DNA from: an uncultured Methylopila sp.
Lineage (GTDB): Bacteria; Pseudomonadota; Alphaproteobacteria; Rhizobiales; Methylopilaceae
DNA length: 64,000 bases
Direction of reading: 5' to 3'
Assembly (NCBI GenBank): GCA_902168115.1
Contig: CABHPB010000148.1
Coordinates: 1-64,000, forward strand
The notes under the pieces were generated by a model. That model saw nothing but the letters and a program-made list of their open reading frames with translations, ran no database searches and was not told the DNA's origin. A program made the position numbers and the translations under genes. Of this stretch, positions 1-64,000 are shown in pieces (positions within the stretch are counted from its first letter, which is position 1; each line of letters starts with the position of its first letter).

Positions 1-127
1 CCTCATAGGGGTCCGTCGAATAGTGCTGCGGGATCGGCATGCCGTTCCAGTCGCTGTCGAGCTTCGAGCCGAGCGCCTGGTGGATGGACTGCAGCGCGTT
101 CTTGCGCGGAAAATCTTCGGGACCCAT
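1..127 (-). CDS. N-terminal fragment of a putative GcvT-like aminomethyltransferase
   Basis: Only the first 42 codons lie in the window; the gene runs off the left edge. It starts at an ATG at 127 with a purine-rich stretch (GAACGG) just upstream. The peptide contains the run IHQALGSKLDSDWNGMPIPQ followed by HYSTDPYE. This resembles the start of folate-binding aminomethyltransferases of the GcvT/DmdA/sarcosine-dehydrogenase type, where a short helix with LGAK and an NGM-x-x-P-x-x-Y turn precede an E-x-x-x-V-R segment. A DadA/PuuB-type FAD oxidoreductase lies 2.8 kb away, a common partner for such enzymes in N-methyl-amine or glycine-betaine breakdown. The assignment rests on a short stretch and is tentative. 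Confidence 0.45.
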   Translation of the reverse strand, partial: MGPEDFPRKNALQSIHQALGSKLDSDWNGMPIPQHYSTDPYE

Positions 128-652
128 GAGCGTTTTCCGTTCTTTTTTCAGCGTGTTGCGTTCAGACGGAGAATGGATTTCCGAGGGTGCGTCCTTCGAG
201 ACGCCCGCTGCGCTGGCTCCTCGGGGCGGGACCGTGGAGGGTGGCGCCGCGCCAGTTGTGCTCGACGTCGCGCGTACTTCCGGCCGCGATCGCCTTGCCG
301 AGACAGGTCTCGACGCGGAGGCCGGAGTAAACCGGCCGGCTTTTGATGACGGATCTCAACATCTTCAGTCACGATCCGCGGTCGGTTGCGCAACAGTGCG
401 ATGGCAAAAGTCATTCCTGTTCCGGACGAAGCATCGCCCGGAGTAGTCAGTACAGCTTTCGTTGAACTGCGGCGGTCGGGCCGGGTTCTGGATACTCAGC
501 CGATGATCCGCATGGGGCCCGCCGGCGCAATAGTGCCTACTGTCACCATCGACGGCTCAAGCAGACCGGCGGACAATGACCATGGCGGCCGCGTCGGCGA
601 CGGAGTTTTCCTCGCCCGGCGGCCCGGCATTGGGCGGGAGCTGGACTTCGTC
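128..652. other. Intergenic region with one degenerate palindromic repeat
   Basis: No convincing gene is visible. An open frame extends upstream of the LuxR gene at 653, but it has no counterpart in the downstream paralog and reads as low-complexity G/C sequence. Around 187-230 there is a degenerate copy of the palindromic repeat seen intact near 49590-49714; both share the core GCGTCCTTCGAGACGC and a GCTCCTC arm. The region should hold the divergent promoters of the fragment at 1-127 and the LuxR pair, but no consensus box stands out. Confidence 0.4.
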
Positions 653-1690
653 ATGACCGGCACGAGCGCGCGCACGAACCTGCCCCGCATCGACGACGCG
701 AACTGGTATCGCGTCGCCGGCGAGGTCGTGAAGTCGATGGGATCGAAGCACTTCCATCGCGAGCTCATCAAGCTTCTGGAAGCGAGCATCGAGAGCGAGG
801 CGGTCTGGATCATCCGCTATTCGGGCCGGCTGCCGCCGGACGTCGTCTACACCCACAACGTCCCCGACGCCGTCCGGACGATCTACGACGCGCGCTGCTC
901 GTCCATCGACCCGTTCTCCAAGCGCTGGAACGAGCGGCGCCGAGGCGGGGTCTATGTGCTGTCGCAGCTTCGCGACGAGAGCGCCGACTACCTGCTCTAC
1001 GCCAAGCGGTTCCTGACCGCCGCCCGGATGGACGACGAGCTCGGCGTCTTCCTGCCGGAAACCGCTCACAACTGCTTCGCCTTCTTCCTCGAGCGGCGCA
1101 GCGGACATTTCAGCAGGATGGAAATCGAGCGCGCCAGGCTGCTGTATCCCGCGCTCGCCAGCTTCCACCGCGCGCATCTCGGCTGGATCTTCAGCGAGCT
1201 GGCGTATGGCGACACGCCGGAAGCGTTCGGACTGCCGGACAGGCCGACCCTGATCCGTGACCGGACCGGCCAGACCGTCTATGCGAGCGCCTCGTGGCAG
1301 GGCCTCGAGAGGATGACGCCGCCGCTGCTCGAGAAGGTGGACCTCGCGTCGCGAACCGGCCTGTCGGAGGTCGAGATCGGGGCGTTGGTGCTGCGGCTCG
1401 AGGAGCTGGGCGATGATTTCCCGCTGGCGCCCGGCGGCCGGATGTTCGTGGTCGAGCCCCGGCCGAGTTCACACGTCCAGCCTTCGATCGCCGGCGAACT
1501 GGACGGCTTCTCCCGGCGCGAACGCGAGGTGCTGGAGTTCACGCTCAGGGGCGCCTCGACGCTCAAGATCGCCGAGACGCTCGGCCTGAGCGCCGGCACG
1601 GTGAAGAACGCCAAGCTCCGGCCCTATCGGAAGGCGGGCGTCTCCACGGAGCGGGAGCTGGTCCAGAAATATCTGGCGCTGGTGGGCTGA
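653..1690 (+). CDS. LuxR-type helix-turn-helix regulator, copy 1
   Basis: A 345-residue transcription regulator. The C-terminal 65 residues form a LuxR/FixJ-type DNA-binding domain (FSRREREVLEFTLRG, then IAETLGLSAGTVKN and YRKAGV). The N-terminal part, with FHRELIKLLEA, WIIRYSG and SIDPFSKRW, matches the downstream gene closely but is not a clear autoinducer-binding, response-regulator or PAS domain, so the signal is unknown. The ATG at 653 is chosen because homology to the paralog begins there and GGGCGGGAG precedes it; an upstream in-frame extension to 386 is possible. Its stop is 1 nt from the next ATG, so the pair is probably translationally coupled. It may regulate the FAD oxidoreductase downstream. 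Confidence 0.72.
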   Translation: MTGTSARTNLPRIDDANWYRVAGEVVKSMGSKHFHRELIKLLEASIESEAVWIIRYSGRLPPDVVYTHNVPDAVRTIYDARCSSIDPFSKRWNERRRGGVYVLSQLRDESADYLLYAKRFLTAARMDDELGVFLPETAHNCFAFFLERRSGHFSRMEIERARLLYPALASFHRAHLGWIFSELAYGDTPEAFGLPDRPTLIRDRTGQTVYASASWQGLERMTPPLLEKVDLASRTGLSEVEIGALVLRLEELGDDFPLAPGGRMFVVEPRPSSHVQPSIAGELDGFSRREREVLEFTLRGASTLKIAETLGLSAGTVKNAKLRPYRKAGVSTERELVQKYLALVG

Positions 1691-1691
1691 G

Positions 1692-2744
1692 ATGCTGGCG
1701 GCGACGGAGCGCAAAAGCCGATCTGCCGGCGGCGAACGCTGGTTGGCGACGGTGGCCGGGCTCACCGCGTCGCTCGGTTCCGACGCCTTTCATCGGGAGC
1801 TGGTCGCGGCGTTCGGGTCCTTGATCCGGCACGACTCCAGCTGGATCATCCAGTATTCCCGAGGCGCGCCGCCGAACGTCATCTTCACCGGCGACGTGCC
1901 GGCCGCGGTGCTCGCGCACTACAACGCCAATTGCCGGTCGATCGACCCGTTCTCGCGCTATTGGGCGCTTCGCGAGGAGCCGGGGGTCAAGACCCTTCGA
2001 CAGTTCGACGACCTGCGCGAGGGCGTCGACCCGAGGGTCTACAACGCGGTGTTCAAGCCCGTCGCCAAAGTCAGCGACGAACTCGGCGTGTTCTTCTCCA
2101 CCGTCGGGCACGCGTCCATCGGCGTCTTCCTCGAGCGCGAGACCGGCTGCTTCAGTCCCGGCGAGATCGCCCTCGCGAAAAGCGTCTTTCCGCTGCTGGA
2201 CGGCTTCTACGCCGCCCACATCGGACGCCTGTTCGCGCAGGTCCGTCGCTCGGGCCGGATGTGCGAGGACGGGCTGGCGGACCGGCCGATGCTCATCCAG
2301 GACCGCAGGGGCCTGGAGATCCTGTCGACGCCGTCCTGGCGGGCGGCCGCCGCGAGCGACCGATCGATCATGCGGGCCGTGACCGACGGCGGGGCGGCCG
2401 GCGCCACGCCGGTCGGGTCGCATGTGCTGAGACGCGAGGCCCTTTCGGAGTACTTCCCGCTCGCCCCGGGCGGCGCGATCTTCCTCCTGCTCGACAAGCC
2501 GCCCGAGACGAGCGTCCGCGGCCGCACGGGCCACGCCGCCGCCCTGCAGCGGTCGCTGACCGCTCAAGAGGCGGTCGTCTTCGAGTTGATCATGCTGGGC
2601 TCGTCCACCGGCGGCATCGCCCAGCGGCTCGCGATCAGCAAGCGCTCGGTCAACAATTACCGGACGAAGATCTATCGAAAGGCCGGCGTCCATTCGGAAC
2701 GGGCGCTGGTCCAGAAGTTCGCCGCCGCGGCGTCGCACGCATGA
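1692..2744 (+). CDS. LuxR-type helix-turn-helix regulator, copy 2
   Basis: A 350-residue paralog of the preceding gene and evidently a tandem duplicate. Shared blocks include FHREL, WIIQYS, SIDPFSRYW, DELGVFF, FLERE and FPLAPGG, plus the C-terminal LuxR-type helix-turn-helix (LTAQEAVVFELIMLG, IAQRLAISKRSVNNY, IYRKAGVHSERALVQKF). Conservation of the sensory half in both copies suggests related but separate ligands or a heteromeric regulator. It starts at an ATG one base after the upstream stop. The next gene, a FAD oxidoreductase, begins about 137 bases further on. No phosphoacceptor domain or membrane segment is seen, so it should act in the cytoplasm. Confidence 0.75.
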   Translation: MLAATERKSRSAGGERWLATVAGLTASLGSDAFHRELVAAFGSLIRHDSSWIIQYSRGAPPNVIFTGDVPAAVLAHYNANCRSIDPFSRYWALREEPGVKTLRQFDDLREGVDPRVYNAVFKPVAKVSDELGVFFSTVGHASIGVFLERETGCFSPGEIALAKSVFPLLDGFYAAHIGRLFAQVRRSGRMCEDGLADRPMLIQDRRGLEILSTPSWRAAAASDRSIMRAVTDGGAAGATPVGSHVLRREALSEYFPLAPGGAIFLLLDKPPETSVRGRTGHAAALQRSLTAQEAVVFELIMLGSSTGGIAQRLAISKRSVNNYRTKIYRKAGVHSERALVQKFAAAASHA

Positions 2745-2880
2745 CCGCGGCCTCGGCCATGAAACGAACCGTTCGCGCGAACGGCCAGCGAGGAACGACC
2801 GTGCGCTGGCTTTGCCCCTCACATGCGATCACCGGCGAGGCGGTCGCCCTGCCGGCGCCGAACCCCCGCATGGCGCGGCG

Positions 2881-4215
2881 ATGACGACGGGCGTCACTCT
2901 CGGGCGCCTCGCGCGCGGCCGGATCGGAAGCGACATCGAGACCGCGCCCTTCTGGTGGGAGGCCGCGCCGCCTCCCGAAGGCGGCTTCGACCCCGTTCCC
3001 CGCAAGGTCGACGTCGCGATCGTCGGAGCGGGCTTCACCGGCCTGTCGGCGGCGCTGACGCTCGCTCGTGCCGGCCGCGGCGTCCTGGTCGTCGACGCCG
3101 GCCGGCCGGGCTTCGGGGCGAGCACCCGCAACGGCGGACAGGTCGGCAGCGGCAATCAGAAGTTTCGCGTCCGGACGCTCATCGACATGAAGGGCGAGCG
3201 GAAGGCCGTCGAGCTGCTTCGCGAAGGCGTCGAGATGCTCGACGGCATCGAGCGTCTGGTGCGGACGGAGGGCATCGACTGCGCGTTCGAACGATGCGGT
3301 CGGTTTCGCGGCGCGATGCGCCCCGAGCATTACGAGAGCATGGCGCGCGACATGGCCGACCTTCGCCGTTACGCCGGGGTCGACGCCGAAATGGTCCCGA
3401 GACGCGAGCAGGGCCGAGAGATCGGAAGCGACCGCTTTCATGGCGGCTCGCTTCTTCCCGACGACGCGTCGATCGACCCGGGCCGCTACCATGCGGGGCT
3501 CCTGGCGCGGGTCAGAGAGGCCGGCGCCGCCGTCGCCGGCTGCGCGCCGGTCCGGGACATCGTGTCGGACCGGGACGGCCACACGCTCCGTTTCGACGGC
3601 TTCGACCTGCGCGCCCGCGACGTCGTGGTCGCGACCAACGGCTACACCAGGGACGTCGGCGGCTACTTCTCCAAGCGGATCACGCCAATCGTGTCGTCGC
3701 AGATCGCGACGGGCCCTGTCCCGCAGGCGGCGCTCGCCGCCGCGACGCCGAGGCGGCGCGTCTACGGAAATTCCAACCGCGTGTTTTTCTATTTCCGCAC
3801 GGCGCCCGGGCAGAACCGCATCATCTGGGGCGGACGGGCGAATCATGTCGCGAGGCGAGGCTCCGCCTCCTCGTTCCGTCACCTGGCTCGGGACCTCCTC
3901 CAGACGTTCCCCGGCCTTGGCGACGTGGAGGTCAGCCACGCCTGGAGCGGACTGATCGGCTACACCTTCGATGAGTTCCCCCATCTCGGCCGGTCGCCGG
4001 ACGGCGTGCACTACGCCATGGGCTACTGCGGCACGGGCGTCTCCCGCTCCAGCCATTTCGGCCGCAAGATCGCGTTGCAGCTGCTGGGCGATCCGGATGG
4101 GCGGAGCGCGTTCAACGATCTCGGCTTTCCGAGCCATCCCTTCCATTTCGCGGCGAGGCGCGCGGTCCCGGCGATCGAGGCCTGGTATCGCATTCGCGAC
4201 GCAGCAGCGTTCTGA
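2881..4215 (+). CDS. FAD-dependent oxidoreductase, DadA/PuuB type
   Basis: A 444-residue flavoprotein of the D-amino-acid oxidase/glycine oxidase fold. The dinucleotide-binding motif VAIVGAGFTGLSAALTLARAG lies around residues 40-60, followed by VVDAG and then GASTRNGGQVG, the arrangement of gamma-glutamylputrescine and related amine oxidases. The C-terminus has the FAD-closing segment with IGYTFDEFPHLGRSPDG, then YCGTGVSRS. It likely oxidises a secondary amine or amino-acid derivative in the cytoplasm; the substrate cannot be read from sequence. An ATG at 2881 is preferred; an upstream TTG at 2812 would add 23 residues of no recognisable character. Downstream of two LuxR regulators. Confidence 0.78.
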   Translation: MTTGVTLGRLARGRIGSDIETAPFWWEAAPPPEGGFDPVPRKVDVAIVGAGFTGLSAALTLARAGRGVLVVDAGRPGFGASTRNGGQVGSGNQKFRVRTLIDMKGERKAVELLREGVEMLDGIERLVRTEGIDCAFERCGRFRGAMRPEHYESMARDMADLRRYAGVDAEMVPRREQGREIGSDRFHGGSLLPDDASIDPGRYHAGLLARVREAGAAVAGCAPVRDIVSDRDGHTLRFDGFDLRARDVVVATNGYTRDVGGYFSKRITPIVSSQIATGPVPQAALAAATPRRRVYGNSNRVFFYFRTAPGQNRIIWGGRANHVARRGSASSFRHLARDLLQTFPGLGDVEVSHAWSGLIGYTFDEFPHLGRSPDGVHYAMGYCGTGVSRSSHFGRKIALQLLGDPDGRSAFNDLGFPSHPFHFAARRAVPAIEAWYRIRDAAAF

Positions 4216-4329
4216 GCCTCTGCGATCCGGCGCCGGGCGAGCAGCCGGGCCCCGCATTCCGGGTCGGCCGCCCTCCGCAGCGGCGGTCGGTCGCTGCCCA
4301 CAAGGTGATCAATTTGCCCAATAGTTACT

Positions 4330-4447
4330 CATGTCACGATTGAAAAATAGGCGCTGGGCTTTAATCTTGGGGGCGTGAGGCAACGTCCTCGCCCTGGTGG
4401 ACAGGATGAAAGTCCGGGACGGCCCGGCGTTCGTGCGGAGGAACGCC
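4330..4447 (+). promoter_or_regulatory. Structured leader of gdx with ribosome-site hairpin; candidate riboswitch
   Basis: Three consecutive hairpins can be drawn. The first pairs GGGC/GAGG (4371-4380) with CCTCGCCC (4387-4394). The second pairs GGAC with GTCC around the loop AGGATGAAA (about 4399-4415). The third is a perfect 7-bp stem, GGCGTTC (4426-4432) with GAACGCC (4441-4447), whose loop holds most of the GGAGG ribosome site. Guanidinium exporter genes are often controlled by guanidine riboswitches. The piece GGACAGGATGAAAGTCCGGG loosely recalls the 3' part of the guanidine-I class, but the conserved 5' core is not seen, so the class is unassigned. Confidence 0.4.
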
Positions 4448-4771
4448 GTGGCGTGGGTTTATCTGTTGTCGGCCGGACTGCTTGAAGTCGTCTGGGCGCT
4501 TGCTCTCAAGCAGTCGAGTGGTTTCACTCGACTGATTCCCTCGATCGTCACGGTCGTCGCCGCGCTGGCAAGTTTTGTGCTGCTGTCTCTCGCGATGAAA
4601 TCCATGCCTCTTGGCTCGGCCTACACGATATGGACCGGCATCGGCGCGATCGGCGCCTTCGCGGTCGGCGTCATCGTGCTCGGTGAGCAGGCAAACGTTT
4701 CACGCGTCGCCGCGGCGGCGCTGATCGTCGCCGGGCTCGTCATGATGAAGCTGTCCACGCCTGCGACATGA
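4448..4771 (+). CDS. gdx: Guanidinium exporter Gdx (SugE, SMR family)
   Basis: A 107-residue inner-membrane protein with four hydrophobic helices, the size of small multidrug resistance proteins. The essential helix-1 glutamate is E13 (AGLLEVVWA). The segments LKQSSGFTR, MPLGSAYTIWTGIGAIG and VIVLGEQ are the SugE/Gdx signature rather than EmrE, pointing to proton-coupled guanidinium export as an antiparallel dimer. The start is a GTG at 4448 because it gives the family's usual MAWxYL beginning and sits 6 nt after GGAGG; an ATG at 4397 would add 17 non-homologous residues. It is preceded by a folded leader. Confidence 0.9.
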   Translation: MAWVYLLSAGLLEVVWALALKQSSGFTRLIPSIVTVVAALASFVLLSLAMKSMPLGSAYTIWTGIGAIGAFAVGVIVLGEQANVSRVAAAALIVAGLVMMKLSTPAT

Positions 4772-4889
4772 CGGGCGCGCGCTTGCGGGGCGCGGTCGGC
4801 TAAGCCGTGCGCAGAAGCTCCCGACATGGCCGGCGCGGCCTGTCCCCTTCCACGGCGCGTCTTGCGCGATTGCGATGATCGGAACGTCG

Positions 4890-5249
4890 ATGGGCCCGAC
4901 GAAATGGCGGCGGACTGAACTTTCGGGTGAGGGCCCCAAGAGCCGGTGGTTCACCGAGCCCCGGCCGGGCGGCTGGACCGAGCCGGTGATCATGGAATGG
5001 GAGCTGACGGGCGAATCCTGGACCGACGAGCACGTCCATGACGAATACGCCTACGTCCTCGAGGGCGAGCTCCACGTCGAGTGCGACGGGGTCGTCGTCG
5101 AGGCGGGCGTGGGCGACCTCATCCGCGTTCCGGCGGGCTCCACCGGTCGATACTGGGCGCCCGCCTACGCCCGCATGCTGGGCGTCTATGCGCCCAATCC
5201 CGAGGGCCTGCCCATGCGGAACGCGCGCTTCGAGAAGCTGGACACGTGA
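4890..5249 (+). CDS. Single-domain cupin protein
   Basis: About 119 residues. The first cupin motif is recognisable as HVHDEYAYVLEGELHV, giving two metal-ligand histidines and a glutamate, followed by the second-half pattern GDLIRVPAGSTGRYWAP. Such small cupins bind a metal ion in a beta-barrel and serve as dioxygenases, isomerases or sensors; the substrate is unknown. The ATG at 4890 has GGAA five bases upstream; the ATG at 4875 in the same frame lacks a ribosome site. It follows gdx by 118 bases on the same strand and could be co-transcribed, but no functional link to guanidine is known. Confidence 0.7.
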   Translation: MGPTKWRRTELSGEGPKSRWFTEPRPGGWTEPVIMEWELTGESWTDEHVHDEYAYVLEGELHVECDGVVVEAGVGDLIRVPAGSTGRYWAPAYARMLGVYAPNPEGLPMRNARFEKLDT

Positions 5250-5941
5250 CGCGACCGGCCCGGCTGCGTCTGCGGACGAACAGGGGCGCGCGATCCGCCT
5301 TCGCGGAGGCGGGCCGCCCTCTGCGCTGAGGGCGGCGAACGGCGTTTACGATCGCGAAGGGTTTGGTCGGGCCTCGCCGTTCCCGATCCGGTCGCACGGA
5401 ACGAATCCGGACCGTCTCGGTCTGTTCCCGTGCGCGACTGGCGCCGCCGGGGCCTCGAACAAGCTTCGACAGGCCGGCGCCGCGCACACCGCTTCCGCTG
5501 CAGCGAGGCGATGATCGAAGCTCATGCTCCGCCGGATCCGGTTGGCCCCCGCTGGCCCGAAGCGATCCGTTCATCGAAGCAGCGACCGACTCAAAAGCGC
5601 GGGGCGGCGGCGGACTTCTCGCGGGTTCAGGCGGCGCCGATCTGAAAGACGTCGTCAGGGTCGCCGGCGCAGCCGGCCGGCGCTGGATCGGCCCCTGATG
5701 CGCCGGGAGAAAGCGCGCGAGCCGTCCGGCGGCGCTCGCCGATGTGCGGTCCAGACGCGAATGTAAGCGGGTCATGTGGGCGACGCCGCCACGCTTGCGT
5801 CGAGACGAGCGGCGCGTTCTGCGTGTCAGCCGGCCCGAAGCGGCGCCCGGAGACGCCGTCACGCGGGAGAGCGGCGGGCAGGCCTCGGCGTTGCGCGAAA
5901 GACCGCGCCGCTCGGAGCGCCTGAGTCCAGTGGGAGTGTTT
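5250..5941. other. Intergenic region without a recognisable gene
   Basis: Several frames are open through this G/C-rich stretch on both strands, but none has a ribosome site, a recognisable motif or plausible composition, and some run into the tRNA gene. One long imperfect hairpin is present at 5391-5438: GTCGCACGGAAC pairs with GTTCCCGTGCGCGAC, with an inner GACCG/CGGTC stem closed by TCT. It could be a terminator-like structure for the cupin gene or a small RNA. Nothing else stands out. Confidence 0.4.
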
Positions 5942-6017
<76 letters not shown>

Positions 6018-6179
6018 ACCGGGGTGCGGTCCAAAGATGCCACGGCGTTGGGGCCGTGACGGACCGGACAGTTTCGCTCTTTTGAAGCGGCCGGCGCGCC
6101 GGGCGCCGGATCAGTTCGCCGCGCCGGTGGCCGGCGCGGCGCATCTCCAATCATAGTTCGCGGGCGCGTTCAAGCCCGA

Positions 6180-6638
6180 TCAGGCCTCGTCGTCTTTTTC
6201 CCGGTCGCCGATGATGTCGGTCATGTCGTCGCCGTCCTCGTCTTCGGTCTCGAGGAAGTTCTCGTCGTCCGAATCGTCGTCGTCGTCGTCCACCTCGACG
6301 TCGACGTCATCGTCGTCATCGGCGTCGACATCGGGCTTGGCCGACTTCTTGGTCGCGCCCGTCGTCTCCTCGTCGGCGTCCTCGAGGGAGATCGCCTCGG
6401 CGTCCTCCTCCTCGTCCTCGGCCTCGGCCTCGACGGCCTCCTCGTCCTCAGCGGCCGCAGCCTTCTTGCGGGCGAGATCAGCGCGGGCGGCGCGGGCGAC
6501 CGCGGCGCTCGAGACGATGGCGACCGCGACGAAGACCGCGCCGCACTTCGGGCAGGTCGCGGGGTCGCGCATCAGGTCGTAATATTTCGCGCCGCAGGAC
6601 TGGCAGGTCCGCTTGGCGCCGAGTTCGGGCTTGGCCAA
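6180..6638 (-). CDS. FYDLN-acid family zinc-ribbon protein with acidic tail (TIGR02300-like)
   Basis: A 152-residue protein typical of alphaproteobacteria. The N-terminus has a zinc ribbon made of two CxxC pairs ([11 protein letters not shown] and CPKCGAVF), including the FYDLN-like element KYYDLMRD. Roughly the last hundred residues are dominated by Asp and Glu, with long runs that appear at DNA level as GTC/CTC trinucleotide repeats. The function is not established; the architecture suggests a nucleic-acid or protein-binding role. The gene diverges from aroA, an arrangement common in this order. The ATG at 6638 gives the usual start [10 protein letters not shown]. Confidence 0.88.
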
Positions 6639-6780
6639 AATTCAGGTCCGGTCTGTCGAAGCGAGGCGGTGGATTGACGTGGGCGGACGTGGCTGTCAAG
6701 AGCCAACCCGCTTTCCGAGCCGGCCGGAGGAGCGCTCCGGCGCTGGCGCCCCAAAAAAAGCGATCGATCCGGCCCGCCCA

Positions 6781-8145
6781 GTGTCCTCACATCTGCCGCC
6801 TTCCCCCGCCCGTTCCCGCCGCTCCGGCGCCCTCACCGGACGGGTGCGCGCGCCCGGCGACAAGTCGATTTCGCACCGCGCGCTGATTCTCGGCCTGCTC
6901 TCGGTCGGGGAGACCCGGATCGAGGGTCTGCTCGAGGGTGAGGACGTGCTCGCCACCGGCCGTGCCTGCGCCGCGCTCGGCGCGAGCGTGGAGCGCCTCG
7001 CCGCCGGCCGCTGGCGCGTCTCCGGCGTCGGCGTCGGCGCGCTCAGGACCCCGTCAGGGACGCTCGACTTCGGCAACGCCGGCACCGGCTCGCGGCTGAT
7101 GATGGGCGTCGTCGGCGGCCATCCGATCGAGGCGACCTTCGACGGCGACGCCTCGCTGCGCTCGCGCCCGATGCGCCGCATCCTCGATCCGCTCGAGAAG
7201 ATGGGCGCGCTGGTGGTCTCCGCGGCCGAGGGCGGGCGCGTGCCGCTCACCCTGCGCGGGCCGAACCGCACCATCCCGATCACCTACGAGACGCCGGCCC
7301 CGTCCGCGCAGATCAAGTCGGCCGTGCTGCTCGCCGGCCTCAACGCGCCGGGCGTGACGACGGTCATCGAGCGCGAGGCGACGCGCGACCACACCGAGCG
7401 CATGCTGAAGGCGTTCGGCGCCGATGTGAGCGTCGAGCCGCATGGCGAGCACGGCCGGGCGATCCGCCTCGTCGGCGAGCCGGAGCTGCGCGCGACCGAG
7501 ATCTCCGTGCCGGCCGATCCGTCCTCCGCCGCCTTCGCGCTGGTCGCGGCGCTGGTGACGCCGGGGTCGGAGATCGTGATCGAGGGCGTGATGACCAATC
7601 CGCTGCGCACGGGCCTGCTCACCACGCTGATCGAGATGGGCGCGGACGTGGCGCTCACCGACGTCCACGACGTGGGCGGCGAGGAGGTCGCCGACGTCGT
7701 AGTGCGGGCGAGCGCGCTCACGGGCGTCGACGTGCCGCCGGAGCGCGCGCCGACAATGATCGACGAGTACCCGATCCTCGCGGTGGCCGCGGCCTACGCG
7801 GAGGGCGAGACGCGCATGCGCGGCCTGCACGAGCTGCGTGTGAAGGAGAGCGACCGGCTGGCCGCCGTCCATGCGGGGCTGATCGCCTGCGGCGTCGAGG
7901 CGCGGATCGAGGGCGACGACCTGATCGTCACCGGCCGCGGCGGCGTTCCCGGCGGCGGGGAGGCGGTCGCGACCTGGCTCGACCACCGCATCGCCATGAG
8001 CTTCCTCGTCATGGGCCTCGCCTCCGAAAAGCCCGTCGCCATCGACGACGCGGCCATGATCGCGACGAGCTTCCCCGATTTCGTGCCGCTGATGCGCGGC
8101 CTCGGCGCCGCGATCGACGTCGAGAGCGTGGAGGCGGCGCAATGA
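6781..8145 (+). CDS. aroA: 3-phosphoshikimate 1-carboxyvinyltransferase (EPSP synthase, class II)
   Basis: A 454-residue cytoplasmic shikimate-pathway enzyme that joins phosphoenolpyruvate to shikimate 3-phosphate. Visible signatures are [11 protein letters not shown] (K28), [41 protein letters not shown] and [13 protein letters not shown]. The overall pattern matches the class II enzymes related to the Agrobacterium CP4 protein. At the position of CP4 Ala100 this protein has Gly (G101). The GTG at 6781 is selected because it gives the usual short N-terminus; the frame stays open upstream into the divergent FYDLN gene. The stop overlaps cmk by 4 nt, so the two form an operon. Confidence 0.95.
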
Positions 8146-8780
8146 TCGTCGCGATCGACGGGCCGGCGGCGTCCGGCAAAGGCACGCTCGCGCGTCGGCT
8201 CGCGGCGCATTACGGCCTCGCCCATCTCGATTCCGGGCTGCTCTATCGCGCGGTCGCCCACCACGTCTCGGCGCGCGGAGGCGACCTCCACGATCCTTCC
8301 GTTGCGACCGAGGCGGCGCGGGCGCTCGACGCCGCGACGCTCGGCGATCCGGCGCTGCGGGGCCGGCACGCCGGGGAGGGGGCGTCGATCGTCTCCGCCT
8401 ATTCGGGCGTGCGCGCGGCGCTGCTCGATTTCCAGCGCCAGTTCGCCGCGACCCCGCCCGGCGCCGTGATTGACGGGCGCGACATCGGCACGGTGATCTG
8501 CCCGCAGGCCGAGGTGAAGATCTTCGTCACCGCCTCGGCGGAGGAGCGCGCCCGCCGCCGGGCGCTCGAGCTCACCACGCGCGGCGAGCCGGTCGACCAG
8601 GCCGCGATCCTCGACGACATCCGCCGCCGCGACGAGCGCGACATGAACCGGTCGGTCGCCCCGCTGAAGGCCGCCGAGGACGCGGTGACGCTCGACACGA
8701 CGAACCTCGACGCCGAGGCCGCCTTCCGCGCCGCCCTCGCCATCGTCGAGGCCCGCGCCGGAGAGCGCCGCCGGGCCTGA
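8142..8780 (+). CDS. cmk: Cytidylate kinase
   Basis: A 212-residue enzyme that phosphorylates CMP and dCMP with ATP. The P-loop GPAASGKGT is at residues 7-15, followed by [11 protein letters not shown], the CMP-binding DGRDIGTVI and the lid segment [10 protein letters not shown]. Length fits the bacterial family (about 210-230). The ATG overlaps the aroA stop as ATGA, so translation is coupled. aroA-cmk upstream of rpsA is a common proteobacterial arrangement; here a glutathione transferase and a parD gene lie between. Confidence 0.95.
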
Positions 8781-8847
8781 CGCGCTTGCGCGCAGTCGAC
8801 CCATCCGCTAAGACTGATTGCGGTTTGCAATCAGATCGGAGCGGGCG

Positions 8848-9507
8848 ATGTCCCTCGCGCTGTTTGGCCATCCGTTCTCGTCCTACACGCAGAAGGCGCT
8901 GATCGCGCTCTATGAGAACGAGATCCCGTTCGAATTCCGCATGCTGGGGCCGGACGAGCCGGAGAACGCCGCCGACTGGCTGAGGCGCTGGCCGATCGCC
9001 AAGTTTCCGGTGCTGGTCGACGGCGACCGCGACGTCGCCGAGGCGAGCGTCGTCATCGAATATCTGCACATCGCTCATCCCGGCCCGGTCCGCCTGCTGC
9101 CGGACGATCCGATGGCGGCGCTCGACGTGCGCTTCCTCGACCGTTTTTTCGATCTCCACGTCATGAACGTCCAGCAGCAGGCGGTCCTCGGGGCGCTCAC
9201 GGGCGACCCGAAAAAGCGCGAGGAGGGCATGGACTTCGCGCGGCGGAAGCTGGAGATCGCCTACGCCTGGCTGGAGACGCGCGTCTCGGGCGAGGCCTGG
9301 GCCGCCGGCGGCGAGTTCAGCCTCGCCGACTGCGCCGCCGCGCCCTCGCTGTTCTATGCCGACTGGACGCACCCGATTTCGGACGCCTATCCGCGGCTGC
9401 GCGCCTATCGCGCCCGGCTGCTCGCCCGCCCGTCTTTCGCCCGCGCCGTCGACGAGGCGCGGCCCTACCGCCCGCTGTTCCCGCTCGGCGCGCCCGACCG
9501 GGACTGA
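8848..9507 (+). CDS. Glutathione S-transferase family protein
   Basis: A 219-residue cytosolic protein with the two-domain GST layout. The N-terminal thioredoxin-like half has LFGHPFSSYTQKALIAL, KFPVLVDGD with the cis-proline, and EASVVIEYL, the usual E-S/A pair that binds the gamma-glutamyl group. The all-helical C-terminal half has FSLADCAAAPSLFYADW, matching the conserved N-capping box (S/T-x-x-D). A Ser rather than Cys or Tyr sits at the expected catalytic turn. The ATG at 8848 follows GGAGCGGGCG; an upstream in-frame ATG at 8818 lacks this. Substrate unknown. Confidence 0.85.
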   Translation: MSLALFGHPFSSYTQKALIALYENEIPFEFRMLGPDEPENAADWLRRWPIAKFPVLVDGDRDVAEASVVIEYLHIAHPGPVRLLPDDPMAALDVRFLDRFFDLHVMNVQQQAVLGALTGDPKKREEGMDFARRKLEIAYAWLETRVSGEAWAAGGEFSLADCAAAPSLFYADWTHPISDAYPRLRAYRARLLARPSFARAVDEARPYRPLFPLGAPDRD

Positions 9508-9551
9508 GCTTCGCCGAAATCCGGAAGAGAGACGACAGGGCTGATGCGCTG

Positions 9552-9568
9552 GTACCAAAATTTGGTAC
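9552..9568. promoter_or_regulatory. Perfect 17-bp operator-like palindrome upstream of parD
   Basis: The sequence GTACCAAAATTTGGTAC is a perfect inverted repeat of 8 bp around a single central base, ending 25 bases before the parD ATG. The outer TGGTACC half is itself palindromic. Ribbon-helix-helix antitoxins such as ParD bind short inverted repeats over their own promoters, so this is the likely autoregulatory site. Confidence 0.7.
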
Positions 9569-9593
9569 ACTGCGTCGTCAGGAGCCGGGCAGC

Positions 9594-9839
9594 ATGGGTC
9601 GCAACACTTCAGTCTCCCTCGGCGATCATTTCGCAGATTTCGTCGACGCGCAGGTCGATACGGGGCGCTACAGCTCCGCGAGCGAGGTGGTGCGCGCCGC
9701 GCTTCGCCTGCTCGAGGAGCACGAGGCGAAAGTCCGGGCCCTGCAGGAGGCGCTCATCGCGGGCGAAAGGTCCGGCGCGCCGGCCCCGTTTGACAGCGAA
9801 GCCTTCCTGCAGCGCATGAAGGCTGAGCATGGGGGGTGA
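9594..9839 (+). CDS. parD: ParD-family ribbon-helix-helix antitoxin, without adjacent toxin
   Basis: An 81-residue protein. The N-terminal ribbon-helix-helix NTSVSLGDHFADFVDAQV, then TGRYSSASEVVRAALRLLEE, is the ParD signature; the C-terminal helix (FDSEAFLQRMKAEHGG) is the part that normally wraps the ParE toxin. A parE gene usually overlaps or follows within a few bases, but the next 260 bases hold no ParE-like reading frame before rpsA. It is therefore an orphan antitoxin, either a relic or a free regulator. The start has GGAGCC upstream (about 9581-9586). A palindromic operator lies directly upstream. Confidence 0.85.
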   Translation: MGRNTSVSLGDHFADFVDAQVDTGRYSSASEVVRAALRLLEEHEAKVRALQEALIAGERSGAPAPFDSEAFLQRMKAEHGG

Positions 9840-10102
9840 AGCCCCCCTCCCTTCCGATTGCGCCGCGTCCCCTCATCTGCTAACGACCGCGCGTCCGGAC
9901 AGGCTTTGCGCTTTTCCGGCCGGTCGGGCCATGCCCGCCGGCTGAGCGCGGGGGTTTTCCGGGCAGGGTCCCCTGGTCGCATCCAGCGTCCCGGCGCCGG
10001 CCCGCCTCCGTTAGCGAGGCGGCCACCGGACGCGGGCGCCAGCCGGGCCCTTTCGCAACACCAACGCCGGCGCCGTGGCCCCAGAGGGGCTTGGGAGATT
10101 TC

Positions 10103-11815
10103 ATGTCAGCAACTGCTACCGCCGCCGCTCCGTCGCGCGACGATTTCGCCGCGATGCTCGAGGAGTCCTTCGAGAATCACGACGTCGCCGAAGGCTCCGT
10201 CGTCCAGGGGACCGTGACGGCGATCGAAAAGGACATGGCCGTCATCGACGTCGGCCTGAAGACCGAAGGCCGCGTGGCCATCAAGGAGTTCGGCGTCGGC
10301 CGCGACGCCCCGCTCAAGGTCGGCGACGTCGTCGAGGTCTATCTGGAGCGCGTCGAGAACGCGCTCGGCGAGGCCGTGCTGTCGCGCGACAAGGCGCGCC
10401 GCGAGGAGAGCTGGGTCAAGCTCGAGGTCGCCTTCAACGACAACCAGAAGGTCGAAGGCATCATCTTCAACCAGGTCAAGGGCGGCTTCACCGTCGACCT
10501 GCAGGGCGCGACCGCCTTCCTGCCGCGTTCGCAGGTGGACATCCGCCCGGTGCGCGACGTCGGCCCGCTGATGGGCACCCCGCAGCCGTTCCAGATCCTC
10601 AAGATGGACCGTCGCCGCGGCAACATCGTCGTGTCGCGCCGCACCGTGCTCGAAGAGTCCCGCGCGGAAATGCGCCAGGAGCTCGTCCAGAACCTCGAAG
10701 AGGGTCAGGTCATCGAGGGCGTGGTCAAGAACATCACCGACTACGGCGCGTTCGTGGACCTCGGCGGCATCGACGGCTTGCTGCACGTCACCGACATCGC
10801 GTGGCGCCGCGTCAATCACCCGACCGAGCTGCTGCAGATCGGCCAGCAGGTGAAGGTCAAGATCATCAAGATCAACCACGAGACGCACCGCATCTCGCTC
10901 GGCATGAAGCAGCTGCTCGACGATCCGTGGCAGGGCATCGAGGCCAAGTACCCGGCGGGCGCCAAGTTCACCGGCCGCGTCACCAACATCACCGACTACG
11001 GCGCCTTCGTGGAGCTGGAGCCGGGGATCGAGGGCCTGATCCACGTCTCCGAGATGTCGTGGACCAAGAAGAACGTCCATCCGGGCAAGATCGTCGCCAC
11101 CTCGCAGGAGGTGGACGTGATGGTGCTCGAGGTCGATCCGGTGAAGCGCCGCATCTCGCTTGGCCTCAAGCAGGTCATGCAGAACCCCTGGGAGGCGTTC
11201 CTCGAACAGCACCCGGTCGGCTCCGAGGTCGAGGGCGAGGTCAAGAACAAGACCGAGTTCGGCCTGTTCCTGGGCCTCGACGGCGACGTCGACGGCATGG
11301 TCCATCTGTCGGATCTCGACTGGAACCGTCCGGGCGAGGTCATGATCGAGGAGTTCAAGAAGGGCGACATCGTCCGCGCTCAGGTCCTCGACGTCGACGT
11401 CGAGAAGGAGCGCATCTCCCTCGGCGTGAAGCAGCTCGGCGGCGACCCGTTCGTCGACACCACCGGCGAGATGCGCAAGGGCTCCGTCGTCACCTGCGAG
11501 GTCATCGAGGTGAAGGAGGGCGGCCTCGAGGTGAAGATCGCCGACACCGAGCTCACCGCCTTCATCCGCCGCGCCGATCTCGCCCGCGAGCGGGGCGACC
11601 AGCGTCCGGAGCGTTTCGCCGTCGGCGAGAAGTTCGACGCCCGCGTCACCCAGTTCGACAAGAAGGCGCACAAGATCGCCGTGTCGATCAAGGCGCTTGA
11701 GATCGCCGAAGAGAAGGAGGCCGTCGCGCAGTACGGCTCGTCCGACTCGGGCGCGTCTCTCGGCGACATCCTCGGCGCCGCGCTCAAGAAGCGCGACGAG
11801 AACTCGGACGACTGA
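10103..11815 (+). CDS. rpsA: 30S ribosomal protein S1
   Basis: A 570-residue RNA-binding protein that brings mRNA to the 30S subunit. Six S1 (OB-fold) repeats can be followed, starting near residues 33, 117, 204, 289, 376 and 463. They have recurring elements such as GxVxxITDYGAFVDL, GLLHVTDIAW, GLIHVSEMSW and RISLGxKQ. As usual the first two repeats, which anchor to the ribosome, are more divergent. The ATG at 10103 follows GGGAG; a TTG at 10091 is less likely. Two hairpins lie just beyond the stop. The 260 bases upstream show no gene. Confidence 0.97.
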   Translation: MSATATAAAPSRDDFAAMLEESFENHDVAEGSVVQGTVTAIEKDMAVIDVGLKTEGRVAIKEFGVGRDAPLKVGDVVEVYLERVENALGEAVLSRDKARREESWVKLEVAFNDNQKVEGIIFNQVKGGFTVDLQGATAFLPRSQVDIRPVRDVGPLMGTPQPFQILKMDRRRGNIVVSRRTVLEESRAEMRQELVQNLEEGQVIEGVVKNITDYGAFVDLGGIDGLLHVTDIAWRRVNHPTELLQIGQQVKVKIIKINHETHRISLGMKQLLDDPWQGIEAKYPAGAKFTGRVTNITDYGAFVELEPGIEGLIHVSEMSWTKKNVHPGKIVATSQEVDVMVLEVDPVKRRISLGLKQVMQNPWEAFLEQHPVGSEVEGEVKNKTEFGLFLGLDGDVDGMVHLSDLDWNRPGEVMIEEFKKGDIVRAQVLDVDVEKERISLGVKQLGGDPFVDTTGEMRKGSVVTCEVIEVKEGGLEVKIADTELTAFIRRADLARERGDQRPERFAVGEKFDARVTQFDKKAHKIAVSIKALEIAEEKEAVAQYGSSDSGASLGDILGAALKKRDENSDD

Positions 11816-11823
11816 GGCTGGGC

Positions 11824-11856
11824 GTTTCCGCCTGCAGCGACGCTGCCGGCGGAAAC
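11824..11856. terminator. Hairpin downstream of rpsA
   Basis: GTTTCCGCC (11824-11832) pairs perfectly with GGCGGAAAC (11848-11856), and the inner GCAG/CTGC extends the stem. No T-run follows, so it may be a Rho-assisted terminator or an mRNA 3'-end stabiliser. Confidence 0.5.
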
Positions 11857-11870
11857 ACCTGACGAAAATG

Positions 11871-11902
11871 CAGACTTCCGCGCTTCCGAGCGCGGGGGTC
11901 TG
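11871..11902. terminator. Second hairpin between rpsA and the convergent LRR gene
   Basis: CAGAC-tt-CCGCGC pairs with GCGCGG-gg-GTCTG around the loop TTCCGA, followed by TCGTTT on the plus strand. It lies between the convergent rpsA and LRR genes and could end transcripts from either side. Confidence 0.5.
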
Positions 11903-11947
11903 TCGTTTGCACGGCTGGCGCACAGGCTTCGAAGGTGCCGGAATTAG

Positions 11948-14188
11948 TTAGGATGCCCCGCCCCACAAACGAACCTTGACGATCGCGCTCCGCTCCGGAA
12001 GCGATGCGGCCAATGCCGCGCGCCGTTCTTCCGACTCAACCCAGACACTCTCCAATTGCACCAAGCTCGCGAGTGGTGCGAGGCTTACGACCTCCGTGCC
12101 CACGAGCCAGAGCGTCCGGAGGTTTTCGAGGCTAGTGATCGGCGCGAGGTCACTGATCTGCGTATGGTCAAGCGAGAGTGTCTCGAGTTTTTCGAGGCTT
12201 TTAATCGGCGCGAGGTCACTGATCCGCGTGCTGTCGAACCAGAGCGTTCGGAGACTTTTGAGCTCCCCAATCGATGAGAGATCGTCGATCTGCGTGTAAT
12301 TGAGATAGAGAGCATCTAGGTTTTCGAGTCTCGCGAGCGGCGTGAGGTCGGTTATCTGCGTTTGCGAGAGATAAAGCGACTGTAGGTTTATAAGATTTCC
12401 GATCGGTGAGAGGTCTTTGGCGCGAGTGTTGCTTAGCCTGAGAGACTCAAGATCAACAAGATGTTCGATGGGCCTAAGGTCGCTGACCTGCGTATCCTCA
12501 AAATATAGTAGGACTAAATTCTTTAGCCCCGAAATAGGCGCAAGATCGTTGATGTGCGTGTTGTTAAGCCGAAGTGATTGAAGGTTAACAAGGCGCGCGA
12601 GCGGCGTCAGGTCGCTAACCTGTGTATGGTCGAGGTGGATTGAATTTAGATGCTCGAGATCTGCAATAGGCGCGAGGTCGCTGATCGGCGTACTGCTAAG
12701 TCTGAGCAATTGAAGGGCGCTAAGGTTGCGAATCGGCGCGAGGTCGCTGACCTGCGTGTCTTCCAGCATTAGCGACTCTAGATTCTCTAAGTTTGCAATC
12801 GGTGCTAGGTCGCTGACCTGAGTGCTATTGAAAGTAAGCGTTCGAAGGTTTTCGAGGCTTTTGATCGGTCCAAGGTCACTGACTTGCGTGTTGTCAATCC
12901 AGAGCGTCCGGAGGTTTTCGAGGCTTCTAATAGGCGCAAGGTCGCTGACTTGCGTGTTGTCTAGCCACAGCGTTCGGAGATTTTTGAGACTTCCAATCGG
13001 CGCGAGATCGTTAACATTAACTCCGTTAAGCGAGAGCGTCTCAAGTTTTTCGAGGCCTGCAATCGGTGCGAGTTCCTTGAACTGGGCACCATCTGCTGAG
13101 AGCGATTGGAGATTCCTGAGACGCGCAACTGGCGCGAGGTCACTGAGGTTTCTATCAGTAAAATTCAACTCAATGATCCACGGTCGCCAAGACGCTGGAG
13201 GTTCTCGGCCCGCCAATATCAGCCGATGCGCCTCATCCAGGTCGAAATCTGCGGGCGGATCCTGGGGTGACGATGCCGATGGAAAGGTCTTCTCGAACTC
13301 CTGGCTGGCGATGTCGGCTAATTTTCGTGCGAGGTCGAACATCGCGCCTACGCCTGTTCTCTGGAAATCATCCCAGGCGGTCCAGCAACGCTCCGCGATG
13401 TCGATACCGCGCCGCAGTCCGCGGAGCGACTTCGAAATCAGCGCGGGTGCTTTTTCGATGGCGACGGCGAAGCGTCGGCGCCAGACTTGGTTCCTGTCAG
13501 CCAGGCCGAATTCGGCCTTAGCAATTTCCGCCGTAGTCTCGACGTCACGGAACTGCCGCGCGGCGTCGTCAGCCGGTTTTGAATCCGGCCTTGCGAGATC
13601 GCGCACCGTCTCCCGGTTGGCGGCGGCTGATCGTTCGAGTTCTGCGGCAGCTTCATGTGCCGTGTCGACGAACGGAGCATCCGGAGCCGGTCCCATGATG
13701 GGCGGCAGTAACTCCTCGTCAAATTCTTCGTCCGCGGTCGCGGCCAGTTGATGCCGAGCCGTGCCGATCGCGAGGTAAAGGCGGCCGACGCGCTCGTCGA
13801 TAAAGCCGTCGCGCGCGAAAGGTGCGAGCTCATCGCCAGTAGCTCGCGCCATATAGACGCGTCGGATCTCCCCGAGCCTCTCGTGTGCGTAGCGCAGCGG
13901 ATCGCGCGCACCCTCGGCAGTGCCTTCCGGCAAAGCTGTCAGTGCCCTTGCTATTTCCTCCACCTGAGGCTTTGGAAATCCTTCTGGCATTTGGTTTACG
14001 GCGCGAAGCGCGTCGACCAGCCCCCGCGCGGCCTCAGCTACCTCTTCAAGTTCGGCAAGAAGCTCGGGTGGAGGTTTGGAATAGGGTAATGGCAAGGGCG
14101 GGGCTCCGTTCTGCATATCATCAGCTGCGGATGCACGAGCTTGCAACCCAGCTGGCAGTGGAGACGCGCCGCTTTCCACGAGACTCAT
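11948..14188 (-). CDS. Leucine-rich-repeat protein with unknown N-terminal domain
   Basis: A 746-residue protein. Residues 342-715 are seventeen uninterrupted 22-residue leucine-rich repeats of the pattern L-x-x-T-Q-V-S-D-L-A-P-I-x-x-L-x-x-L-x-x-L, the internalin/SDS22-like class, and a 31-residue cap follows. The first 340 residues are helical and Pro/Ala-rich with no recognised domain: no Walker motif, no secretion signal, no clear transmembrane segment and no surface anchor, so the protein is probably cytoplasmic and binds a partner through the LRR face. Base composition is visibly AT-richer than all neighbours, with AGA, TTA and ATA codons, suggesting recent transfer. It lies opposite to rpsA and sppA. 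No clear ribosome site precedes the ATG. Confidence 0.75.
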   Translation of the reverse strand: MSLVESGASPLPAGLQARASAADDMQNGAPPLPLPYSKPPPELLAELEEVAEAARGLVDALRAVNQMPEGFPKPQVEEIARALTALPEGTAEGARDPLRYAHERLGEIRRVYMARATGDELAPFARDGFIDERVGRLYLAIGTARHQLAATADEEFDEELLPPIMGPAPDAPFVDTAHEAAAELERSAAANRETVRDLARPDSKPADDAARQFRDVETTAEIAKAEFGLADRNQVWRRRFAVAIEKAPALISKSLRGLRRGIDIAERCWTAWDDFQRTGVGAMFDLARKLADIASQEFEKTFPSASSPQDPPADFDLDEAHRLILAGREPPASWRPWIIELNFTDRNLSDLAPVARLRNLQSLSADGAQFKELAPIAGLEKLETLSLNGVNVNDLAPIGSLKNLRTLWLDNTQVSDLAPIRSLENLRTLWIDNTQVSDLGPIKSLENLRTLTFNSTQVSDLAPIANLENLESLMLEDTQVSDLAPIRNLSALQLLRLSSTPISDLAPIADLEHLNSIHLDHTQVSDLTPLARLVNLQSLRLNNTHINDLAPISGLKNLVLLYFEDTQVSDLRPIEHLVDLESLRLSNTRAKDLSPIGNLINLQSLYLSQTQITDLTPLARLENLDALYLNYTQIDDLSSIGELKSLRTLWFDSTRISDLAPIKSLEKLETLSLDHTQISDLAPITSLENLRTLWLVGTEVVSLAPLASLVQLESVWVESEERRAALAASLPERSAIVKVRLWGGAS
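12044..13165 (-). repeat. Seventeen tandem 66-bp units encoding LRRs
   Basis: The coding region of the LRR domain is an exact 66-bp-phase tandem array (17 x 66 = 1122 bp). Plus-strand hallmarks recur each unit, such as GGCGCGAGGTCGCTGA and GAGGTTTTCGAGGCTT. Units differ at many positions, so the array is old enough to have diverged, but with length strictly kept. Confidence 0.85.
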
Positions 14189-14237
14189 GTTTCAAACCAG
14201 CGGCACCGCACGGCGCACTTCTCATCGCACGCTTAAG

Positions 14238-14269
14238 AAGGCCCGCGCGGGGAGTTCCGCGCGGGCCTT
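14238..14269. terminator. Strong 13-bp hairpin upstream of sppA
   Basis: AAGGCCCGCGCGG (14238-14250) pairs perfectly with CCGCGCGGGCCTT (14257-14269) around GGAGTT. The A-rich 5' arm and T-ending 3' arm are typical of intrinsic terminators, though only two T follow on the plus strand. No plus-strand gene ends nearby: the LRR gene is on the other strand and starts just before it. It may be the original rpsA terminator, separated by insertion of the LRR gene. Confidence 0.6.
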
Positions 14270-14356
14270 CGTCGTGCTACGCCGATGGTTCGACTGTCTT
14301 TTTGGTTCGGCAGCCGCTCTGATGCGAGCGGCCCGCGCCCCAAGAGATACGAACCG

Positions 14357-15310
14357 ATGCCCCTCGACGCCGACGCGATTCTCGACCGCCGCTCGCTGCG
14401 CCGCCGCCTCGCCTTCTGGCGCATCGGCGCGCTCGTCCTCGTCGCCGCGGTCATCGTCGTCGCGGCGCTCGGCCTCAGCGGCCGCGGCGCGCCGGGCAAG
14501 CATGGCCCGCATATCGCCAAGGTCGCCGTCTCGGGCGTCATCTTCGACGACGAGAAGCGAACCAAGCTGCTCAAGGACCTCGCCAAGAGTGACGCCAAGG
14601 GCGTGATGCTCGTGGTCGACAGCCCCGGCGGCGGGGTGACGGCTTCGGAAGACCTGTACGAGGCGATCCGCGCGGTCGCGAAGGACCGCCCGGTCGTCGC
14701 CGTCGTCGGCACCGTCGCTGCCTCCGGCGGCTACATCGCGGCGATCGCCGCCGATCACATCGTCGCGCGCAAGACCTCGATCACCGGCTCGATCGGCGTG
14801 CTCGCGCAGTTCCCGAATTTCACCGGCCTGTTGAAGACCGTCGGCGTCGAGGTCGAGAGCATCAAGTCCTCGCCGCTGAAGGCGGCGCCGAACGGCGTCG
14901 AGCCGACGACGCCCGAGGCGCGCAAGGCGCTCGAGGCGCTGATCCTCGACAGCTACGACTGGTTCAAGGGGGTGGTGCGCGACCGCCGCAAGCTCGACGG
15001 GGCGGCGCTCGCGGGCGTGTCGGACGGGCGTATCTTCACCGGCCGGCAGGCGCTCGATCTCAAGCTGATCGACGAGATCGGCGGCGAGAAGGAAGCGCTG
15101 GCCTGGCTCGGCGCGAAGGGCGTCGACACCAAGCTTCCCGTGAAGGACTGGAAGCCGCGCAAGGGCTGGTTCGGAGAGGCGGACGCAGCGTCCGTCGCCG
15201 CCTTCGGCGCGGACGCGGTGGGCCTGCACGGCGTCGCCGACGGTCTTCGCCGAACGGGTAATACGCTTGTCCTTGACGGTGTTTTGGCGCTCTGGCACCC
15301 TTCTCTGTAA
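14357..15310 (+). CDS. sppA: Signal peptide peptidase SppA, short form
   Basis: A 317-residue inner-membrane serine protease with one N-terminal transmembrane helix (IGALVLVAAVIVVAALGL). It degrades cleaved signal peptides. The catalytic serine is in GTVAASGGYIAA and the general-base lysine in ESIKSSPLKAAPNG; the oxyanion-loop segment VVDSPGGGVTASEDLYEAI is also present. This is the about 320-residue form common outside enterobacteria, a single protease domain that assembles into octamers. The ATG at 14357 gives the usual start MPLDADAILDRRSLRRRL; the frame is open upstream to 14285. It precedes ihfB by 63 bases. Confidence 0.92.
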   Translation: MPLDADAILDRRSLRRRLAFWRIGALVLVAAVIVVAALGLSGRGAPGKHGPHIAKVAVSGVIFDDEKRTKLLKDLAKSDAKGVMLVVDSPGGGVTASEDLYEAIRAVAKDRPVVAVVGTVAASGGYIAAIAADHIVARKTSITGSIGVLAQFPNFTGLLKTVGVEVESIKSSPLKAAPNGVEPTTPEARKALEALILDSYDWFKGVVRDRRKLDGAALAGVSDGRIFTGRQALDLKLIDEIGGEKEALAWLGAKGVDTKLPVKDWKPRKGWFGEADAASVAAFGADAVGLHGVADGLRRTGNTLVLDGVLALWHPSL

Positions 15311-15373
15311 AATAATCGGTCAGGAATACTTGTAGTCTACGGGGCGTATTCTTCGATCGAAGGGGAGCGATCA

Positions 15374-15673
15374 ATGATCAAATCAGAACTCGTCACGAAG
15401 ATCGCCACGATGAATCCGCACCTTTATCAGCGGGACGTCGAAAACATCGTCAACGCGATCCTCGACGAGATCATCGACGCCATGGCGCGGGGCGACCGGG
15501 TCGAGCTGCGCGGCTTCGGCGCCTTCTCGGTCAAGGCGCGCCCGGCCCGCGTCGGGCGGAACCCGCGCACCGGCGAGCACGTTTCGGTCGACGGCAAGGT
15601 CGTGCCGTTCTTCAAGACGGGCAAGGAGATGCGCGTGCGTCTCAACAAGGACGAGGAGGGCGCCTCGGCATGA
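15374..15673 (+). CDS. ihfB: Integration host factor beta subunit
   Basis: A 99-residue nucleoid protein that bends DNA as a heterodimer with IhfA. The HU/IHF signature [22 protein letters not shown] is clear (beta-arm with the intercalating proline), as is the dimerising N-terminal part [11 protein letters not shown]. The start MIKSELV and position after sppA identify the beta subunit. An AGGGGAGCG ribosome site precedes the ATG. The stop overlaps the next gene by 4 nt (ATGA). Confidence 0.94.
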
Positions 15674-16035
15674 GGTTCCGCAAGTTCCTGGCCGCGCTTG
15701 TCGGGCTGCCGCTGGCGCTCGCCTTCGTGCTGTTCGCGGTGGCGAACCGCCAGTCCGTGACGCTCGGCTTCGACCCGTTCTCGCCCGAGGCGCCGGCGCT
15801 GTCGCTGTCGCTTCCGCTGTTCGCGGTCGTCCTGATCTCGCTGATGATCGGCGTCGCCGTGGGCGGCTGCGCGGCGTGGCTGAGGCAGGGCAAGCATCGC
15901 AAGGTGGCCAAGCGCCGCCGCCAGGAGATCGACCGCCTCGAGACCGAGATCGAGACCGCCCGCCGCGAAGCCGCCGCCGCACGGCGCAGCAGCGCCGCGG
16001 CGCTCCCCGCGCCGACGTCGCAGAGGGCGGCGTAG
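15670..16035 (+). CDS. lapA: LapA-like membrane protein (DUF1049)
   Basis: A 121-residue protein with two transmembrane helices ([21 protein letters not shown] and [24 protein letters not shown]) around a short periplasmic loop with the conserved [13 protein letters not shown] cytoplasmic helical tail rich in Arg, Lys and Glu follows ([17 protein letters not shown]). In enterobacteria LapA works with LapB in control of lipopolysaccharide synthesis; a LapB is not in this window, so the role here is inferred. It overlaps ihfB as ATGA, an arrangement conserved in alphaproteobacteria. Confidence 0.8.
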
Positions 16036-16059
16036 GGGGCGGCGTAGGGGGCGTGGGCA

Positions 16060-16085
16060 TTGTCCCGGCTCAAGGCCGGGACAAG
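16060..16085. repeat. Palindromic repeat, family A (GTCCCGG type)
   Basis: TTGTCCCGGCTCAAGGCCGG continuing to GGACAAG forms a compact hairpin (GTCCCGGC / GCCGGGAC). Near-identical copies lie at 18646-18670 and 18740-18766, and a relative at 18556-18588. This looks like a dispersed REP-type element. Confidence 0.75.
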
Positions 16086-16134
16086 AAACGAGCGTCGGCT
16101 TCCATCTGCCCGAACGTCGAGAAATCGAGGCGCG

Positions 16135-16260
16135 ATCCCTCCCCTTGCAAAGGGGAGGGCAGGGTGGGGATTGAGCTGAAAAAGGGTGCTGCGCTTCGGC
16201 GTGGAGCTCGGTTCTGACGCCATCCCCACCCTTACCCTCCCCTTGGCAAGTGGAGGGAGG
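16135..16260. repeat. Inverted pair of palindromic repeats, family B (CCCTCCCC type)
   Basis: The first copy (16135-16170) reads ATCCCTCCCCTTGCAAAGGG onward to GTGGGGAT. The second (16222-16260) is the same element in opposite orientation, beginning ATCCCCACCCTTACCCTCCC. Together they form a BIME-like unit. Further copies lie at 34219-34254 and, diverged, at 34335-34359. Confidence 0.75.
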
Positions 16261-16283
16261 CGGCCGACGGATCGAGCTCCGCT

Positions 16284-16862
16284 CTAGCGGTTTGGCGGCC
16301 AGCTCCGAAGTTCGGCGATGCGTTCAAGGACGTCGCGGCGCCGTTCGGCCGGAAGGGGACGAAGCATCTGCGACATGTACCGCGCGTCGTCGTCGAACAG
16401 CACAAGCGCATGTCGTTCGAGACGCGGATGCAGCAGGACGAGGTAGGTCCGGCCGATCGTCACGTTGAGCTTCCCGCCATATCGCACGACGAGATCGACG
16501 TCTCTGCCGAACTCGCGAAAATGAAACGTCAGCTCGTTGCGACGGATCCCGTTGTGGTCCGGCCAGTCGAGGCGGACCTTCTTGAGCTCGCCGCCGACCG
16601 CGCGCCCAAAGTGGATGGGCATCAGATAATCGAGCAGCGGCACGCCGAAGGCGACGGCCGGCAGGATCGCGAGCCCGACGATCAGGCCGGCGAAGTACCG
16701 GCTGTCGCCGGTGTGAAGCGCCCAGAAGATGATGAAGCAGCAGACGCCTACCAGCAGGAGCGCCCGGGGCCAGGCGATGCGGAGCAGTTCGGCGACCAGA
16801 TCGAATCGCCCGCGCCTGATCAGGAACATCAGGTCGCGATACGCGTAATCGAAGTAGTCCAT
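16284..16862 (-). CDS. Unknown two-helix membrane protein downstream of cysW
   Basis: A 192-residue protein of no recognised family. Two adjacent hydrophobic segments lie near residues 32-80 (LLLVGVCCFIIFWAL and YFAGLIVGLAILPAVAFGVPLL). A soluble C-terminal half follows with LTFHFREFGRDVDLVVRYGG and RTYLVLLHPRLERHALVLFD, suggestive of a small beta-rich domain. The ATG at 16862 lies 9 bases after the cysW stop with GGCGAGC before it, so it is the last gene of the sulfate transporter cluster, where the ATPase gene cysA would be expected. It has no P-loop and cannot replace CysA. Role unknown. Confidence 0.6.
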   Translation of the reverse strand: MDYFDYAYRDLMFLIRRGRFDLVAELLRIAWPRALLLVGVCCFIIFWALHTGDSRYFAGLIVGLAILPAVAFGVPLLDYLMPIHFGRAVGGELKKVRLDWPDHNGIRRNELTFHFREFGRDVDLVVRYGGKLNVTIGRTYLVLLHPRLERHALVLFDDDARYMSQMLRPLPAERRRDVLERIAELRSWPPNR

Positions 16863-16870
16863 GCTCGCCG

Positions 16871-17710
16871 TCAGCCAGCCTCGCCGCGCGAACAGCCCGG
16901 CTCGATCCACTCCACCGCCAGCTTGGCGAGGATCGTCAGCAGCGCGATGCCGGCTAGCACGGTCGCGGCGGCGAAGGCCCCGGCGGCGTTGTAGTCCTGA
17001 TAGAGCAGCTCGATCTGCAGCGGCAGCGTGTTGGTGACGCCGCGGATCGAGCCGGAGACGACCGAGACCGCGCCGAACTCGCCCATGACGCGCGCGTTCG
17101 TGAGCACGACGCCGTAGAGCAGCGCCCAGCGGACGTTCGGCAGGGTGACGCTCCAGAGCGTGCGCCAGCCCGAGGCGCCGAGCGAGATCGCCGCCTCCTC
17201 CTCGTGGGTTCCCTGCGCCTGCATCAGCGGCAGGATTTCTCTCGCGACGAAGGGGGCGGTGACGAACAGGCTCGCCAGCACGATCGCCGGATAGGCGAAC
17301 ATCACCTTGATCCCGGCGTCCTGCAGCATCGGGCCGAACCAGCCCTGCGCCCCGTAGACGAACAGATAGGCGACGCCCGCGACGATCGGCGAGATCGAGA
17401 ACGGGAGCTCGACCAGCGCCGTCAGGAGGCCCTTGCCGCGGAATTCGAACTTCGCGATGGCGTAGGCGGCGGCGATACCGAAGGCGGTGTTGATCGGCAC
17501 CGCGAGCAGCGCGGTCGCGACGGTGAGCCAGATCGCGTGGCGCGTGTCGGGGGTGGACAGGTTGGCCAGGTAGGTGGTCAGGCCGAGCTTCAGCGCCTCG
17601 TAGAAGATCACGGCGAGAGGGCCGATGATCACGACCAGGGTGGCAAGGGTGACCAAGGAGATGATCACCGTCTTCGCGACGGGCCCGTCGCCGATCCGCG
17701 CGCGAGCCAT
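16871..17710 (-). CDS. cysW: Sulfate ABC transporter permease CysW
   Basis: A 279-residue inner-membrane protein with six predicted helices and the ABC-permease EAA loop (EEEAAISLGASGWRTLWSVTLP). The segments LVELPFSISPIVAGVAYLFVYG and VVLTNARVMGEFGAVSVVSG are typical of CysW. It forms the translocation channel with CysT, taking sulfate or thiosulfate delivered by the binding protein. The ATG overlaps the cysT stop (TGATG); a GTG one codon upstream is an alternative. No cysA ATPase follows, so the ATPase must be supplied from elsewhere. Confidence 0.93.
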   Translation of the reverse strand: MARARIGDGPVAKTVIISLVTLATLVVIIGPLAVIFYEALKLGLTTYLANLSTPDTRHAIWLTVATALLAVPINTAFGIAAAYAIAKFEFRGKGLLTALVELPFSISPIVAGVAYLFVYGAQGWFGPMLQDAGIKVMFAYPAIVLASLFVTAPFVAREILPLMQAQGTHEEEAAISLGASGWRTLWSVTLPNVRWALLYGVVLTNARVMGEFGAVSVVSGSIRGVTNTLPLQIELLYQDYNAAGAFAAATVLAGIALLTILAKLAVEWIEPGCSRGEAG

Positions 17711-18534
17711 CACTCGCCGTCCCGCATGTAGCGCAGGTGCCAGAGCTGGATGGCGTTGACGATCAGCAGCATGGTGAAGGCGGCCGCCAGCATCACCACG
17801 GCGATCGCCGCGGCGCTCTGGTAGTCGTATTCCTCGAGCCGGATGAAGACGAGAAGCGCAGCGATTTCAGTGCGGAAGGGCTGGTTGCCGGCGATGAAGA
17901 CGACGGCGCCGAACTCCCCGAGCGAGCGCGCGAAGGCGAGGCTGCAGCCGGCGAGGAAGGCCGGGAAGATCGCGGGGAAGACGACGCTGGCGAAGGTTCT
18001 GACGGGCCCGGCGCCAAGCGTCGCTGCGGCCTCCTCGGTCTCCTCCGACAGATCCTCCAGCACCGGCTGCACCGACCGGACGACGAAGGGAACCGAGGTG
18101 AACGCCATCGCGGCCATGATTCCGAGCGGCGCATACGCGACTTTTATCCCAAGCGGATCAAGCAGTTGGCCGTACCATCCATTGGCCGCGAACAGCGCCG
18201 TCAGCGCGACGCCCGCGACCGCCGTCGGCAGCGCGAACGGCACGTCGACCAGCGCGTCGAGCACCCGCTTTCCCGGGAACTCGTAGCGCGCCAGCACCCA
18301 AGCGAGCGCGAGCCCGAACACCGCGTTGAACGCCGTCGCCCCGAGCGCCGAAAGCCCCGTGATCCTGAAAGAGGCGAGCGCGCGCGGGCTCGTCACGACC
18401 GCCAGGAACTGGGCCCAGCCGAGCCCCGCCGACTGCCAGACGAGCGCCGTCAGCGGCAGCAGCACGATCACGCCGAGATAGGCGAGGGTGCAGCCGAGAG
18501 CGAGGCGGAATCCGGGAAGAACGGTGCGGGACAT
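17710..18534 (-). CDS. cysT: Sulfate ABC transporter permease CysT (CysU)
   Basis: A 274-residue membrane subunit with about six helices. The family features are ALVDVPFALPTAVAGVALTALF, the EAA loop ETEEAAATLGAGPVRTFASVVFPAI and ARSLGEFGAVVFIAGN. The ATG at 18534 is preferred over a TTG at 18546. It overlaps cysW by one base. The gap to the binding-protein gene upstream is 236 bases and full of palindromic repeats, wider than usual within this operon, so the mRNA may be processed there or the permeases may have lower expression. Confidence 0.93.
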   Translation of the reverse strand: MSRTVLPGFRLALGCTLAYLGVIVLLPLTALVWQSAGLGWAQFLAVVTSPRALASFRITGLSALGATAFNAVFGLALAWVLARYEFPGKRVLDALVDVPFALPTAVAGVALTALFAANGWYGQLLDPLGIKVAYAPLGIMAAMAFTSVPFVVRSVQPVLEDLSEETEEAAATLGAGPVRTFASVVFPAIFPAFLAGCSLAFARSLGEFGAVVFIAGNQPFRTEIAALLVFIRLEEYDYQSAAAIAVVMLAAAFTMLLIVNAIQLWHLRYMRDGE

Positions 18535-18552
18535 GCGGGGCTTCAAACAGGC

Positions 18553-18766
18553 GTCGTCCCGGACGACGCGTCAGCGCCGAGCCGGGACCGTGTTCAGGTT
18601 CAGGCCTTATACGGAGAGAGATCCGAGATCGCGACCCTGACAATCTTGTCCCGGTCTTGAGCCGGGACCCAGACGCGCTCGGTTGGCTGAGTAGCGCAGG
18701 CGACCGGGGCCAGTCGAAACGAGCATCCGTCGTGGTTCTGGGTCCCGGCTCAAGGCCGGGACAAGG
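18553..18766. repeat. Cluster of family A palindromic repeats between sbp and cysT
   Basis: Three elements occupy nearly the whole gap. At 18556-18588, GTCCCGG and CCGGGAC flank a 19-base loop. At 18646-18670 and 18740-18766, two copies lie in inverted orientation: a 29-bp arm that includes CCCGGCTCAAG is repeated with one mismatch across about 65 bases. The arrangement could fold as a long cruciform-like RNA hairpin within the sbp-cysT transcript. Confidence 0.75.
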
Positions 18767-18770
18767 GCGC

Positions 18771-19787
18771 CTACCGGCCCGCGAACACCTGGTCGAGCTT
18801 GCCGCCGGACGAGAAGTGGACCTCGTTGGCCTTCTTCCAGCCGCCGAAGACGTCGTCGACCTTCAGCAGTTCGACCTTGGGGAAGCGGTCCTTGTTGGCG
18901 AGCATGGTCTGCTCGTCGCGCACCCGGTTGTTGAAGGAGGCGATGATCTGCTGGCCTTCGCCCGAATAGAGGAAGTTCAGGTAGTCGGTCGCGATCCTGG
19001 TCGAGCCGCGGCGCGCCGCGACCTTCTCCACGACGGCGACCGGGAACTCCGCGAGCAGGCTGACCGGCGGCACCACGACGTCGACCTTGTCCGCGCCGTA
19101 CTCTTTCTTCACCGCCGCCGTCTCGGCCTCGAAGGTGACCAGCACGTCGCCGATCTGACGCTCCACGAAGGTCGTGGTCGAGCCGCGGCCGCCGGTGTCG
19201 AACACCGGCACATTCTCCAGCAGCTTCTTGACGAAGGCGTCGGCCTTGGCCTCGTCGCCATTGTTGACCCTCAGCGCGTAGGCGTAGGCCGCGAGATAGG
19301 TGTAGCGGGCGTTGCCCGAGGTCTTCGGGTTCGGGAACACGACCTTCACGTCGTCGCGGATCAGGTCGTCCCAGTTCTTGACGTTCTTGGGGTTGCCGGC
19401 GCGCACCACGAAGGCGGGCAGCGAGTAGTAGGGCGAGGCGTCGTTCGGAAAGCGCTTCTTCCAGTCGGCGGCGACGAAGCCGCCCTTGTCGACCAGCGTC
19501 TGGACGTCGAGCTCCTGGTTGAAGGTGACGACGTCGGCCTCGAGCCCTTCGAGAATCGCGCGGGCCTGCTTGGAGGTGCCGGCGTGGCTCTGGTTGACCG
19601 TGAGCTCCTTGCCGGTCTTGGCCTTGACCTGCTCGGAATAGGCCTTGTCGACCGCGGCGTAGAGCTCGCGGCCGATGTCGTAGGAGACGTTGAGGATCGT
19701 GTTCGGCTCCTGCGCGGCGGCGGGAACGGTCGTCAGCGCGGCGAGGCCGAAGGCGAGGGCGGCGCGGCGCAGGAAATGGGCTTGCAT
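18771..19787 (-). CDS. sbp: Sulfate-binding periplasmic protein
   Basis: A 338-residue periplasmic protein with a signal peptide ending AAA-QEP (about residue 26). The sulfate-binding family pattern is clear: NVSYDIGRELY, NQSHAGTSKQARAI, GLEADVVTFNQELDV, NPKTSGNARYTYLAAYAYAL and DTGGRGSTTTF. It captures sulfate (or thiosulfate) for the CysTW channel. The ATG at 19787 has GGAGCG upstream; longer in-frame extensions lack a signal-like start. It is divergent from trpF across an AT-rich gap with a perfect palindrome. Confidence 0.93.
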   Translation of the reverse strand: MQAHFLRRAALAFGLAALTTVPAAAQEPNTILNVSYDIGRELYAAVDKAYSEQVKAKTGKELTVNQSHAGTSKQARAILEGLEADVVTFNQELDVQTLVDKGGFVAADWKKRFPNDASPYYSLPAFVVRAGNPKNVKNWDDLIRDDVKVVFPNPKTSGNARYTYLAAYAYALRVNNGDEAKADAFVKKLLENVPVFDTGGRGSTTTFVERQIGDVLVTFEAETAAVKKEYGADKVDVVVPPVSLLAEFPVAVVEKVAARRGSTRIATDYLNFLYSGEGQQIIASFNNRVRDEQTMLANKDRFPKVELLKVDDVFGGWKKANEVHFSSGGKLDQVFAGR

Positions 19788-19874
19788 GGGTAGGCGCTCC
19801 GGAAAGCCGGGCGCTCGCCCGGCCACGCCGTTGTCTAGTCTCCCGCGTCCCGAAACGCAACGAACCACATCTCA

Positions 19875-19886
19875 AAATACGTATTT
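19875..19886. promoter_or_regulatory. AT-rich palindrome in the sbp-trpF divergent gap
   Basis: AAATACGTATTT is a perfect 12-bp palindrome in the only AT-rich stretch between sbp and trpF, 88 bases before the sbp ATG. A dimeric regulator of sulfur genes is a reasonable guess; no known consensus is matched with confidence. Confidence 0.45.
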
Positions 19887-19980
19887 GTGTAAATAAACGA
19901 AACTAGGCTGTGTAATTGGCGATGGACGCCTGGCGCCCCACATGTCATTCGGTCGTCATCTTACGCCGGGGGCCAATCGC

Positions 19981-20622
19981 GTGACCATCGAAGTCAAGAT
20001 CTGCGGCCTTTCGACGGAGGCGACGCTCGACGCGGCGCTTGGCGCCGGCGCGGATATCGTCGGGCTCGTGTCCTTCCCCAAGAGCCCGCGGCACGTCGCG
20101 CCGGAACAGGCGGCGACGCTCGCCGAGCGCGCGCGTGGCAAGTCCCGCGTGGCGCTCCTGACGGTCGACGCCGACGACGCGTTGATGGCCGATCTCGTCT
20201 CCGCCGTCGCGCCCGACATACTCCAGCTCCACGGCGCCGAGCCGGCGCAGCGGATCGAGCGGCTGAGGACGCTCTACGGCCGCGAAATCTGGAAGGCCGT
20301 TCCGATTTCCGTCGCGGACGATCTCGCCGCCGCCGAGCCCTACTGGGAGACGGCGGACCGCGTGCTGTTCGACGCCAAGCCGCCGAAGGGGGCCATGCTT
20401 CCGGGGGGCAACGGCGTCGCCTTCGACTGGAACCTGATCGCCGGCCTTGACCCCAAGCGCCGCTTCGTGCTTTCCGGGGGTCTCACGCCTGAGACCGTAG
20501 GAGATGCGGTCAGGGCGACCCGCGCGCCGGCCGTCGACGTCTCGTCAGGGGTCGAAAGCGCGCCGGGGATCAAGGAGCCGGACCTGATCGCGGCGTTCGT
20601 CCGCGCGGCCCGCTCCGCCTGA
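19981..20622 (+). CDS. trpF: Phosphoribosylanthranilate isomerase
   Basis: A 213-residue TIM-barrel enzyme that converts N-(5'-phosphoribosyl)-anthranilate to the carboxyphenylamino-deoxyribulose phosphate in tryptophan synthesis. The catalytic cysteine is in VKICGLS near the N-terminus; the general acid aspartate is in VLFDAKPP; phosphate-binding segments are VLSGGLTPE and [12 protein letters not shown]. The GTG at 19981 gives the standard VTIEVKICG start after GGGGG; an upstream ATG at 19942 would add 13 residues. It is the first gene of trpF-trpB-trpA-accD-folC. Confidence 0.94.
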
Positions 20623-20642
20623 GCCTTGAGGAAAGTCGACCC

Positions 20643-21860
20643 GTGACGGCCCAGCCGCAGCTGAACTCGTTCCGCACCGGGCCCGACGAGCGTGGCCGCT
20701 TCGGCATCTTCGGCGGCCGCTTCGTCGCCGAGACGCTGATGCCGCTGATCCTCGATCTCGAGGAGGCCTATGAGGACGCGCGGAAGGACCCGGCCTTCAA
20801 GGCCGAGATGGAGTCTTACCGCACGCACTACATCGGCCGACCGAGCCCGCTCTACTTCGCGGAGCGGCTGACCGAGCATCTCGGCGGCGCGAAGGTGTAC
20901 CTCAAGCGCGAGGAGCTGAACCACACCGGCTCCCACAAGGTGAACAACGTGCTCGGCCAGATCCTGCTGGCCAAGCGCATGGGCAAGAAGCGCATCATCG
21001 CCGAGACGGGCGCGGGCCAGCACGGCGTCGCGACCGCCACCCTCTGCGCGCGCTTCGGGCTCGAATGCATCGTCTTCATGGGCGCGGTCGACGTCGCCCG
21101 GCAGGCCCCGAACGTGTTCCGCATGAAGATGCTGGGCGCCGAGGTGGTGCCGGTGCAGTCCGGCGCTAAGACGCTGAAGGACGCCATGAACGAGGCGCTG
21201 CGCGACTGGGTGACCAATGTCGCGACGACCTTCTACTGCATCGGCACGGTCGCCGGCCCGCACCCCTACCCGGCGATGGTGCGCGACTTCCAGTCGGTAA
21301 TCGGCGACGAGACGAAGGCGCAGATGCTGGAGATGGAGGGGCGGCTCCCCGACAGCCTGTTCGCCTGCGTCGGCGGCGGCTCCAACGCCATGGGTCTGTT
21401 TCACCCGTTCCTCGACGACAAGGAGGTCGAGATCTACGGCGTCGAGGCGGCCGGCTTCGGCCTCTCCAACCTCAACGCGGCCTCGATCGCGGGCGGGCGT
21501 CCGGGCGTGCTGCACGGCAACCGCACCTACCTGCTGATGGACGGCGACGGGCAGATCGAGGAGGGCCATTCGATCTCGGCCGGGCTCGACTATCCCGGCA
21601 TCGGCCCGGAGCACGCCTGGCTGAACGACATCGGCCGCGTGACCTATCTGTCCGCGACCGACGACGAGGCCGTCGAGGCGTTCCAGGTCCTGTCGAAGCT
21701 CGAGGGCATCATCCCGGCGCTTGAGAGCGCCCACGCCATCGCCAAGGTGCTGGAGCACGCGCCGGCCAAGCCGAAAGACCACCTGATGGTCGTCAACCTG
21801 TCGGGCCGCGGCGACAAGGACGTGCCCCAGATGGCCGAACGGCTGGGGACGAGCCTGTGA
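20643..21860 (+). CDS. trpB: Tryptophan synthase beta subunit
   Basis: A 405-residue PLP enzyme that joins indole and serine. The PLP lysine is in [14 protein letters not shown], the phosphate-binding glycine loop in [10 protein letters not shown], and [19 protein letters not shown] is the active-site loop with the catalytic glutamate. Starts with GTG after AGGAAAG, giving [18 protein letters not shown]. The last four bases overlap trpA, as expected for subunits of one alpha2-beta2 complex with an internal indole tunnel. Confidence 0.97.
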
Positions 21861-22690
21861 CCGCCCGCATCGACGCCCGCTTCAGGCTCGCCGCCTCCGA
21901 GAACCGCGCCGCGCTCGTGACCTTCGTCACGGCCGGCGATCCGGACCACGCGACCTCGCTCGAGATCGTCCGGGCGCTGCCGGGGGCGGGCGCCGACGTG
22001 ATCGAGCTCGGCATGCCCTTCACCGACCCGATGGCCGACGGTCCGGCGATCCAAGCCGCGGGCCTGCGCGCGCTGAAGGGCGGGGAGACGCTGCACAAGA
22101 CGCTCGACCTCGTGCGTGAGTTTCGCAAGAGTGACGACGCAACGCCGATCGTCCTGATGGGCTACTACAACCCGATCTACATCTATGGCGTCGACGCCTT
22201 CCTGGCCGATGCGAAGGGGGCGGGCGCCGACGGGCTGATCGTCGTCGACCTGCCGCCGGAGGAGGACGAGGAGCTGTGCATCCCGGCGCTTGCCGCCGGG
22301 CTCGCCTTCGTGCGCCTCGCGACGCCGACCACGGATGACGCGCGGCTGCCGGCGGTGCTGAAGAACACGGCAGGCTTCGTCTATTACGTCTCGATCGCGG
22401 GCGTCACGGGCGCCGCGACGCCGGACTTCAACGTCGTCTCGTCGGCCGTCGCGCGCCTGAAGAAGCACACGAGCCTTCCGATCGCGGTCGGTTTCGGCGT
22501 GAAGACGCCCGAGCACGCGGCGGCGATCGCGGCAGGCGCGGACGGCGTCGTCGTCGGCTCGGCGCTGGTCGACGCCGTCAAAAGCTCGCTCGACGGCGAG
22601 GGCCGCGCCACTCCAAAGACCGTGTCCGCCGTGACCGATCTCGTGTCCGCGCTCGCCGCGGGCGTTCGCCGCGGCCGCGCGGCGGCTTGA
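21857..22690 (+). CDS. trpA: Tryptophan synthase alpha subunit
   Basis: A 277-residue TIM-barrel protein that cleaves indole-3-glycerol phosphate and passes indole to TrpB. The catalytic glutamate lies in [19 protein letters not shown] and the catalytic aspartate in IVVDLPPEE. The phosphate-binding loop is [11 protein letters not shown] with VVGSALVD. Starts at a GTG overlapping the trpB stop (GTGA). accD follows after 34 bases, the standard alphaproteobacterial link between tryptophan and fatty-acid genes. Confidence 0.97.
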
Positions 22691-22724
22691 CGATCGCGCA
22701 TTCGGGAGCGAAGGCTCACCCCCC

Positions 22725-23645
22725 ATGAACTGGCTCGTCAACGTCGTCCGCCCGAAGATCAATTCGCTGTGGGAGCGCAAGGCCGCGCCCGCGGCCGAAA
22801 ACCTCTGGATCAAGTGTCCGGAGACCGGCCAGCTCGTCTTCCACAAGGACGTCGAGGCCAACGACTGGGTGATCCCCGGCTCCGGCTATCACCTCCGGAT
22901 GGGCGCGAACCAGCGCCTCGCCGCGACGCTGGACCCCGGCTACCAGGAGATCGCGCTCCCCGAGGTCGCGCAGGATCCGCTCAAGTTCCGCGACGAAAAG
23001 AAATACGCCGACCGCCTGAAGGACGCCCGCGCCAAGACCTCGATGCAGGATGCGGTGAAGGTCGCGACCGGGACGATCGACGGCGCGCCGGTCACGGTCG
23101 TCGTGCAGGACTTCGAGTTCATGGGCGGCTCGCTCGGCATGGCTGCGGGCGAGGCGATCGTGAAGGGCCTTGAGACCGCGGCCGAGCGCGGCACGCCGCT
23201 CATCCTGTTCGCGGCCTCCGGCGGCGCGCGCATGCAGGAGGGCATCCTGTCGCTGATGCAGATGCCGCGCACGACCGTCGCGGTGCAGATGCTTCGCGAG
23301 GCGAGGAAGCCCTACATCGTCGTCCTGACCAACCCGACGACCGGCGGCGTCACCGCCTCCTACGCCATGCTCGGCGACATCCACATCGCCGAGCCCGGCG
23401 CGCTGATCGGCTTCGCCGGCCCGCGCGTCATCGAGCAGACCATCCGCGAGAAGCTGCCGGCGGGCTTCCAGCGGTCCGAATACCTCAAGGACCACGGCAT
23501 GGTCGACATGGTGGTGCATCGCAAGGACATGCGCGCCACCCTCGGCCGGATCTGCCGCCTGCTCGCCTCCAAGCCGCGCTCTCAGCGCCTCCCGTCGCCG
23601 GATCCCGCCTCCAACGAGGCGGAGGCCGCGCTCGCCCACGCGTGA
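22725..23645 (+). CDS. accD: Acetyl-CoA carboxylase carboxyltransferase beta subunit
   Basis: A 306-residue subunit that, with AccA, transfers carboxyl from biotin to acetyl-CoA. The core has [65 protein letters not shown] and [11 protein letters not shown]. The N-terminal region corresponding to the zinc ribbon of the E. coli protein reads [20 protein letters not shown] and has only one of the four zinc cysteines, as in other rhizobial AccD proteins. The stop overlaps folC. Confidence 0.96.
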
Positions 23646-24979
23646 GCGCGCTTCCCGACCGCGGTCCCGACATGCGCCAGAGCGACGCCTATCTGGAGCG
23701 ATTCCTCGCGCTCCATCCGAAAGAGATCGACCTCTCGCTCGGCCGCATCGAACGGCTGCTGGGCGAGCTCGGCGATCCGCACAAGGCGATGCCGCCTTGC
23801 GTCCAGATCGCCGGCACCAACGGCAAGGGTTCGACCACTGCGTTCCTGAGGGCGATGCTCGAGGCCGCCGGCAAGCGCGTCCACGTCTACACCTCGCCGC
23901 ATCTCGTGCGCTTCCACGAGCGCATCCGGCTCGGCGGCAGGTTCGTAGACGAGGACCGGCTGGCGGCGACCTTCGAGGAGGTCGAGCGGGTCAACGGCGG
24001 CCGCGCCATCACGCTGTTCGAGATCACGACGGCGGCCGCGATGATGCTGTTCGCGCGCGAGCCGGCCGACGTGCTGCTGCTCGAGGTCGGGCTCGGCGGC
24101 CGCTACGACGCGACCAACGTCGTCGAGAAGCCAATCGCGAGCGTGATCACGCCGGTCAGCCTCGATCACCAGAAGTTTCTGGGCGACGACATCTCTGCCA
24201 TCGCTCACGAGAAGGCCGGCATCCTGAAGGCGCTGACGCCGGCCGTGATCTCCCGGCAGGACCCCGACGCGCTCGCCGCGATCGAGCGCGAGGCCGCGCG
24301 CGTCGGCGCGCCGCTCATCGTGTCGGGACAGGACTGGCAGGCGCGCGAGGAGCGCGGACGGCTCGTCTTCGAGGACGGCGACGGCCTGCTCGACCTTCCG
24401 CTGCCGCGTCTCGTCGGCCGCCACCAGATCGAGAACGCCGGCGCCGCCGTCGCGGCGCTGCGCGCGACGCCCGCGCTTGCGACGCCCGTCGCGGCCATCG
24501 AGCAGGGCCTCGGCCTGGTCGACTGGCCGGCGCGCATGCAGCGCCTCGCCTCGGGCCGCCTGCCGGAGCTGCTGCCGGCGGGCTCCGAGCTCTGGCTCGA
24601 CGGCGGCCACAATCCGGACGGCGGCCGCGCCATCGCCTCCACGCTCGCCGAGCTCGACGAACGGTCGTCGAAGCCGATCGTGCTCGTGGTCGGCATGCTG
24701 AACACCAAGGATTCGGACGGCTTCCTCGAAGCCTTCGCGGGCCTGGCCGGGCGGGTCTACGGCGTGCCGATCCGCTCGTCCGCCGCCGCGCGCACGCCCG
24801 ACGAGGTGGTCTCGGCCGCCGAGCGCGCAGGGCTCGCGGCCGAGACGAGCGATTCGATCGAGGAGGCGCTCGGCAAGATCTCGCGCGCCGCCGGACCGAC
24901 CCCGCCGCGTGTGCTGATCACCGGCTCGCTCTACCTTGGCGGCGAGGCGCTCGCCGCGAACGGCACGCCGCCGGGCTAA
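23642..24979 (+). CDS. folC: Bifunctional folylpolyglutamate / dihydrofolate synthase
   Basis: A 445-residue Mur-ligase-like ATPase that adds glutamate to folates. The P-loop is in [15 protein letters not shown], followed by [14 protein letters not shown] with the folate-site omega loop, [28 protein letters not shown] and the C-terminal [13 protein letters not shown]. Start GTG 23642 overlaps the accD stop; an ATG ten codons later (23672) is a possible alternative. It ends convergently, 4 bases from the Bug-type receptor gene. Confidence 0.94.
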
Positions 24980-24983
24980 AGGC

Positions 24984-25970
24984 TCACTCGGTCGAGAGCT
25001 TCGCTTCGGCGATCAGCCTGCCCCATTTCTGCGCCTCGCTCGCCTGCAGCGCCTTGGCCTCCTCGATCGAGGAGCCGATCGGCGTGAAGCCGAGCTCGGC
25101 GAGCCTGCCCGCGACCGCCTGCGACTTCACCCCGGCTGCGACGACGCCGTTGAGCCTGGCGACGACCTCGTCCGGCGTCTTCACTGGGGCGAGAAGCGGG
25201 TACCAGCCGTCGAGCTCGTAGCCCGCGACGCCGTCCTCCGCGACGGTCGGCAGGTTTTCCCAGCCCTTCGCGCGGGTCTTGCCCGTCGTCGCCAGCGCGA
25301 CGACGCGGCCGTCGTCCACCAGCTTGCGGGCGACGAGCGGGCTGATGAAGCTCATGTCGATCCGGCCGGCGATCAGGTCGACGACCACCTCGCTCGTACC
25401 CTTGTAGGGAATGTGGGCGATCTCGGCGCCGGCCATGCTCTTGAACAGCTCGCCGCCGAGATGGAGCGTCGTTCCGACGCCGGACGAGCCGTAGCTCAGC
25501 GCGCCGGGCTTCGATTTCGCGAGCGCGACGAGGTCCTTGACGGACTTCGCCTCGAAATCCTTGCGCACGGCGAGGATCGAGGGGCCGCCTGTGACGTTCG
25601 AGACCGGCCGCAGGTCCTCGACGCGGTAGGGCGACTGGCGCTGGAGCAGCGGCTGGGTGACGAAGCTGACGCCGGACGGCAGGACCAGCGTGTAGCCGTC
25701 GGGCTCGGCCCGCGCCGTGGTGCTGACGCCGAGCGCGCCGCCGGCGCCGGGGCGATTCTCGACGATCGCCTGCGAGCCGAAGGCGTCGCTCAGGATCTGG
25801 CCGACGAGGCGCCCGATGATGTCGTTGGGGCCGCCCGGCGGAAACGGCACGACGACGGTGACATTGCGCTCGGGATAGGCGGCGAGGGCCGGCCGGACCG
25901 ACGCCGCGAGCGCGCCGCCGGCCGCGAGAGCCAGAGCCTCCCGTCGCGAGAAACCACGGACATCGGTCAC
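24984..25970 (-). CDS. Orphan Bug/TctC-type periplasmic solute receptor
   Basis: A 328-residue periplasmic protein of the tripartite tricarboxylate transporter (Bug) receptor family. A twin-arginine-like signal (FSRREALALAAGG) leads to a cleavage after ALA. The mature part has VTVVVPFPPGGPNDIIGRL, ENRPGAGGALG, YGSSGVGTTLHLGGELF and HIPYKGTSEVVVDLIAGRIDM, the usual ligand-cleft elements for carboxylates. No TctA or TctB membrane subunit is nearby, as often for these expanded receptors, so partner and ligand are unknown. With the next gene it interrupts the usual folC-trxA neighbourhood. Confidence 0.88.
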   Translation of the reverse strand: MTDVRGFSRREALALAAGGALAASVRPALAAYPERNVTVVVPFPPGGPNDIIGRLVGQILSDAFGSQAIVENRPGAGGALGVSTTARAEPDGYTLVLPSGVSFVTQPLLQRQSPYRVEDLRPVSNVTGGPSILAVRKDFEAKSVKDLVALAKSKPGALSYGSSGVGTTLHLGGELFKSMAGAEIAHIPYKGTSEVVVDLIAGRIDMSFISPLVARKLVDDGRVVALATTGKTRAKGWENLPTVAEDGVAGYELDGWYPLLAPVKTPDEVVARLNGVVAAGVKSQAVAGRLAELGFTPIGSSIEEAKALQASEAQKWGRLIAEAKLSTE

Positions 25971-26055
25971 GCCGGCCTCCTGGGATGTCAGACTGAACTA
26001 TCCCAAGGTCTAGGGCGCTGCGCCGCCTGTGCGAGGGGCGCGGGTGCGCCTGCGT

Positions 26056-27153
26056 TCAGGGAAGGCGCGCTGCGACGAGGTTCCGCAGCCGTCGTCCGGC
26101 CATCACCGCCTGCAGTCCGCCGTTCATAACGGCGAGACGCAGGCCCGTCCGTCCCATGCTCCGCGCGCCGCGCTTCACCAGCTTCGCGACCTCCGGAACG
26201 CGCATCAGCGCGTCGGCGTCGTAATAGTCCCAGGCTTCCGGCTCGGAGGAAAACAGCCGCTCGCCCGTCGGCCACGGACGGAAATGCGCCCCGGCCAGTT
26301 CGAACAGTTCGGTCTGCAGCCTCTCGTAGTGAGCCGTGTCGCGCGACACGGCGAGCTTGCGCCGCGCGCTTCCCCCGCGCTCGCGGATGGTGGCGACGAT
26401 CTCCTCGCGGTCCTGCGGCGAAAACAGCAGGCGGACCGCGTCGCCGACGTCGAGGCGTCCCGGCGTGCTGGCGTAGCCGCCGACCGTCGACAGCAGGCGG
26501 AGAAACTCGGTCGCCTCCAGCGGCTGCCGGGCGTTGGCCGAGGCCGCGGTCGGCGCGACGCCGTCGAGCGACAGGGCCTCGCTGGCGAAGGCCGAATAGA
26601 GGTCGAGCCCGCGTCCGGCGATCTCGTCATAGAGCAGGATCGTGAAATCGGCCGCGTCCTGCCGCAGGTGCGGCCTGAGGTCCCTGAGCGGATTGAGCAG
26701 ACGCGAGCGAGCCGGATCACGCATGTGCCGCGCAAGGAACCGCGGCAGCGGCTCGGCCCCGCCGAGCTTGACCGACTGCGCCCACATCGAGCGGACGACC
26801 GACATCGGGTCGCGCAGCACATAGACGATGCGGAGCTCGCGCTTCCCGAACATCCGCGCGAGCGCCGAGACCTGCCGGGGACGCCAGCGCCGGAAGCCCT
26901 CGGCCGACAACAGGACGTTGAGCCGCCTCGCTTCGGCTTCGCGCGCGGCGGCGGCGACGTCGTCGAAGACGCGCCCGGCGCCGGCCATGATCTGGTCCGC
27001 GTGCTCGACGATCTCGTGGTGAGCGAGCGCCGTCCTGACGCCGAGCACGGGATAAAGCCAGCCTCGCTTCAGCAGCTCAGCGCGCTGCTGCTTGAAGTTG
27101 GCTTGGAGATAGGTCGTGCCGGTCTTGTGCGGCCCGACGTGGAGAACGAGCAT
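26056..27153 (-). CDS. PAPS-dependent sulfotransferase family protein
   Basis: A 365-residue protein. The 5'-phosphosulfate-binding loop is the N-terminal LVLHVGPHKTGTTYLQANF and the 3'-phosphate motif is RIVYVLRDPMSVVRSMWAQ, both typical of sulfotransferases. The rest is weakly conserved, with no signal peptide, so a cytoplasmic enzyme modifying a polysaccharide, lipid or small molecule is likely. The ATG at 27153 gives an N-terminus directly on the first beta strand. It stands alone between the trxA terminator and the Bug receptor gene on the same strand. Confidence 0.75.
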   Translation of the reverse strand: MLVLHVGPHKTGTTYLQANFKQQRAELLKRGWLYPVLGVRTALAHHEIVEHADQIMAGAGRVFDDVAAAAREAEARRLNVLLSAEGFRRWRPRQVSALARMFGKRELRIVYVLRDPMSVVRSMWAQSVKLGGAEPLPRFLARHMRDPARSRLLNPLRDLRPHLRQDAADFTILLYDEIAGRGLDLYSAFASEALSLDGVAPTAASANARQPLEATEFLRLLSTVGGYASTPGRLDVGDAVRLLFSPQDREEIVATIRERGGSARRKLAVSRDTAHYERLQTELFELAGAHFRPWPTGERLFSSEPEAWDYYDADALMRVPEVAKLVKRGARSMGRTGLRLAVMNGGLQAVMAGRRLRNLVAARLP

Positions 27154-27240
27154 TCCGGCCAGGATCTCGGTGATCGCCCGGTCGCCGTCTTAGCACCGGC
27201 GGGGCGGAGGCTCAAAGGCCGGCGCCGCGCGACCGTGGAG

Positions 27241-27281
27241 ACGAAAAGAGAAAAGGCCCCCGACACGGGTCGGAGGCCTTT
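27241..27281 (-). terminator. Intrinsic terminator of trxA
   Basis: On the minus strand AAAGGCC-t-CCGAC pairs with GTCGG-g-GGCCTTT around CCGT (stem 27252-27281), followed by TTCTCTTTTCG. The strong stem and T-tract lie 45 bases after the trxA stop. Confidence 0.85.
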
Positions 27282-27325
27282 CACGTTCACACCCCGTCGC
27301 CGGCCACGCCGGCGGACGGTTCGCT

Positions 27326-27646
27326 TCAGACCGAGGTCTCGATCCAGCTGACGAGCTTGGACTTCGGCGCGGCGCCGCGCTGGGTCGCGACGTGCTCGCC
27401 GCCCTTGAACATCATCAGCATCGGAATCGCCGAGATGCCGAACTTGGTCGCGGTCTCGGGGTTCTCGTCGACGTTGAGCTTCACGATCTTGACCTTGCCG
27501 GCCATCTCCTCGGAGATCTCCTCGAGCGCCGGGCCGATCGCGCGACAGGGGCCGCACCATTCGGCCCAGAAGTCGACGACGACGGGCTCGGCCGAGTTCA
27601 GGACCTCGGCCTGGAAGGTGGAGTCTGAAACCTTGGCGGTCGCCAT
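27326..27646 (-). CDS. trxA: Thioredoxin
   Basis: A 106-residue cytosolic disulfide reductase. The active site WCGPC has cysteines 31 and 34 ([15 protein letters not shown]); the cis-proline is in [12 protein letters not shown]. Length and motifs match TrxA/TrxM-type thioredoxins. It follows addA after 88 bases on the same strand, as in other Hyphomicrobiales, and has its own strong terminator. Confidence 0.95.
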
Positions 27647-27733
27647 GGGAGTTGCCTTTCTCGAGCGGGCGGCGCGCGGGGGTCGTGGCCGCTCCTGATG
27701 TTGGCCGAAAGGTATGGACGCCCCCGGGGAGCG

Positions 27734-30700
27734 TCAAGCAATGGCGGGCGCGGCGAGGGCCACCTCGTCGATCCGCGGCGCCGCGGTCCACAGGATCGCG
27801 GCCCGGACCGGGCGGTCGGGCCAGATTTCCGCGACGAGTTCCGCATAGGCCTCGAGTTGCGCCCGATAGGCCGGCGGGACGGGCGCGCCCGGCGCCGGCG
27901 GGAAGCGGTCGGTCTTGTGGTCGACGATCAGCACGCTGTCCTTCGTGACGGCGAGGCGGTCGATCCGGCCGGACACCGGCCGGCCGTCCCTCAGATTGCC
28001 GACGATCGGAACCTCGCCCCGGCTGCCCGGACCGAACACCGCCGCGAAGGCGGGATCCTCGACGATCGCAAGGGCGGATTTCGCGAGCATCAGGACGGCG
28101 TCCACCCCGAACGCCTCCGCGCCGCTGGCGGCGATGTGGGCGGCCGCCTCTCCGCGGCGCTCCGGAGGAACGTCCGGCAGCGCCTTCAGAAGGCGATGCA
28201 GCAGCACGCCGCGCAGGCGCGCCATGTCTGCTCCGGGACCGGATGCGAAGGACTGCGCCTGCCCGTCCTCGGCCAGGATCGCGGAGGGCGACAGCGGCCG
28301 GCCCGGCGCGGCCTCGTGCGGCGCGGGCGCGAACAGCCAGTCCGGCTCCGGCGGAACGGGCGCCGGCGCTGCGATCTCCTCCGCGGGCGGGACGATCGAG
28401 CCCGAGGCGAGCCGCAGGATCGGTTCGCCGCCATGACGCTCGATGGTGTCGACGTTGGGCGCGCCGGCCATCGCCTCCGCCACGAGGTCGTACCAGGCGC
28501 CTTCGGGGCGCGACTTGCCGACGTCGTGGCCGCATACGACCAGCCTGTCCTTCGCCCGCGTCATGGCGACGTAGAGCAGGCGGCGATGCTCGCCCTGCGC
28601 CTTGGCGAGCATGTCCGCCCGGGCGGCGGCGAGCGCCGGCGGATCGTCGTCCTTGCGGCCGGCCCAGACCGGGATCGGCGCGGCGTCGTGGCCGGCGTGC
28701 GGCCGCGGCAGCATGATCAGCGCGGGCGCCCGCCCGGAGGCCGCGCCGCAGGTGTCGGCGAGCACCACCATGCCGGCCTCGAGGCCCTTGGCGCCGTGGA
28801 CGGTCATCACCCGCACCTCGCCCGAGGAGACGTCGAGGTCGCGCTTGATCTCGGCGGGCGCCGCCCGCATCCAGTGCAGGAGGGCCGGCAGGCTCGGCGG
28901 ATGGGTTCGCGAGAACTCCTGCGCGAGGTCGAGAAAGGCGTCGAGCGGGTCGTCGACCTCGTGGCCGAGCCGCGCCCGGAACGCCCGCCTGCCGCCCGCC
29001 GCCAGCGCATGGGCGTAAAAGTCGAACGGCGAGCGCCGCGCTGCCTCGCGAGCATAGGCCCGGAATCTCTCGGCCGCGGCCGCCGCGCGTGGCGGGCCGT
29101 CGGCGAGGGCGTCGACCAGCCGGCCCTCGCGGCGCGGGGCGACCGCCATCAGGTCTTCGTCGGCCAGGCGGAAGAGCGGTCCCTTCAGCGCGCAGGCGAG
29201 CGCGAGATCATCGTCCGGCGTGACGATCGCGTCGCCGAGCGCGACGAGGTCCATGACCGCGATGTGCTCCCCGACGACCAGCCGGTCGGCGCCGGCGACC
29301 GGCACCTGGCGGCGCTTCAAGGCGCGCAGGATCGCCTCGAACAACGCCTTTCGCTGGCGCACGAGGATCAGGATCTCGCCGGGCGGATGCCGGCCGGCGA
29401 CGATCTCGGCCTGCACGTCCTCGGCGATCGCCTCCGCGAGGCGCACGACGGCGCTCGCCGGGTTCACCCGGTCAAACGGCGCGTCCCAGGCCTCCTCGGC
29501 GTAAGCGGCCTCCTCGGCCGCCACGATCGGCCAGAGCTCGACCGAGCCCGCTTCGCCGGCGCGGGTCGTCGTGTGCATGGTGCCGGCGTCGTCGAAGGTG
29601 AGGCCCCGTCGCGCGGCCTCGCGCCCGAACACCAGGTCGACGCCGTCGAGCACCGCCTTCGCCGAGCGGAAGCTCTCGGTGAGCGGGACGACGCGGAAAT
29701 CGAGGTCGACGGCGTGATGGCCGGCCTCGAAGTGGCGGCGGCTCTCGCCGAAGGCGGCGGGCTCGGCGCCCTGGAACGAGAAGATCGACTGCTTCTCGTC
29801 GCCCACCGCGAAGACGGTGCGGCCGACGCCCGGACGCGCGCCCGCGCCGGCGAGAAAGTCCTCGGTCAGGCGCTTGACGATGTCCCACTGCTCGGGCGCG
29901 GTGTCCTGCGCCTCGTCGACCAGCACATGGTCGAGCCCGCCGTCGAGCTTGAACAGCACCCAGGCCGCGTCGGCGCGCGACAGCAGCGCGCGGGTTCGGC
30001 TGATCAGGTCGTCATAGTCGAGCAGCCCGCGCGCCGACTTCGCCGCGGCGTAGGCCTGGATCGCGGCGTCGGCGAGCGTCAGCAGCGCATGGCTGCGCTC
30101 GACGATCGCGAGCGCGCGGATCCGGGCGGTCAGGTCGCCGATGCGCGCGAGCTCCGCGTCGAGCGTTCCGGCGAGGACGGGCGCGCGCTTGCGCGTCGCG
30201 GCGGTGACGATCGAGGCGCGCGGCTTGCCGGCGGCGGTGAGGAAGGCGGAGAGGTAGCCGTCGCGACGAGCGGCGTCGCTGGCCGCGGCCGACGCTCGCG
30301 AAAAACAGGCGCCGATCTTGGCGTCGTTGGCCGAGCCGAGCGCGAGCTCCGCCGCGACCGCCGGCCATTCGGTCTCGGCGATCCCTTCGGCGAGGATCGC
30401 GGCTTCCAGCGCCGCGACGCTGTCGGAGGGATCAAGCTCGAACATCGCGCGCAGTTCGCGGGCCGCGCCGTCCGGATCGTCGATCCCGTCGCTCGTCAGC
30501 AGTTTCCGGATGGCGTCGCGCTCCGCCACCGCCTCGGCGAGCGCGCCGTCGATCGTCATCTCGGCGGTCCGCGCGGCGAGGCCCGCGAGCGCCCGACCGA
30601 TCGCGCTGCCGGGCGCGCGAGCGGCGGTCGCCAGCACCTCTGCGCGCGCCTGCGCCATCAGCTCGGCCTGGTCGCGCTCGTCGAGCTCCGAAAATCCGGC

Positions 30701-31126
30701 GGCGACGTTCGCCTCGAACGGGAACTGGTGTAGCAGCCGGCCGCAAAAGGCGTGGATCGTGTAGATCTTCAGCCCGCCCGGCGTCTCCAGCGCCCGCGCG
30801 AACAGCTTGCGGGCGCTCGCCAGCCGGCCTGCGTCCGGCCGCGCGCCGTCGAGCTCCGCAAGTTCGTCGGCGAGGCGCTCGTCGGAGGTCGTCGCCCAGC
30901 GGCGCAGCCGCTCGACCACCTTGTTCTGCATGTTGACGGCGGCCGCCTTGGTGAAGGTCAGGCAGAGAATCCGGGACGGATCGGCCCCCGCGAGCAGCAG
31001 CCGCACGACGCGCTGGACCAGCACATAGGTCTTGCCCGAGCCGGCGTTGGCCGACACCCAGGCCGACCGCGACGGGTCCGAGGCCAGCGCCTGCCGGTCG
31101 CGGGTGAGGACGGAGGGGCCGGTCAT
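27734..31126 (-). CDS. addA: Double-strand break repair helicase-nuclease AddA (alphaproteobacterial type)
   Basis: A 1130-residue subunit of the AddAB complex, which unwinds and resects DNA ends for RecA. The UvrD-type helicase Walker A is ANAGSGKT (residues 26-33), followed by LCLTFTKAAAVNM; motif II is HVLVDEAQDTAPEQW and the downstream motif VFAVGDEKQSIFSFQGAEP. Helicase motifs VMTVHGAKGLEA and LLYVAMTRAKDRL lie further on. A RecB-type nuclease domain is near the C-terminus (LIVDHKTDRFPP, then YRAQLEAYAEL). The ATG at 31126 overlaps the addB stop as ATGA. Confidence 0.96.
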   Translation of the reverse strand: MTGPSVLTRDRQALASDPSRSAWVSANAGSGKTYVLVQRVVRLLLAGADPSRILCLTFTKAAAVNMQNKVVERLRRWATTSDERLADELAELDGARPDAGRLASARKLFARALETPGGLKIYTIHAFCGRLLHQFPFEANVAAGFSELDERDQAELMAQARAEVLATAARAPGSAIGRALAGLAARTAEMTIDGALAEAVAERDAIRKLLTSDGIDDPDGAARELRAMFELDPSDSVAALEAAILAEGIAETEWPAVAAELALGSANDAKIGACFSRASAAASDAARRDGYLSAFLTAAGKPRASIVTAATRKRAPVLAGTLDAELARIGDLTARIRALAIVERSHALLTLADAAIQAYAAAKSARGLLDYDDLISRTRALLSRADAAWVLFKLDGGLDHVLVDEAQDTAPEQWDIVKRLTEDFLAGAGARPGVGRTVFAVGDEKQSIFSFQGAEPAAFGESRRHFEAGHHAVDLDFRVVPLTESFRSAKAVLDGVDLVFGREAARRGLTFDDAGTMHTTTRAGEAGSVELWPIVAAEEAAYAEEAWDAPFDRVNPASAVVRLAEAIAEDVQAEIVAGRHPPGEILILVRQRKALFEAILRALKRRQVPVAGADRLVVGEHIAVMDLVALGDAIVTPDDDLALACALKGPLFRLADEDLMAVAPRREGRLVDALADGPPRAAAAAERFRAYAREAARRSPFDFYAHALAAGGRRAFRARLGHEVDDPLDAFLDLAQEFSRTHPPSLPALLHWMRAAPAEIKRDLDVSSGEVRVMTVHGAKGLEAGMVVLADTCGAASGRAPALIMLPRPHAGHDAAPIPVWAGRKDDDPPALAAARADMLAKAQGEHRRLLYVAMTRAKDRLVVCGHDVGKSRPEGAWYDLVAEAMAGAPNVDTIERHGGEPILRLASGSIVPPAEEIAAPAPVPPEPDWLFAPAPHEAAPGRPLSPSAILAEDGQAQSFASGPGADMARLRGVLLHRLLKALPDVPPERRGEAAAHIAASGAEAFGVDAVLMLAKSALAIVEDPAFAAVFGPGSRGEVPIVGNLRDGRPVSGRIDRLAVTKDSVLIVDHKTDRFPPAPGAPVPPAYRAQLEAYAELVAEIWPDRPVRAAILWTAAPRIDEVALAAPAIA

Positions 31127-34100
31127 TCCTCGCCTCCCTCGCTCGCGCCGCCGGTCGCGGACCATTCCTTGACCCGCGCGAGATGGGCGTAGGGGCCTTC
31201 CGGCCGGGCCAGAAACTTCGGGTGCGACAGCGAGCGATAGGGTTCGGTCTCGTCCTCGAAGCGGTCGACCACCGCCTTGAAGCGGGCGAGCGCCGCCGCG
31301 GCGATCTCGTCGGGCGCGGAATCCTTGTCGCGGATGTCGACGATCTCGCCCGCCGGGTCGCGGCCGACGAGCTTGACGAGCGCGAGCTCAGAAACGGGAC
31401 CGCGTCCGGCCTTGGCGAAGCCGCCCTCGCGCAGGATCGCGCCTTCGAGCGGCAGCTGCGGCGCAAAGCCCGCCAGCGCCTGCTTCACCGTCGGCGTGCC
31501 GCCGGTCTTGTAGTCGAGCAGCGCGAAGGAGCCGTCATTCAGCGCGTCGATGTGGTCGGCGCGGGCGGTCAGGCGGAAGGCGCGGCCGGCTTTGGTCCCG
31601 AATTCGACCAGGCCGTCGAGCTCGACCTGCGAGGCGTCCACCGTCTCCGATCGGCCGCGATGGAAGCCGAGCGTCCAGTCCGCGATGCGCTCGAAGCGCG
31701 GCCACCACAGCGTCTGGACGTCGTCGCGCTCCATCAGCCGACCGAAGGCCTCGCGGCCGAAGGCGAGCAGTCTGTCGCGCGCGTCGGGCGCGTCGAGCCC
31801 GACGCCGCTCTCGGTGAACTTCTGGAGCGCGCCGTGGATGGCGTTGCCGAGATCGGCGGGGCCGGGCTCCGGCCCGACCGCGCCGAGCTCCTCCAGCTTC
31901 AGCACGTGGCGGGCGTAGATCGAGTAAGGGTCGCGCAGCCAGGTCTCGACCTGGCTGACGCTGATGCGGGCCGGGCGAAGCTCGAGCGGCGGGCGCGGCT
32001 CCGGTGGTTTCGGGGCCGGCTCCCGTTCGACGCGGTCGAGCGCCTCGGCGAGCTCCGCGAGCCGCCGGCCGCGCGCAAGCGCCGCTTCATGGGCCGGGCC
32101 GCCGGCGACGGCGGCGAGCCGCTGTAGCCAGCGCGCCGGCACCGTCGGTGCGCCGCCGACCTTCTGGGCGCGGGTGAGGATGACCTCCTCGGCCCCGAGC
32201 CCCTGCGCGAAGTCGTGCGCCGACAGGCCGATCCGCCGCTCCGGAGGCGCAAGGCCGAGCGCTGTGCGCAGGGGGCGGTTGATCCACGGGTCGGCCTGCG
32301 GCACGGCGGGCCACGTTCCTTCGTTCAGCCCGCCCAGCACGACGCGATCGAAGCGGATGAGGCGGGCCTCCAATGGGCCGAGGATCCTGAGCCGAGGATG
32401 CCGATCGCGCGGCGGACGAAGGGCGTGGCCCGCCATCAGCGCCTCCAGCACGCCGGGGAAGGCGGCGGGCGCGATCGGCTCGGAGCGGCCGGCGGCCGCG
32501 AGCAGCTCGTCGAGCAGGTCCGTGATCGCGGCGGCGTCCTCGGCCTCGGCGTCGCCGAGAAGGGAGGAGAACGCCTGCGCGAGCGCCGCGACCAGATGTT
32601 CGAGCGCGGCCGCTTTTTGCGCGCAGGCCCGGACGAGCGGCGCGAGCGCCGACTCCAGCCGATCGACGAGGGCGAGCGCCGCCGCGCGGTCTGGTGGGCC
32701 GAAGCGGGCGGCGGTGCCTCTCGGCCTGTCGGTCGCCTCGAGCGCGGCGCGCGCGCCAGCAAACCCTTCGCCGGGCAGCGGCGCCCGGAACACGGCGACG
32801 TCGAGCGCATCGGCCGCCCGGGCGTGGTCGTCATTGCAGAGTCGGCAGGCCGGCGAGCGGATCAGCGCCAGCAGCAGGTCAGGCCGCGGATCGAGCGCAG
32901 CCTCGGCCGCGAGTCGCAGCAGCGCGCCGGCGGGCGTCGAGGCGAGCGGACGGCCCGCGCTGTCGTCGATCGTGATGTCCCAGCGTTCGAGCTCGATCGC
33001 GACGCGGGCGGCGAGGTTCCGGTCCGGGGTGACGAGCGCGGCGGTCCTGCCCGGCGTCGCGACGGCCTCGCGCAGCGCGACGGCGATGGCGGCGGCCTCC
33101 GTGCGGAAGGTCGCCGCCTCGACGATGGTGACGCCCTCCATCGCCGCCGCGACGTCGCTCGCCGACATGCGGCGCGCGCTCCAGGCGTCTGTGGTGTCCG
33201 CCGGCCGCAGCGCCTCGGCGGCGAGTTTTCCCCGGGCCGCGAGCGCCGGAGCGATCCGCCCGAGCGGCCGGACCTCGCCGCGCCCGACGCCGAGCGCGCG
33301 GATCAGATGGGCGAGGCCGCGCTGCGGGTGGCCGAACAGGCCCGGCTCTTCGCCCTCCAGAAGCTGTCGCCAGGCGCGCTCGTCGAGATCCTGCGCGTCG
33401 AGCCCCGGCAGCACGACCGCGCCGAGCGGGTGGAGCGCGATCTCAGCCATCAGGCGGCGCACGGCCGGCGCCGAGCCGGTCGAGCCCGCCGCGATCACCG
33501 GGCCGCGCGATCCGGCGATGCGGCGCGCGGCGGCGTCGATCTGCAATCGTCGTCGTCGGCTCGGGTCGAGCAGCCCGCGCTCGGCGAGATGGTCCGGCCA
33601 GGCCTTCAGCGCGACCTTCAGGAAGGACTGGGTGATCGCCCAGTACCGGTCGTGCTCGCCGGGGATCAGCGCCTCGAGGCCGGAGACGTCGACCTCTTCG
33701 GTCTCGATCGCGTCGACCAGCCGCTCGAGGTCGCCCGCGAGATGGATGGCGTCGGCGGCGGTCGCCGGCACCAGCGGGCCGTCCTCGGGCGACAGCGTCA
33801 GGATCGAGCGGTCGAGCGCGCGGGCGAATGCCGAGACCATGCTGGCGAGCGTCAGGCGGCGCTCGAAGCCGCCTGCGGCGGGCGGCAGCTCCGTCTCGTC
33901 CGTCTCCAGCGGCTCGACGACGTCCGCGTCCTCGTCGACGTCGCCGAGCGGCGCGATGCGCGGCAGCAGCGTCGCGCGGCCGTCCAGCGCCTCGAGAAAG
34001 GCGTCGCGCAGCGCCCGCGCCGCGCGCCGGGTCGGCAGGAACACGGTCGCGTCGGCGAGCGCGATCGGATCGCCGCGCGGCGAAAAGCCGGGCGCCACCT

Positions 34101-34188
34101 CGCCGTCGAGCAGCCCGCGCGCCAGCGTCGGCAGGAAGTCCGCGCCGGCGGGGATGGTCAGGACGTTGGGGCGACGGGAATCGGCCAT
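31123..34188 (-). CDS. addB: Double-strand break repair protein AddB (alphaproteobacterial type)
   Basis: A 1021-residue partner of AddA. It has an inactive-helicase-like body (VFLPTRRAARALRDAFLEA near the start, GLNEGTWPAVPQADPWINRP in the middle) and a C-terminal nuclease domain with RISVSQVETWLRDPYSIYARHVLKLEE and FALLDYKTGGTP, the catalytic D-x-K of the RecB nuclease family. The four iron-sulfur cysteines of Bacillus AddB are not apparent, as usual in the alphaproteobacterial subfamily. The ATG at 34188 gives MADSRRPNVLTIP. It overlaps addA downstream. Confidence 0.95.
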   Translation of the reverse strand: MADSRRPNVLTIPAGADFLPTLARGLLDGEVAPGFSPRGDPIALADATVFLPTRRAARALRDAFLEALDGRATLLPRIAPLGDVDEDADVVEPLETDETELPPAAGGFERRLTLASMVSAFARALDRSILTLSPEDGPLVPATAADAIHLAGDLERLVDAIETEEVDVSGLEALIPGEHDRYWAITQSFLKVALKAWPDHLAERGLLDPSRRRRLQIDAAARRIAGSRGPVIAAGSTGSAPAVRRLMAEIALHPLGAVVLPGLDAQDLDERAWRQLLEGEEPGLFGHPQRGLAHLIRALGVGRGEVRPLGRIAPALAARGKLAAEALRPADTTDAWSARRMSASDVAAAMEGVTIVEAATFRTEAAAIAVALREAVATPGRTAALVTPDRNLAARVAIELERWDITIDDSAGRPLASTPAGALLRLAAEAALDPRPDLLLALIRSPACRLCNDDHARAADALDVAVFRAPLPGEGFAGARAALEATDRPRGTAARFGPPDRAAALALVDRLESALAPLVRACAQKAAALEHLVAALAQAFSSLLGDAEAEDAAAITDLLDELLAAAGRSEPIAPAAFPGVLEALMAGHALRPPRDRHPRLRILGPLEARLIRFDRVVLGGLNEGTWPAVPQADPWINRPLRTALGLAPPERRIGLSAHDFAQGLGAEEVILTRAQKVGGAPTVPARWLQRLAAVAGGPAHEAALARGRRLAELAEALDRVEREPAPKPPEPRPPLELRPARISVSQVETWLRDPYSIYARHVLKLEELGAVGPEPGPADLGNAIHGALQKFTESGVGLDAPDARDRLLAFGREAFGRLMERDDVQTLWWPRFERIADWTLGFHRGRSETVDASQVELDGLVEFGTKAGRAFRLTARADHIDALNDGSFALLDYKTGGTPTVKQALAGFAPQLPLEGAILREGGFAKAGRGPVSELALVKLVGRDPAGEIVDIRDKDSAPDEIAAAALARFKAVVDRFEDETEPYRSLSHPKFLARPEGPYAHLARVKEWSATGGASEGGEE

Positions 34189-34218
34189 GGCGGGGAGTTT
34201 AGCCTGACGGGCGCTGTT

Positions 34219-34359
34219 ATCCCTCCCCTGGGACAGGGGAGGGTAAGGGTGGGACGCGCTTCAAGAAAAGACGTCCCGTCGACGTCGCGTCTTACGACCC
34301 ACGCGCCTACCCGACCTCGGCTTTGCCCCGGCCGCCCTCCCCGCTGACGCGGGGCAGGG
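34219..34359. repeat. Family B palindromic repeats between murU and addB
   Basis: A copy at 34219-34254 (ATCCCTCCCCTGGGACAGGG, then GAGGGTAAGGGTGGG) matches the pair near 16.2 kb. A diverged copy at 34335-34359 folds CCCTCCCCGC against GCGGGGCAGGG. They fill the 180-base gap between murU and addB on the same strand. Confidence 0.7.
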
Positions 34360-34368
34360 ATAAAAAGC

Positions 34369-35088
34369 TCACGCCACCGAGAGCGCGATCGCCTGCTCGG
34401 CCTCGACGATCGCCTGCGGCGTGCCGACGTGGAGCCACACGCCGTCGAGCCTGACGCCGAACAGCCGGTCGGCCTCGATCGCAGCGTTCCACAGCCGGTT
34501 CAGCGAGAACGGCCCCTTCGGCGCTTGGTCGAAGGCCGCGCGGGACATGATCGCAGCGCCGGCATAGGCGAAGGGGGTCACCTGCCGTTCGGGGCGCCGC
34601 CTCAGCCGGCCGTCCGCCGAGAACGAGAAGTCGCCCGCCCCGTCGAAGCCGACGCTCGCGGTGAGCGCTGCGACGAGCAGCAGCGCGTCCATCCGCTCGG
34701 GATCCCAGTTCTCGGCGAGGCGCGGAATGTTGCGGCTCGCGCCGTCCAGCCAGAAGGTGTCGGCGTTCAGCACGTAGAAGGCGTCGCCCGAAAGCTGCGG
34801 CAGCGCCTTCACGACCCCGCCGCCGGAATCGAGCAGCGCGGCGCGCTCGTCGGAGACCGTGATGCGGGGCGCCCCGCGGCGCTTCAGATGCGCCTCCATC
34901 TGGTCGGCGTGGTGATGGACATTGACGACGGCGTGCGCGAGGCCGGCGTCGGCGAGCTTGTCGAGCACATGGTCGAGCAGGGTCTTGCCCGCGACCTCGA
35001 CGAGGGGCTTGGGCTTGAAGTCGGTGATCGGCTTCATGCGGGTGCCGAGGCCCGCGGCCAGCACCATCGCATCTGTCGGCGCGCTCAA
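34369..35088 (-). CDS. murU: N-acetylmuramate-1-phosphate uridylyltransferase MurU-type nucleotidyltransferase
   Basis: A 239-residue sugar-nucleotide transferase. The nucleotide-binding signature is MVLAAGLGTRMKPITDFKPKPLV, with VVNVHHHADQMEAHL and the metal-site FYVLNADTFWLDG downstream. It lies directly after and overlaps a gene for an AmgK-type sugar kinase, the arrangement of the AmgK-MurU route that recycles MurNAc to UDP-MurNAc and bypasses the fosfomycin-sensitive step. The family also contains mannose- and glucose-1-phosphate transferases; the neighbour decides the call. A TTG at 35088 (TTGA overlap, GAGG upstream) is favoured; ATG 35067 is the alternative. Confidence 0.82.
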   Translation of the reverse strand: MSAPTDAMVLAAGLGTRMKPITDFKPKPLVEVAGKTLLDHVLDKLADAGLAHAVVNVHHHADQMEAHLKRRGAPRITVSDERAALLDSGGGVVKALPQLSGDAFYVLNADTFWLDGASRNIPRLAENWDPERMDALLLVAALTASVGFDGAGDFSFSADGRLRRRPERQVTPFAYAGAAIMSRAAFDQAPKGPFSLNRLWNAAIEADRLFGVRLDGVWLHVGTPQAIVEAEQAIALSVA

Positions 35089-36647
35089 GCGGCGGCCTCG
35101 CCGGGCCCCAGATGGCGCCGGTACCATTCGGCGAGTTTCGCGAGGTCCGGATGGGCGAGGTTCGCCTCGAGACTCCGCCGCACCCGCGGGATGTGCGCGA
35201 GATAGGCCGGCTTGCCGTCGCGCTTGGACAGGCGGACGAAGATGCCGAGGATCTTGGTCGCGCGCTGGGCGCCGAGCGTGGCGTAGGCCCGTGCGAAGTC
35301 GCGCGGCTCGAAGGTCGGGTCGACCTTGCGGCGCGCCGCGAGGTAACGTGCCGCGAGCGCCATCTCGAGCCCGTCGGGCATGTCGACGCGCGCGTCCTGC
35401 AGCAGCGAGACGACGTCATAGGCGGGCGGGCCCATCACCGCGTCCTGGAAGTCCAGCAGCCCGACGCGCTGGACGCCCTCGCGGCCGTCGCGCCAGGTCA
35501 GGTTCGGCGAATGGTAGTCGCGCAGCGTCCAGGTCAGCGGCGCGGCGAGCACGGGCGCGAGCGCTTCCGCCCAGAGCGCGTGGAAGGCGGCGCGCGCCTC
35601 GGGATCGGGCGTGACGCCCGAGACGCTCGGGATGTACCAGTCGCAGATCAGGTCGCATTCGGTGAGGAACGCCGCAGTGTCGTAGGCCGGCAGGCGATAG
35701 ACCTCGGAACCGGCCGGCGTCTCTGCCGGGACGGCGCGCGAATGCAGGTCCGCGAGCACGTCGGTCGCCGCCTCGTAGCGCGCCGCCATCGGCACGCCGA
35801 GCGCCACCACCGGCTCGACGCCGAGGTCCTCGACCAGCAGGAAGCCGGCCTTCAGGTCGGAGGAATAGATTTCCGGCGCGCCGTAACCGAGCGCGCGCAG
35901 CCCGTCTGCAATCGCGACGAAGGGTTTTGCATCGAGCGCGAGCCTGGCGAGCTCCGAATAGCTCTTTCCATCCTTCACGACCGGGCCGGCCGTGCGGGGA
36001 GGCGTGTCCATCAGGATCGCGCTCTGGCCGCCCTTCGTGAGGCGCTCGTACTGGCGCGTGGAGGCGTCGCCCTGGATGTGCTCGCGCGTGGCCTCGCCCC
36101 AGCCGGAGGCGTCGAGGAAGGACTTGGCGTCCCTGAGGCGCGCGAGCCGCGGCGCGGCGTGGCCGTGGCCGACGAGCCGTGCGCGGCGTGCGCCCGGATC
36201 CTCTGCGAGCGAGAGCGTGATCTCCAGCCGGTCCGGCGGCAGCACGGCGCCGAGCCGGTCGGGCCATTCCACAAGGACGATGGCGTCGTCGCCGGCCTCG
36301 TCCCAGCCGAGCTCCTCGAGCTCGTCCGGGCCGCTCAGGCGATAGAGGTCGGCGTGGACGATCATCCCGCGCGGCGTCTCGTAGGTCTGCAGCAGGGTGA
36401 AGGTCGGGCTCGGCGCCTCGAGCGCCTCGTCGCCGGCCCGCGCCCGGATCAGCGCCCGCGCGAAGGTGGTCTTGCCGACGCCGAGGTCGCCGCCGAGGGT
36501 GACGAGGTCGCCCGGCTTCAGCGCCCGCGACACCAGCGCGGCGAGCGCGAGCGTCGCCGCCTCGTCGCCAAGGTCGAGCTCCCAGACCGCCTGTTCGGAT
36601 CCGGCCGCCGGCCGGTCTGTGGCGCCGCTCGCGGCAGATGTGCTCAT
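35085..36647 (-). CDS. Fusion of TsaE (t6A synthesis ATPase) and AmgK-type sugar kinase
   Basis: A 520-residue two-domain protein. Residues about 20-155 are TsaE, the ATPase needed with TsaB and TsaD to make threonylcarbamoyl-adenosine 37 in tRNA; its P-loop is GGDLGVGKTTFARAL, then the switch HADLYRL and VLVEWPDR. Residues about 180-515 are an aminoglycoside-phosphotransferase fold with GDASTRQYERL, the catalytic loop LRDYHSPNLTW and the metal-binding GLLDFQDAVMGPPAYDVVSLLQD, corresponding to AmgK, the anomeric MurNAc/GlcNAc kinase. The fusion is widespread in Hyphomicrobiales. The ATG overlaps the divL stop (TGATG), and the stop overlaps murU. Confidence 0.88.
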   Translation of the reverse strand: MSTSAASGATDRPAAGSEQAVWELDLGDEAATLALAALVSRALKPGDLVTLGGDLGVGKTTFARALIRARAGDEALEAPSPTFTLLQTYETPRGMIVHADLYRLSGPDELEELGWDEAGDDAIVLVEWPDRLGAVLPPDRLEITLSLAEDPGARRARLVGHGHAAPRLARLRDAKSFLDASGWGEATREHIQGDASTRQYERLTKGGQSAILMDTPPRTAGPVVKDGKSYSELARLALDAKPFVAIADGLRALGYGAPEIYSSDLKAGFLLVEDLGVEPVVALGVPMAARYEAATDVLADLHSRAVPAETPAGSEVYRLPAYDTAAFLTECDLICDWYIPSVSGVTPDPEARAAFHALWAEALAPVLAAPLTWTLRDYHSPNLTWRDGREGVQRVGLLDFQDAVMGPPAYDVVSLLQDARVDMPDGLEMALAARYLAARRKVDPTFEPRDFARAYATLGAQRATKILGIFVRLSKRDGKPAYLAHIPRVRRSLEANLAHPDLAKLAEWYRRHLGPGEAAA

Positions 36648-39133
36648 CACGCGCTCTTAAACTCGGAACTCCGGGGCTCCGCGCCCCTCGACCCCGCATC
36701 GCCGATCGGCCGGGGGCCGATGGGGAAGCGGCATGTGACGACCGTGCCTTCGCCGGGCGTCGACTGCAAGGACACCGCGCCGCCGTGAAGCTCGACGATC
36801 GACTTCACCAGCGGCAGGCCGAGCCCGACCCCGCCGTGGCGCGCGCCGCCGGACCGGCTCTCGAACCGGTCGAACACGCGGGCGATGACTTCCGGCGGGA
36901 TGCCGGTCCCCTCGTCGGCCACGCGGAACGCGATGGCGTCGCCGTCGCGCTGGGCGCTGACCCTGACCGCGACGCCCGGTTTCGAGAAGCGGATGGCGTT
37001 TGACAGCAGGTGGAACAGCACCTGCCGGACGCGCTTGGCGTCGCCCTCGAAGGCGCCGGCGTTCGACGCGACTTCGATCTGGAGGCCAAGGCCCGCCTCG
37101 GCGAGGCGGTCGCGCACGCCCTCCGCCGCCGCCTCGATCGCCGCGCGCGGGTCGACCGTGGAGCGCTCCAGCTCCATGGCGCCGGCGTCGATGGTCTGCA
37201 GGTCGAGGATATCGTTGATGATCGCGAGCACCGCCGAGGCCGAGGTCACGATGTGGTCGACATATTCTTTCTGCTTCGGCGAGAGCTCGCCGACGCGCGG
37301 GTCGCCGAGCAGCTGGCCGAAGCCGATCGTGTTGGTGAGCGGCGAACGCAGCTCGTAGGACACGTTGCGGACGAAATCGGCCTTCAGCCGGTCGGCGGCC
37401 TCCAGCGCCTCGGCGCGGTCCCGCTGGGCGCGCTCGCGGTTCACGCTGTCGGTGACGTTGGTGAAGGTGAGCAGCGTGCCGCCGTCCGGCAGCGGCAGGA
37501 TCACGACGTCGACGATCTCGCCGCCGTCGAGGTCGATGCGCATGGCGACGCGGCGGCGCTCCTCGGGCATCGCCGTAAGGGCGAGGCGCAGCCGGTTCCA
37601 GAGTTCGGCGTCCGGGTGGCGCGAGCCGCAGGCGGACAGGATCGTCTCGGCGTGCGGCCGGTCCTTGAGCGCGTCCGGCGAAATCCGCCACAACGCCTCG
37701 AAGGCCGGATTGTGCAGCCGCAGCCGGCCGTCGGAGCCGAACACGGCAACCGCCTCGTTGAGATGGTCGATGGTCTCGCTCTGCACCCGGGCCAGCGCGT
37801 TGAAGCGGCTTTCGAGCGCGAGCCGCTCGGTGACGTCGTCGAAGAGCTGGGTCACGCCGCCTTCGGGGTTCGGCGTGATGACCACGCGCAGCGTCCTGCG
37901 GTCAGGCAGGTGCCACCAGAGCTCGCGCGGCTCGATCGACTGATAGGCCTCGCGCAGCTGCGCCTTCCAGGTGCGGAAGTCGACCTCCTCGGGCAGCTTC
38001 CGCTCGGCGCGCAGGCGATCGAGGATCGCGCTGTCGGTCGGCGCGCCGTCGAGGAAGGCGGGATCGAGCGCCCACAGCTGGGCGTAGGCCTGGTTGTGGA
38101 AGGCGAGGACGCCGTCCCGGCCGAAGATCGCGACGGCGGTCGCGAGAAGGTCGAGCGTGCGGCGGTGCGCCGCCATCTGCCGCGACAGGCCGGCGCGCAC
38201 GTCCTCGAGGTCGGAGACGTCCGTCGCGATCGCGGCGGAGCCCGCGGGCGAGGGGGTCTCCACGACGTCGAAGACGCGCCGCGTCCCGGCGAACACCGCC
38301 GGCGCACGCTTGCGGAAGACGTGGCCGGCCTCGACCGCGCGGCGCGCCGCGGCGCGGTCGCCTTCATCGAGGAACTCCGCGCCGCGCGCGACGGCCGCGA
38401 GCCCGTCGCTGGCCTCGACGGCGCGGGCGTAGGCTTCGTTGGCAAAGACCAGCCGGCCGCGCTCGTCGCGCTGCCAGACCGGCTGGACCAGGGTCTCGAC
38501 CAGAGCGGTCACGCGGCCGAGCGCGGCCTTGAGCCCGGCGTTCTCGGCCCCGAGCTCGGCGTTGGCGAGCTTTTCGCCGGTGACGTCTCGAAGCCTCAGG
38601 CGGACGGAGGCGCCGATCGGCCGGCCGTCGGCCTCGATATGGGCCCCGTCGGCCGCTCGCAGCATCAGGCGGAACGGCTCGCCGCGTTCGCGGAGCGCCG
38701 CGAGCCGCTCCTCCAGCGCGTGGGCCAGCGGCGCGTCGAGCCAGGCGCCGAAGGCCAGCAACCGCCGGCCCGCGGGCAGGCCCGGAAGCAGCGACGGCTC
38801 CCCGACGATCTCGGGGTCGGAGGCGCCGGCGTTCCAGGTGATCGTGACGCGGTCTTCGGCGGCGAGTTCGGACTCGGCGCGGTCGAGCCGCACGCCGGCG
38901 TCGCGCAGCCGGTCCGAGAGCTCCGCCGAGGTCTCGGCGTGCCGCCGGCGCGCTCTCAAGAGGGCGATGGAACTGGCCACCGCGACGAAGATCGCGCCAA
39001 GGAAGAGCGACAGGGCCGCGGTCTCGGACGCGCCGAGGCTCGCGGCCCTTGCGGGTCCCGCCGGCAGCAGCGCGCATCCGGCCGCGATGAAGGCCGTGGC
39101 TGACGCGGCGCGCGACCGCGAAGGTTCCGACAT
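36647..39133 (-). CDS. divL: DivL-type PAS sensor pseudo-histidine-kinase with tyrosine in the H-box
   Basis: An 828-residue membrane-bound sensor. N-terminal hydrophobic segments (ATAFIAAGCALLPAGPARA and LSLFLGAIFVAVASSIALLRA) are followed by several PAS-like domains (LVFANEAYARAVEASDG; VLAFHNQAYAQLWALDP; LRLHNPAFEALWRISPD). Then come a dimerisation-phosphotransfer helix and a full ATPase domain (LSNAIRFS, DEGTGIPPEV, GVGLGLPLVKSIV). The phosphoacceptor position reads NVSYELRSPLT: Tyr593 replaces histidine, the hallmark of DivL, which controls the CckA-CtrA cell-cycle relay in Caulobacter. The ATG at 39133 is chosen; the frame is open further upstream. Confidence 0.87.
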   Translation of the reverse strand: MSEPSRSRAASATAFIAAGCALLPAGPARAASLGASETAALSLFLGAIFVAVASSIALLRARRRHAETSAELSDRLRDAGVRLDRAESELAAEDRVTITWNAGASDPEIVGEPSLLPGLPAGRRLLAFGAWLDAPLAHALEERLAALRERGEPFRLMLRAADGAHIEADGRPIGASVRLRLRDVTGEKLANAELGAENAGLKAALGRVTALVETLVQPVWQRDERGRLVFANEAYARAVEASDGLAAVARGAEFLDEGDRAAARRAVEAGHVFRKRAPAVFAGTRRVFDVVETPSPAGSAAIATDVSDLEDVRAGLSRQMAAHRRTLDLLATAVAIFGRDGVLAFHNQAYAQLWALDPAFLDGAPTDSAILDRLRAERKLPEEVDFRTWKAQLREAYQSIEPRELWWHLPDRRTLRVVITPNPEGGVTQLFDDVTERLALESRFNALARVQSETIDHLNEAVAVFGSDGRLRLHNPAFEALWRISPDALKDRPHAETILSACGSRHPDAELWNRLRLALTAMPEERRRVAMRIDLDGGEIVDVVILPLPDGGTLLTFTNVTDSVNRERAQRDRAEALEAADRLKADFVRNVSYELRSPLTNTIGFGQLLGDPRVGELSPKQKEYVDHIVTSASAVLAIINDILDLQTIDAGAMELERSTVDPRAAIEAAAEGVRDRLAEAGLGLQIEVASNAGAFEGDAKRVRQVLFHLLSNAIRFSKPGVAVRVSAQRDGDAIAFRVADEGTGIPPEVIARVFDRFESRSGGARHGGVGLGLPLVKSIVELHGGAVSLQSTPGEGTVVTCRFPIGPRPIGDAGSRGAEPRSSEFKSA

Positions 39134-39295
39134 TCCGCAGAAGCCCCCGACGAAGACGGACGCGGGCTCGCCGCATCCATGCGCGGTTCGTCGCCGCTGT
39201 CGCGCGCCCCGCCTCGAATCACCCGGACGATACCGCGAAGCCGAGTCGGTCCCTATGTCCGGAAAGCCGCGAGACCCGAAATTCACCGCCGCAAC

Positions 39296-39325
39296 GAAAA
39301 ACGCGCCCGGCTGGGCCGGGCGCGT
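39296..39325 (-). terminator. Intrinsic terminator of ahcY
   Basis: On the minus strand ACGCGCCCGGC pairs perfectly with GCCGGGCGCGT around CCA (39301-39325), followed by TTTTCG. It lies 26 bases after the ahcY stop and separates ahcY from divL. Confidence 0.88.
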
Positions 39326-39350
39326 CGCGTCGTCGGAGCCGTCTTCTGGC

Positions 39351-40787
39351 TCAGTAGCGGTAGGTCTCGGGCTTGAACGGGCCGGCCTGCGGCACGCCGA
39401 TATAGGCGGACTGCTTGTCGGAGAGCTTGGAGAGCTTCACGCCGATCTTGCCGAGGTGCAGCGCCGCGACCTTCTCGTCGAGGGTCTTGGGCAGCACGTA
39501 GACCTGCTTCTCGTACTTGCCGTCCTTGTTGTTCGCCCAGAGCTCGATCTGCGCGAGCGTCTGGTTGGTGAACGAGGCGGACATCACGAAGGACGGGTGG
39601 CCGGTCGCGTTGCCGAGGTTCACGAGACGGCCCTCGGACAGCACGATGATCTTCTTGCCGTCGGGGAACTCGACCTCGTCGACCTGCGGCTTGATGTTGT
39701 CCCACTTGAAGTTCTTCAGCGCGCCGATCTGGATCTCGCTGTCGAAGTGGCCGATGTTGCAGACGATCGCCCGGTCCTTCATGTCGCGCATGTGGTCGAC
39801 GGTGATGACGTCGACGTTGCCGGTCGCGGTCACGAAGATGTCGGCGCGCTTGGTCGCCTCTTCCATCGTGACGACCTCGTAGCCTTCCATCGCCGCCTGC
39901 AGGGCGCAGATCGGATCGACTTCCGAGACGAGCACGCGGCAGCCGGCCTGGCGCAGCGAGGCGGCCGAGCCCTTGCCGACGTCGCCGAAGCCCGCGACCA
40001 TCGCGACCTTGCCGGACATCATGACGTCGGTGCCGCGGCGGATCGCGTCCACCAGCGACTCGCGGCAGCCGTAGAGGTTGTCGAACTTCGACTTGGTGAC
40101 GCTGTCGTTGACGTTGATCGCCGGGAACAGCAGCTGGCCCTTCTTGGCGAACTCGTACAGGCGATGCACGCCCGTCGTGGTCTCTTCGGTCACGCCCTGG
40201 ATGGCGTCGGCGTTCTTCGTGTACCAGCCCGGATGGGTCTTGAGGCGCGACTTGATCGCGGCGAAGAGGATCTCTTCTTCCTCATTGGTGGCGCCTTCGA
40301 GAAAGGCGACGTCGCCGGCTTCCGCGCGCTTGCCAAGGTGCAGCAGCAGGGTCGCGTCGCCGCCGTCGTCGAGGATCATGTTCGGGGTGCCGCCGTCGGC
40401 CCACTCGAAGATGCGGTGCGTGTACTCCCAGTACTCCGTCAGCGTCTCGCCCTTGACGGCGAACACCGGCGTGCCGTTCGCGGCGATCGCGGCGGCGGCG
40501 TGGTCCTGGGTCGAATAGATGTTGCACGAGGCCCAGCGGACGTCGGCGCCAAGCGCCTTCAGCGTCTCGATCAGCATCGCGGTCTGGATCGTCATGTGCA
40601 GCGAGCCGGCGATGCGCGCGCCCTTGAGCGGCTGCGACGGGCCGAACTCGGCGCGGCAGGACATCAGGCCCGGCATCTCGGTCTCGGCGATCGCGAGTTC
40701 CTTGCGGCCCCAGTCGGCGAGGCCGATGTCCTTGATGACGTAGTCGGTTGCGGGGGTCTGCTTGAGGGCGGCGCTGGAAGCGGTCAT
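39351..40787 (-). CDS. ahcY: Adenosylhomocysteinase
   Basis: A 478-residue NAD-dependent enzyme that splits S-adenosylhomocysteine into homocysteine and adenosine, clearing the product of methyltransferases. Signatures: [53 protein letters not shown], the NAD-binding [21 protein letters not shown], and the C-terminal [11 protein letters not shown] and KPETYRY. The roughly 40-residue insert around [20 protein letters not shown] is typical of bacterial forms. ATG 40787 gives MTASSAAL; the frame is open upstream. A perfect operator-like repeat lies about 100 bases upstream. Confidence 0.97.
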
Positions 40788-40885
40788 CTGACGGCTGATC
40801 CCTTGCTGTGGAACGGAGCGGCGCGCCGGCGCGTGTGGCGGCGCTGCCTTGGCGATGTCCGTAGCACGCGGGCGTTCTGCCTGCA

Positions 40886-40909
40886 ATAAAGATATAAAGA
40901 AGTCTTTAT
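40886..40909 (-). promoter_or_regulatory. Operator-like inverted repeat upstream of ahcY (SahR/ArsR-type candidate)
   Basis: ATAAAGA-AG-TCTTTAT (40894-40909) is a perfect inverted repeat, with an additional half-site ATAAAGA at 40886-40892. ArsR-family regulators that respond to S-adenosylhomocysteine (SahR) bind sites of this form upstream of methionine-cycle genes including ahcY. The regulator gene is not in the window. Confidence 0.65.
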
Positions 40910-40929
40910 GTCGTTTTTGTCGCGCGCGC

Positions 40930-41382
40930 TCAGCGCCGAGCGACCATAGCGAAGATCGACGGGCCGGGCGGCTCCGCTTCCGCCAGCGAGGTCGGGCCGT
41001 CGCGCCCGCGCGCGGCTTCCGTCGAGGCGTAGGCGGTCGCGCCGCCGCCGACCGCGGTGAACCGCCCGAAGGCCCAGGCGACGCGGGCCTCGACGCCCGA
41101 CAGGCGATCGCCGGCCGGCGGCGGATCGATCGCTGCCCGTCGCAGCCGCTCGAGGTCCGCCCGCGTCGCGGCGGCGACCGCCTCCGCGGTCAGGCGGGGC
41201 GCATGGGCGACGTCGTCGAACACATAGGCGTCGTCATGCGGCGTGGCCGCGGCGCCGTCGGACCAGGGATCGGGCTGGATGACGGAGGGCTCGGGCCCGA
41301 TCGGCCACGCATGCGGCTCGGCCGCGACCGCCGCGCCGGCGCTGAGCCAGGCGACGAGCATGGCGGCCAGGATGCGCGTCAC
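40930..41382 (-). CDS. Small exported protein of unknown function
   Basis: A 150-residue protein starting with a signal peptide ([23 protein letters not shown], cleavage after AAA or AVAA). The mature part is rich in Ala, Pro and Asp, with no known domain; there is a helix around [20 protein letters not shown] and a segment [22 protein letters not shown]. The start is a GTG at 41382; an internal ATG at 41361 would shorten the signal. It lies upstream of ahcY on the same strand, with the ahcY operator just after its stop, so the two are probably separate units. Confidence 0.55.
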
Positions 41383-41637
41383 GCAGTCGAATCCGGGGGG
41401 AGCATCGTCATCGTTCGCCCTTTCTATGCCGAACCGTTCCGCAGACCGAGCCGGAAAGGACCCGGGGCGACGGTTCGACGCGACCGTTGCCGATCCGCCG
41501 CATCCGGGTCACGCCGAGGCGCCGAGAACGTGACCGGATTGGTATGAACTCGGGGCGACGAGGCGATGACAAATGAGGGTGCAGCCACCATCTTCCGCGC
41601 GATCCGCCGAGAGCGGAGCCAGATCACAAGGCCCTCC

Positions 41638-42747
41638 ATGACGCCCGTTCCCTTCGTCCGACGCGCCCTGTCCGTCCTTGCGGCCGCCATGCTGGTCGCG
41701 ACGACCTTCGCGCCCGTGGACGCCGACGCACGCGCCGGCAAGGGCGGCAGCTTCGGCAGCCGCGGCTCGCGCACGTTCGACGCGCCGCCTCCGACGGCGA
41801 CGGCGCCGGGAGCGCAGCAGATGCAGCGCTCCACGACCCAGCCGGGCTTCGGCAATTCCTCGCCCTCGACGGCCGCCCCGCGTCCGGCGGCGCGCAGCGG
41901 CGGCCTGTTCGGCGGCGGCCTGATGGGCGGCATCATGGGCGGGCTGCTCGGCGCCGGCCTGTTCGGCCTGCTGTCCGGCAGCGGCTTCCTCGGCGGGCTC
42001 GGCTCGCTCGCCGGCCTGATCGGTCTGCTGATCCAGGTCGCGCTGGTCGTGATCGTCGTGCGCTTCGCGCTTAACTGGTTCCGGAACCGCCAGCAGGGCG
42101 GCTCCTCCTCGCCGTCGTCCTATCCGGCGCCGGCGGGGGCCGGCGCCGGTGGCCGTTCGCCCTACCAGCCGGCGCAGCCGGCTCCGGCGAGCGTCAACGC
42201 TGACCGCTTCGACTATCCCGGCCGCGGCAGCGTTCCGCCGGCCGGCGGTTCCTACGGCGCCGGCCAGTATGGCGGTCAGGACAGCCGGCCGCCTTCGGGC
42301 GAGGTGACGATCGACGCTTCCGATTACGAGGCGTTCGAGCGGATGCTGAAGGACGTTCAGGACGCCTGGAGCCGTCAGGATCTCGGCACTCTCCACAGGC
42401 TTGCGACGCCGGAGATGTCGCAGATGTTCGCCGACGACCTCGCCGAGCTGTCGCGCGACGGCGTCGTCAACCGGGTCAGCGACGTGCGCCTGCTGCAGGG
42501 CGACCTCGCCGAGGCGTGGAGCGAGAACGGCGAGGATTACGCCACCGTCGCCATGCGCTACGCCCTGATCGACGTCACCGAGGACGCGCGCACGCGCCAG
42601 ATCGTCGACGGCGATCCCAACCGCCCGACCGAGGCGACGGAACTGTGGACCTTCGTGCGCCCGAGCGTCGGCGGCGAATGGCGGCTCTCCGCCGTCCAGC
42701 AGTCCGAGGAGCAGAAAAAGGGGATGTTCGGCGGCCTGTTCGGCTGA
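41638..42747 (+). CDS. Tim44-like domain membrane protein
   Basis: A 369-residue protein. A signal-like N-terminus (ALSVLAAAMLVATTFAPVDADA) is followed by a Gly/Ser/Pro-rich stretch, a glycine-rich hydrophobic block (GGLMGGIMGGLLGAGLFGLLSG), a second helix (LLIQVALVVIVVRFALNWF) and a C-terminal Tim44-like domain (DYEAFERMLKDVQDAWSRQDLGTLHRLATPEM through the end). In bacteria such proteins are membrane-linked and their role is unresolved; the mitochondrial relative tethers the import motor. ATG 41638 is preferred over the in-frame start at 41566. A strong terminator follows. Confidence 0.83.
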   Translation: MTPVPFVRRALSVLAAAMLVATTFAPVDADARAGKGGSFGSRGSRTFDAPPPTATAPGAQQMQRSTTQPGFGNSSPSTAAPRPAARSGGLFGGGLMGGIMGGLLGAGLFGLLSGSGFLGGLGSLAGLIGLLIQVALVVIVVRFALNWFRNRQQGGSSSPSSYPAPAGAGAGGRSPYQPAQPAPASVNADRFDYPGRGSVPPAGGSYGAGQYGGQDSRPPSGEVTIDASDYEAFERMLKDVQDAWSRQDLGTLHRLATPEMSQMFADDLAELSRDGVVNRVSDVRLLQGDLAEAWSENGEDYATVAMRYALIDVTEDARTRQIVDGDPNRPTEATELWTFVRPSVGGEWRLSAVQQSEEQKKGMFGGLFG

Positions 42748-42775
42748 CGATCCCCACCGAACACCGCGTTCAGCT

Positions 42776-42808
42776 ACGCCCGGGCCCTGCGCCCGGGCGT
42801 TTTGTTTT
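42776..42808 (+). terminator. Intrinsic terminator of the Tim44-like gene
   Basis: ACGCCCGGGC (42776-42785) pairs perfectly with GCCCGGGCGT (42791-42800) around CCTGC, followed by TTTGTTTT. It sits between the convergent Tim44-like gene and ptsH. Confidence 0.88.
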
Positions 42809-42815
42809 CAGAAGG

Positions 42816-43112
42816 CTATTCTTCCTCGCCGAACCGGTCGGCGACGAGCGCGGCGAGCGCGTCGATCGCCTCCTGCGCGTCGCCTCCGGTGGCCTCCACC
42901 TGGATGGACGTGCCCTGGCCGGCCGCCAGCATCATCAGGCCCATGATCGAGGAGCCGCCGACGGTCTCGCCCGCGCGGCTCACGGTGATGCGGGAGCGGA
43001 ACCTCTCGACGGTCTGGACGAACTTGGCCGAGGCCCGCGCATGCAGGCCGCGTTTGTTGACGATCGGCAGCTCGCGGGAGACGACCGCGCCGTCGGCGTC
43101 GCTCAGCGTCAT
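42816..43112 (-). CDS. ptsH: Phosphocarrier protein HPr
   Basis: A 98-residue phosphotransfer protein. His24 in NKRGLHARASAKF is the site phosphorylated by enzyme I. Ser55 in GGSSIMGLMMLAAGQG corresponds to the regulatory serine phosphorylated by HprK. In alphaproteobacteria HPr works with EIIA(Man) in a regulatory chain without sugar permeases, sensing carbon and nitrogen status. The ATG overlaps the EIIA gene as ATGA. It is the last gene of chvI-chvG-hprK-EIIA-ptsH. Confidence 0.95.
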   Translation of the reverse strand: MTLSDADGAVVSRELPIVNKRGLHARASAKFVQTVERFRSRITVSRAGETVGGSSIMGLMMLAAGQGTSIQVEATGGDAQEAIDALAALVADRFGEEE

Positions 43113-43510
43113 CGGACGGAGAGGACCTGGCTCGCCACGTTGATGTATTTGCGCCCGGCCTCCTGGGCCTGGATCACCGCCGCGTCGAGCGGAAGGTTCG
43201 GCCGGACCGTCGCGAGCTTGATGAGCATCGGCAGGTTGATGCCGGCGATCACCTCGACCTTGCGGCCATCCATGCAGGAGATCGCGAGGTTGGAGGGCGT
43301 TCCGCCGAACATGTCGGTCAGCACGGCGACGCCGTCGCCCGAATCGACGTCGCGCACCGCAGCGATGATGTCGCCGCGCCGCAGCTCCATGTCGTCCTCG
43401 GGTTCGATCGTCACGGTCGCGATCTGCGTCTGCGGTCCGACGACGTGTTCGAGGGCGGCGCGAAACTCACAGGCGAGGCGCCCATGAGTGACGAGGACGA
43501 GGCCTATCAT
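43109..43510 (-). CDS. PTS EIIA component, mannose family
   Basis: A 133-residue cytosolic protein of the EIIA(Man)/ManX fold. The phosphorylated histidine is H9 in IGLVLVTHGRLACEF; the second conserved region is AVLTDMFGGTPSNLAI. There are no IIB, IIC or IID genes nearby, so it is a regulatory output of the truncated PTS rather than part of a sugar transporter. The ATG at 43510 overlaps the hprK stop by four bases, and its own stop overlaps ptsH. Confidence 0.94.
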   Translation of the reverse strand: MIGLVLVTHGRLACEFRAALEHVVGPQTQIATVTIEPEDDMELRRGDIIAAVRDVDSGDGVAVLTDMFGGTPSNLAISCMDGRKVEVIAGINLPMLIKLATVRPNLPLDAAVIQAQEAGRKYINVASQVLSVR

Positions 43511-44106
43511 TGAGTCTCCGCGCAAAACTCATTGCGCTCCGAGCGAGGCCCGTTTCGCGCTGCCCTTGCGCGGACGGGCTGGGATTTCGACGGGTTCCCC
43601 ATCGTAACTGTTATTTCTCCATCTTGTCGCCCGAACGCAAGGGCCGCGGCGCCACAGTCTGCGCGCGTCTCGATCGCGCGCAACGCGGCCATGACGAGGT
43701 CCGGAGCCTCGGAACAGCCGGCCGGCAGCGAGAGACGAGGCAGCGCCACCCCCTCTATCACGACGTCGGGATCGGCGGCGTCGGGCTCCGCGCCGGCGGC
43801 CGGGAGGAGATCGACGGCCAGCCTGACGACCGCCTGCGGAAGATAGGGGAGACGTTCGATGCCGACGCCGCGCCGCTCGATCAGACCGGCGATGGTGGCG
43901 GGGACCGAACCGACCAGGCGGCCATGCCGCGCCTCCAGCCTGACGCGGTCGTCCGCCACCAGCCGGCCGAAGCGGCCCTCGGCCGTCGCGCGCTCGATCA
44001 GGGCGAGCGTCAGGCTCGATTTGCCCGATCGCGACGCGCCCCGCACGATGATCCCGGCCTCGCCGACCACCAGGAGGTTGGCGTGGACCGTCGGCCGCAG
44101 GCTCAC
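43507..44106 (-). CDS. hprK: HPr kinase/phosphorylase, short alphaproteobacterial form
   Basis: A 199-residue protein that keeps only the catalytic domain of HprK and lacks the N-terminal half of the Gram-positive enzyme. The Walker A loop is GASRSGKS (residues 23-30) in GIIVRGASRSGKSSLTLAL; VADDRVRLEA and the signature near RRGVGIERLPYL follow. It phosphorylates the HPr serine and can reverse the reaction. A GTG at 44106 overlaps the chvG stop (GTGA). The C-terminus has a basic extension of about 30 residues beyond the usual domain. Confidence 0.92.
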   Translation of the reverse strand: MSLRPTVHANLLVVGEAGIIVRGASRSGKSSLTLALIERATAEGRFGRLVADDRVRLEARHGRLVGSVPATIAGLIERRGVGIERLPYLPQAVVRLAVDLLPAAGAEPDAADPDVVIEGVALPRLSLPAGCSEAPDLVMAALRAIETRADCGAAALAFGRQDGEITVTMGNPSKSQPVRARAARNGPRSERNEFCAETQ

Positions 44107-45881
44107 AGCAGCGCGGCCGGAAGCCGGACGACGAAGCGGGCGCCCGCCACCGCCTCCTGCTCGCCGTCCTTCATGCGGTTCTCGGCGCTGATGCGGCCGC
44201 CATGCGCGTCCACGATCTGCTTGGAGATCGACAGGCCGAGCCCGGAATTCTGCCCGAAACCCTGGTCCGGACGGTCGGTGTAGAACCGGTCGAAAATCTT
44301 CTTGATCGCGTCCGGGCGCACGCCCGGTCCGACGTCGTCGACGATGACGTCCACGAACTTCTTCGTGCGCCGGCACGACACCTGCACCTCCGAACCGGCT
44401 GGCGAGAACGAGCGGGCGTTGTCGATCAGGTTCGTGATCACCTGCGCGAGCCGGCTGTCATGGCCCAGCACCAGATAGGCGTCCCGGCCCTGCGCGGCGT
44501 CGGCGACGGTCAGGCTCACCGTGACGCCGTGATCGCGCGGCGCGCCGTTTTGCATGTCGATCACGGTGGTCAAGAGCTTGACCACGTCCACCGGCTCGGC
44601 GTCCTGCCGCTGCAGCTCGGCGTCGAGGCGGCTCGCGTCGGAGATATCCGAGATCAGCCGGTCGAGGCGCTTCACGTCGTGCTGGATGACGTCGAGCAGC
44701 CGTGCGCGCGATTCGTCGCTCTTGGCGAGCGGCATGGTCTCCACCGCCGATCGCAGCGAGGTCAGAGGGTTCTTGAGCTCGTGCGCGACGTCGGCGGCGA
44801 ACCGCTCGATCCCCTCGATGCGGGCGTAGAGCGCGCTCGTCATGTCGCGCAGCGCGCCGGAGAGGTGACCGATCTCGTCGGTGCGGCTTGTGAAGTCGGG
44901 GATTTCGGCGCGATGGCTCATGCGGCGCCGGACTCTTTCGGCGCCGTCGGCGAGCTTGCGCACGGGGCCGGCGATGGTGCTCGCGAGCAGCAGCGACAGC
45001 AGCAGCATCACCAGCGCCGCGACGAGGAAGACGCGCAGGATGCCCATGCGCTCGGCGGTCACGATCGCGTCGATGTCGCCACCCTGGGTCGAGAGCAGCA
45101 GCACGCCGGTGACCGCGCGGAAGCGCTGGATCGGCACCGCGACGGACACGATGATCTCGCCGGAGTCGTTGACCCGCACGATGCTCTCGGGCGTGCCCGA
45201 CAGCGCCTTGGCGACCTCCGGATAGCCCCGCCCGTTCTGCCCGCCGAGCTCGGCGTAGAGCGGCAGGTCGGTGCGGCGCAGATAGCTCTTGAAGGTCTTG
45301 CCGATCCGATCGATCAGGCTCGGGTCGCGGTGGGGCGGCGGCAGATCGAAGCGCAGGATGTCTCCGCGGGCGTAGAGCGAGCGGGAATCGAGCAGCAGGG
45401 CGCCGTCGCGGTCGTAGATCCGCGCGCGGGTCCGGGTCGGCGTCACGAGGCGGCGCAGCACCGGGGCGACGCGCTCGGGATTGATCGGGAATTCGAGGCT
45501 CTGGAGCTGGTCGTCGTTCGGGGCGACGGTCTGGCCGAGTTGCAGCGCGAGCAGCTTGTCCGGGTCGACATAGAGCTGGTTGGTCTCGACCGTCGCCGAC
45601 GAGGCGATCGCGCCGGCGATGATCTCGCCCTGGATCAGCAGGCTCTGGACGCGGGCGTCGATCAGGCCGGCGCGGAACTGGTTCAGGAACAGGATGCCGG
45701 AGACCAGCACCACCAGCCCGACGAGGTTCAGCACCACGATGCGTCGGGTGAGGCTGGAGAAGCCCAGCGTCTTCAGCGCGCCGAACGCGTTGCGCACGCG
45801 CTCGCCGAGGCTTTGCCGGCGAGGCTCGTCGTCGGTCTCGGTCTGGACGATGTCGTCGGCGCGCTCGGCTTCGACGCTCAT
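44103..45881 (-). CDS. chvG: Sensor histidine kinase ChvG (ExoS/BvrS)
   Basis: A 592-residue inner-membrane kinase that senses acid or envelope stress. Two transmembrane helices (IVVLNLVGLVVLVSGILFL and VFLVAALVMLLLSLLLAS) bracket a periplasmic domain of about 210 residues. A HAMP-like linker, the H-box FAADVAHELKNPLTSLRSAVE and an ATPase domain (VITNLIDNARSFS, DVGPGVRPD, GLGLSISKQIVDAHGG) follow. In relatives the periplasmic inhibitor ExoR controls it; exoR is not in the window. Operon with chvI upstream, and overlaps hprK, tying envelope sensing to the regulatory PTS. Confidence 0.95.
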   Translation of the reverse strand: MSVEAERADDIVQTETDDEPRRQSLGERVRNAFGALKTLGFSSLTRRIVVLNLVGLVVLVSGILFLNQFRAGLIDARVQSLLIQGEIIAGAIASSATVETNQLYVDPDKLLALQLGQTVAPNDDQLQSLEFPINPERVAPVLRRLVTPTRTRARIYDRDGALLLDSRSLYARGDILRFDLPPPHRDPSLIDRIGKTFKSYLRRTDLPLYAELGGQNGRGYPEVAKALSGTPESIVRVNDSGEIIVSVAVPIQRFRAVTGVLLLSTQGGDIDAIVTAERMGILRVFLVAALVMLLLSLLLASTIAGPVRKLADGAERVRRRMSHRAEIPDFTSRTDEIGHLSGALRDMTSALYARIEGIERFAADVAHELKNPLTSLRSAVETMPLAKSDESRARLLDVIQHDVKRLDRLISDISDASRLDAELQRQDAEPVDVVKLLTTVIDMQNGAPRDHGVTVSLTVADAAQGRDAYLVLGHDSRLAQVITNLIDNARSFSPAGSEVQVSCRRTKKFVDVIVDDVGPGVRPDAIKKIFDRFYTDRPDQGFGQNSGLGLSISKQIVDAHGGRISAENRMKDGEQEAVAGARFVVRLPAALL

Positions 45882-45970
45882 GGGAGCCAGTTACACATCA
45901 ACGCCCGTGCGCTGCAACGTCGGCGGCCTCTCGCGGCCGCGCCGCGCGGAAGATCGGGGCCCGGCGGCCG

Positions 45971-46678
45971 TCACACTTCCTTGAACCGGTACCCCACGCC
46001 GTAGAGGGTCTCGATCATGTCGAAGTCGTCGTCGCACGCCTTGAACTTCTTGCGCAGCCGCTTGATGTGGCTGTCGATCGTGCGGTCGTCGACATAGACC
46101 TGGTCGTCATAGGCCGCGTCCATCAGGGCGTTGCGGCTCTTCACGACGCCGGGGCGCATGGCGAGCGCCTGGAGGATCAGGAACTCGGTGACCGTCAGCG
46201 TCACCGACTCGCCCTTCCAGGTGCAGGTGTGTCGCTCGGGGTCCATCATCAGCTGGCCGCGCTCGAGCGCCTTGGAGTCGACGCCCTTGGGCGCGCCGAC
46301 GGCCTGCGGATCCTTGGCGGCCGCGCGGCGCAGCACTGCCTTCACGCGCTCGACCAGCAGGCGCTGGGAGAACGGCTTCCGGATGAAGTCGTCCGCGCCC
46401 ATCTTCAGGCCGAACAGCTCGTCGATCTCCTCGTCCTTGGAGGTGAGGAAGATGACCGGCAGCTCGGATTTCTGGCGCAGGCGGCGGAGAAGCTCCATGC
46501 CGTCCATGCGCGGCATCTTGATGTCGAAGATCGCGAGGTCGGGCGGCGTCGAGCGCAAGCCTTCGAGCGCGGTCGCGCCGTCGTTATAGGTCTGTATCCT
46601 GTAACCTTCCGCCTCGAGAGCGATGGAAACGGACGTCAGGATGTTGCGGTCGTCGTCGACCAGAGCAATCGTCGGCAT
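45971..46678 (-). CDS. chvI: Response regulator ChvI
   Basis: A 235-residue OmpR-type regulator. The receiver domain has the acidic pocket DDD (8-10), phosphoacceptor Asp52 ([12 protein letters not shown]), Thr79 in VIFLTS and Lys101 (FIRKPF). The winged-helix DNA-binding domain covers about residues 135-235 ([44 protein letters not shown]). It is the partner of ChvG and a regulator of envelope and carbon genes in rhizobia. A GAAGG ribosome site precedes the ATG. It is divergent from the HugZ-family gene. Confidence 0.96.
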
Positions 46679-46814
46679 GGCGCCTTCTTTAATAGCATAA
46701 ACTTCAACGCATGAACCGTTGCGGCGTGGCTTAAATGTGACCGAGCCGACATGAACCCAAGATTTACAGACTTCTCAGGCTCGTCGAGCGCATCGGATTG
46801 GTGAAGAGGTGACT

Positions 46815-47573
46815 ATGAACAGCGAAGCTTCATCCGCCGCGGCGCCGGCGCGGGCGGCGTTCGACCCGGTCGCTTCGGCGCGCGCGCTGATCCGCAGCGC
46901 CCGCCGCGCGAGTCTCGCGACGCTCGACCAGGAGACCGGCCAGCCTTACGTCTCGCTGATCGGCGTCGCGAGCGACCGGGACGGCGCGCCGCTGTTGCTG
47001 ATCTCGGATCTCGCCCGCCATACCGCGAACCTCAAGGAAGATCCGCGCGCGAGCGTGCTCTGCGCCGAGGTCGGCGCGGGCGATCCGCTCGCCCATCCGC
47101 GCGTCACCATCTTTGGGCGCTGCGCCCCGGTCGAAAAGGACGCGCTGAAGACCCGGTGGCTCGCGCGGCAGCCCGACAGCGCGATGTATTTCGACTTCGG
47201 CGACTTCAACATGGTCCGCCTGGAGCCGGAGGGCGCCCATCTCGTCGCCGGCTTCGGCCGCATCGTCGATCTCGGCTGGGACGAGATCCGCGTCGACGTC
47301 TCGCGCGCATCCGACCTGTTCGAGGCCGAGGACGGGATCGTCGAGCACATGAACGAGGACCACCGCGACGCGACGCGGCTCTATGCGACCGCGCTGCTCG
47401 GCGCGCCCGACGGCGACTGGAGCTTCGAGGGCTGCGACCCGCACGGCTGCGAGATTGGGCTGGAGGGCAGGGCGCTCTACCTGCCGTTCCCTGCGCTCGC
47501 GCTCAATGCGGGTGACGTCCGGAAGGCGCTCGTCGCGCTCGTCGGCGAGGCGCGATCGAAGGCTGGGGCCTGA
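46815..47573 (+). CDS. HugZ/HutZ-type haem-associated protein (PNPOx-like plus DUF2470)
   Basis: A 252-residue protein. The N-terminal split-barrel of the pyridoxamine-phosphate-oxidase fold includes SARRASLATLDQETGQPYVSLIGVASD and LLISDLARHTANLKEDPRASVL. The C-terminal DUF2470 domain starts around IVEHMNEDHRDATRLYATALLG. HugZ-type proteins bind or degrade haem; the haem ligand cannot be confirmed by sequence reading. The ATG at 46815 is preferred because AAGAGG lies five bases upstream; a GTG two codons earlier is the alternative. It lies between chvI and pckA. Confidence 0.83.
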   Translation: MNSEASSAAAPARAAFDPVASARALIRSARRASLATLDQETGQPYVSLIGVASDRDGAPLLLISDLARHTANLKEDPRASVLCAEVGAGDPLAHPRVTIFGRCAPVEKDALKTRWLARQPDSAMYFDFGDFNMVRLEPEGAHLVAGFGRIVDLGWDEIRVDVSRASDLFEAEDGIVEHMNEDHRDATRLYATALLGAPDGDWSFEGCDPHGCEIGLEGRALYLPFPALALNAGDVRKALVALVGEARSKAGA

Positions 47574-47590
47574 CGCCAGGTCGATTCATC

Positions 47591-47629
47591 GATGTTTTCG
47601 ATCGCCTCATACCAAAAGGTGATGTTTTC
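47591..47629. promoter_or_regulatory. Two GATGTTTTC direct repeats upstream of pckA
   Basis: GATGTTTTC occurs at 47591-47599 and 47621-47629, exactly 30 bases apart, so both copies face the same side of the helix. They sit in the AT-richer stretch about 175-210 bases before pckA and just after the HugZ gene. A same-face pair suggests binding of a dimeric or paired activator; ChvI is an obvious candidate, but this is inference. Confidence 0.4.
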
Positions 47630-47802
47630 AGCCTTCATTAAGCTGCCGTTCAGGTCGGATGAATGATAGGACAGGGCTTCTGACGCAGTTCGGCGGCCCG
47701 CGCGACACCGCCGCTTGCGTCCGCGCCTGAAGCGCGAGGGCGATTTTTCGCCCGTCCCGTCATGATCGCGCCGATATTCGCTGTTTCGTGAGGCACAGAC
47801 CT

Positions 47803-49473
<1,671 letters not shown>

Positions 49474-49529
49474 GGCCCGCGCCGACCTCGCGCGACGAGG
49501 CGCGGCCTGAAACTTGAGACCTGCGCGAG

Positions 49530-49562
49530 GCCGTCTCGCCCGAAAAGGGCGGGACGGCTTTT
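49530..49562 (+). terminator. Intrinsic terminator of pckA
   Basis: GCCGTCTCGCCC (49530-49541) pairs with GGGCGGGACGGC (49547-49558) through 11 Watson-Crick pairs and one G-T pair around GAAAA, followed by TTTT. Confidence 0.9.
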
Positions 49563-49589
49563 GCGCAGTTAAGGGCCTGGCACTTCCTA

Positions 49590-49714
49590 CCTCATGCTGA
49601 GGAGCCGGCCGAGGGCGGCGTCTCGAAGCACGCAGTTCGCTGATGCAGCCCCGCTCACGACAGATCTGCGTCCTTCGAGACGCGCCGGCTTCGCCGCCGC
49701 TCCTCAGGATGAGG
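49590..49714. repeat. Large imperfect palindrome, family C (CCTCATCCTGAGGAGC type)
   Basis: The left arm starts CCTCATGCTGAGGAGC and contains GGCGTCTCGAAGCACGCAG; the right arm is its near reverse complement, with CTGCGTCCTTCGAGACGC and ending GCTCCTCAGGATGAGG. The 125-base unit could fold as one long hairpin. This looks like an intergenic palindromic element found in many copies in rhizobial genomes. A degenerate half lies near 187-230. Confidence 0.75.
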
Positions 49715-49742
49715 ATCGTTGAGCCTTGGACCGGCTGAGCCG

Positions 49743-50369
49743 TCAGCCCCTCGCGCCCAAAATCCGCGAGATCGCCTGCTCGATCACCGTCTCCGGCTCG
49801 CGGCCGGAGGGGATGCCCAGCACGCCCGGCCAGAACAGGCCTTCCTTGATCATCCCGAGAAACTGCAGCGCGCGGATTTCCGCGGGCATGCCGAGCGGAT
49901 CCTCGACATGGTCGAAGATGCGCGTGAGCTCGACGATCGCGGGCCCCTTGCCGGCGGCGAGGTAGCTGTCCATCAGCCCCGGCGCGGTCGCCCCCTCGGC
50001 GACGATCAGCTTGAGCAGCGGCATCACGTCCGGGTGGCCCCAATGCGAGCGCATGCGCTCGACATAGGCGCAGAGCGCCTCGCGCGGATCGCAGGGGCGC
50101 TCGCAGTCGCCGTGGGGCTTCGTGAACGGCGCGTAGGCGTCCGTCACAACCGCGGTGAACAGCGCCTCCTTGCTCGGAAAGTGATTGTAGAGCGTCCGCT
50201 TGGAGACCGGCGCCTCGCGCGCCACGGCGTCCATGCTGGTCGCCATGTAGCCCTGCGCCAGGAACAGTCGCTTGGCGGCGGCCACGATGGCGGCGGACTT
50301 CCCGCCGCGCGGCCCCGGGCCTTCCGCTTCGGCGGCTTCGCCCTCGCGCTCTTGCGCTTTCACGCTCAT
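49743..50369 (-). CDS. TetR/AcrR-family transcriptional regulator
   Basis: A 208-residue repressor-type protein. The N-terminal helix-turn-helix covers about residues 25-70 (IVAAAKRLFLAQGYMATSMDAVAREAPVSKRTLYNHFPSKEALF). The C-terminal ligand domain is helical, with GLFWPGVLG near the end as in AefR-type regulators. It diverges from an aldo/keto reductase gene across 114 bases that carry a promoter and a palindrome-like motif, so it likely represses itself and the reductase. The inducer is unknown. Confidence 0.87.
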   Translation of the reverse strand: MSVKAQEREGEAAEAEGPGPRGGKSAAIVAAAKRLFLAQGYMATSMDAVAREAPVSKRTLYNHFPSKEALFTAVVTDAYAPFTKPHGDCERPCDPREALCAYVERMRSHWGHPDVMPLLKLIVAEGATAPGLMDSYLAAGKGPAIVELTRIFDHVEDPLGMPAEIRALQFLGMIKEGLFWPGVLGIPSGREPETVIEQAISRILGARG

Positions 50370-50382
50370 TACAACCTGTGAA

Positions 50383-50415
50383 TTGACAATGTAAACGGTA
50401 CGGTGTAGTGTACAT
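50383..50415 (+). promoter_or_regulatory. Promoter and candidate TetR operator before the aldo/keto reductase
   Basis: A consensus -35 box TTGACA (50383-50388) lies 17 bases before a weak -10 TAGTGT (50406-50411). Overlapping them, ATGTA (50389-50393) and TACAT (50411-50415) flank ACGGTACGGTGTAG-rich sequence, a probable binding site for the divergent TetR-type protein that would block the promoter. Confidence 0.6.
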
Positions 50416-50483
50416 CAATCCCAAGCGGAATTGAAGTCCCGCGTCGCTTCGGGTCTCCCCACACTGTCAGACAGGCTTCGCAC

Positions 50484-51473
50484 ATGAAACAGCGTCCTCT
50501 CGGCCGCACGGGCCGCGTCGTCTCTGAAATCGGCTTCGGCTGCATGGGCATGTCGGAATTTTATGGTCCGAGCGACCAGTCCGAGAACTTCTCGACGCTC
50601 GGCGCTGCGCTCGACTCCGGCATCAATCTCTTCGACACCGCAGACACTTACGGCCACGGCTCCAATGAGGAGCTGGTCGGGCGCTTCGCCCGGACCGTCG
50701 GGCGCCACCGCGTCTGCGTCGCCACCAAGTTCGGCATCGTGCGCGAGCCCGGCAGGATCGAGCGGCGGATCGACACATCCCCGGCCTATGTCAGGGCCGC
50801 CTGCGACGCGTCGCTGAAGCGCCTCGGCCTCGACCACATCGACCTCTACTACGCCCACCGCCTCAACCCCGACGTGCCGATCGAGGACACGATGGGCGCG
50901 ATGGCCGATCTCGTCCAGGCCGGAAAGGTGAGGGCGCTCGGCCTGTCCGAGGTCTCGCCGGCGACGCTGAAGCGGGCGCACGCCGTCCATCCGATCACGG
51001 CGGTGCAGAGCGAACTGTCGCTCACCGAGCGTGCGCCGGAGGACGACATCCTGCCGCTCTGCTGGGAGCTCTCGATCACCTTCGTCGCCTACAGCCCGCT
51101 CGGCCGCGCGCTGCTCACCGGCCGGGACGTCGCCTCGGAGGCGCTGGACGCGAGCGACTATCGCCGCTTCCTGCCCCGCTTCATCGGCAACGCCGCCACC
51201 GCCAATGTCAGGCTCGCGGCGAACCTGAAGGCGATCGCCGAGGAGAAGGGCGCGACGTCGGCCCAGATCGCGATTGCTTGGCTGCTGGCGTCCTTCCCGC
51301 ATGTCGTGCCGATCCCGGGCACAAGGAAGGCGGTGCGCGCCCGCGAAAACGCCGGCGCCTCGGACGTACGCCTCACTCGCGACGACGTCGAGCGGCTCGA
51401 CGGCCTGTTCCCGCTCGGCGCAGCGATTGGCGACCGCTACACGGAAGCCGGGTTCGTAGGTGTGAACGTGTGA
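50484..51473 (+). CDS. Aldo/keto reductase
   Basis: A 329-residue NADPH-dependent TIM-barrel oxidoreductase. The catalytic tetrad is visible as Asp and Tyr in NLFDTADTYGHGSNEE, Lys in VCVATKFG and His in DLYYAHRLNPD. The start MKQRPLGRTGRVVSEIGFGCMGMS and the C-terminal IPGTRK coenzyme loop are typical of the AKR13/YakC-like group. Likely reduces aldehydes or ketones, possibly toxic electrophiles, under control of the divergent TetR regulator. Its stop codon lies inside a hairpin shared with the next, convergent gene. Confidence 0.92.
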   Translation: MKQRPLGRTGRVVSEIGFGCMGMSEFYGPSDQSENFSTLGAALDSGINLFDTADTYGHGSNEELVGRFARTVGRHRVCVATKFGIVREPGRIERRIDTSPAYVRAACDASLKRLGLDHIDLYYAHRLNPDVPIEDTMGAMADLVQAGKVRALGLSEVSPATLKRAHAVHPITAVQSELSLTERAPEDDILPLCWELSITFVAYSPLGRALLTGRDVASEALDASDYRRFLPRFIGNAATANVRLAANLKAIAEEKGATSAQIAIAWLLASFPHVVPIPGTRKAVRARENAGASDVRLTRDDVERLDGLFPLGAAIGDRYTEAGFVGVNV

Positions 51474-51488
51474 GGCTCCGGCCTCACA
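51469..51488. terminator. Hairpin spanning both convergent stop codons
   Basis: TGTGAGGC (51469-51476) pairs with GCCTCACA (51481-51488) around TCCG. One arm contains the stop codon of the aldo/keto reductase gene, the other that of the antiporter gene. It may act as a compact bidirectional terminator, though without T-runs. Confidence 0.45.
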
Positions 51489-52941
51489 GGAACACCAGCC
51501 ACGTCACGACCAGGAAGCAAGGGCCGAGGATGCCCCAGCTCCAGGCCATGTAGCCGAAGAAGCCCGGCATGTTCACGCCGCGGTTCTTGGCGATGGCGAG
51601 CACCATGAAGTTGGGCGCGTTGCCGACATAGGTGAGCGCGCCCATGAACACCGCGCCGCCGGAGATCGCCGCGAGCGTGTCGGCCTTGGCCGTCATCAGC
51701 TCGGCTGCGTTTCCGCCGGCGAGGTTGAAGAAGACGAGGTAGGTCGGGGCGTTGTCGAGCACGCTCGACAGGATGCCGGTCAGCCAGAAATACATCGCCG
51801 GCTTCGGCGCGCCGGCCTCGTCGGAAACCAGCGCGACCAGAGGCGCGGCGTGGCCGTCGTTCCCGGCCTTCAGGATCAGCAGCGCCGGGATCAGCACCGT
51901 GAAGATCGCGGCGAAGAGCTTGGCGACCTCCTTGATCGGCTCCCAGTCGAAGCCGTTGCGCTCGCGGATGTCGCCCGGCGTGAGCTTCAGCGACAGGGCG
52001 GCGAGCGCGAGCAGGATCGCGTCGCGGACGACCGACTGCAGCGGCACGTGCGTGCCCCAGACGTCGAATTCGATCCCGGGCTTCCAGATCCCGCTCATCA
52101 GGATCGCCGCGACCACGCCGCCGAGCAGCGGGATGTTGACCAGACCCGCAAGGCCGAGCGCAGAGTCCGGCGTCGGGTCGGGCTTCTTCGGCCGGCCTTC
52201 CTTGGCGTAGAACCAGCTGTCGAGCGCGAAGAACAGCGGCAGCAGGATCACGACCAGGATCGCGGTCTCGACCGCCACATGCCGCGTCGTCCAGAAGAAC
52301 TCGACGCCCTGCAGGAAGCCGAGGAACAGCGGCGGGTCGCCGAGCGGCGTCAGCGAGCCGCCGATGTTCGACACCAGGAAGATGAAGAAGATCACGACAT
52401 GCGCGTTGTGGCGCCGCTCATCGTTGGCGCGCAGCAGCGGGCGGATGAGCACCATCGAGGCGCCGGTCGTGCCGATCACGCTCGCCAGCAGCGTCCCGAT
52501 CGCGAGCAGCGTCGTGTTGGTCGCTGGCGAGCCGTGGATGTTGCCCTTGACCAAGAGGCCGCCGGAAATGGTGAAGAGCGACAGCAGCAGGATGACGAAG
52601 GGGATGTATTCCAGCAGCGCCGCATGGACGACCTCGGAGGCGACCGCGCCCGCCCCTTGCGTGAGCGCGAACGGGACCAGCAGCGCGAGCGCCCAGAAGG
52701 CCGAAACCTTGCCGTAGTGGTGGTGCCAGAAATGCGGGGCGACGAGCGGGAAGATCGCGATCGAGCCGAGCATGCCCGCGAGCGGCAAGGCCCAGAGCAG
52801 CGACAGCTCCCGGCCCTCGACATGGCCATGGATGGCGGCCCGCAGCATGGGATCGAGCAGGTAGAGCAGGACGGCGAGGGTGAGCGCCGCTCCGATCACG
52901 GGAAGCGGCCGGATCGCGCGCGTCGCGCCTTGGGTCGTCAT
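51484..52941 (-). CDS. NhaD-type sodium/proton antiporter (ion transporter superfamily)
   Basis: A 485-residue inner-membrane protein with about a dozen hydrophobic helices. Sequences such as FFIFLVSNIGGSLTPLGDPPLFLGFLQGV and GILSSVLDNAPTYLVFFNLAGG are the two re-entrant halves typical of the NhaD/ArsB superfamily, with polar N, D and P residues within membrane segments. It should exchange sodium (or lithium) for protons and help pH and salt balance; other anion-transport roles in this superfamily cannot be excluded. The ATG at 52941 has CGGAGC upstream; longer frames are open. Confidence 0.85.
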   Translation of the reverse strand: MTTQGATRAIRPLPVIGAALTLAVLLYLLDPMLRAAIHGHVEGRELSLLWALPLAGMLGSIAIFPLVAPHFWHHHYGKVSAFWALALLVPFALTQGAGAVASEVVHAALLEYIPFVILLLSLFTISGGLLVKGNIHGSPATNTTLLAIGTLLASVIGTTGASMVLIRPLLRANDERRHNAHVVIFFIFLVSNIGGSLTPLGDPPLFLGFLQGVEFFWTTRHVAVETAILVVILLPLFFALDSWFYAKEGRPKKPDPTPDSALGLAGLVNIPLLGGVVAAILMSGIWKPGIEFDVWGTHVPLQSVVRDAILLALAALSLKLTPGDIRERNGFDWEPIKEVAKLFAAIFTVLIPALLILKAGNDGHAAPLVALVSDEAGAPKPAMYFWLTGILSSVLDNAPTYLVFFNLAGGNAAELMTAKADTLAAISGGAVFMGALTYVGNAPNFMVLAIAKNRGVNMPGFFGYMAWSWGILGPCFLVVTWLVFL

Positions 52942-53063
52942 CGCTTGCTCCGGGCGGAAGTCCACGCCTCGGACGAGACGCCCGGACTTGTTATGGCGCC
53001 CGACCGGGCGCGCCAACCGAAACCGGCTGAAAGATCAGTGAACGACCCTCGGTAGCGAGACCG

Positions 53064-53879
53064 TCAGGGCTTCAGGTTCATCGGCACGGCGGCCGGGGCG
53101 GCGGTGAGGGCGATCGTCACCCGCCGGTTCGCCGAGATCTGCGGCGCGTCGGGGAACATCGGCTGCGTGGCGGCCTTGCCCTCCACCGACTTGAAGCGCG
53201 AGTCCGGCACGCCGTTCGAGGCGAGCAGGCTGCGGACCGCCGCGGCGCGATCGGCCGAAAGCCGCCAAGGGTCGGTGTTCTGGGCCTCCGAGACGCCGGC
53301 CGCGGTGTGGCCGGAGATCTCGATCGGGTAGCCGAGCGAGCGCAACGAGGGCGAGATCGCGGCGAGCGCGTCGACCACGCGCTGCGAGGGCGCCGGCGAG
53401 CCCGGCTGGAACATCGAGCGGCCGTCCTCGTCGACGAGCGCGATGGTGACGCCCTCGCTCGAGCTCTCCACGATGATCTGGGTCGTGACGTCGGCGAGGT
53501 CGGGCATCGCGCGCAGCGACTGGCGCAGCGTCGCGGCGGCGCGGGCGTAGCCGCGGGCGGCGGCCTGCGTGTCGGCTCGGTCCTTGGAGAGCGGGCCGGC
53601 GAGGTTCGAGGTCTCGTCCGGCGTGCGCGCCTCGTTGTTGAGCAGGCTGGTGCGCGCGGGCGCGCCCTCGATGTCGATCATGCCGTCGGCGATGATCTCC
53701 TTCTGGGTGCCGAAGGCCTCGCGCATCGAGCCGGCGACGATCGCCATCTTCTTTTTGTCCTGCGTCGAGAAGGCGACGAGCACGACGAAGAAGGCCATCA
53801 GCAGGCCCATGAGGTCGGCGAAGGTGACGAACCAGCCGTGGCCGCCGCCGTGGTCGCCGTGCTTCTTCTTCAACGCCAC
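53064..53879 (-). CDS. MotB-like flagellar stator protein with OmpA domain
   Basis: A 271-residue inner-membrane protein. A short basic N-terminus precedes one helix, WFVTFADLMGLLMAFFVVLVAFS, with the proton-binding Asp in ADLM as in MotB. A linker is followed by an OmpA-type peptidoglycan-binding domain (about residues 150-260: YPIEISGHTAAG, WRLSADRAAAVRSLLASNGV, NRRVTIAL). It pairs with the MotA-like gene 12 bases upstream on the same strand. No flagellar genes are nearby, so it may be a secondary stator set or serve another envelope motor. Confidence 0.87.
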   Translation of the reverse strand: MALKKKHGDHGGGHGWFVTFADLMGLLMAFFVVLVAFSTQDKKKMAIVAGSMREAFGTQKEIIADGMIDIEGAPARTSLLNNEARTPDETSNLAGPLSKDRADTQAAARGYARAAATLRQSLRAMPDLADVTTQIIVESSSEGVTIALVDEDGRSMFQPGSPAPSQRVVDALAAISPSLRSLGYPIEISGHTAAGVSEAQNTDPWRLSADRAAAVRSLLASNGVPDSRFKSVEGKAATQPMFPDAPQISANRRVTIALTAAPAAVPMNLKP

Positions 53880-53891
53880 GGCGATCGGTCC

Positions 53892-54665
53892 TCAGGCGGC
53901 TTCGAGCAGGTCGGCGCGATGCTTCTCGGGCAGGTAGGCGAGCAGCATCTCCTTGATGACGGCCGGGCTCTTGGAGGCGCGGAGCTGCAGCACGCCGTCG
54001 ATCACCAGCGTCTGGTTCAGCTCGTCGTGGTTGAACTTGATGGTGATCTTGTCGGCGATCGGCAGGAAGAAGAAGTTCGCGACGACGGCGCCGTAGAGCG
54101 TCGCCAGCAGCGCGATCGCCATGAAGGTGCCGAGCTTCGACGGGTCCGACATCTCTGCGAACATCTGCACCATGCCGATCAGCGTGCCGATCATGCCGAA
54201 AGCCGGGGCGCAGTCGCCGATGCCGCGGAACACCTTGGCGGCCATCTCCAGCCGGTGGAGGTTGAGGTCGCGCTCCTTCTCGAGCGTCTCGCGGATGAAG
54301 TTCTCGTCGAAGCCGTCGGCGACGTAGCGCACGCCCTTGGCCAGGAACGCGTCGTGCGGCGTCGCCTTGTCGAGGCCGACCGGCCCGGACTTGCGGACGA
54401 TGTTGGCGAGTTCGGCGATCTCGGCGATGAGGTCGCGCGGATTGGCGTGCGCGCCGCCGAGGCCGAGCACTGTCTTGATCGCGGTCGGGAAGGACGACAG
54501 GAACGCGCTCATCTCGAAGCGCAGCAGCGTCGCGGTGATCGCGCCGCCGAAGATCACGATGACGGCGTGCTCGGAGTAATAGCGCTCGAGGCCGCCGCCC
54601 TCGTGGATCAGGAAGCCGAGAACGCCGACCCCGCCGACGAATCCCAAGATGGTGGCGAAATCCAT
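53892..54665 (-). CDS. MotA-like proton channel stator protein
   Basis: A 257-residue inner-membrane protein of the MotA/TolQ/ExbB superfamily with four helices. Visible are the paired C-terminal helices PAFGMIGTLIGMVQMFAEM and MAIALLATLYGAVVANFFFLPIADKI, with the conserved prolines, and the cytoplasmic loop with ERDLNLHRLEMAAKVFRGIGD. The first segment FATILGFVGGVGVLGFLIHEGG and the pattern HAVIVIFGGAITATLLRF favour PomA/MotA of the sodium- or proton-driven stators. Forms the stator with the MotB-like protein encoded next. Confidence 0.88.
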   Translation of the reverse strand: MDFATILGFVGGVGVLGFLIHEGGGLERYYSEHAVIVIFGGAITATLLRFEMSAFLSSFPTAIKTVLGLGGAHANPRDLIAEIAELANIVRKSGPVGLDKATPHDAFLAKGVRYVADGFDENFIRETLEKERDLNLHRLEMAAKVFRGIGDCAPAFGMIGTLIGMVQMFAEMSDPSKLGTFMAIALLATLYGAVVANFFFLPIADKITIKFNHDELNQTLVIDGVLQLRASKSPAVIKEMLLAYLPEKHRADLLEAA

Positions 54666-54800
54666 GCTCGTCCCCGGAATGCTCCGGGTGCGAACAACCC
54701 GGCGAACGGGCGCAATCGTGAAGATTTGGGGTTAAGGGGGAGTGAAGGAGGGGTGGCGTTCCTAACCTGATGGAAAAGGAGACGCGTCTATGCCTGTGGC

Positions 54801-55187
54801 ATGTTTGTGCGCTTCGTCACCAATCAGAAGGATCGACGCTCCGGACGGAGGCAAGGTCTGTTCGCCGCCGTGAGCGATTTGCGCAAGACCGGCCGGCTCT
54901 CCGATTGGGACGAGCGAAAGCTCGACGCCCTGCGCGAATGGTTCGAAATCAATCTTCCGGTTCCCGACCGCTTTTCGCTGTCGCCGCGGCCTCATCGGAA
55001 AGCGCAAGCGATAAGCTGGTTTAGGAACACGTCTGTCGAAAGCATCGCGCGTATCCGGGAATACGCGGCGCTGATTGAGGACTACGGAGTGCTTGTCGAG
55101 ATGATCCGAACCGAGAGGCCAGGGTTCATCGTCTACGAAGATGAGTATCAAGTCGTAGCGTACCCGTTCGCGGATACGGAGAACTAG
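54801..55187 (+). CDS. Conserved small protein of unknown function
   Basis: A 128-residue soluble protein with no signal or membrane segment. It has the look of a widespread uncharacterised bacterial family: start MFVRFVTNQKD, then QGLFAAVSDLR, WFEINLPVPDRFS, AISWFRNTS and a C-terminal part with GVLVEMIRTERPGFIVYEDEYQVVAYPF. Alternating aromatic residues and the strict ending suggest a small alpha/beta fold. I do not recognise a function. Base composition is lower in GC than the neighbours. It stands alone between motA and kdsD, convergent with kdsD. Confidence 0.72.
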   Translation: MFVRFVTNQKDRRSGRRQGLFAAVSDLRKTGRLSDWDERKLDALREWFEINLPVPDRFSLSPRPHRKAQAISWFRNTSVESIARIREYAALIEDYGVLVEMIRTERPGFIVYEDEYQVVAYPFADTEN

Positions 55188-55197
55188 CGGTCGCCTG

Positions 55198-56202
55198 TCA
55201 GGCCAGCCCAAGCTTCAGCAGGTCGTGAATGTGGACGAGACCGACCGGCTTTCCGGCGTCGACCACGAACAGCGCGGTGATCGCCCGGCCCTGAAGCTCG
55301 CTCATGGCGCCGGCTGCGAGGTCGTTCGGGCCGACGACGCGCGGCGAGCGGGTCATCACGGCGTCGACCGCCATGGCGGTGAGGCCCGGTCCCATGTGGC
55401 GGCGCAGGTCGCCGTCGGTCACGATGCCGGTCAGCGCGCCATCGCCGTCGACCACGCCGACGCAGCCAAAACTCTTGCGCGACATGACGATGAGGGCTTC
55501 CGACATCAGCGCGCCCTCGCCGATGACGGGCACCGCCTCGCCGACATGCATGACGTCGCGCACGAAGGTGAGCACCGCGCCGAGCTTGCCGCCGGGGTGG
55601 AAGCGCTTGAAGTCGCCCGGCGTGAACTTGCGGTTCTCGAGCAGCGCGACCGAGAGCGCGTCGCCGATCGCGAGCTGCATCGTGGTCGAGGTGGTCGGCG
55701 CGAGGCCGTGCGGGCAGGCCTCGCCGACACGCGGCAGGATCATCGCGACGTCCGCCGCGCGGCCGAGCGCGCTGGACAGGCTCGAGGTCACCGCGACGAG
55801 CGGCACGCGGAAACGGTGCGCGTAATGCAGCATGTCGCGCAGCTCCGCGGTCTCGCCGGACCAGGAGATCGCGACGATCACGTCGTCGGAGGCGATCATG
55901 CCGAGGTCGCCGTGGCTCGCCTCGGCGGGATGGACGAAGAAGGCGGGCGTGCCGGTCGAGGCGAGCGTCGCGGCGATCTTGCGGGCGATATGGCCGCTCT
56001 TGCCGATGCCCGAGACGATCACCCGGCCCTTGGACGCCGCGATGATGTCGACCGCCTTGGCGAAGGCGACGCCGAGCGCGCCCTTCAACGCGCCGGCGAG
56101 GCTCGCAAGTCCGGCCTGCTCGATCTCGACGGTGCGGATCGCGGAGGCGACCGCGGCGCTGGTCTCGGCGTCGTCGGCGGAAGTGCGGAGCGGCTGCGCC
56201 AT
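55198..56202 (-). CDS. kdsD: Arabinose-5-phosphate isomerase (SIS plus two CBS domains)
   Basis: A 334-residue enzyme that converts ribulose 5-phosphate to arabinose 5-phosphate, the first step of Kdo synthesis for lipopolysaccharide. The SIS domain (about residues 35-180) has GRVIVSGIGKSGHIARKIAATLASTGTPAFFVHPAEASHGDLG and AISWSGETAEL, with the catalytic His/Glu region PTTSTTMQLAIGDALSVALL. Two CBS domains (about 205-330) follow, HVGEAVPVIGEGALMSEALIVM and VMTRSPRVVGPNDLAAGAM. Length matches KdsD/KpsF. Start MAQPLRTSADDAE at the ATG 56202. Confidence 0.94.
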   Translation of the reverse strand: MAQPLRTSADDAETSAAVASAIRTVEIEQAGLASLAGALKGALGVAFAKAVDIIAASKGRVIVSGIGKSGHIARKIAATLASTGTPAFFVHPAEASHGDLGMIASDDVIVAISWSGETAELRDMLHYAHRFRVPLVAVTSSLSSALGRAADVAMILPRVGEACPHGLAPTTSTTMQLAIGDALSVALLENRKFTPGDFKRFHPGGKLGAVLTFVRDVMHVGEAVPVIGEGALMSEALIVMSRKSFGCVGVVDGDGALTGIVTDGDLRRHMGPGLTAMAVDAVMTRSPRVVGPNDLAAGAMSELQGRAITALFVVDAGKPVGLVHIHDLLKLGLA

Positions 56203-56384
56203 GGCGGATAGGGTCTCGACTCGAACTCGGGGGCGCGGCGAGCGCCCGAGGGCTGTCTAGCACCTTCGCGCGGAGCGTGCACGCGGGCGCGCGGCTTCAG
56301 GCTTTCTTAACCACGTTCGTTTGAAGGTCTTTAATCATGACGGCCTCGCGCGCGGGGTTCGTCGCCTCGCGGCCGAAAGAAGCC

Positions 56385-58187
56385 ATGTCACGTCGCCGCG
56401 CGCTCCTCGCCGCGCTCCTGCTGTCCGCCGCGCCCATTGCTCCCTGGGCGCCGGCGATCGCCCAAACGCCGGCCCCGGCGGACCAGGGGACGCGGCCGAT
56501 CACGCCCGCGCCGACCTATGGCGCGCAGGCCGGCTCGTCCTACCAGCCGCCCGCGTCGCGCCAGCCCGCGGCGACCGGGCGCCGGCTCGAGGTTCCGCCG
56601 CTCGGCGGCGCGGCCGGACAGTCGACCGGCGGAGGACAGTCGGCGACCGGCTGGCAGACGACGAAACGGGGTTTTGAGGCCGAGCAGCAGCGCGAACAGC
56701 TGCGCCGGCTCGACGAAAACACGCTCGCCGGCGGCCAGCCTAACCTCGCCGGCGGCGACTACGGCGTCGATCCGCAGGAACCCCAGCCGCTCGCCGGCGG
56801 CGACTACGGACTGCCGGTGAACCGCCCGGCGCTGACCGTCACCATCGCGCCGTCCGTGCTGGGCGATCCGCTCGCGGCCGCGCCCCGCGGCTTCCGCAAT
56901 TCTCGTCTGCCGCGCCTGCGCCGGCTGCCCGATCCCTCGACCCTGACGGCGCCGGGACAGGTCGACCCGGACGACCCCTACGCGCCGCTCGGCGTCCGCG
57001 CCGGCGCCTTCCTGATCCGCCCGTCGATCGAGACTGCGATCGGCTACGACGACAATCCGGACCGGCTTCCCAAGAACGGCCGGACCAACACGGGCACTGG
57101 AACTGGAACCGGAACGGGGGGCGGGAGCAAGCCCAAGGGCTCGGCGTATTCGCGCCTGCGCAGCGAGCTCGACGTGCAGTCGGACTGGGAGCGTCACGCG
57201 CTCGACTTCCGCGGCGCCGCCGAGGTGCGCAAGGACTTTCAGATCAAGGACTCCGGCTACGAGCCGCAGGTCAACGCCGCGCTTTCGGGCCGCGTCGACG
57301 TCACCGAGCGCACCCAGATCAACACGGAGCTGCGCGGCAGCGTGGCCGCGGCGCGGCCCGGCGATCCGGACACCCCGACCGGGATCAAGGGCGAGGAGAT
57401 CACCCGCAACGCCGGCGCGACGCTTGGCGTCGCGCAGCGGTTCAATCGGCTCAGCCTGCGCCTCGACGGGCTCGTCGACCGCTTCACGGTCGACGACACG
57501 AAGAACCAGGACGGCACGAAGAACAACAACGACTACCGCGCCTACAACCAGTACGAGGTCCGGTTGCGCGGCGCCTATGAGGTGTCGCCGAAGCTGGAGC
57601 CGTTCGCGGAGATCGCGCTCGACACGCGCGACTACGACCTGCGCCGCGCTCCGGGCGACCCGACCGATCCCGGCCGCAAGCTCGGCTCAAGCGGATGGGC
57701 CGCGCGCGGCGGCGCCCGCTTCGAGCTGACGCGGCTGGTTTCCGGCGAGGCGAGCCTCGGCTACGGCAAGCAGACGCAGAAGGACCCGAACTTCAAGGCG
57801 GCGGAAGGCCTTCTCATCGACGGCGCCGTCGCCTGGGCGCCGACGGCGCTGACGACGGTGCGGTTCACCGCGACCTCGGCCCTTCAGGAATCCTCGGACC
57901 TCGCGACGGCGGGCGTCCTCAGCCGCAACTTCGTGGCCTCGGTCGAGCACCGCCTTCGCCGCAACTGGTCGGTGACCGCGCGGGCAGGCTACGAGCGCTC
58001 GGAATACAAGGGCTCGAACCCGAGAGCGCGCTACGACACGACCACGATCGGTCTCGACACCGAATACAGGCTGAACAGGAGTCTCGCTCTGACCGGCAGC
58101 CTCGAGCGGGTCCACCAGGACAGCTCGCTCCGCAACGACGACTACACCGCCTCGATCATCGAGTTCGGCCTGAAGTTCCGGCGATAG
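56385..58187 (+). CDS. Outer-membrane beta-barrel protein (putative beta-barrel porin 2 type)
   Basis: About 600 residues. A signal peptide (MSRRRALLAALLLSAAPIAPWAPAIAQ) leads into a Pro/Gln/Gly-rich linker that contains two LAGGxYG-type repeats (ANLAGGDYGVDPQ and PLAGGDYGLPVN). The C-terminal 400 residues show alternating-residue strands ending in aromatic residues (FRGAAEVRKDF, EVRLRGAYEVSPKLEPFAEIALDTRDY, LALTGSLERVHQDSSL) and finish with FGLKFRR, as expected for an outer-membrane barrel. Similar proteins occur with exopolysaccharide genes, but none are adjacent. ATG 56385 gives a normal signal peptide; an ATG at 56337 adds 16 residues. Confidence 0.78.
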   Translation: MSRRRALLAALLLSAAPIAPWAPAIAQTPAPADQGTRPITPAPTYGAQAGSSYQPPASRQPAATGRRLEVPPLGGAAGQSTGGGQSATGWQTTKRGFEAEQQREQLRRLDENTLAGGQPNLAGGDYGVDPQEPQPLAGGDYGLPVNRPALTVTIAPSVLGDPLAAAPRGFRNSRLPRLRRLPDPSTLTAPGQVDPDDPYAPLGVRAGAFLIRPSIETAIGYDDNPDRLPKNGRTNTGTGTGTGTGGGSKPKGSAYSRLRSELDVQSDWERHALDFRGAAEVRKDFQIKDSGYEPQVNAALSGRVDVTERTQINTELRGSVAAARPGDPDTPTGIKGEEITRNAGATLGVAQRFNRLSLRLDGLVDRFTVDDTKNQDGTKNNNDYRAYNQYEVRLRGAYEVSPKLEPFAEIALDTRDYDLRRAPGDPTDPGRKLGSSGWAARGGARFELTRLVSGEASLGYGKQTQKDPNFKAAEGLLIDGAVAWAPTALTTVRFTATSALQESSDLATAGVLSRNFVASVEHRLRRNWSVTARAGYERSEYKGSNPRARYDTTTIGLDTEYRLNRSLALTGSLERVHQDSSLRNDDYTASIIEFGLKFRR

Positions 58188-58197
58188 GCGCGCCGCT

Positions 58198-59076
58198 TCA
58201 CCCCTTCAGCAGCGCCTCGATCTCCGCGCGGAACTCCGACGACAGGTCGGACGTCGCGAGGCCATAGGCGACGTTTGCGGTGAGGAAGCCGAGCTTCGAG
58301 CCGGTGTCGTACACCTTGCCGGTGAAGGCGTAGCCGGAGAAGGCCTGCGTCTCGGCAAGCTTGAGCATGGAGTCGGTGAGCTGGATCTCGCCGCCGGCGC
58401 CCGGCTCCTGTTTCGAAAGCAGATCGAAGATCTCCGGCTGCAGGATGTAGCGCCCCGAGATCGCGAGGTTCGACTGGGCCGTGCCCTTGGCGGGCTTCTC
58501 GACCATCGAGGTCATCTTGAAGCCCTTGCCGACGGCCTCGCCCTTGCCGACGATGCCGTACTGGTGGGTCTGGTCGTCCGGCACCTCGTAGGTGGCGATC
58601 ACATTGCCGCCGCCGGCCTCGTCGTAGACCTCGATCATCTCGGCGAGGCAGCCGCGCTTGGCCTGGTGCAGCATGTCCGGCAGGATCAGCGCGAAGGGCT
58701 CGTCGCCGACGATGTCGCGCGCGCACCAGACGGCGTGGCCGAGGCCGAGCGGCTCCTGCTGGCGGGTGAAGCTGGTCGTGCCCGCCTTCGGCAGCTGGGC
58801 CTTCAGGATCTCCATCGCCTCCGCCTTGTTGCGGCGGGCCAGCGTGTCGTCGAGCTCGTACTGCTTGTCGAAATGATCCTCGATCACCGCCTTGTTACGG
58901 CCGGTCACGAAGACGAAATGCTCGACGCCGGCCTCGCGCGCCTCGTCGACCACGTGCTGGATCACCGGCTTGTCGACGACCGTCAGCATCTCCTTGGGGA
59001 TCGCCTTGGTGGCGGGCAGGAAACGCGTGCCGAGGCCGGCGACTGGAAACACGGCCTTGCGGATCGGGCGGGACAT
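58198..59076 (-). CDS. galU: UTP-glucose-1-phosphate uridylyltransferase
   Basis: A 292-residue cytosolic enzyme making UDP-glucose for polysaccharides and lipopolysaccharide. The nucleotide loop is [31 protein letters not shown]; further elements are [24 protein letters not shown], the metal-site FALILPDML and the sugar-site [21 protein letters not shown]. Length and motifs match bacterial GalU. It ends convergently 10 bases from the beta-barrel gene. With kdsD it provides precursors for envelope polysaccharides. Confidence 0.96.
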
Positions 59077-59197
59077 GGGAACTCCGGGCGAGGCGGAAGG
59101 GCTGCGGCCTCACATCGGCCGCGGTGGCGCGCCAAATCTGGGACGCGAAGGCGATGCGTAAAGGCGCCGGCGCGCGCGCTCAAGCGCGCGATCGTGG

Positions 59198-59212
59198 TTA
59201 ACGCGATGCTAA
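59198..59212 (+). promoter_or_regulatory. CtrA-like half-consensus site before the transglycosylase gene
   Basis: TTAA-N7-CTAA (59198-59212, within GGTTAACGCGATGCTAACC) matches the CtrA box TTAA-N7-TTAA at seven of eight defined bases and lies about 80 bases before the transglycosylase start. A cell-cycle-controlled murein enzyme would be plausible. A chance match is possible. Confidence 0.35.
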
Positions 59213-59290
59213 CCGCTCGGGATAAGCCTTGTGCCGACCCCTGAATCGCTCGGTCACCGAGCGTCCATCCGCCCGCGAGGAGACGACGTC

Positions 59291-60397
59291 ATGCCGCCCG
59301 CGACATTCCCCCAGCTTCGCCGTATCGGCGCGGCGCTCGGCCTTGCGCTGGCGACGGCGCTCTCCTGCGCGAGCGGCGCCTCGGCCGAGCCGCGCCTCGA
59401 CGCCTTCGTCCGGAGCTTCAAGCCGACCGCGCTGAAGGCCGGAGTGAGCTCGGCCACCTACGACCGCGCCTTCCGCGGCGTGACCTATGACAGCGAGGCG
59501 ATCGAGAAGTTCGGACGTCAGCTCGAGTTCAAGCTTTCGATTGCGAACTACATCGACACCCAGGTCTCCGACACCCGCATCAACAAGGGCAAGGAGATGC
59601 TGCAGCAGTACGCGCCGGTGCTGGCCCGCATCGAGAAGCAGTATGGGGTCGACAGGTACTCGGTGCTCGCCGTCTGGGGCATGGAGACCAACTACGGCGC
59701 GACCATGGGCGGCCACAACGTCATCAGCGCGATCGCGACGCTCGCCTGCTGCGCCCACCGCCGCAACGACTTCTACCGCCGCGAACTGGTCGCAGCGCTC
59801 AAGATCCTCGACGCCGGCCATGTCACGCCCGAGAACATGATCGGCTCCTGGGCCGGCGCGATGGGCCAGACCCAGTTCATGCCCACCAACTTCAACCCCT
59901 ACGCGGCCGACTTCGACGGCGACGGCAAGCGGGACATCTGGAACTCGGTGCCGGACGCGCTCGCCTCGACGGCGAACTTTCTGCGCAAGCACGGCTGGCA
60001 GCCGGGGCAGGGCTGGGGCCGCGAGGCGCCCGGCGGCGCCTTCAAGCCGGCCGGCCCGAACGGCCCGACCTTCGCGACGACTGCGAACTACCGGGTCATC
60101 AAGCGCTACAACAACGCCGACAGCTATGCGCTCGCGGTCGCGCACCTGTCCGACCGCATCAAGGGCGGCGGCCGGTTCGTCACGCCCTGGCCGAACCATT
60201 CCCCGCCGCTCGACGAAGCGGGGCGCATCGAGCTCCAGACCCATCTCGCGCGGCTCGGCTACGCCGTCGGCGAGCCGGACGGCAAGATCGGGCCGGCGAC
60301 CCGCGAGGCCATCACCTCCTGGCAGAAGAAGCAGGGTCTCGCCCCCGACGGCTACGCCAGCGTGACGCTGCTGCGGCAGATCAAGTCGTCGCGCTGA
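59291..60397 (+). CDS. Lytic murein transglycosylase (MltB-like) with peptidoglycan-binding domain
   Basis: A 368-residue periplasmic enzyme. A signal peptide (RIGAALGLALATALSCASGASA) is followed by an MltB-type lytic transglycosylase domain. The catalytic glutamate is E132 in AVWGMETNYGATMGGHNVI; NMIGSWAGAMGQTQFMPTNF and YAADFDGDGKRDIWNSVPDALASTANFL are the family blocks. The C-terminal 60 residues form a PG-binding-1 domain (QTHLARLGYAVGEPDGKIGPATREAITSWQ). It cleaves glycan strands to 1,6-anhydro-MurNAc products, which can feed wall recycling. ATG 59291 follows GAGGAG. Confidence 0.93.
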   Translation: MPPATFPQLRRIGAALGLALATALSCASGASAEPRLDAFVRSFKPTALKAGVSSATYDRAFRGVTYDSEAIEKFGRQLEFKLSIANYIDTQVSDTRINKGKEMLQQYAPVLARIEKQYGVDRYSVLAVWGMETNYGATMGGHNVISAIATLACCAHRRNDFYRRELVAALKILDAGHVTPENMIGSWAGAMGQTQFMPTNFNPYAADFDGDGKRDIWNSVPDALASTANFLRKHGWQPGQGWGREAPGGAFKPAGPNGPTFATTANYRVIKRYNNADSYALAVAHLSDRIKGGGRFVTPWPNHSPPLDEAGRIELQTHLARLGYAVGEPDGKIGPATREAITSWQKKQGLAPDGYASVTLLRQIKSSR

Positions 60398-60452
60398 TCG
60401 GGACTTCGCGCATCGGTGGTCGGCGCCGGCGGTCCGTGCTAGCGTCGAGCCC

Positions 60453-61937
60453 ATGAAACGGCTCGTCCTCTGCGCCCTTCTGGCGCTGGCCGCAGCGGCT
60501 GTGTTCACGCCCGTCGGCCCCGGCGCGCAGGCGCAGGGCTGGTTCGACTGGTCCCGCTCCGAACGTCGCGGTTACGACGACGGCTACGATCGCCGCGGCC
60601 GGGAGCTCGCGCGCCGCCAGGCGCGCCGAGCGCGCGTCGATGACGACGACCGCCGCGAGCCGAATTTTTTCCAGCGTCTGTTCGGCGGCGGCCGCGTGCA
60701 GGACGACGATCAGGGCTGGCGCGCGCGCGAGGACGCCGGGGCCGTCGAGATCCGCCGCAAGCCGCGCCGCGTCCGGCGAGCGCCGCCGGCCGCCGCTCCC
60801 GCGCTGGCGGCGACGCCGCCCGGCGTGACCGCGACGCCGACGCCCGGCGATCCGGCCGCTCCGCCGCCCGTTCCGGTCGCGCCGTCGACCTTCGTGGCGG
60901 TGATCGGCGACAGCGTCGCCGAGAACCTGGCGGGCGGCCTCGAGGAGGGCTTCGCGGACGCGCCCGAGCTGCAGGTCAAGCGCGTCACCAAGCCGAATTC
61001 GGGGCTCGTGCGGGCGGACTATTTCGATTTCGTCCCCGCCATCCAGAAGGCGATCGAGGGCGGTCCGATCACCTACGCCGTGTTCGACATCGGCGTGAAC
61101 GACCGCCAGCCCTTCCTGGACAGCCGCAAGGACGCGCCGCTCTCCGACGAGTGGAAGCGCCGCTACGCAAGCCGCGTCGACGCCGTTCTCGCGCCCTTCA
61201 AGGAGCGCAAGATCCCGATCTACTGGGTGGGCCTCGCCGCAAGCGAGGGCCGCAGGGCGACGACCGACCACATCGCGATCAACGCGCTGGCCAAGGAGCG
61301 AGTCGAGGCGGCGGGCGGAACCTATGTCGACGTGTGGGAGGGCTTCGTCGACGAGGACGGCGCCTATTCCGACGTCGGCCTCCAGCTCGACGGCCAGACC
61401 GGGCGGCTCAGGCTGCCGGACGGCGTGCACTACACCAAGGCCGGCGCCCGCAAGCTCGCCCACTATGTCGAGCAGGAGATCCGCAAGGTCTTCCAGCCCA
61501 AGCCCGCGACGCCCGAGGCGGTGGTGGCCGCGGTCAATCCCGATCCCGGCGCGGCCGCCCCGCAGCCCGGGCCGGCCGCCGAGAAGCCGAAGCCGATCGC
61601 GAGCCCGGTGATGGTGCTGACCGCGCCGCGGCGCGGGGCGGACGGGGCGCTCGCGACGGCCCCGATGACGATCACGGCGCGCGACGCGTCCGAGCAGGCG
61701 ACGCGGGTGCTGGTGAAGGGCGAGGCGCCGGACGCCGATCCCGGGCGGATGGACGATCACCGCTGGCCCGGCGCCGAAGCGCCGAAGCCGGCGGCGCTCC
61801 TGCTCGACAAGGCCGCGCCGCCCGCCGAGCCGGTGTCTGCGAAGGCTTCGCCTTCGGCCCCGCCGCTGTCGGCGACCGATCCGCGCCCGACGGAGCAGAA
61901 CGCGCCGGCGCTGCAGTCGCCGCCCGCGCTGCGCTGA
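60453..61937 (+). CDS. Exported SGNH-hydrolase-like protein (DUF459)
   Basis: A 494-residue exported protein. The signal peptide ([28 protein letters not shown]) precedes an Arg/Asp-rich low-complexity stretch. An SGNH-type domain follows at about residues 145-345, with the block I serine in [16 protein letters not shown], an Asn-Asp in [11 protein letters not shown], and the C-terminal D-x-x-H pair in [19 protein letters not shown]. The last 150 residues are Pro/Ala-rich. The DUF459 family is common beside peptidoglycan genes in rhizobia and may deacylate a cell-wall or polysaccharide substrate; the activity is inferred. It follows the transglycosylase gene by 55 bases. Confidence 0.83.
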
Positions 61938-61952
61938 TCCTTCGGCCGCGCC

Positions 61953-63377
61953 TCAGCGCGGCAGCGTCGTCGCGCCCATCAGGAAGCTGTCGATCGCGTG
62001 CGCGGCCTGCCGGCCCTCGCGGATCGCCCAGACCACGAGCGACTGGCCGCGGCGCATGTCGCCGGCCGCGAACACCTTCGGATTCGAGGTCACGTAGCTC
62101 ATCTCGTCGGCGAGCACGTTGCCCTTCTTGTCGAGCGCGACGCCCGACTGCTCGAGCATGCCCTCGAGCAGCGGCCCGCGGAACCCGAGCGCGATGAAGA
62201 CGAGGTCGGCCTTGAGGACGAATTCGGTGCCCGGGATCGGCTGGCGCTTGGCGTCGGCGCGGGCGCACTTCAGCCCGGTCACCTTGCCGTTCTTGCCCTC
62301 CATGCCGAGCGTGACGGCGGAGAACTCGCGGTCGGCGCCCTCGGCCTGGCTGGAGGAGGTGCGGAACTTCATCGGCCAGTACGGCCAGGTCATCAGCTTG
62401 TCCTCGACCTTCGGCGGCACCGGCCGGATGTCGATCTGGGTGACCGTGATCGCGCCCTGGCGGAAGGAGGTGCCGACGCAGTCGGAGGCGGTGTCGCCGC
62501 CGCCGATGACGACGACGTGCTTGCCGGCGGCGTCGACATGCGCCTCGGGGATCTCGCGCTCGCCGCCGACGCGGCGGTTCTGCTGGACGAGGAACGGCAT
62601 GGCGTAGTGCACGCCCTCGAGCTCCATGCCGGGAAGCTGCGGATCGCGCGGGTCCTCGGCGCCGCCGGCGAACAGCACGGCGTCGTGGGCGGCCGTGAGC
62701 TCGTCCACGGTCTTGGTCACGCCGACGTTCACGCCGTAATGGAAGACGACGCCTTCGGCCTCCATCTGCTTCACGCGCAGATCGATGTGCTTCTTCTCCA
62801 TCTTGAAGTCCGGGATGCCGTAGCGGAGCAGGCCGCCGGCCTTGGGCTCGCGCTCATAGACATGGACGTCGTGGCCCGCGCGCGCGAGCTGCTGCGCGGC
62901 GGCGAGGCCGGCCGGACCGGACCCGACGACGGCGACGGACCTGCCGGTCTTCTCGTCCGCCGGCTCGGGCTTCACCCAGCCGTTCGCGATCGCTTTGTCG
63001 GCGATGGCCTGCTCGACGGTCTTGATGGCGACCGGGATGTTCTCGAGGTTCAGCGTGCACGCCTCCTCGCACGGGGCGGGGCAGATGCGGCCGGTGAACT
63101 CCGGGAAGTTGTTGGTCGAGTGGAGGTTGCGCGCGGCCTCCTCCCAGTCGTCGGCATAGACGAGGTCGTTCCAGTCCGGGATCTGGTTGTTGACCGGGCA
63201 GCCCTGCGGGCCGTGGCAGAACGGGATGCCGCAGTCCATGCAGCGCGCGGCCTGTTTCGAGACCTCGGCGTCGGACATCGGGAGCGTGAACTCCCGGAAA
63301 TGCCGGATGCGGTCGGACGCCGGCTGATACCGCGCCTCCTGCCGCTCGATCTCTAGAAAGCCAGTGACCTTACCCAT
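61953..63377 (-). CDS. gltD: Glutamate synthase (NADPH) small subunit
   Basis: A 474-residue flavoprotein subunit that passes electrons from NADPH to GltB. The N-terminal iron-sulfur region has [28 protein letters not shown] and [15 protein letters not shown]. The FAD-binding loop is [29 protein letters not shown] and the NADPH loop is [17 protein letters not shown]. The C-terminal [25 protein letters not shown] closes the FAD site. ATG 63377 gives [12 protein letters not shown]. It lies 157 bases downstream of gltB on the same strand, the usual order. Confidence 0.97.
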
Positions 63378-63534
63378 TCCGGTCTCCCCCGCGCGGAGGC
63401 CCTTCGTACATGTCGCGGCGAGCCGTCCCTCCCCGGAGGGAGCGGCGGCGGCCGCTAGATTGGACCCGTTCTGAATTCGCGTCCCGGGGGGCCGTCATAG
63501 GCCCTCCGGAACGTCAGCGCCAGTGCGCCTTCCC

Positions 63535-64000
<466 letters not shown>

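Follow-up and report, generated by a model that had tools for sequence, protein, structure and literature searches.

What do two adjoining LuxR-type regulators, followed by a FAD oxidoreductase, govern in an uncultured Methylopila? The window, which is the whole stretch of 64,000 nt that was analysed, holds such a pair near its left end, here called A and B (Table 1). The first-pass annotation took them for LuxR paralogues with an unclassified sensory half, sensing an amine or betaine beside an amine oxidase. We read the pair as, most likely, a dedicated on-switch for methylated amines as food, because its family adjoins methylated-amine breakdown genes and carries one conserved DNA site. Stated more fully, A and B would be ligand-responsive LuxR-type activators which bind a palindrome and switch on nearby methylated-amine operons, a reading drawn from sequence and predicted structure to which we assign a probability of about 0.7.

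Table 1. Features at the left end of the window (positions of the forward strand).
Feature	Position	Strand	Remarks
Start of a GcvT-family gene, dmmD-like	2..127	-	42 codons, cut by contig edge
dmmA remnant	309..353	-	15 codons near gene start
Predicted operator (26-bp palindrome) before A	527..552	.	score 35.8; kept in the H. beijingensis orthologue
Gene A	653..1690	+	VqsR-type LBD, PAS-like segment, GerE HTH (predicted)
Gene B	1692..2744	+	paralogue of A, identical architecture
DAO-family FAD oxidoreductase	2881..4215	+	PF01266, E 3e-57; 136 nt after B
Second predicted operator, before SMR gene	4318..4343	.	score 24.3
Putative -10-like hexamer TTTAAT after second operator	4360..4365	+	16 nt past the 26-mer
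Guanidine-II riboswitch-like leader, below threshold	4373..4427	+	19 bits, E 0.27
SMR transporter, SugE-like	4448..4771	+	likely start GTG 4448; longest ORF opens 4397
EutQ-like cupin	4875..5249	+	

The tandem paralogy first ascribed to the pair is borne out. A and B share 38% identity, and both end in a GerE helix-turn-helix (HTH; PF00196) with E values of 4e-9 and 3e-12 and bit scores of 36.3 and 46.5, respectively, against a cut-off of 23.5, which makes them LuxR/GerE-type proteins. Pfam searches at E<=1 gave no match in either protein to a receiver domain (PF00072), meaning that they are not NarL/FixJ response regulators, nor to an AraC or GntR HTH. A gap of 1 nt separates the two genes in the window (TGA-G-ATG), while an overlap of 1 or 4 nt is found in eight of the nine pair junctions inspected, these nine being drawn from 13 pairs.

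For the N-terminal half, the description as unclassified holds as far as Pfam is concerned, with no domain found in A or B at E<=1 or in the N-terminal half of one paralogue at E<=5, and with Autoind_bind (PF03472) equally without a match at these thresholds. However, this half aligns with the ligand-binding domain (LBD) of VqsR by profile (E 3.9e-8, residues 11-173), DPF and DE motifs are common to both LBDs, and the predicted folds match the VqsR LBD with Z scores of 18.0 for A and 17.2 for B. The domain maps to a known ligand-binding family, an outcome which the first-pass annotation had named as refuting it and which is reached here in part: judged by profile and predicted fold, the sensor half is a VqsR-type LBD with the fold of quorum-sensing LuxR receptors and does not form a new class. 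Residues 199-269 are read as PAS-like, from the order of strands and helices only. RhlR, SdiA, CepR2 and LasR are also among the fold matches (Z 11.6-13.7, the RhlR and SdiA rows spanning two domains at an rmsd of ~15), and this AHL-receptor fold would suit a role in quorum sensing, with A and B as AHL receptors (LuxR solos) for neighbours' signals and the amine genes incidental. We consider this very improbable, as Autoind_bind is not matched, the closest match is VqsR rather than an AHL-bound receptor, and catabolic neighbourhoods recur around the family. A search for an AHL synthase (LuxI) gave no match in the genome, and control genomes were equally silent.

The gene following the pair is a FAD oxidoreductase, as had been stated. 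Lying on the same strand shortly past B, it could be reached by read-through from the pair, and A and B might accordingly sense an amine or betaine with this adjacent oxidase as their main target. Evidence from relatives makes this improbable. A close relative of the oxidase (61-79% identity) occurs in 6 of 60 relatives searched, and in none of these six does the pair stand beside it (1.5 kb on each side, with pair positions among the matches listed); the 11.4 kb surrounding the Hansschlegelia beijingensis orthologue of the pair contain no oxidase match. The co-occurrence of pair and oxidoreductase that had been put forward for checking is not conserved, and the oxidase is ruled out as a conserved partner by this 0/6 linkage. 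Shared inverted repeats before 653 and 2881 had been suggested as a check; there is one before A, but at 2881 only a weak site at 2878 (score 10.5). Paralogous pairs adjoin dmm or mau genes instead.

The LuxR pair is a member of a little-known family adjoining methylated-amine genes in related bacteria. Its own genome has eight family members and four A+B pairs: methylamine dehydrogenase (mau) adjoins one of them, dimethylamine monooxygenase (dmm) operons adjoin another two, and the fourth is the window pair; per-genome family counts are lower bounds, with at most six candidates scored in each (here six of the eight listed). Of the 13 pairs, ten have dmm or mau genes within the surrounding stretch covered, the remaining three being the window pair, a pair meeting a contig edge inside dmmA and a pair on a 6.1-kb contig, and all nine single-gene relatives in the tree have a dmm-type permease or dmm close by. 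Strong matches (E<1e-90) have the haem subunit HODM within 4.6 kb of a copy in 7/7 genomes, whereas among the matches listed it lies within 10 kb in 0/24 genomes with weaker matches only. Members of 25-35% identity adjoin agmatinase, Rieske, amidase, SDR or FMO genes. Given these other neighbours and the lack of HODM within 10 kb in the weaker-match genomes, the compounds sensed may differ across the family. In a tree of 47 rows (G117 was omitted, as were several weak matches; the program warned of long branches among distant rows), A and B of the 13 pairs form two clades (100/100) and have diverged in step, as judged by a permutation test that ignores species kinship. We propose that A and B arose via one tandem duplication. 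Their strict co-inheritance fits a putative mixed A-B complex.

The conserved DNA site is a 26-bp palindrome, GCAATGGTGMC-N4-GKCACCATTGC, found upstream of A in 12/13 pairs. It is absent at the mau pair, where the best score is 6.1, and mau is one of the two claimed substrate classes. The palindrome recurs by the 25-35%-identical relatives, upstream of their agmatinase, Rieske, amidase, SDR and FMO genes. A set of 34 held-out family loci was assembled without the eight loci used for training, without L014 and L024, which nearly copy L003 and L009, and without L028-L065, short loci that overlap others; near relatives remain in it, namely L020/L021 and L104, whose regulator shares 98.6% identity with the one at a training locus. 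The best score is above 20 in 21 of these loci and above 22.4 in 16, and 22.4 is the highest value that 5.86 Mb of Markov sequence produced. The other 13 fall below 20, the mau pair among them. The best of 18 control stretches, made up of 17 loci and the rest of the window and chosen with omission of L070-L099 (pattern-fetched) and of L121 and L133 (which hold the window site), scores 9.6. Throughout the whole 4.1-Mb genome, the palindrome with at most two mismatches occurs in three places, two of them before A genes and the third at 4318, and a backwards control in none. The same two-mismatch pattern was set aside as too noisy over 397 genomes, where 284 match and the backwards control matches many too. 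Unequal half-sites, considered as a sign of a heterodimer, gave no support for one: the strong half exceeds the weak by 2.25 at 12 pair sites, 2.0 at nine single-gene sites and 1.06 at 16 distant sites, and this asymmetry does not distinguish pairs from single genes.

The placement of the operator bears on what it controls. It stands 64-130 bp from A in the 11 pairs measured and, in the nine of these that have a divergent permease at dmm loci, 290-560 bp from that permease. Because it lies nearer A than the permease, autoregulation of A-B alone also fits, with another regulator running the amine operons, and in C90-type loci the dmm leader carries another conserved block, which includes a TTGACA motif. 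We nevertheless regard so narrow a role as rather unlikely, given that the highest-scoring site at three Xanthobacter loci (scores 16.0-20.5) precedes the permease and not the regulator, that sites at distant loci precede catabolic genes and that the second site in the window precedes the SMR gene. Past the operator, at a distance of 19 nt, there is enrichment of a -10-like hexamer, with a mean of 2.83/6 matches over 24 of 34 operator sites (one or two per close group) against null maxima of 2.20 (sd 0.10; 0/2000). The transcription start is predicted to lie some 44 nt away from the centre of the operator.

For the site at 4318, 1.4e-4 occurrences would be expected by chance in 64 kb under the base composition; the relaxed operator pattern was devised after both window sites had been seen, and its chance figure is not evidence. 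The SMR gene scores 120.8 bits against the SugE model, just under the cut-off of 126. Its leader does not reach the guanidine-II gathering score of 32, the gathering search of the window returned no guanidine-II match, and Rfam at gathering threshold returned none in nine family loci; the fold z-score of the leader (-1.28) is unremarkable. Beside the single homologue of the cupin that was found, no operator is present (best score 8.2).

If the family serves dmm and mau operons, where is the operon of the window pair? The 42 residues at the contig edge open a full gene adjoining HODM in relatives, the full version in G215 being GCV_T (E 5e-59), and bases 1-127 of the window are identical to bases 1-127 of C90. 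Of the 15 residues in the dmmA remnant, ten are identical to C90 DmmA, with a tblastn E value of 1.8e-4 for a search of 700 bp. As read from a contig edge, most of a dmm operon divergent from the pair appears to have been deleted, and HODM is found in this genome on two other contigs only. The dmm remnant, like the three further pairs of the genome, falls outside the coordinates given in the first-pass annotation. Such remains would also suit a relic, a pair whose target operon is gone and which now does little. We think this rather unlikely: both genes are open and retain the 34 residues that do not vary among A, B and the single-gene members, the operator before A keeps its high score, and a second site precedes the SMR gene.

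We therefore return to the on-switch as the preferred reading. From gene content, homology, fold, co-inheritance and operator conservation, all of them computed, we infer that A and B, each with a VqsR-type pocket, a PAS-like segment and a GerE domain, would sense an amine or an amine product, bind the palindrome just upstream of A, and activate rather than repress nearby dmm genes, or mau in one paralogous locus. The window pair retains the site upstream of A, and the SMR exporter and the cupin are probably under its control as well, via the 4318 site. An amine-related role as first proposed is thereby supported, but by way of the dmm and mau genes beside paralogous pairs and not by way of the oxidase. 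A bolder version, which we hold as tentative and more doubtful than probable, would make the pair an obligate two-protein LuxR sensor in which A and B co-bind one palindrome and use their VqsR-type pockets to detect mono- or dimethylamine, or else a product common to both. A wider alphaproteobacterial one-operator family would then govern the catabolism of small nitrogenous compounds (methylamines, guanidino compounds, betaines, amides), and the window pair would have moved from a deleted dmm to a guanidinium-type SMR exporter.

If the on-switch reading is true, the methylated-amine operons of Hansschlegelia, Chelatococcus, Methylorubrum, Xanthobacter and Methylocella would have both their regulator and its DNA motif named, and VqsR-type domains would have a class of ligands that can be tested; the operator motif also allows the regulon to be read from sequence. 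In the open-access literature, with most subscription journals outside that scope, we found no report of dmm or mau genes being regulated by a LuxR-type protein. The methylated-amine regulators described in PMC13390433 are from marine Roseobacter: TmaR and TmoR of Ruegeria pomeroyi regulate methylated-amine catabolic genes, including dmmDABC in the case of TmaR, and are AraC-type and GntR-type, respectively, whereas A and B are LuxR-type with a GerE HTH. DmfR of Paracoccus aminophilus is described in PMC4543880 as a LuxR-family activator of dimethylformamidase; it shares the GerE HTH, and the pathway encoded by the genes it activates yields dimethylamine. A stand-in for DmfR, chosen by position as the LuxR gene immediately preceding dimethylformamidase in Methylobacterium sp. 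DM1, matches the family in the HTH only and gives no support for counting A and B with DmfR. The AHL receptors (RhlR, SdiA, LasR, TraR) are alike in sensor fold and GerE HTH, and the family differs from them in having an extra middle segment and a catabolic neighbourhood and in lacking an Autoind_bind sequence match. Closest is VqsR, the orphan LuxR-type regulator of Pseudomonas aeruginosa, which in a comparison covering its LBD chain only (structure 5XHX) is alike in both profile and fold, and from which the family is set apart by the extra segment between LBD and HTH, the tandem paralogue and the amine-catabolism neighbourhood.

The window carries two tandem paralogous LuxR-type regulators, genes A and B, as the first-pass annotation had recognized; both have a GerE helix-turn-helix, and a DAO-family oxidase comes after them. 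This pair has counterparts elsewhere in the genome (154 contigs, completeness 98.4%, contamination 3.7%), where 8 of the 18 GerE matches make up four tandem pairs, on contigs C148 (the window), C109, C14 and C90. The other A copies are 42-52% identical to the window's A and the other B copies 43-51% identical to its B, while A and B of the window share only 38%, less than A-A and B-B across pairs. The C109 pair adjoins methylamine dehydrogenase (mau) genes (TIGR02658, TIGR02659). Those on C14 and C90 diverge from a permease followed by the dimethylamine monooxygenase (dmm) genes dmmA, reductase and haem subunit (HODM), with a choline dehydrogenase also downstream at C90; HODM is found on these two contigs alone. 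The proposed partnership with the oxidase comes down to adjacency: of the 60 other genomes searched, six have a close relative of the oxidase (61-79%), never next to a pair.

A scan of the species-genome collection returned 16 related loci, all in Alphaproteobacteria: six in Methylorubrum, three in Xanthobacter and the others in Hansschlegelia, Chenggangzhangella, Chelatococcus, Methylocella, Hyphomicrobium, Phaeobacter and Ruegeria. Within the stretch examined per locus, dmm or mau genes lie near 10 of 13 pairs, and a permease or dmm is near all nine single-gene relatives of the tree. At least 31 of the order's 397 genomes have a family match at E<=1e-20. In all 7 genomes with E<1e-90 a copy has HODM no further than 4.6 kb away, whereas among the matches listed HODM is within 10 kb in 0/24 genomes with weaker matches only. 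In a maximum-likelihood tree of 47 rows, A and B (13 rows each) form one clade apiece (100/100 for both), and none of the nine single-gene relatives falls inside either. A and B distances are correlated (r 0.96, equalled in 0/5000 permutations, species kinship ignored), and the genes overlap by 1 or 4 nt at 8 of 9 junctions inspected, those of the window lying 1 nt apart. By these sequence comparisons, the pairs are the product of one duplication and have been kept together.

Upstream of A, a 26-bp palindrome, GCAATGGTGMC-N4-GKCACCATTGC, is predicted as operator, its centre 64-130 bp from the start of the A match in the 11 pairs measured. It is also present at a twelfth (L022) and absent from the mau pair; scores are low (16.6-18.5) in 3 of the 12, namely C14, DM1 and M. 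aminovorans. A matrix from 8 sites, run on 34 other family loci, gave best scores above 20 in 21 and below 20 in 13; 16 exceeded 22.4, the maximum reached across 5.86 Mb of Markov sequence, and 18 control stretches without family members reached 9.6 at best. With up to 2 mismatches the pattern occurs at three places in the 4.1-Mb genome (C90 and the window each have one ahead of gene A, and the third is at window 4320), and its backwards control at none. The operator prediction is a strong one. Relatives only 25-35% identical retain the operator near other gene classes (see table), the scores at L111 (21.5) and L113 (20.2) being below the null maximum. Distant family members adjoin the agmatinase-family genes at L110-L113. 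Agmatinase homologues are described as candidate metformin hydrolases releasing dimethylamine in Aminobacter (PMC9699525), a possible chemical link to methylated amines.

Features of the window and operators at distant family loci
Feature	Position	Strand	Remark
Start of GcvT-family gene	2-127	-	same gene follows HODM in relatives
DmmA-start remnant	309-353	-	10/15 residues match; upstream of A; similarity stops beyond
Gene A	653-1690	+	C-terminal GerE helix-turn-helix (Pfam)
Gene B	1692-2744	+	GerE helix-turn-helix (Pfam); tandem paralogue of A
DAO-family oxidase	2881-4215	+	Pfam; after gene B
Second predicted operator	4318-4343		score 24.3; chance expectation 1.4e-4 per 64 kb and 0.009 per 4.1 Mb
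TTTAAT hexamer	4360		16 nt past second operator; SMR gene follows
SMR transporter, then EutQ-like cupin	after oxidase	+	Pfam
Operator	L110, L112, L113		upstream of agmatinase-family genes
Operator	L111		between agmatinase and choline-dehydrogenase-like gene
Operator	L025		upstream of Rieske oxygenase and formaldehyde-activating enzyme
Operator	L119		upstream of amidase
Operator	L107		upstream of SDR and FMO genes

TATAAT matches peak 19 nt past the 26-mer (mean 2.83 over 24 sites, better strand per offset; null maxima 2.20, sd 0.10, with 0/2000 reaching the observed value). The operator centre would then lie near -44, as it does for activators overlapping the -35 region. The C90 hexamer matches at 4/6 positions towards the permease and 3/6 towards A, and the permease lies 290-560 bp from the operator at the loci measured. 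Within this long dmm-permease leader, four loci (L003, the C90 locus, at 4640-5180; L013; L014; L102) keep a block, TTTTTATTCAGAAGAAAAA.TTTTGACA, which from its sequence looks like a separate promoter. Activation of methylated-amine genes by A-B is likely.

The window itself seems to have lost such genes. Ruegeria dmmD is described as GcvT-containing (PMC5520151). The window begins at base 1 of its contig, so that sequence further upstream is cut off, and its bases 1-127 are identical to bases 1-127 of C90, both contigs opening with the same dmmD start. We read these bases as the stretch in which two neighbours of one shared dmmD overlap in the assembly graph, since assemblers commonly use a k-mer of 127; hence the apparent deletion of the window's own dmm locus is one that we infer from an assembly. 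There are probably two dmmD copies. The stretch GTGCGTCCTTCGAGACGCCCGCT is present at window 187-209 and L003 181-203 and may be a dispersed repeat that had a part in the deletion. The orthologous pair of Hansschlegelia beijingensis (77% and 73%) diverges from a dmmA start at a contig edge. With the window's dmm operon apparently lost and a second predicted site before the SMR gene, the window's pair may therefore serve an exporter. The SMR protein (SugE-like) is closest to 8vxu and 6wk5, the latter a guanidinium exporter. The leader of the SMR gene (4373-4427) resembles a guanidine-II riboswitch below threshold (Rfam, 19 bits against 32), and its fold energy does not stand out (z -1.28). The operator is absent beside the one other cupin homologue locus found.

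The sensor half had been held to be neither autoinducer-binding nor PAS. A Pfam search of the N-terminal halves of A, B and a paralogue gave no match, and a profile of 22 family members had a single PDB match at E<=0.01. This is 5xhx, the ligand-binding domain of VqsR (E 3.9e-8), and DPF and DE motifs are common to both. The same domain ranks first against the AlphaFold2 models of A (mean pLDDT 84.8; Z 18.0, rmsd 2.7, 164 aligned) and B (83.1; Z 17.2, rmsd 3.0, 163 aligned), whereas AHL receptors and phytochrome GAF domains trail it at Z <=13.7. In the models, we read the strand and helix order between this domain and the HTH as PAS-like. Because of these matches and this order, the claim fails at the fold level.

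The accessible text of the open-access literature searched, including PMC11381386, PMC4211393 and PMC13043044, describes no dmm or mau regulator of LuxR type; the LuxR mentions seen in parts of PMC3899980, PMC5623727 and PMC3404531 concern other topics. On Methylobacterium sp. DM1 plasmid pLVM1 (L100 5855-6970), a LuxR-type gene directly before dimethylformamidase is likely the DmfR of that locus. Autoind_bind matches its sensor half weakly, below the cut-off (E 0.0015), and the A/B family does not match it. DmfR (PMC4543880), TmaR and TmoR (PMC13390433) are the regulators described in this literature for methylated amines or related compounds. Genes A and B form a real and coherent regulatory unit; the superfamily is known, the setting new.
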